Shown: positions 1 to 10,078 of the stretch, piece after piece
Layout: each line of letters starts with the position of its first letter
How positions within the stretch are numbered: position 1 is the first letter of the stretch
DNA from: a bacterium
GTDB taxonomy: Bacteria > JAJRZV01
Assembly (NCBI GenBank): GCA_024275095.1
Contig: JAJRZV010000031.1
Location: 1 to 10,078, forward strand
Length of the DNA stretch: 10,078 nucleotides
Reading direction: 5' to 3'
Translations under genes and position numbers: made by a program
The notes under the pieces: generated by a model
Database searches by the model: none
The model's input: the letters and a program-made list of their open reading frames with translations, nothing else
What the model was told of the DNA's origin: nothing

Positions 1-551
1 CCGAGAGCTCCAGGTATAATCCACGCGTGAAGCGTAAAAAACCGCTGGTTGAGTGGCAGACCCCCAGCATCTGTGAAAGCAGATTTGATAATTTTACCCA
101 CCAGGGGTACCTGTGAGGCAATATTGAGGCCCACAACAGAAGCCCAGAGACTTCTCTCGTCCCCTGCAAGACTGTAACCTGTAAAGCACAACCCCAGCGT
201 AAGAATCATCAGGAAACAACCTGTGTACCATCTGAAAGTACCACGCGAAGCAAAATCCGCGGTCAGTGAAGTCCTGAACACATGCAGTAAAAGAAGCGCC
301 ACTATAAAATCTGCGGTCCAGCGATGCAGTCCTCTTATCCACCACCCGAATGGTATGGACTCGGTGATGTTTCTTACACTCGCAAATGGTTGAGCGGGAT
401 TGTAATAAAAAAGCATGAGAACACCGGTGATCACCTGGACTGCGAAAAGGGCCAGAACCACTCCACCGCCTGTATAGGCCAGTCCAGAGTGTGAATCAGG
501 GATTTCTTCGCTGATAACAGTTTCCCAGATGCGCCGTATTTCCGCCTTCAT
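1..551 (-). CDS. Cytochrome b (b6-like) N-terminal half, partial at window edge
   Basis: Membrane cytochrome b subunit of a Rieske/cytochrome b (bc1/b6f-like) quinol oxidoreductase. It would carry two b hemes and the quinone sites. The 183 visible residues contain the first haem-ligand pair H76 and H90 (14 apart, in GLHRWTADF...LLLHVFR) and the first His of the second pair, H175 (in RFFTLHAWIIPG). The 85-residue gap from H90 to H175 matches the family. Wording such as FGWWIRGLHRW and the short N-terminus resemble cytochrome b6 more than mitochondrial cytochrome b. The position where b6 has the Cys that binds haem c(i) reads AYTGGG (Thr27 in place of Cys), so that covalent haem is probably absent. 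The b6 PWDQ loop reads AGDE. The ATG overlaps the Rieske stop codon (ATGA), with GAGGA upstream. The coding sequence runs off the left edge, so whether it is b6-length or full-length is unknown. Confidence 0.9.
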   Translation of the reverse strand, partial: MKAEIRRIWETVISEEIPDSHSGLAYTGGGVVLALFAVQVITGVLMLFYYNPAQPFASVRNITESIPFGWWIRGLHRWTADFIVALLLLHVFRTSLTADFASRGTFRWYTGCFLMILTLGLCFTGYSLAGDERSLWASVVGLNIASQVPLVGKIIKSAFTDAGGLPLNQRFFTLHAWIIPGAL

Positions 552-958
552 CCAGCTTCCTCAATCATGAATACTACGCCCTCTTCCACCTTTACATGTT
601 TCCGCCTCAAAGGCAGAGGCGGAGGACCTTCAAGCACTTTGCCTGTGAGGTCAAATTTGCCTCTGTGGCATGGGCAGAAGAAAATTTTCTCCGCTTTACG
701 AAACACCACCCGACATCCAAGGTGCGTGCACGTGGTGCTCAAAGCAATAATTTTTCCACCGGCTTTTACCAGGGCCAGCTCTTCACCGTTAACCTCCACA
801 AGCATCACCTCACCCTCTTCTATCGCATCTGCCATACCCAGAAAAACCTTCCTTCGTTTCGACCTTTTCCATCGTTGAAGGAAAAGAGCTGAATATCCTG
901 CAGCAAGTAAAACTGCTGCAGCACCAGGCAGTGCCAGGATCAGGTTCCGCCGCTTCAT
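548..958 (-). CDS. Rieske [2Fe-2S] protein
   Basis: Iron-sulfur subunit of the Rieske/cytochrome b complex, passing electrons from quinol to the cytochrome c partner. 136 residues. The N-terminus has a twin Arg (MKRRNLIL) followed by one hydrophobic span at about 5-27, as in Rieske proteins that use the Tat route and keep the signal as an anchor. The cluster motifs are CTHLGC (77-82) and CPCHRG (95-100). Ligands are C77, H79, C95 and H98, and C82 with C97 can form the stabilising disulfide. The typical tail GPPPLPL follows at 111-117. Where high-potential Rieske proteins have CPCHGS-x-Y, this one has CPCHRGKF, so both hydroxyl residues that raise the potential are missing. That fits a low-potential, menaquinone-type chain (inference). 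ATGA overlaps join it to the genes on both sides. The total length is short for the family, with a minimal cluster domain. Confidence 0.93.
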   Translation of the reverse strand: MKRRNLILALPGAAAVLLAAGYSALFLQRWKRSKRRKVFLGMADAIEEGEVMLVEVNGEELALVKAGGKIIALSTTCTHLGCRVVFRKAEKIFFCPCHRGKFDLTGKVLEGPPPLPLRRKHVKVEEGVVFMIEEAG

Positions 959-2106
959 GGGCCACTGCTCCAGCCCCAGGCTTTACCCTCCCCAACATGG
1001 GCGGTGGCGAAAATCCGCACCAGATATACGGCTGCGTCCTTTATTTGAGCCTGTTGATAAACAAGAAGGTCGGGCACCCCCACCACCCGTGGAGGCACAG
1101 TCTTCAAAAAGTCATTCATTGCCGTATCTATGTCTTTCTCCATCCTCTCCAGCCGCTCCTTTACAAAAAACGGCGCATGACACAAACTGCATCGTTCACT
1201 GAGAGATTTTTTTCTTTTGTTGTATTCCGCGTCTTCAACCCAGGTAACGGCAATAAATGAGTAAAGGTTCCCGGAAAGGTTCTCTTTTAAAAGCGTGCGC
1301 AATCTGTCTGCAGCTTTCGACCTCAACCCAGCAAACATGAAACCATAAGGGCTCAGACGCTTGTGATGACAGTAGGCACATGCAGGCGCTCCCGGAGCAC
1401 CCGGAGCCCTGGGCCTCTCGTACACATCCACAAGGCGAAAGGCAGTCCAGTCCTCCTGGCGGGACTCAAACAAACCATGGTGGGCGGAAGCACGATAGGT
1501 TTCTATTTGAGGATGCATCCTTCCCGAGTGACATGAGGTGCATGCGGTGGAACGCCGCGCTTCACTGGCACGAAAAGCATGGGGCCTGTGGCACACTCCG
1601 CACTGTCCCTGCCACCGCGAAACGCGATGGCAATCTGCACAGGGAGATGCGCCCGCCTTCTCTGCTCCAAGAGACACCACAACAGCTTCCCAGGAGCGGT
1701 GGTGGTCACCGGAATGGAGCCCCTGTTCAAAATCCTTTCCCTCTCCGGCATGACACAGTTTGCAGTTCGCTCCACTGACAATTCTTTTTGCCTCTTTTAC
1801 TTCACAGCGTGACGGCGCCTTCACGACCTCTTCCGGAGCCCCCTTCACAGGCACGTGGCATTCTGCACAACCTACAGCCACACGTGCGTGAAGAGATGAC
1901 TCCCACAAAGCAATATCAGCAAGAGCGATGCCCTTGCGCAAATGACAATCAACACATCGGCGCGATGATGGAGGAACTGCAGGTTTGACCTCTTCGTAAA
2001 AAAAATGTTTCTTTCTCGACTCAACATATCCGACAACAATGAGCACTGCGAGCAGGAAGAGTGAGAAAAAAACAATCAGTCTTTTTTTCTCTTCGACATC
2101 CAGCAC
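955..2106 (-). CDS. Membrane-anchored octaheme cytochrome c, HAO-like
   Basis: 383 residues from the preferred GTG at 2106. A single N-terminal membrane span (about residues 9-28) serves as an uncleaved anchor, with the remainder in the periplasm. Eight CxxCH haem sites start at residues 51, 80, 115, 156, 169, 189, 243 and 306. The spacing and context recall the hydroxylamine oxidoreductase/octaheme nitrite reductase family: a Trp-Ser-His stretch (ALWESSLHARVAVGCAECH) before site two, CGVCHRPHAF before site six, and SGRMHPQIETYRASAHHG after it. The tail after the last haem is only about 73 residues, shorter than I expect for a catalytic HAO, whose haem-crosslinking Tyr lies in that region. 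It may therefore be an electron carrier or work reductively. It sits where a cytochrome c1 gene would be, between the flavoprotein gene and the Rieske gene, so it is probably the electron-accepting subunit. The HAO assignment rests on remembered motifs, not a search. Confidence 0.82.
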   Translation of the reverse strand: MLDVEEKKRLIVFFSLFLLAVLIVVGYVESRKKHFFYEEVKPAVPPSSRRCVDCHLRKGIALADIALWESSLHARVAVGCAECHVPVKGAPEEVVKAPSRCEVKEAKRIVSGANCKLCHAGEGKDFEQGLHSGDHHRSWEAVVVSLGAEKAGASPCADCHRVSRWQGQCGVCHRPHAFRASEARRSTACTSCHSGRMHPQIETYRASAHHGLFESRQEDWTAFRLVDVYERPRAPGAPGAPACAYCHHKRLSPYGFMFAGLRSKAADRLRTLLKENLSGNLYSFIAVTWVEDAEYNKRKKSLSERCSLCHAPFFVKERLERMEKDIDTAMNDFLKTVPPRVVGVPDLLVYQQAQIKDAAVYLVRIFATAHVGEGKAWGWSSGP

Positions 2107-2110
2107 GGTC

Positions 2111-2117
2111 ACCTCCT
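2111..2117 (-). promoter_or_regulatory. Ribosome binding site that decides the octaheme gene start
   Basis: The minus strand reads AGGAGGTGACCGTG. An earlier in-frame GTG (2110-2112) lies inside this near-perfect Shine-Dalgarno sequence and cannot use it. The GTG at 2104-2106 sits five bases after AGGAGG and is the better start. The flavoprotein stop codon TAG (2116-2118) overlaps the site, so ribosomes finishing the flavoprotein end on it. This points to translational coupling. Confidence 0.7.
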
Positions 2118-3594
2118 ATATGAGATGGAGCTCCAGTTCCTTTCTAATCTGATAAAAACATTCTATGGCGCTTCTCGCTGCCAGTTCCGTACCAACCCCT
2201 CTGGCACCGGCACAATCACCTGCCAGGTAAAGCCCCTTCACCGGGGTTCTGTGAGGTAATCTATCCCCTCCTACCTGGCCGACCACCTGACCTGTACTGA
2301 TAGCAGGTGCTCCTGTTTTCCCGATCCATCGTTCGGTAAATTTCACGTCGAACCTGTCCACCCAGAGAATATTATTTCTCAAACCTGGGACCATCTCGTC
2401 GAGAGCGTCCAGCAGTGCATCAAGCCACTTTTCAGGCGGGTCTTTCAGCGGCACATTCGTGGTTGGTGCAACGGCACAGGCTGTGATGAGCTGGGTACCT
2501 GCCGGGGCCAGCGAAGGGTCAAAATTGGTGGGAATCGGTGCGTAAACAGGAAGTATGGCGGGTATGCGACCATCTTCAACATCCGCGTAAATCCGTCGAA
2601 AGTCATCAACGGAGAGCCGGCGAAAATCAATGCTCCGGTCTCTCGCAACTCCCCCTACCAGACACCCGCACTTGAGAAGTTTCTTTTCCAAGGCCACCTT
2701 GACCTGAACAGCGATAAAGGACCCCGCTGTTTCATTCACAGCTTTAATGTACTCCTGTGGGAAATGTTCGTGGCCCACCATTTTTACCGTGTCTTTTGCT
2801 GAAGTAGTACTCACAACAATGTCCGCCTCTATTTCACGCCCACTTTCCAGAATGACACTTTTGACTTTTCCGTTATCAACTCCTATCGACCTCACTCCAT
2901 CATTCACAATCACTTCCGCCCCGCACTCCTCTGCTCTTTCAACAAATGTGCCCGGCACCCGCCAGGCACCGCCTGCAGGGTAGCTCAATCGCATGTCGTT
3001 AAACATGCGACGGTAACAGTAAAGAGCTTCACCTGCGGAAACCCTCCACATGGGGAGAACAAAGTACAGACCCAGGAGAAACCCGAAAAATCCCATCAAC
3101 CCAGGGTTCTGTACATAATCGAATATGAATTCTTCTATCGTGCGTCTGTCATTCATTTCGCACTCTTCATCGCTGATCGTGGCCATCTTCCACAACAATT
3201 TGATTGCAGGAGGGATCTCTCCCGGCCTCAGCCTCATCTGATAAAACAACTTTGCAAAAAACATGGGGAGTTTCCACTTCTCAGCAGGAAGTACAATATT
3301 AAAACCCAGGCCCCGAGCCTCGGACAGGCGGGAGATCTGCCTGAATTCTATTTTCTTTTCCACGCCGCACAACCACTGGGCCAGGCCTATGGGACCTTTA
3401 TCGCCTCTCGAAAACATATGGGTGCCGATGTCCACTGTGAATCCATCCCTTGTGTAGTAAGAACACGAGCCCCCAATGCGCGGGTTTTTCTCGACCAGCG
3501 TCACCGGAAATCCGTGTGAAGCAAACAGGGCAGCAGCCACGCTGCCGCCAATTCCTGAACCAATAACGACAACCTGACTACTTTTCTCCTTCAT
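2116..3594 (-). CDS. FAD-dependent oxidoreductase, phytoene desaturase/carotenoid isomerase (CrtI-like) family
   Basis: 492-residue flavoprotein of the CrtI/CrtISO/retinol saturase superfamily. These enzymes oxidise, reduce or isomerise double bonds in long hydrophobic molecules. The N-terminal dinucleotide fold is clear: VVVIGSGIGGS at 8-18, then VEKNPRIGGS with the acidic residue ending the second strand. VDIGTHMF follows, as in the family. The C-terminal FAD motif is GLYLAGDCAGARGVGTE (about 454-470) with AARSA after it. The middle part is hydrophobic and likely membrane-associated. ATG 3594 was chosen because it leaves the usual short lead before the FAD fold. A TTG at 3630 would add 12 unlikely residues. 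The gene overlaps the TetR gene by 17 bases and ends in the ribosome binding site of the octaheme gene. No carotenoid synthesis genes are nearby, so the substrate is unknown. Family call is firm, reaction is not. Confidence 0.85.
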   Translation of the reverse strand: MKEKSSQVVVIGSGIGGSVAAALFASHGFPVTLVEKNPRIGGSCSYYTRDGFTVDIGTHMFSRGDKGPIGLAQWLCGVEKKIEFRQISRLSEARGLGFNIVLPAEKWKLPMFFAKLFYQMRLRPGEIPPAIKLLWKMATISDEECEMNDRRTIEEFIFDYVQNPGLMGFFGFLLGLYFVLPMWRVSAGEALYCYRRMFNDMRLSYPAGGAWRVPGTFVERAEECGAEVIVNDGVRSIGVDNGKVKSVILESGREIEADIVVSTTSAKDTVKMVGHEHFPQEYIKAVNETAGSFIAVQVKVALEKKLLKCGCLVGGVARDRSIDFRRLSVDDFRRIYADVEDGRIPAILPVYAPIPTNFDPSLAPAGTQLITACAVAPTTNVPLKDPPEKWLDALLDALDEMVPGLRNNILWVDRFDVKFTERWIGKTGAPAISTGQVVGQVGGDRLPHRTPVKGLYLAGDCAGARGVGTELAARSAIECFYQIRKELELHLI

Positions 3595-4201
3595 TCTGTT
3601 GAAGACCGTACAGAAGGATATCCAGCACAATATCCTTGTGTTTATCCACTACTTCCCTTGAATAGAGGTCCTTCCCTCCAAAAATCATTTTCCCCAATTC
3701 ACCGGAGATAAAATGAAACGCACACATGCCGAGTACTATCTGGATAATGTATTCAGCGGGAAAATCCTTGAGCCTTCCCGTGCGCACACCCAGTTCTATA
3801 AAAACCTTGAGGGAATCAAGCAAAATCTTCCCCTCGCTGCGAATCATGTCCATTAAAATGCGGTCCTTATCCACCAGCCCTCTGTGGGCGAGTTCGACCA
3901 GTTCCCTGTTGGACGCAAAAAAATCAATAATGTATGAAATGAGCTCTTTTGCCCTTTCAATATAATCCGTCTCTTTGGCCATGGAAGATGAAAAAGATTC
4001 ACTTACTCTCATGTAGATACTTTTCAACACTTCCCTGTAAAGTTCGCGTTTGGATGGGAAATAATAGTAAAGCGATGCCTTGTTCATTCCACAGGCTTTT
4101 GCTATCGCCTCCATGGTGGTGGCCCTGTAACCCTTTCTGGCAAACATGCGGCTGGCCACTGTGAGGATATGGTCTTTGTTTTTAAAGGAAACCTTGGGCA
4201 T
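3578..4201 (-). CDS. TetR/AcrR-family transcriptional regulator
   Basis: 207 residues, normal length for the family. The N-terminal DNA-binding domain covers about 8-55. ILTVASRMFARKGYRATTM leads into the helix-turn-helix, and MNKASLYYYFPSKRELY is the typical recognition helix and following turn. The remainder is a helical ligand-binding and dimerisation domain with low conservation, so the inducer cannot be read from sequence. TetR regulators usually repress and often control divergent genes and their own operon. Here it is the first gene of the minus-strand string and faces the SDR gene across a 298-base gap containing a perfect inverted repeat. A regulator responding to a hydrophobic or acyl-type ligand would suit the neighbouring enzymes (inference). 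The ribosome binding site is weak (AAAGTGG before ATG). Confidence 0.92.
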   Translation of the reverse strand: MPKVSFKNKDHILTVASRMFARKGYRATTMEAIAKACGMNKASLYYYFPSKRELYREVLKSIYMRVSESFSSSMAKETDYIERAKELISYIIDFFASNRELVELAHRGLVDKDRILMDMIRSEGKILLDSLKVFIELGVRTGRLKDFPAEYIIQIVLGMCAFHFISGELGKMIFGGKDLYSREVVDKHKDIVLDILLYGLQQNEGEK

Positions 4202-4423
4202 ACCACTTTTCTACCAAACGGACGGTAAAAAAACAAGCAAAAAATTTCAGAAATACACATATTTATCTTTCGACCCATTGAAACAAAAATTGTTCGTCAA
4301 TTGCGCCTGTGTGTCTTCGATCAAAAAGCATTCCATCCTGCCATCCTTTCGAGGAACAACACAAAAACACGCCTTTTTCCGCTGAAAACTCATCATCTCA
4401 CTTTCCAAAGAAGGGGGCGCATC

Positions 4424-4455
4424 GTTTTCAAAAATTGTTTACTTTGTTTTCAAAA
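4424..4455. repeat. Two direct copies of GTTTTCAAAA, 22 bases apart
   Basis: GTTTTCAAAA occurs at 4424-4433 and 4446-4455. The start-to-start distance of 22 bases puts both copies on about the same face of the helix, and the second ends three bases before the 14-base palindrome. This arrangement suits binding of a regulator or polymerase contact, but the repeat is AT-rich and short, so chance remains possible. Confidence 0.45.
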
Positions 4456-4458
4456 GGC

Positions 4459-4472
4459 GTTACTAAAGTAAC
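4459..4472. promoter_or_regulatory. Candidate TetR operator (inverted repeat)
   Basis: GTTACT-AA-AGTAAC is a perfect inverted repeat with six-base arms, of the size and symmetry usual for TetR-family operators. It ends 27 bases before the SDR start codon. A looser outer symmetry exists as well: ATTGTTTACTTTG (4434-4446) against the reverse complement of 4463-4475, differing by one inserted base and a terminal mismatch. A weak plus-strand promoter reading is TTTACT (4438-4443), 17 bases, TACTAA (4461-4466), which would place the palindrome over the -10 so that binding would block the SDR gene. Confidence 0.6.
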
Positions 4473-4499
4473 AATACATTCCTATTGGGGAGGAGAGAA

Positions 4500-5636
4500 A
4501 TGAGGGTAGTTATCACAGGAAGCACTGGATTCTTAGGCAGTCACATAGTGGACTATTTTGCCCGCGACGGGTTTGAGTGCATTGCCACCGACCGGCCCGG
4601 TTCAGATTTTTCAGTAAACGAGCGTGCAGGAGCCATAATCAAGCCGCTCGACCTCATCAAAGAAGACCCCACTCCGCTCCTCGAAAACACTGACGTTGTC
4701 GTCCATGTCGCAGGTGTGTTTGACCTGAAGGCTCCCAAAGAGCTCTTATGGGCCGTGAATGTGGAAGGCGCACGGAAAATGGCGGACGCTGCGCTTAACG
4801 TTGGAGTGAAAAAATTCATCCACATCTCGTCCACGGGGGTGTACGGGAAGCCGGCACGCATCCCGTGCCATGAAGAGGACCGGAAAAAACCCCGCAACAA
4901 TTACGAACTTACAAAATGGGAAGGAGCAAAGGCAGTGGTTGAATACTACGAGAAAAAAGGGCTCCCGGTGGTGGTGTTCAGACCCACCCTCATCTACGGC
5001 CCCCGCAGTCGCTACGGCCACGCCATGGCCATAGGTGCACTCGCGCTTATCAAAGCGCTGGGAAGAAAACTGGACTACATGCTCAACGGCGGTCCCATGG
5101 AGCACAGCGTCCACGTGGAAGACGTGGCACGTGCAGCACTTTACGCGGCAAAAAACGACTCCATGGTCGGTAACGCCTACAACGTGGCAGATGAAACCCC
5201 GGTGCCTCTTGGAGAAATGATGAAAGCCATCATGGACGCCCTCGGCGTTGAAGCCAGAAAATCCATCAAGTACATACCATTCCTGTGGAAAATCATGGTT
5301 ACCCTGGTGTTGATGCTTCCGTCTGCACTTGAACGACGCCTGAACCGCGACCTGGAAAAGCTGTGGAGAAAGGTGATGAAAAAACTGGACATGGAATCCC
5401 CCTTTATTCCACGCATTGACAAGGGCTGGCTCAAGTACGTGGGTGTCAGCAACGTGTATTCCAACGAGAAGTTGAAAAAGACAGGCTTCGAATTCAAGTT
5501 CCCCGACTATCGCAAAGGCATGGAAGAAACCATTCGGTGGTATATCAATCACGGGTGGATACCGGACAGGATCATCCCGCGCGAAAAACCATCAAAAGGC
5601 CAAGCACAAATAAAAGAAGAGCAAAAAAACGCCTGA
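4500..5636 (+). CDS. Extended SDR, NAD-dependent epimerase / 3-beta-hydroxysteroid dehydrogenase-like
   Basis: 378-residue atypical/extended short-chain dehydrogenase. The Rossmann motif is ITGSTGFLGSH at 5-15. D31 at the end of the second strand suggests NAD(H), although R32 next to it could admit NADP. The active-site residues are Ser/Thr in HISSTGVYG (108-116) and YELTK (Y135, K139). GPMEHSVHVEDVA (198-210) is typical of the 3-beta-HSD/epimerase group. A hydrophobic stretch at about 258-275 (FLWKIMVTLVLMLP) may dock on a membrane, as in 3-beta-HSD enzymes. The C-terminal 20 residues are charged and probably disordered. ATG 4500 is chosen because GGGGAGGAG (4487-4495) precedes it; an upstream TTG lies within that region. 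Divergent from TetR and behind the palindrome, so probably controlled by it. The 3' end overlaps the transporter gene by 65 bases. A sugar-nucleotide substrate is possible, but no sugar genes are nearby. Confidence 0.88.
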   Translation: MRVVITGSTGFLGSHIVDYFARDGFECIATDRPGSDFSVNERAGAIIKPLDLIKEDPTPLLENTDVVVHVAGVFDLKAPKELLWAVNVEGARKMADAALNVGVKKFIHISSTGVYGKPARIPCHEEDRKKPRNNYELTKWEGAKAVVEYYEKKGLPVVVFRPTLIYGPRSRYGHAMAIGALALIKALGRKLDYMLNGGPMEHSVHVEDVARAALYAAKNDSMVGNAYNVADETPVPLGEMMKAIMDALGVEARKSIKYIPFLWKIMVTLVLMLPSALERRLNRDLEKLWRKVMKKLDMESPFIPRIDKGWLKYVGVSNVYSNEKLKKTGFEFKFPDYRKGMEETIRWYINHGWIPDRIIPREKPSKGQAQIKEEQKNA

Positions 5637-6351
5637 GCCACACGGCACGGCTGATAGCAGCGAGGCGTGCTCCAGCTACCGAGAAAAACAGGCTGAAGGC
5701 CGCCACAGCAATCCCGGCACGAAAGTCAACCCAGCCTTTCCAGATATACCCGCCCGTGCCCACCACAGCGTTGATAAACACAATGAAAGAAGATGTCCCG
5801 ACCGCACTGTGAATGCCCGCGCGGAGAAAAAACACCTGAAGGGGCACCGCCACAACACCTCCACCGACCCCGAAGTAACTGGAAATAACCCCTGCTGCAA
5901 AACCCACAAGCAGGTTCCTGAACAGCGTATCCGTGCCACCACCGCCCTCTTCAAACACGCCGGCCCTTCTGGAAAACATGTACACCGCCACGGCAATCTC
6001 AAAAAAACCAAAGAGCTTCATCACCACAGAAGCACCGGAATGAACATTCAGGTTGACTCCAAGCACAACTCCAGCCAGGCCTCCTGCAGCAATCTGCAGG
6101 CCCCTTCGCATGTCCACATTTTTGTGGTAAAGGTGTGTCACAAAAGCTGCGAAAGAATTTACCACAATCACGAATAATGATGTGGCCACAGCAACGTGAC
6201 CAAGTATCTCCGATGAATATCTACCCTGCAACACAAAGTAAAAAAAGGGCACAAGTATAACACCGCCGCCTATTCCAAGATGCCCGGCCAAAAAAGCTGC
6301 TGCTCCTCCAGCAGCGCCCCACCACAGATACGTGATAAAAAAATTACTCAC
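5572..6351 (-). CDS. TauE/SafE-family membrane transporter (sulfite exporter family)
   Basis: 259-residue integral membrane protein with about eight hydrophobic spans. The internal duplication that defines TauE/SafE is visible. GHLGIGGGVILVPFF (23-37) pairs with SYFGVGGGVVAVPLQ (158-172), and HVAVATSLFVIVVNS (52-66) pairs with HSAVGTSSFIVFINA (181-195). Known members move sulfite, sulfoacetate or other small organic or sulfur anions; the substrate here is not readable from sequence. The GTG start lies inside the end of the pycB gene (8-base overlap, GTGAGTAA), so it is the third gene of the pyruvate carboxylase operon. This context raises a carboxylate anion as a candidate substrate (inference). 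Its last 65 bases are antisense to the end of the SDR gene. Confidence 0.87.
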   Translation of the reverse strand: MSNFFITYLWWGAAGGAAAFLAGHLGIGGGVILVPFFYFVLQGRYSSEILGHVAVATSLFVIVVNSFAAFVTHLYHKNVDMRRGLQIAAGGLAGVVLGVNLNVHSGASVVMKLFGFFEIAVAVYMFSRRAGVFEEGGGGTDTLFRNLLVGFAAGVISSYFGVGGGVVAVPLQVFFLRAGIHSAVGTSSFIVFINAVVGTGGYIWKGWVDFRAGIAVAAFSLFFSVAGARLAAISRAVWLRRFFALLLFVLGLLMVFRAG

Positions 6352-8196
6352 TCACTTCTATGGATACTAAAGTTTCATCCGGCTGTACATTATCGCCGGG
6401 ATTTACAAATACCTCTTTTACCATACCCCTGACAGGTGCGCGAATTTCGTTCTCCATCTTCATGGCTTCCACGATGAGCAGCACATCGCCTTTTTCAACC
6501 ACGTCGCCCACGTTCACATTTACCTTCACCACCGTCCCCGGCACAAGTGTAACCACGTCTCCGGGACCCTTCGGTCTCGGCCGGCCGAGTTTCCTTTTAT
6601 CCTCAACGGCAACAATTTCTCCAATTTCCGTGGGGAGCACCTCTACCAGCGGTTCAATGATCACTTCTTCCACTATTCCATCTATTTTCAGGAAATACGT
6701 TCTCCTTCCCGAGGCTCTGGGTGAAACACCGGACACCTTCACATGGTATGTGTCACCGTGAACCGTCATGTGAAACTCGCTTGGTGCATACCGAATGTGC
6801 GGGACTTCTTCTTCCGCTTCTTCTTCGGGAATCTCTTCCTCGTGAGGGTGTTCCTTGTAATCCAAGAATTCAAGAAACACGGCGGGAAAAAGCGTGTACG
6901 AAAGTACATCCTCAATTGACCTGGCACGGTCTCCCAGTTCCTTCGTGCTTTTTTCCAGTTCGGGCTCCAGGAGATCCGCCGGCCTCACGTCCACAACATC
7001 CTCATCACCGAGAATTTTCCGCCTCAGTTCCTCATCGACCGTTCCAGGAGGCCTTCCGTAAAGCCCTTTCAGGTAGTTGCGCGTTTCATTGGTGACCACC
7101 CTGTAACGCTCGCCGGTGAGAACATTCAGTGTTGCCTGAGTACCAACAATCTGGCTGGTGGGAGTCACCAGCGGCGGATATCCGAAGTCACGGCGTACGT
7201 TCGGCACCTCGCGAAGAACCTCATTCATCCGGTCCAGAGCATTCTGTTCCTTCAACTGGTTGGCCAGGTTGGAAATCATACCGCCGGGTATCTGCCACAC
7301 GAGCACGGAAGGGTTTACAGTGTTGAATTCGCTCTCGTATTCTTTGTACTTCTTTCTCACCTTTCGAAAATAATGAGCGATTTCCTCAAGTAATTTCAAA
7401 TCAAGGCCCGTATCATACTCCGTACCTTTCAATGCAGCCACGATGGTCTCTGTGGGAGGTTGAGATGTACCTGATGCAAATGGCGAAACAGCGGTGTCAA
7501 GTATGCGCACTCCACTCTCTACGGCCTTGAGATAAGTGGCGGTACCCATACCACTCGTTTCATGAGTATGCAGGTGAACAGGAACACGCAGGCGCTCCGT
7601 CATCCGACCTATCAGTTCTTCCGCCGCATAAGGTGAAAGCAATCCTGCCATATCCTTGATGCAGATAATATCCGCTCCCATCTCCACCAGCCGTTCACCC
7701 AGTTCCACAAAATACTCCGGGCTGTGTACAGGTGAAATCGTGTAGCACACAGCGGCTTCGACAATCTTTCCGTGCTTCTTGACGGCGCGTATTGAAGATT
7801 CCATATTTCTTATATCGTTGAGAGCATCAAAAATTCGGAAGATATCAATACCATTTTCCGCAGCCTTTTCCACGAACACCTCTACGACATCGTCTGCATA
7901 ATGCCTGTAACCAACGAGGTTCTGGCCTCTCAAAAGCATCTGGAGCTGCGTGTCCTTCACCTTTCCCGGATAGCGCGCAAACGCTCCCAGGGATCCTCCT
8001 TCAGGTACCTCAAGCACGAATCAAAAGTGGCTCCTCCCCAGACCTCCAGAGACCAGTATCCCACCTGATCCAGCTTTTCACAAATAGGGAGCATATCTTC
8101 CGTGCGCATGCGGGTGGCAATGAGAGATTGATGACCATCTCTTAACACGGTTTCGGTAATAAGCACTTTTTTCCCTTTAAACTTCTCCTTCAGCAT
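6344..8196 (-). CDS. pycB: Pyruvate carboxylase subunit B (carboxyltransferase + biotin carrier), with an apparent frameshift
   Basis: Carboxyltransferase subunit that moves CO2 from biotin to pyruvate, giving oxaloacetate, with its own biotin carrier domain. ATG 8196 follows AGGAGGAG (8201-8208). The first 79 codons carry RDGHQS (19-24) and WGGATFD, then hit TGA (7957-7959). The rest continues in the -1 frame: [23 protein letters not shown], the reactive Lys in CIKDMAGLL, the metal His pair in HLHTHET, and the biotin motif EAMKMEN near the C-terminus (Lys about 580 of a repaired 617). One extra A in the AAA run at 7962-7964 restores a family-like protein. Both halves are otherwise intact, so a sequencing/assembly deletion or a very recent mutation is more likely than old decay. 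The acidic linker ([12 protein letters not shown]) before the carrier part is usual. Oxaloacetate decarboxylase alpha subunit is the alternative, but the adjacent biotin carboxylase gene argues for a carboxylase. Confidence 0.88.
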
Positions 8197-8215
8197 GCAA
8201 CTCCTCCTGTAATTT

Positions 8216-9634
8216 TCAAAATCCTTCGTAAGCGGCAATGGCCGCCGCTATGGCAATAACACGGTGGTAAGGGTCTTCATCGTAATGATAATCGAGAAGT
8301 TCTGGATGCTCCTCAATATAACCGACATAGAATTCTCCTCTCTCAAACGCTTCTGTACTCGCCAGCGCCAGGTGGAAAGGAATGGTCGTTTTCACGCCTT
8401 TTATGACGAACTCCTCGAGTGCACGGCGGGCACGCATAACCGCATCCTTCCAGGTGCGAGCCCACACGGTCAGCTTGGCGATGAGCGAATCGAAATGCGG
8501 AGGGACGATGTAATCCTTGTAAACCGCGCCGTCAATGCGCACTCCTGTACCACCCGGCGAATAATAAGCAGTTATACGGCCGGAGCTCGGTGCAAAGTTG
8601 CGCTTGGGGTCTTCAGCATTTACACGAAATTCAATCGCGTTTCCGTAAATCGAAACATCCCTCTGCTCAAAAGAAATGCGTTCTCCTGAAGCAATGCGAA
8701 GCTGCTCCTTTACTATGTCAATACCGGTAATACTTTCGGTTACAGGGTGCTCTACCTGCAGGCGTGGGTTAACCTCCATGAAATAATACTTCCCGCTGGA
8801 ATCAACCAGAAACTCCACTGTACCTGCGTTCACATAACCAGTGTACCGTGCGATTCCCATGGCTGCTTCAGCCATCTCCTGACGTGTCGGCTCGTCGAGT
8901 ATCAGTGACGGAGCGATCTCCACGAGCTTCTGGTTCTTTCTCTGCAGGCTGCAATCGCGTTCAAAAAGATGGCGTATGTTACCGTGTGAATCGGTGATAA
9001 TCTGCACCTCCACGTGATGTGGACGTTCGATGAACTTCTCGATAAACACTTCCCCGCTTCCGAAAAACTTTTCTGCCTGGGACGAAGCACTGGCGAGCTC
9101 TGAAGCGAGGTCCTCAGGAGACTCCACCTTCCTGATCCCCCGACCTCCACCACCGTAAGAGGCCTTTATCAGCACGGGATAGCCCACCTCCGCCGCCACG
9201 GCTTCTGCCTCTTCTGCACTCTGAACAGGCCCTTCCGAGCCCGGAATAACGGGAACTCCGAGCTTCTTCGCAATGGCCTTCGACCGCTGCTTGTCACCCA
9301 AAAGGCGCAGCGTTTCTGGATTGGGACCGACAAAAATGAGCCCCTTTTTTCTGCAAAGTTCAGCAAACTCTGCTTTCTCAGATATAAATCCATATCCCGG
9401 GTGCACAGCGTCCGCGCCACAACTCACAGCGATGTGAACAATGACTTCGGGATCAAGGAATGAAGCCACAGGATCACCTTCGAGCAGGTGTGCTTCATCT
9501 GCTTTTTTTATGTAAAGTGCTGTGGAATCCACTTCAGGGTAGATAACCGCTGTCTTGATGCCGAGTTCTTTACAGGCCCTGATAATTCGGCTCGCAACTT
9601 CACCCCTGTTGGCTATCAGTACCTTCCTGATCAC
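8216..9634 (-). CDS. pycA: Pyruvate carboxylase subunit A (biotin carboxylase, ATP-grasp)
   Basis: 472-residue biotin carboxylase that uses ATP and bicarbonate to carboxylate biotin on the partner subunit. [16 protein letters not shown] opens the protein. HPGYGFISE is at 78-86, the ATP-binding Gly loop GGGGRG at 161-166, and the metal/bicarbonate site [14 protein letters not shown] at 287-300. The NPR wording is closer to pyruvate carboxylase than to the NTR form of acetyl-CoA carboxylase AccC. The C-terminal tail ending [14 protein letters not shown] is like stand-alone PycA proteins. The GTG start has AAGGAG (9642-9647) seven bases upstream. The stop lies 19 bases before the pycB start, so the two are co-transcribed. 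The likely role is anaplerotic oxaloacetate supply. A 2-oxoglutarate carboxylase is a possible alternative, since those subunits look alike. Confidence 0.92.
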
Positions 9635-9668
9635 GGAATCTCTCCTTAACTGAATGGTAATTCAACTA

Positions 9669-9698
9669 AGTATACCGAATAAGCAGCCCGGCGGGCAA
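9669..9698 (-). promoter_or_regulatory. Candidate sigma-70-type promoter of the pycA-pycB-transporter operon
   Basis: On the minus strand TTGCCC (9693-9698) is followed by 18 bases and TATACT (9669-9674), a 4/6 and a 5/6 match to consensus. Transcription would start near 9662, leaving a leader of about 28 bases before GTG 9634. The spacer and -35 contain the perfect palindrome GCCCG-G-CGGGC (9686-9696), which could be an operator or only GC-rich chance. Confidence 0.6.
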
Positions 9699-9832
9699 GT
9701 ATTACGGGTCAAACATGTCCAGGCTGGAGTTGCTTTTGTTCGCCTTCCTCTTCCCTGGTAAATGGTAACACACAACCTCAGTATCCACTGCGTTCTTCTT
9801 CAACATGCACGGGTAATCCCCTTGGTTCTGGT
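9699..9832. other. Intergenic stretch without recognised features
   Basis: Part of the 235-base divergent gap between pycA and the glycoside hydrolase gene. Between the two candidate promoters I see no gene, terminator hairpin or repeat that I can support. Confidence 0.4.
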
Positions 9833-9859
9833 TTGACATCATCTGTATCCACATATAAC
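9833..9859 (+). promoter_or_regulatory. Candidate promoter of the glycoside hydrolase gene
   Basis: A perfect TTGACA (9833-9838) is followed by TATAAC (9854-9859), a 5/6 match. The 15-base spacer is short; TAACAT at 17 bases is a weaker alternative -10. The -10 ends ten bases before the ATG at 9870, so the transcript would have a leader of only a few bases. Confidence 0.5.
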
Positions 9860-9869
9860 ATGTTGATAA

Positions 9870-10078
9870 ATGAAGAAAATTCTGCTCAGGTTTCTAATTC
9901 TTTTTTTCCTGTCACCCGGAGGGTGCGGTAAAAGCACTTTTTATTTTCCAGATGGTTTCATGTGGGGTGCGGGTTCCTCTGCCTACCAGACTGAGGGCAA
10001 CAATTTCAACTGTGACTGGTACGTGTGGGAAAGAAAAAGCCCGTTCTTCATAGAGGTGCCTGCTGGAAAAGCAACAAA
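9870..10078 (+). CDS. Glycoside hydrolase family 1 (beta-glucosidase-like), exported, partial
   Basis: The 69 visible codons start MKKILLRFLILFFLSPGGCGKS, a basic and then hydrophobic export signal. A Cys follows that may be a lipoprotein attachment site, but its -3 residue is Pro, so the lipobox is not canonical. FYFPDGFMWGAGSSAYQTEG follows, the N-terminal signature of GH1 enzymes (FP.dFlWG.atsayQ.EG), then the DWYVWE stretch. GH1 enzymes hydrolyse beta-linked gluco-, galacto- or related sugars with two catalytic Glu residues; both lie beyond the window. The start is fixed by stop codons directly upstream (TGA TAA ATG). No Shine-Dalgarno sequence is visible, unlike most other genes here. 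An exported GH1 is less usual than the common cytoplasmic form. Confidence 0.82.
   Translation, partial: MKKILLRFLILFFLSPGGCGKSTFYFPDGFMWGAGSSAYQTEGNNFNCDWYVWERKSPFFIEVPAGKAT

Follow-up and report, generated by a model that had tools for sequence, protein, structure and literature searches.

Our analysis suggests, with moderate confidence, that the genes described here belong to a TetR-headed catabolic operon of ~13 genes, in which a CrtI-like dehydrogenase shares the quinone pool with an octaheme-type Rieske/cytochrome b complex and is not a subunit of that complex. The analyzed stretch of DNA, referred to as the window (10,078 nucleotides), is the entire contig C127 of a genome of 2.45 Mb that is 97% complete. 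No 16S gene was found in this genome, which may be unplaced or may represent a lineage of phylum rank.

Gene organization of the locus

The window contains a minus-strand group of closely packed genes, encoding a TetR regulator, a CrtI-like flavoenzyme, an octaheme cytochrome c, a Rieske protein, and a cytochrome b. An earlier note on this DNA had described the last four of these as joined by 4-base overlaps and by a stop codon inside the next ribosome binding site. Inspection of the open reading frames and junctions confirmed this packing, with 4-base overlaps at both the octaheme/Rieske and the Rieske/cytochrome b junctions. The Pfam and NCBIfam assignments of the locus genes, listed below, are far above chance.

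3578..4201, minus strand: TetR-family regulator, first co-directional gene (PF00440, 2.3e-20; PF17938, 2.9e-6)
2116..3594, minus strand: CrtI-type (COG1233-like) FAD oxidoreductase, 492 aa (PF01593, 4.5e-22)
955..2112 (start probably 2106), minus strand: membrane-anchored octaheme cytochrome c of the HAO-like family (8 CXXCH; PF13447, 4.3e-18)
548..958, minus strand: Rieske [2Fe-2S] subunit with one N-terminal TM helix by hydropathy (PF00355, 3.5e-15; CTHLGC/CPCHRG)
1..551, remainder on contig C120 (L005:17617-18193), minus strand: cytochrome b, b6-type with a fused subunit-IV-like half (PF00033 and PF00032 in the joined protein)
4500..5636, plus strand: extended SDR (epimerase/3beta-HSD-like), divergent (PF01370, 7.5e-38)
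4459..4472, no strand: palindrome GTTACTAAAGTAAC between the divergent TetR and SDR genes, just upstream of the latter (0.2 matches expected with ≤2 mismatches)

The TetR gene belongs to the string and opens it, overlapping the start of the CrtI gene by 17 bases, and the intergenic palindrome is a possible candidate for a TetR operator. Further downstream, the TAG stop codon of the CrtI gene sits within the Shine–Dalgarno sequence of the octaheme gene (ATA-TAG-GAGGTGACC-GTG), which makes GTG 2106 a more likely octaheme start than GTG 2112. A terminator scan of the interval between these two genes found no minus-strand terminator-like site. Elsewhere in the window, a frameshift at 7957-8020 on the minus strand interrupts a pyruvate carboxylase B-type gene, whose N-terminus lies in ORF 7957-8238 and whose remainder lies in ORF 6344-8017, in another frame. 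This frameshift is either an assembly indel or real.

Cytochrome b is cut off at the edge of the window only because the contig stops there. The first 141 bases of C127 are identical to the last 141 bases of contig C120 and have no other match genome-wide, a pattern typical of an assembler's leftover at a graph join, from which we infer that the two contigs adjoin. On the C120 side, the string continues with eight more co-directional redox or associated genes. These encode FAD_binding_4 proteins of 422 and 524 aa, a CCG Fe–S protein, a ferredoxin, an AFOR_N-only protein, a BPL_N protein, a NarI-like membrane protein, and a second CCG protein. Across the predicted join, the four-gene set makes up the leading section of a far longer gene string, which holds at least three flavoproteins, the CrtI-like enzyme among them, and is predicted from gene order to be an operon.

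The octaheme/Rieske/cytochrome b core

Read across the join, the full cytochrome b has 328 aa, and alignment with seven relatives showed that its haem ligands His76/90/175/190 and PEWY256 are all present. The Rieske protein carries both Cys–His motifs (CTHLGC...CPCHRG). Given the PF00033, PF00032, and PF00355 matches, the four histidines, and the PEWY-type Qo motif, these two proteins are of the b6f/bc1 type. The octaheme protein has one N-terminal membrane helix, matches PF13447 and HAO-family PDB entries, and contains eight CXXCH motifs, all of which align with those of nine other octahemes in the HAO arrangement. The three genes are thus those of an octaheme/Rieske/cytochrome b complex, as the earlier note had assigned them. 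A canonical bc1 complex was considered and rejected: the complex has no monohaem cytochrome c1 or f, and the HAO-like octaheme stands in that place, as in the octaheme-type sub-kind of these complexes.

Octaheme relatives (E ≤ 1e-12) occur in 17 other genomes of the set of 386. Rieske and cytochrome b genes lie beside the octaheme gene in seven of the ten octaheme loci that were read, and these span six families. Across the seven triplet genomes, the three proteins vary in identity in a broadly parallel way, which indicates that the triplet is passed on as a single module. This core is of an already described kind (PMC5317091, PMC12954380). In locus L044 (2586-11761), hemerythrin/PAS, ArsP-like, and FAD_binding_4–CCG fusion genes come after a triplet, in the same orientation.

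The octaheme of the window has unusual features within its family. Asp267, His268, and Tyr467 are listed as functional residues of HAO (PMC3814345). Alignment to 1fgj places Met199-His200 of the window protein at the positions of Asp267-His268. The Asp267 position is occupied by Asp in eight and by Glu in one of the nine other aligned octahemes, and by Asp in all seven triplet relatives. In addition, the C-terminal segment is missing in the alignment, and the protein ends before the Tyr467 cross-link region of oxidative members. The Met at the Asp267 position and the missing segment point to an electron carrier, and the protein is more likely a wire than a HAO-type (nitrogen-cycle) enzyme, the loss of the active site being read from the sequence alignment. 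Its AlphaFold model is poor (pLDDT 46).

A single-sequence scan of the genome_contigs collection with the octaheme returned no relative. A second HAO-like octaheme of 422 aa, which has the usual DHP motif and no adjoining Rieske or cytochrome b gene, is encoded on contig C8 of the window's own genome (L051:9493-10761). The idea that the window encodes the sole Rieske/b complex of the genome was rejected, since a second one is present on contig C34 (L097:2013-8896). That locus encodes an 8-CXXCH c3/c7-like protein, an Fe–S protein, NrfD, Rieske, cytochrome b, and cytochromes with 9 and 11 CXXCH motifs; its cytochrome b has Gln at one aligned haem-b His. No COX1 family oxidase was detected in the genome, and this, together with the second multihaem Rieske/b complex, fits life on periplasmic multihaem chains.

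The CrtI-like flavoenzyme

The AF2 model of the CrtI-like protein (pLDDT 80.7) best matches the carotenoid desaturase 4rep (Z 34.8, rmsd 2.8, 453 aligned residues), which identifies a CrtI/GDI-type flavoprotein fold and, with the PF01593 match, bears out the family assignment made earlier. Like CrtI, CrtISO, and COG1233 proteins (4rep, 3ka7, 4dgk), the protein shows this fold over 453 residues, the FAD motif, and the C-terminal GDCAGARGVGTE motif. It differs from CrtI and CrtISO in scoring far under the cut-offs for phytoene desaturase (TIGR02734; 85.9 versus 238.1 bits) and carotenoid isomerase (TIGR02730; 86.8 versus 586.9 bits), and it falls in a subfamily without a known reaction. No PF00494 match, and hence no squalene/phytoene synthase, was detected in the 97%-complete genome. 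Based on the scores under the curated cut-offs and the missing synthase, an isoprenoid desaturase was rejected, and an isoprenoid substrate in general is made less likely by the missing synthase.

Members of this subfamily share ~41–51% identity, with one more distant member at 31–33%. They were found at 25 loci in 18 genomes, deposited as Myxococcota, Nitrospirae, Schekmanbacteria, Bacillota, Syntrophomonadaceae, Eisenbacteria, and others, and at six loci from another genome set. Relatives of the octaheme, Rieske, and cytochrome b proteins are absent from the available flanks of all 31 loci, which total 483 kb and include several short ones with incomplete flanks and two (L059 and L074) that are apparently one contig. 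Conversely, none of the seven triplet loci contains a CrtI gene. An octaheme match (E ≤ 1e-5) was present in only five of the 18 genomes carrying the CrtI gene. The order of CrtI, octaheme, Rieske, and cytochrome b genes, whose count in independent lineages the earlier note had proposed as a check, is therefore not conserved across these loci, and the counts speak against the dedicated link to a bc-type complex that it proposed. The combination was seen in this genome only, within a comparison set whose members share just the domain rank with it and include no closer relative. A literature search on CrtI/COG1233 with Rieske and multihaem clusters returned no paper describing the combination. 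The arrangement is unfamiliar, as had been claimed, with respect to the CrtI gene, but not with respect to the published octaheme/Rieske/b core.

Some loci of the subfamily show other associations. The CrtI relative lies in a row with two more CrtI-related genes in L059 (8918-13533) and L060 (9521-14027), one of them HpnE-like in L059. In L088 (9974-16347), it is accompanied within 5 kb by a full-length AFOR and by a 35% identical relative of the window SDR, the latter at a distance of 1.4 kb, which recalls the CrtI/SDR/AFOR content seen here.

Mosaic origin of the gene string

Genes for ferredoxin, short AFOR, and a FAD_binding_4–CCG fusion occur together in the genomes G041, G187, and G320. 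This ferredoxin/short AFOR_N-type/FAD_binding_4–CCG module (L113:6034-10520, L114:8968-13931, and L115:9267-13646) comes from two families, and none of the three loci contains the octaheme/Rieske/b triplet. Recurrence of the module apart from the triplet points to a separate origin of the second operon half. Such comparisons of gene content show the string to be a mosaic with three or more modules that are found separately elsewhere. Like GlcDEF and FAD–CCG 2-hydroxyacid dehydrogenases, it contains two FAD_binding_4 proteins adjoining a CCG Fe–S protein. In contrast to GlcDEF, however, the 524-aa FAD_binding_4 protein has no PF02913 match and is nearer in sequence to VAO/PCMH-type PDB chains; it has no relative at 1e-45 in the 386 genomes.

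Relation to known complexes

In Caldithrix abyssi, the Rieske, cytochrome b, and epsilonHao genes Cabys_2558-2556 lie together in a Nap cluster and were proposed to pass electrons from quinol oxidation to the octaheme (PMC5317091). As in this system, the Rieske, cytochrome b, and HAO-like octaheme genes of the window are neighbours, but the window lacks Nap genes, has flavoenzymes in the operon, and encodes an octaheme that is shortened at the C-terminus and carries Met in place of Asp267. The Caldithrix layout is more closely resembled by loci L041-L043, which are located next to NapA/NapGH-like and tetraheme genes.

Anammox bacteria encode Rieske/cytochrome b complexes with octa/hexaheme cytochromes c and a putative NAD(P) reductase with Fe–S clusters (Kuste4569-4574 and Kustd1480-1485) (PMC12954380). 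These complexes resemble the window in their b6-like Rieske/b proteins, in the octa/hexaheme cytochrome c in place of cytochrome f, and in the flavin oxidoreductase of the gene set. Whereas cytochrome b and subunit IV are separate in the anammox complexes, the window has a single 328-aa cytochrome b and a CrtI-type flavoenzyme. Compared with the NAD(P) subunit of Kuenenia, taken here by its description only, the adjacent PF01593 protein is of the CrtI type and has no Fe–S domain, while other Fe–S flavoprotein genes are present in the string.

A proposed shared quinone pool and alternative readings

From the gene content, gene order, family membership, and flavoenzyme fold established above, we infer electron exchange with quinone as follows. 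The operon would oxidize, or reductively convert, an organic substrate via the quinone pool, a plausible meeting point of flavoenzyme and complex, as the earlier note had also assumed. Electron exchange with (mena)quinone would involve both the CrtI-like enzyme and a GlcD/GlcE/GlcF-like set, which consists of a CCG Fe–S protein and the two FAD_binding_4 proteins, and the ferredoxin, the AFOR_N-only protein, and the NarI-like/CCG pair may be further partners in this exchange. A Q-cycle in the Rieske/b/octaheme complex would then oxidize quinol, and the octaheme, replacing cytochrome c1/f, would hand electrons on to periplasmic multihaem cytochromes. The CrtI-like flavoenzyme would thus be a pathway enzyme linked to the complex through a common quinone pool. 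We favour this model because the continuous co-directional string carries several flavin and Fe–S redox modules, the triplet is co-inherited in seven other genomes, and cytochrome b has PEWY and its full set of four haem b ligands. It is further suggested by the replaced Asp267 and truncated C-terminus of the octaheme, the separation of the CrtI subfamily from these cytochromes in 31 of 31 loci, the separate origin of the second operon half, and the lack of a detected COX1.

The tight coupling between the CrtI and octaheme genes could indicate a closer relation than a shared quinone. The genes could encode a novel, dedicated electron-transfer machine, in which the octaheme/Rieske/b complex has the CrtI-like flavoenzyme as an integral partner, either receiving the electrons that this enzyme takes from a hydrophobic substrate or driving the enzyme in the opposite direction. 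Besides this junction, anammox offers a precedent, since a flavin subunit (a putative NAD(P) oxidoreductase) is joined there to octaheme/Rieske/b complexes (PMC12954380). We nevertheless consider such a partnership very unlikely, as the link is absent from the 31 CrtI-subfamily loci and the seven triplets, and the CrtI-like protein, which has no Fe–S domain, appears to differ in type from the anammox NAD(P) reductase. Equally improbable is a functional unit of the CrtI-like and octaheme/Rieske/b proteins in which hydrophobic-substrate conversion and a periplasmic multihaem chain are directly coupled, possibly through quinone-based bifurcation. The restriction of the CrtI/cytochrome combination to this genome would also be expected if the CrtI-like gene had been inserted behind the TetR promoter in this lineage only, being functionally unrelated to the complex and serving, for example, lipid or secondary-metabolite modification. 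Its relatives adjoin other CrtI/HpnE-like genes, enoyl-CoA hydratases, or nothing common, which is consistent with such an insertion. We regard it as doubtful, however, given the shared strand, the 17-base overlap with TetR, the CrtI stop codon in the next ribosome binding site, and the richness of the string in other redox genes.

A different role for the octaheme was also considered, namely that of a catalytic reductase of nitrite, NO, or another small substrate, fed by Rieske/b as proposed for the Caldithrix epsilonHao, with the flavoenzymes only supplying quinol. Its HAO-like family, its eight haems, and its Rieske/cytochrome b neighbours, which are those of epsilonHao in Nap-type clusters (PMC5317091), agree with this role. 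The Met at the Asp267 position, the missing C-terminal segment, and the lack of adjoining Nap genes make it unlikely.

Implications

Should the CrtI/octaheme/b unit be real after all, its occurrence in one operon with GlcDEF-like and short AFOR modules would constitute an undescribed respiratory pathway in an uncultured, possibly phylum-level lineage. In the favoured model of a shared quinone pool, an octaheme-type Rieske/b complex, hitherto discussed for the nitrogen cycle, is found in a predicted operon of organic-substrate flavoenzymes. If its octaheme is only a wire, the complex would provide a clean case of a multihaem enzyme turned into a c1 substitute in a bc-type complex.
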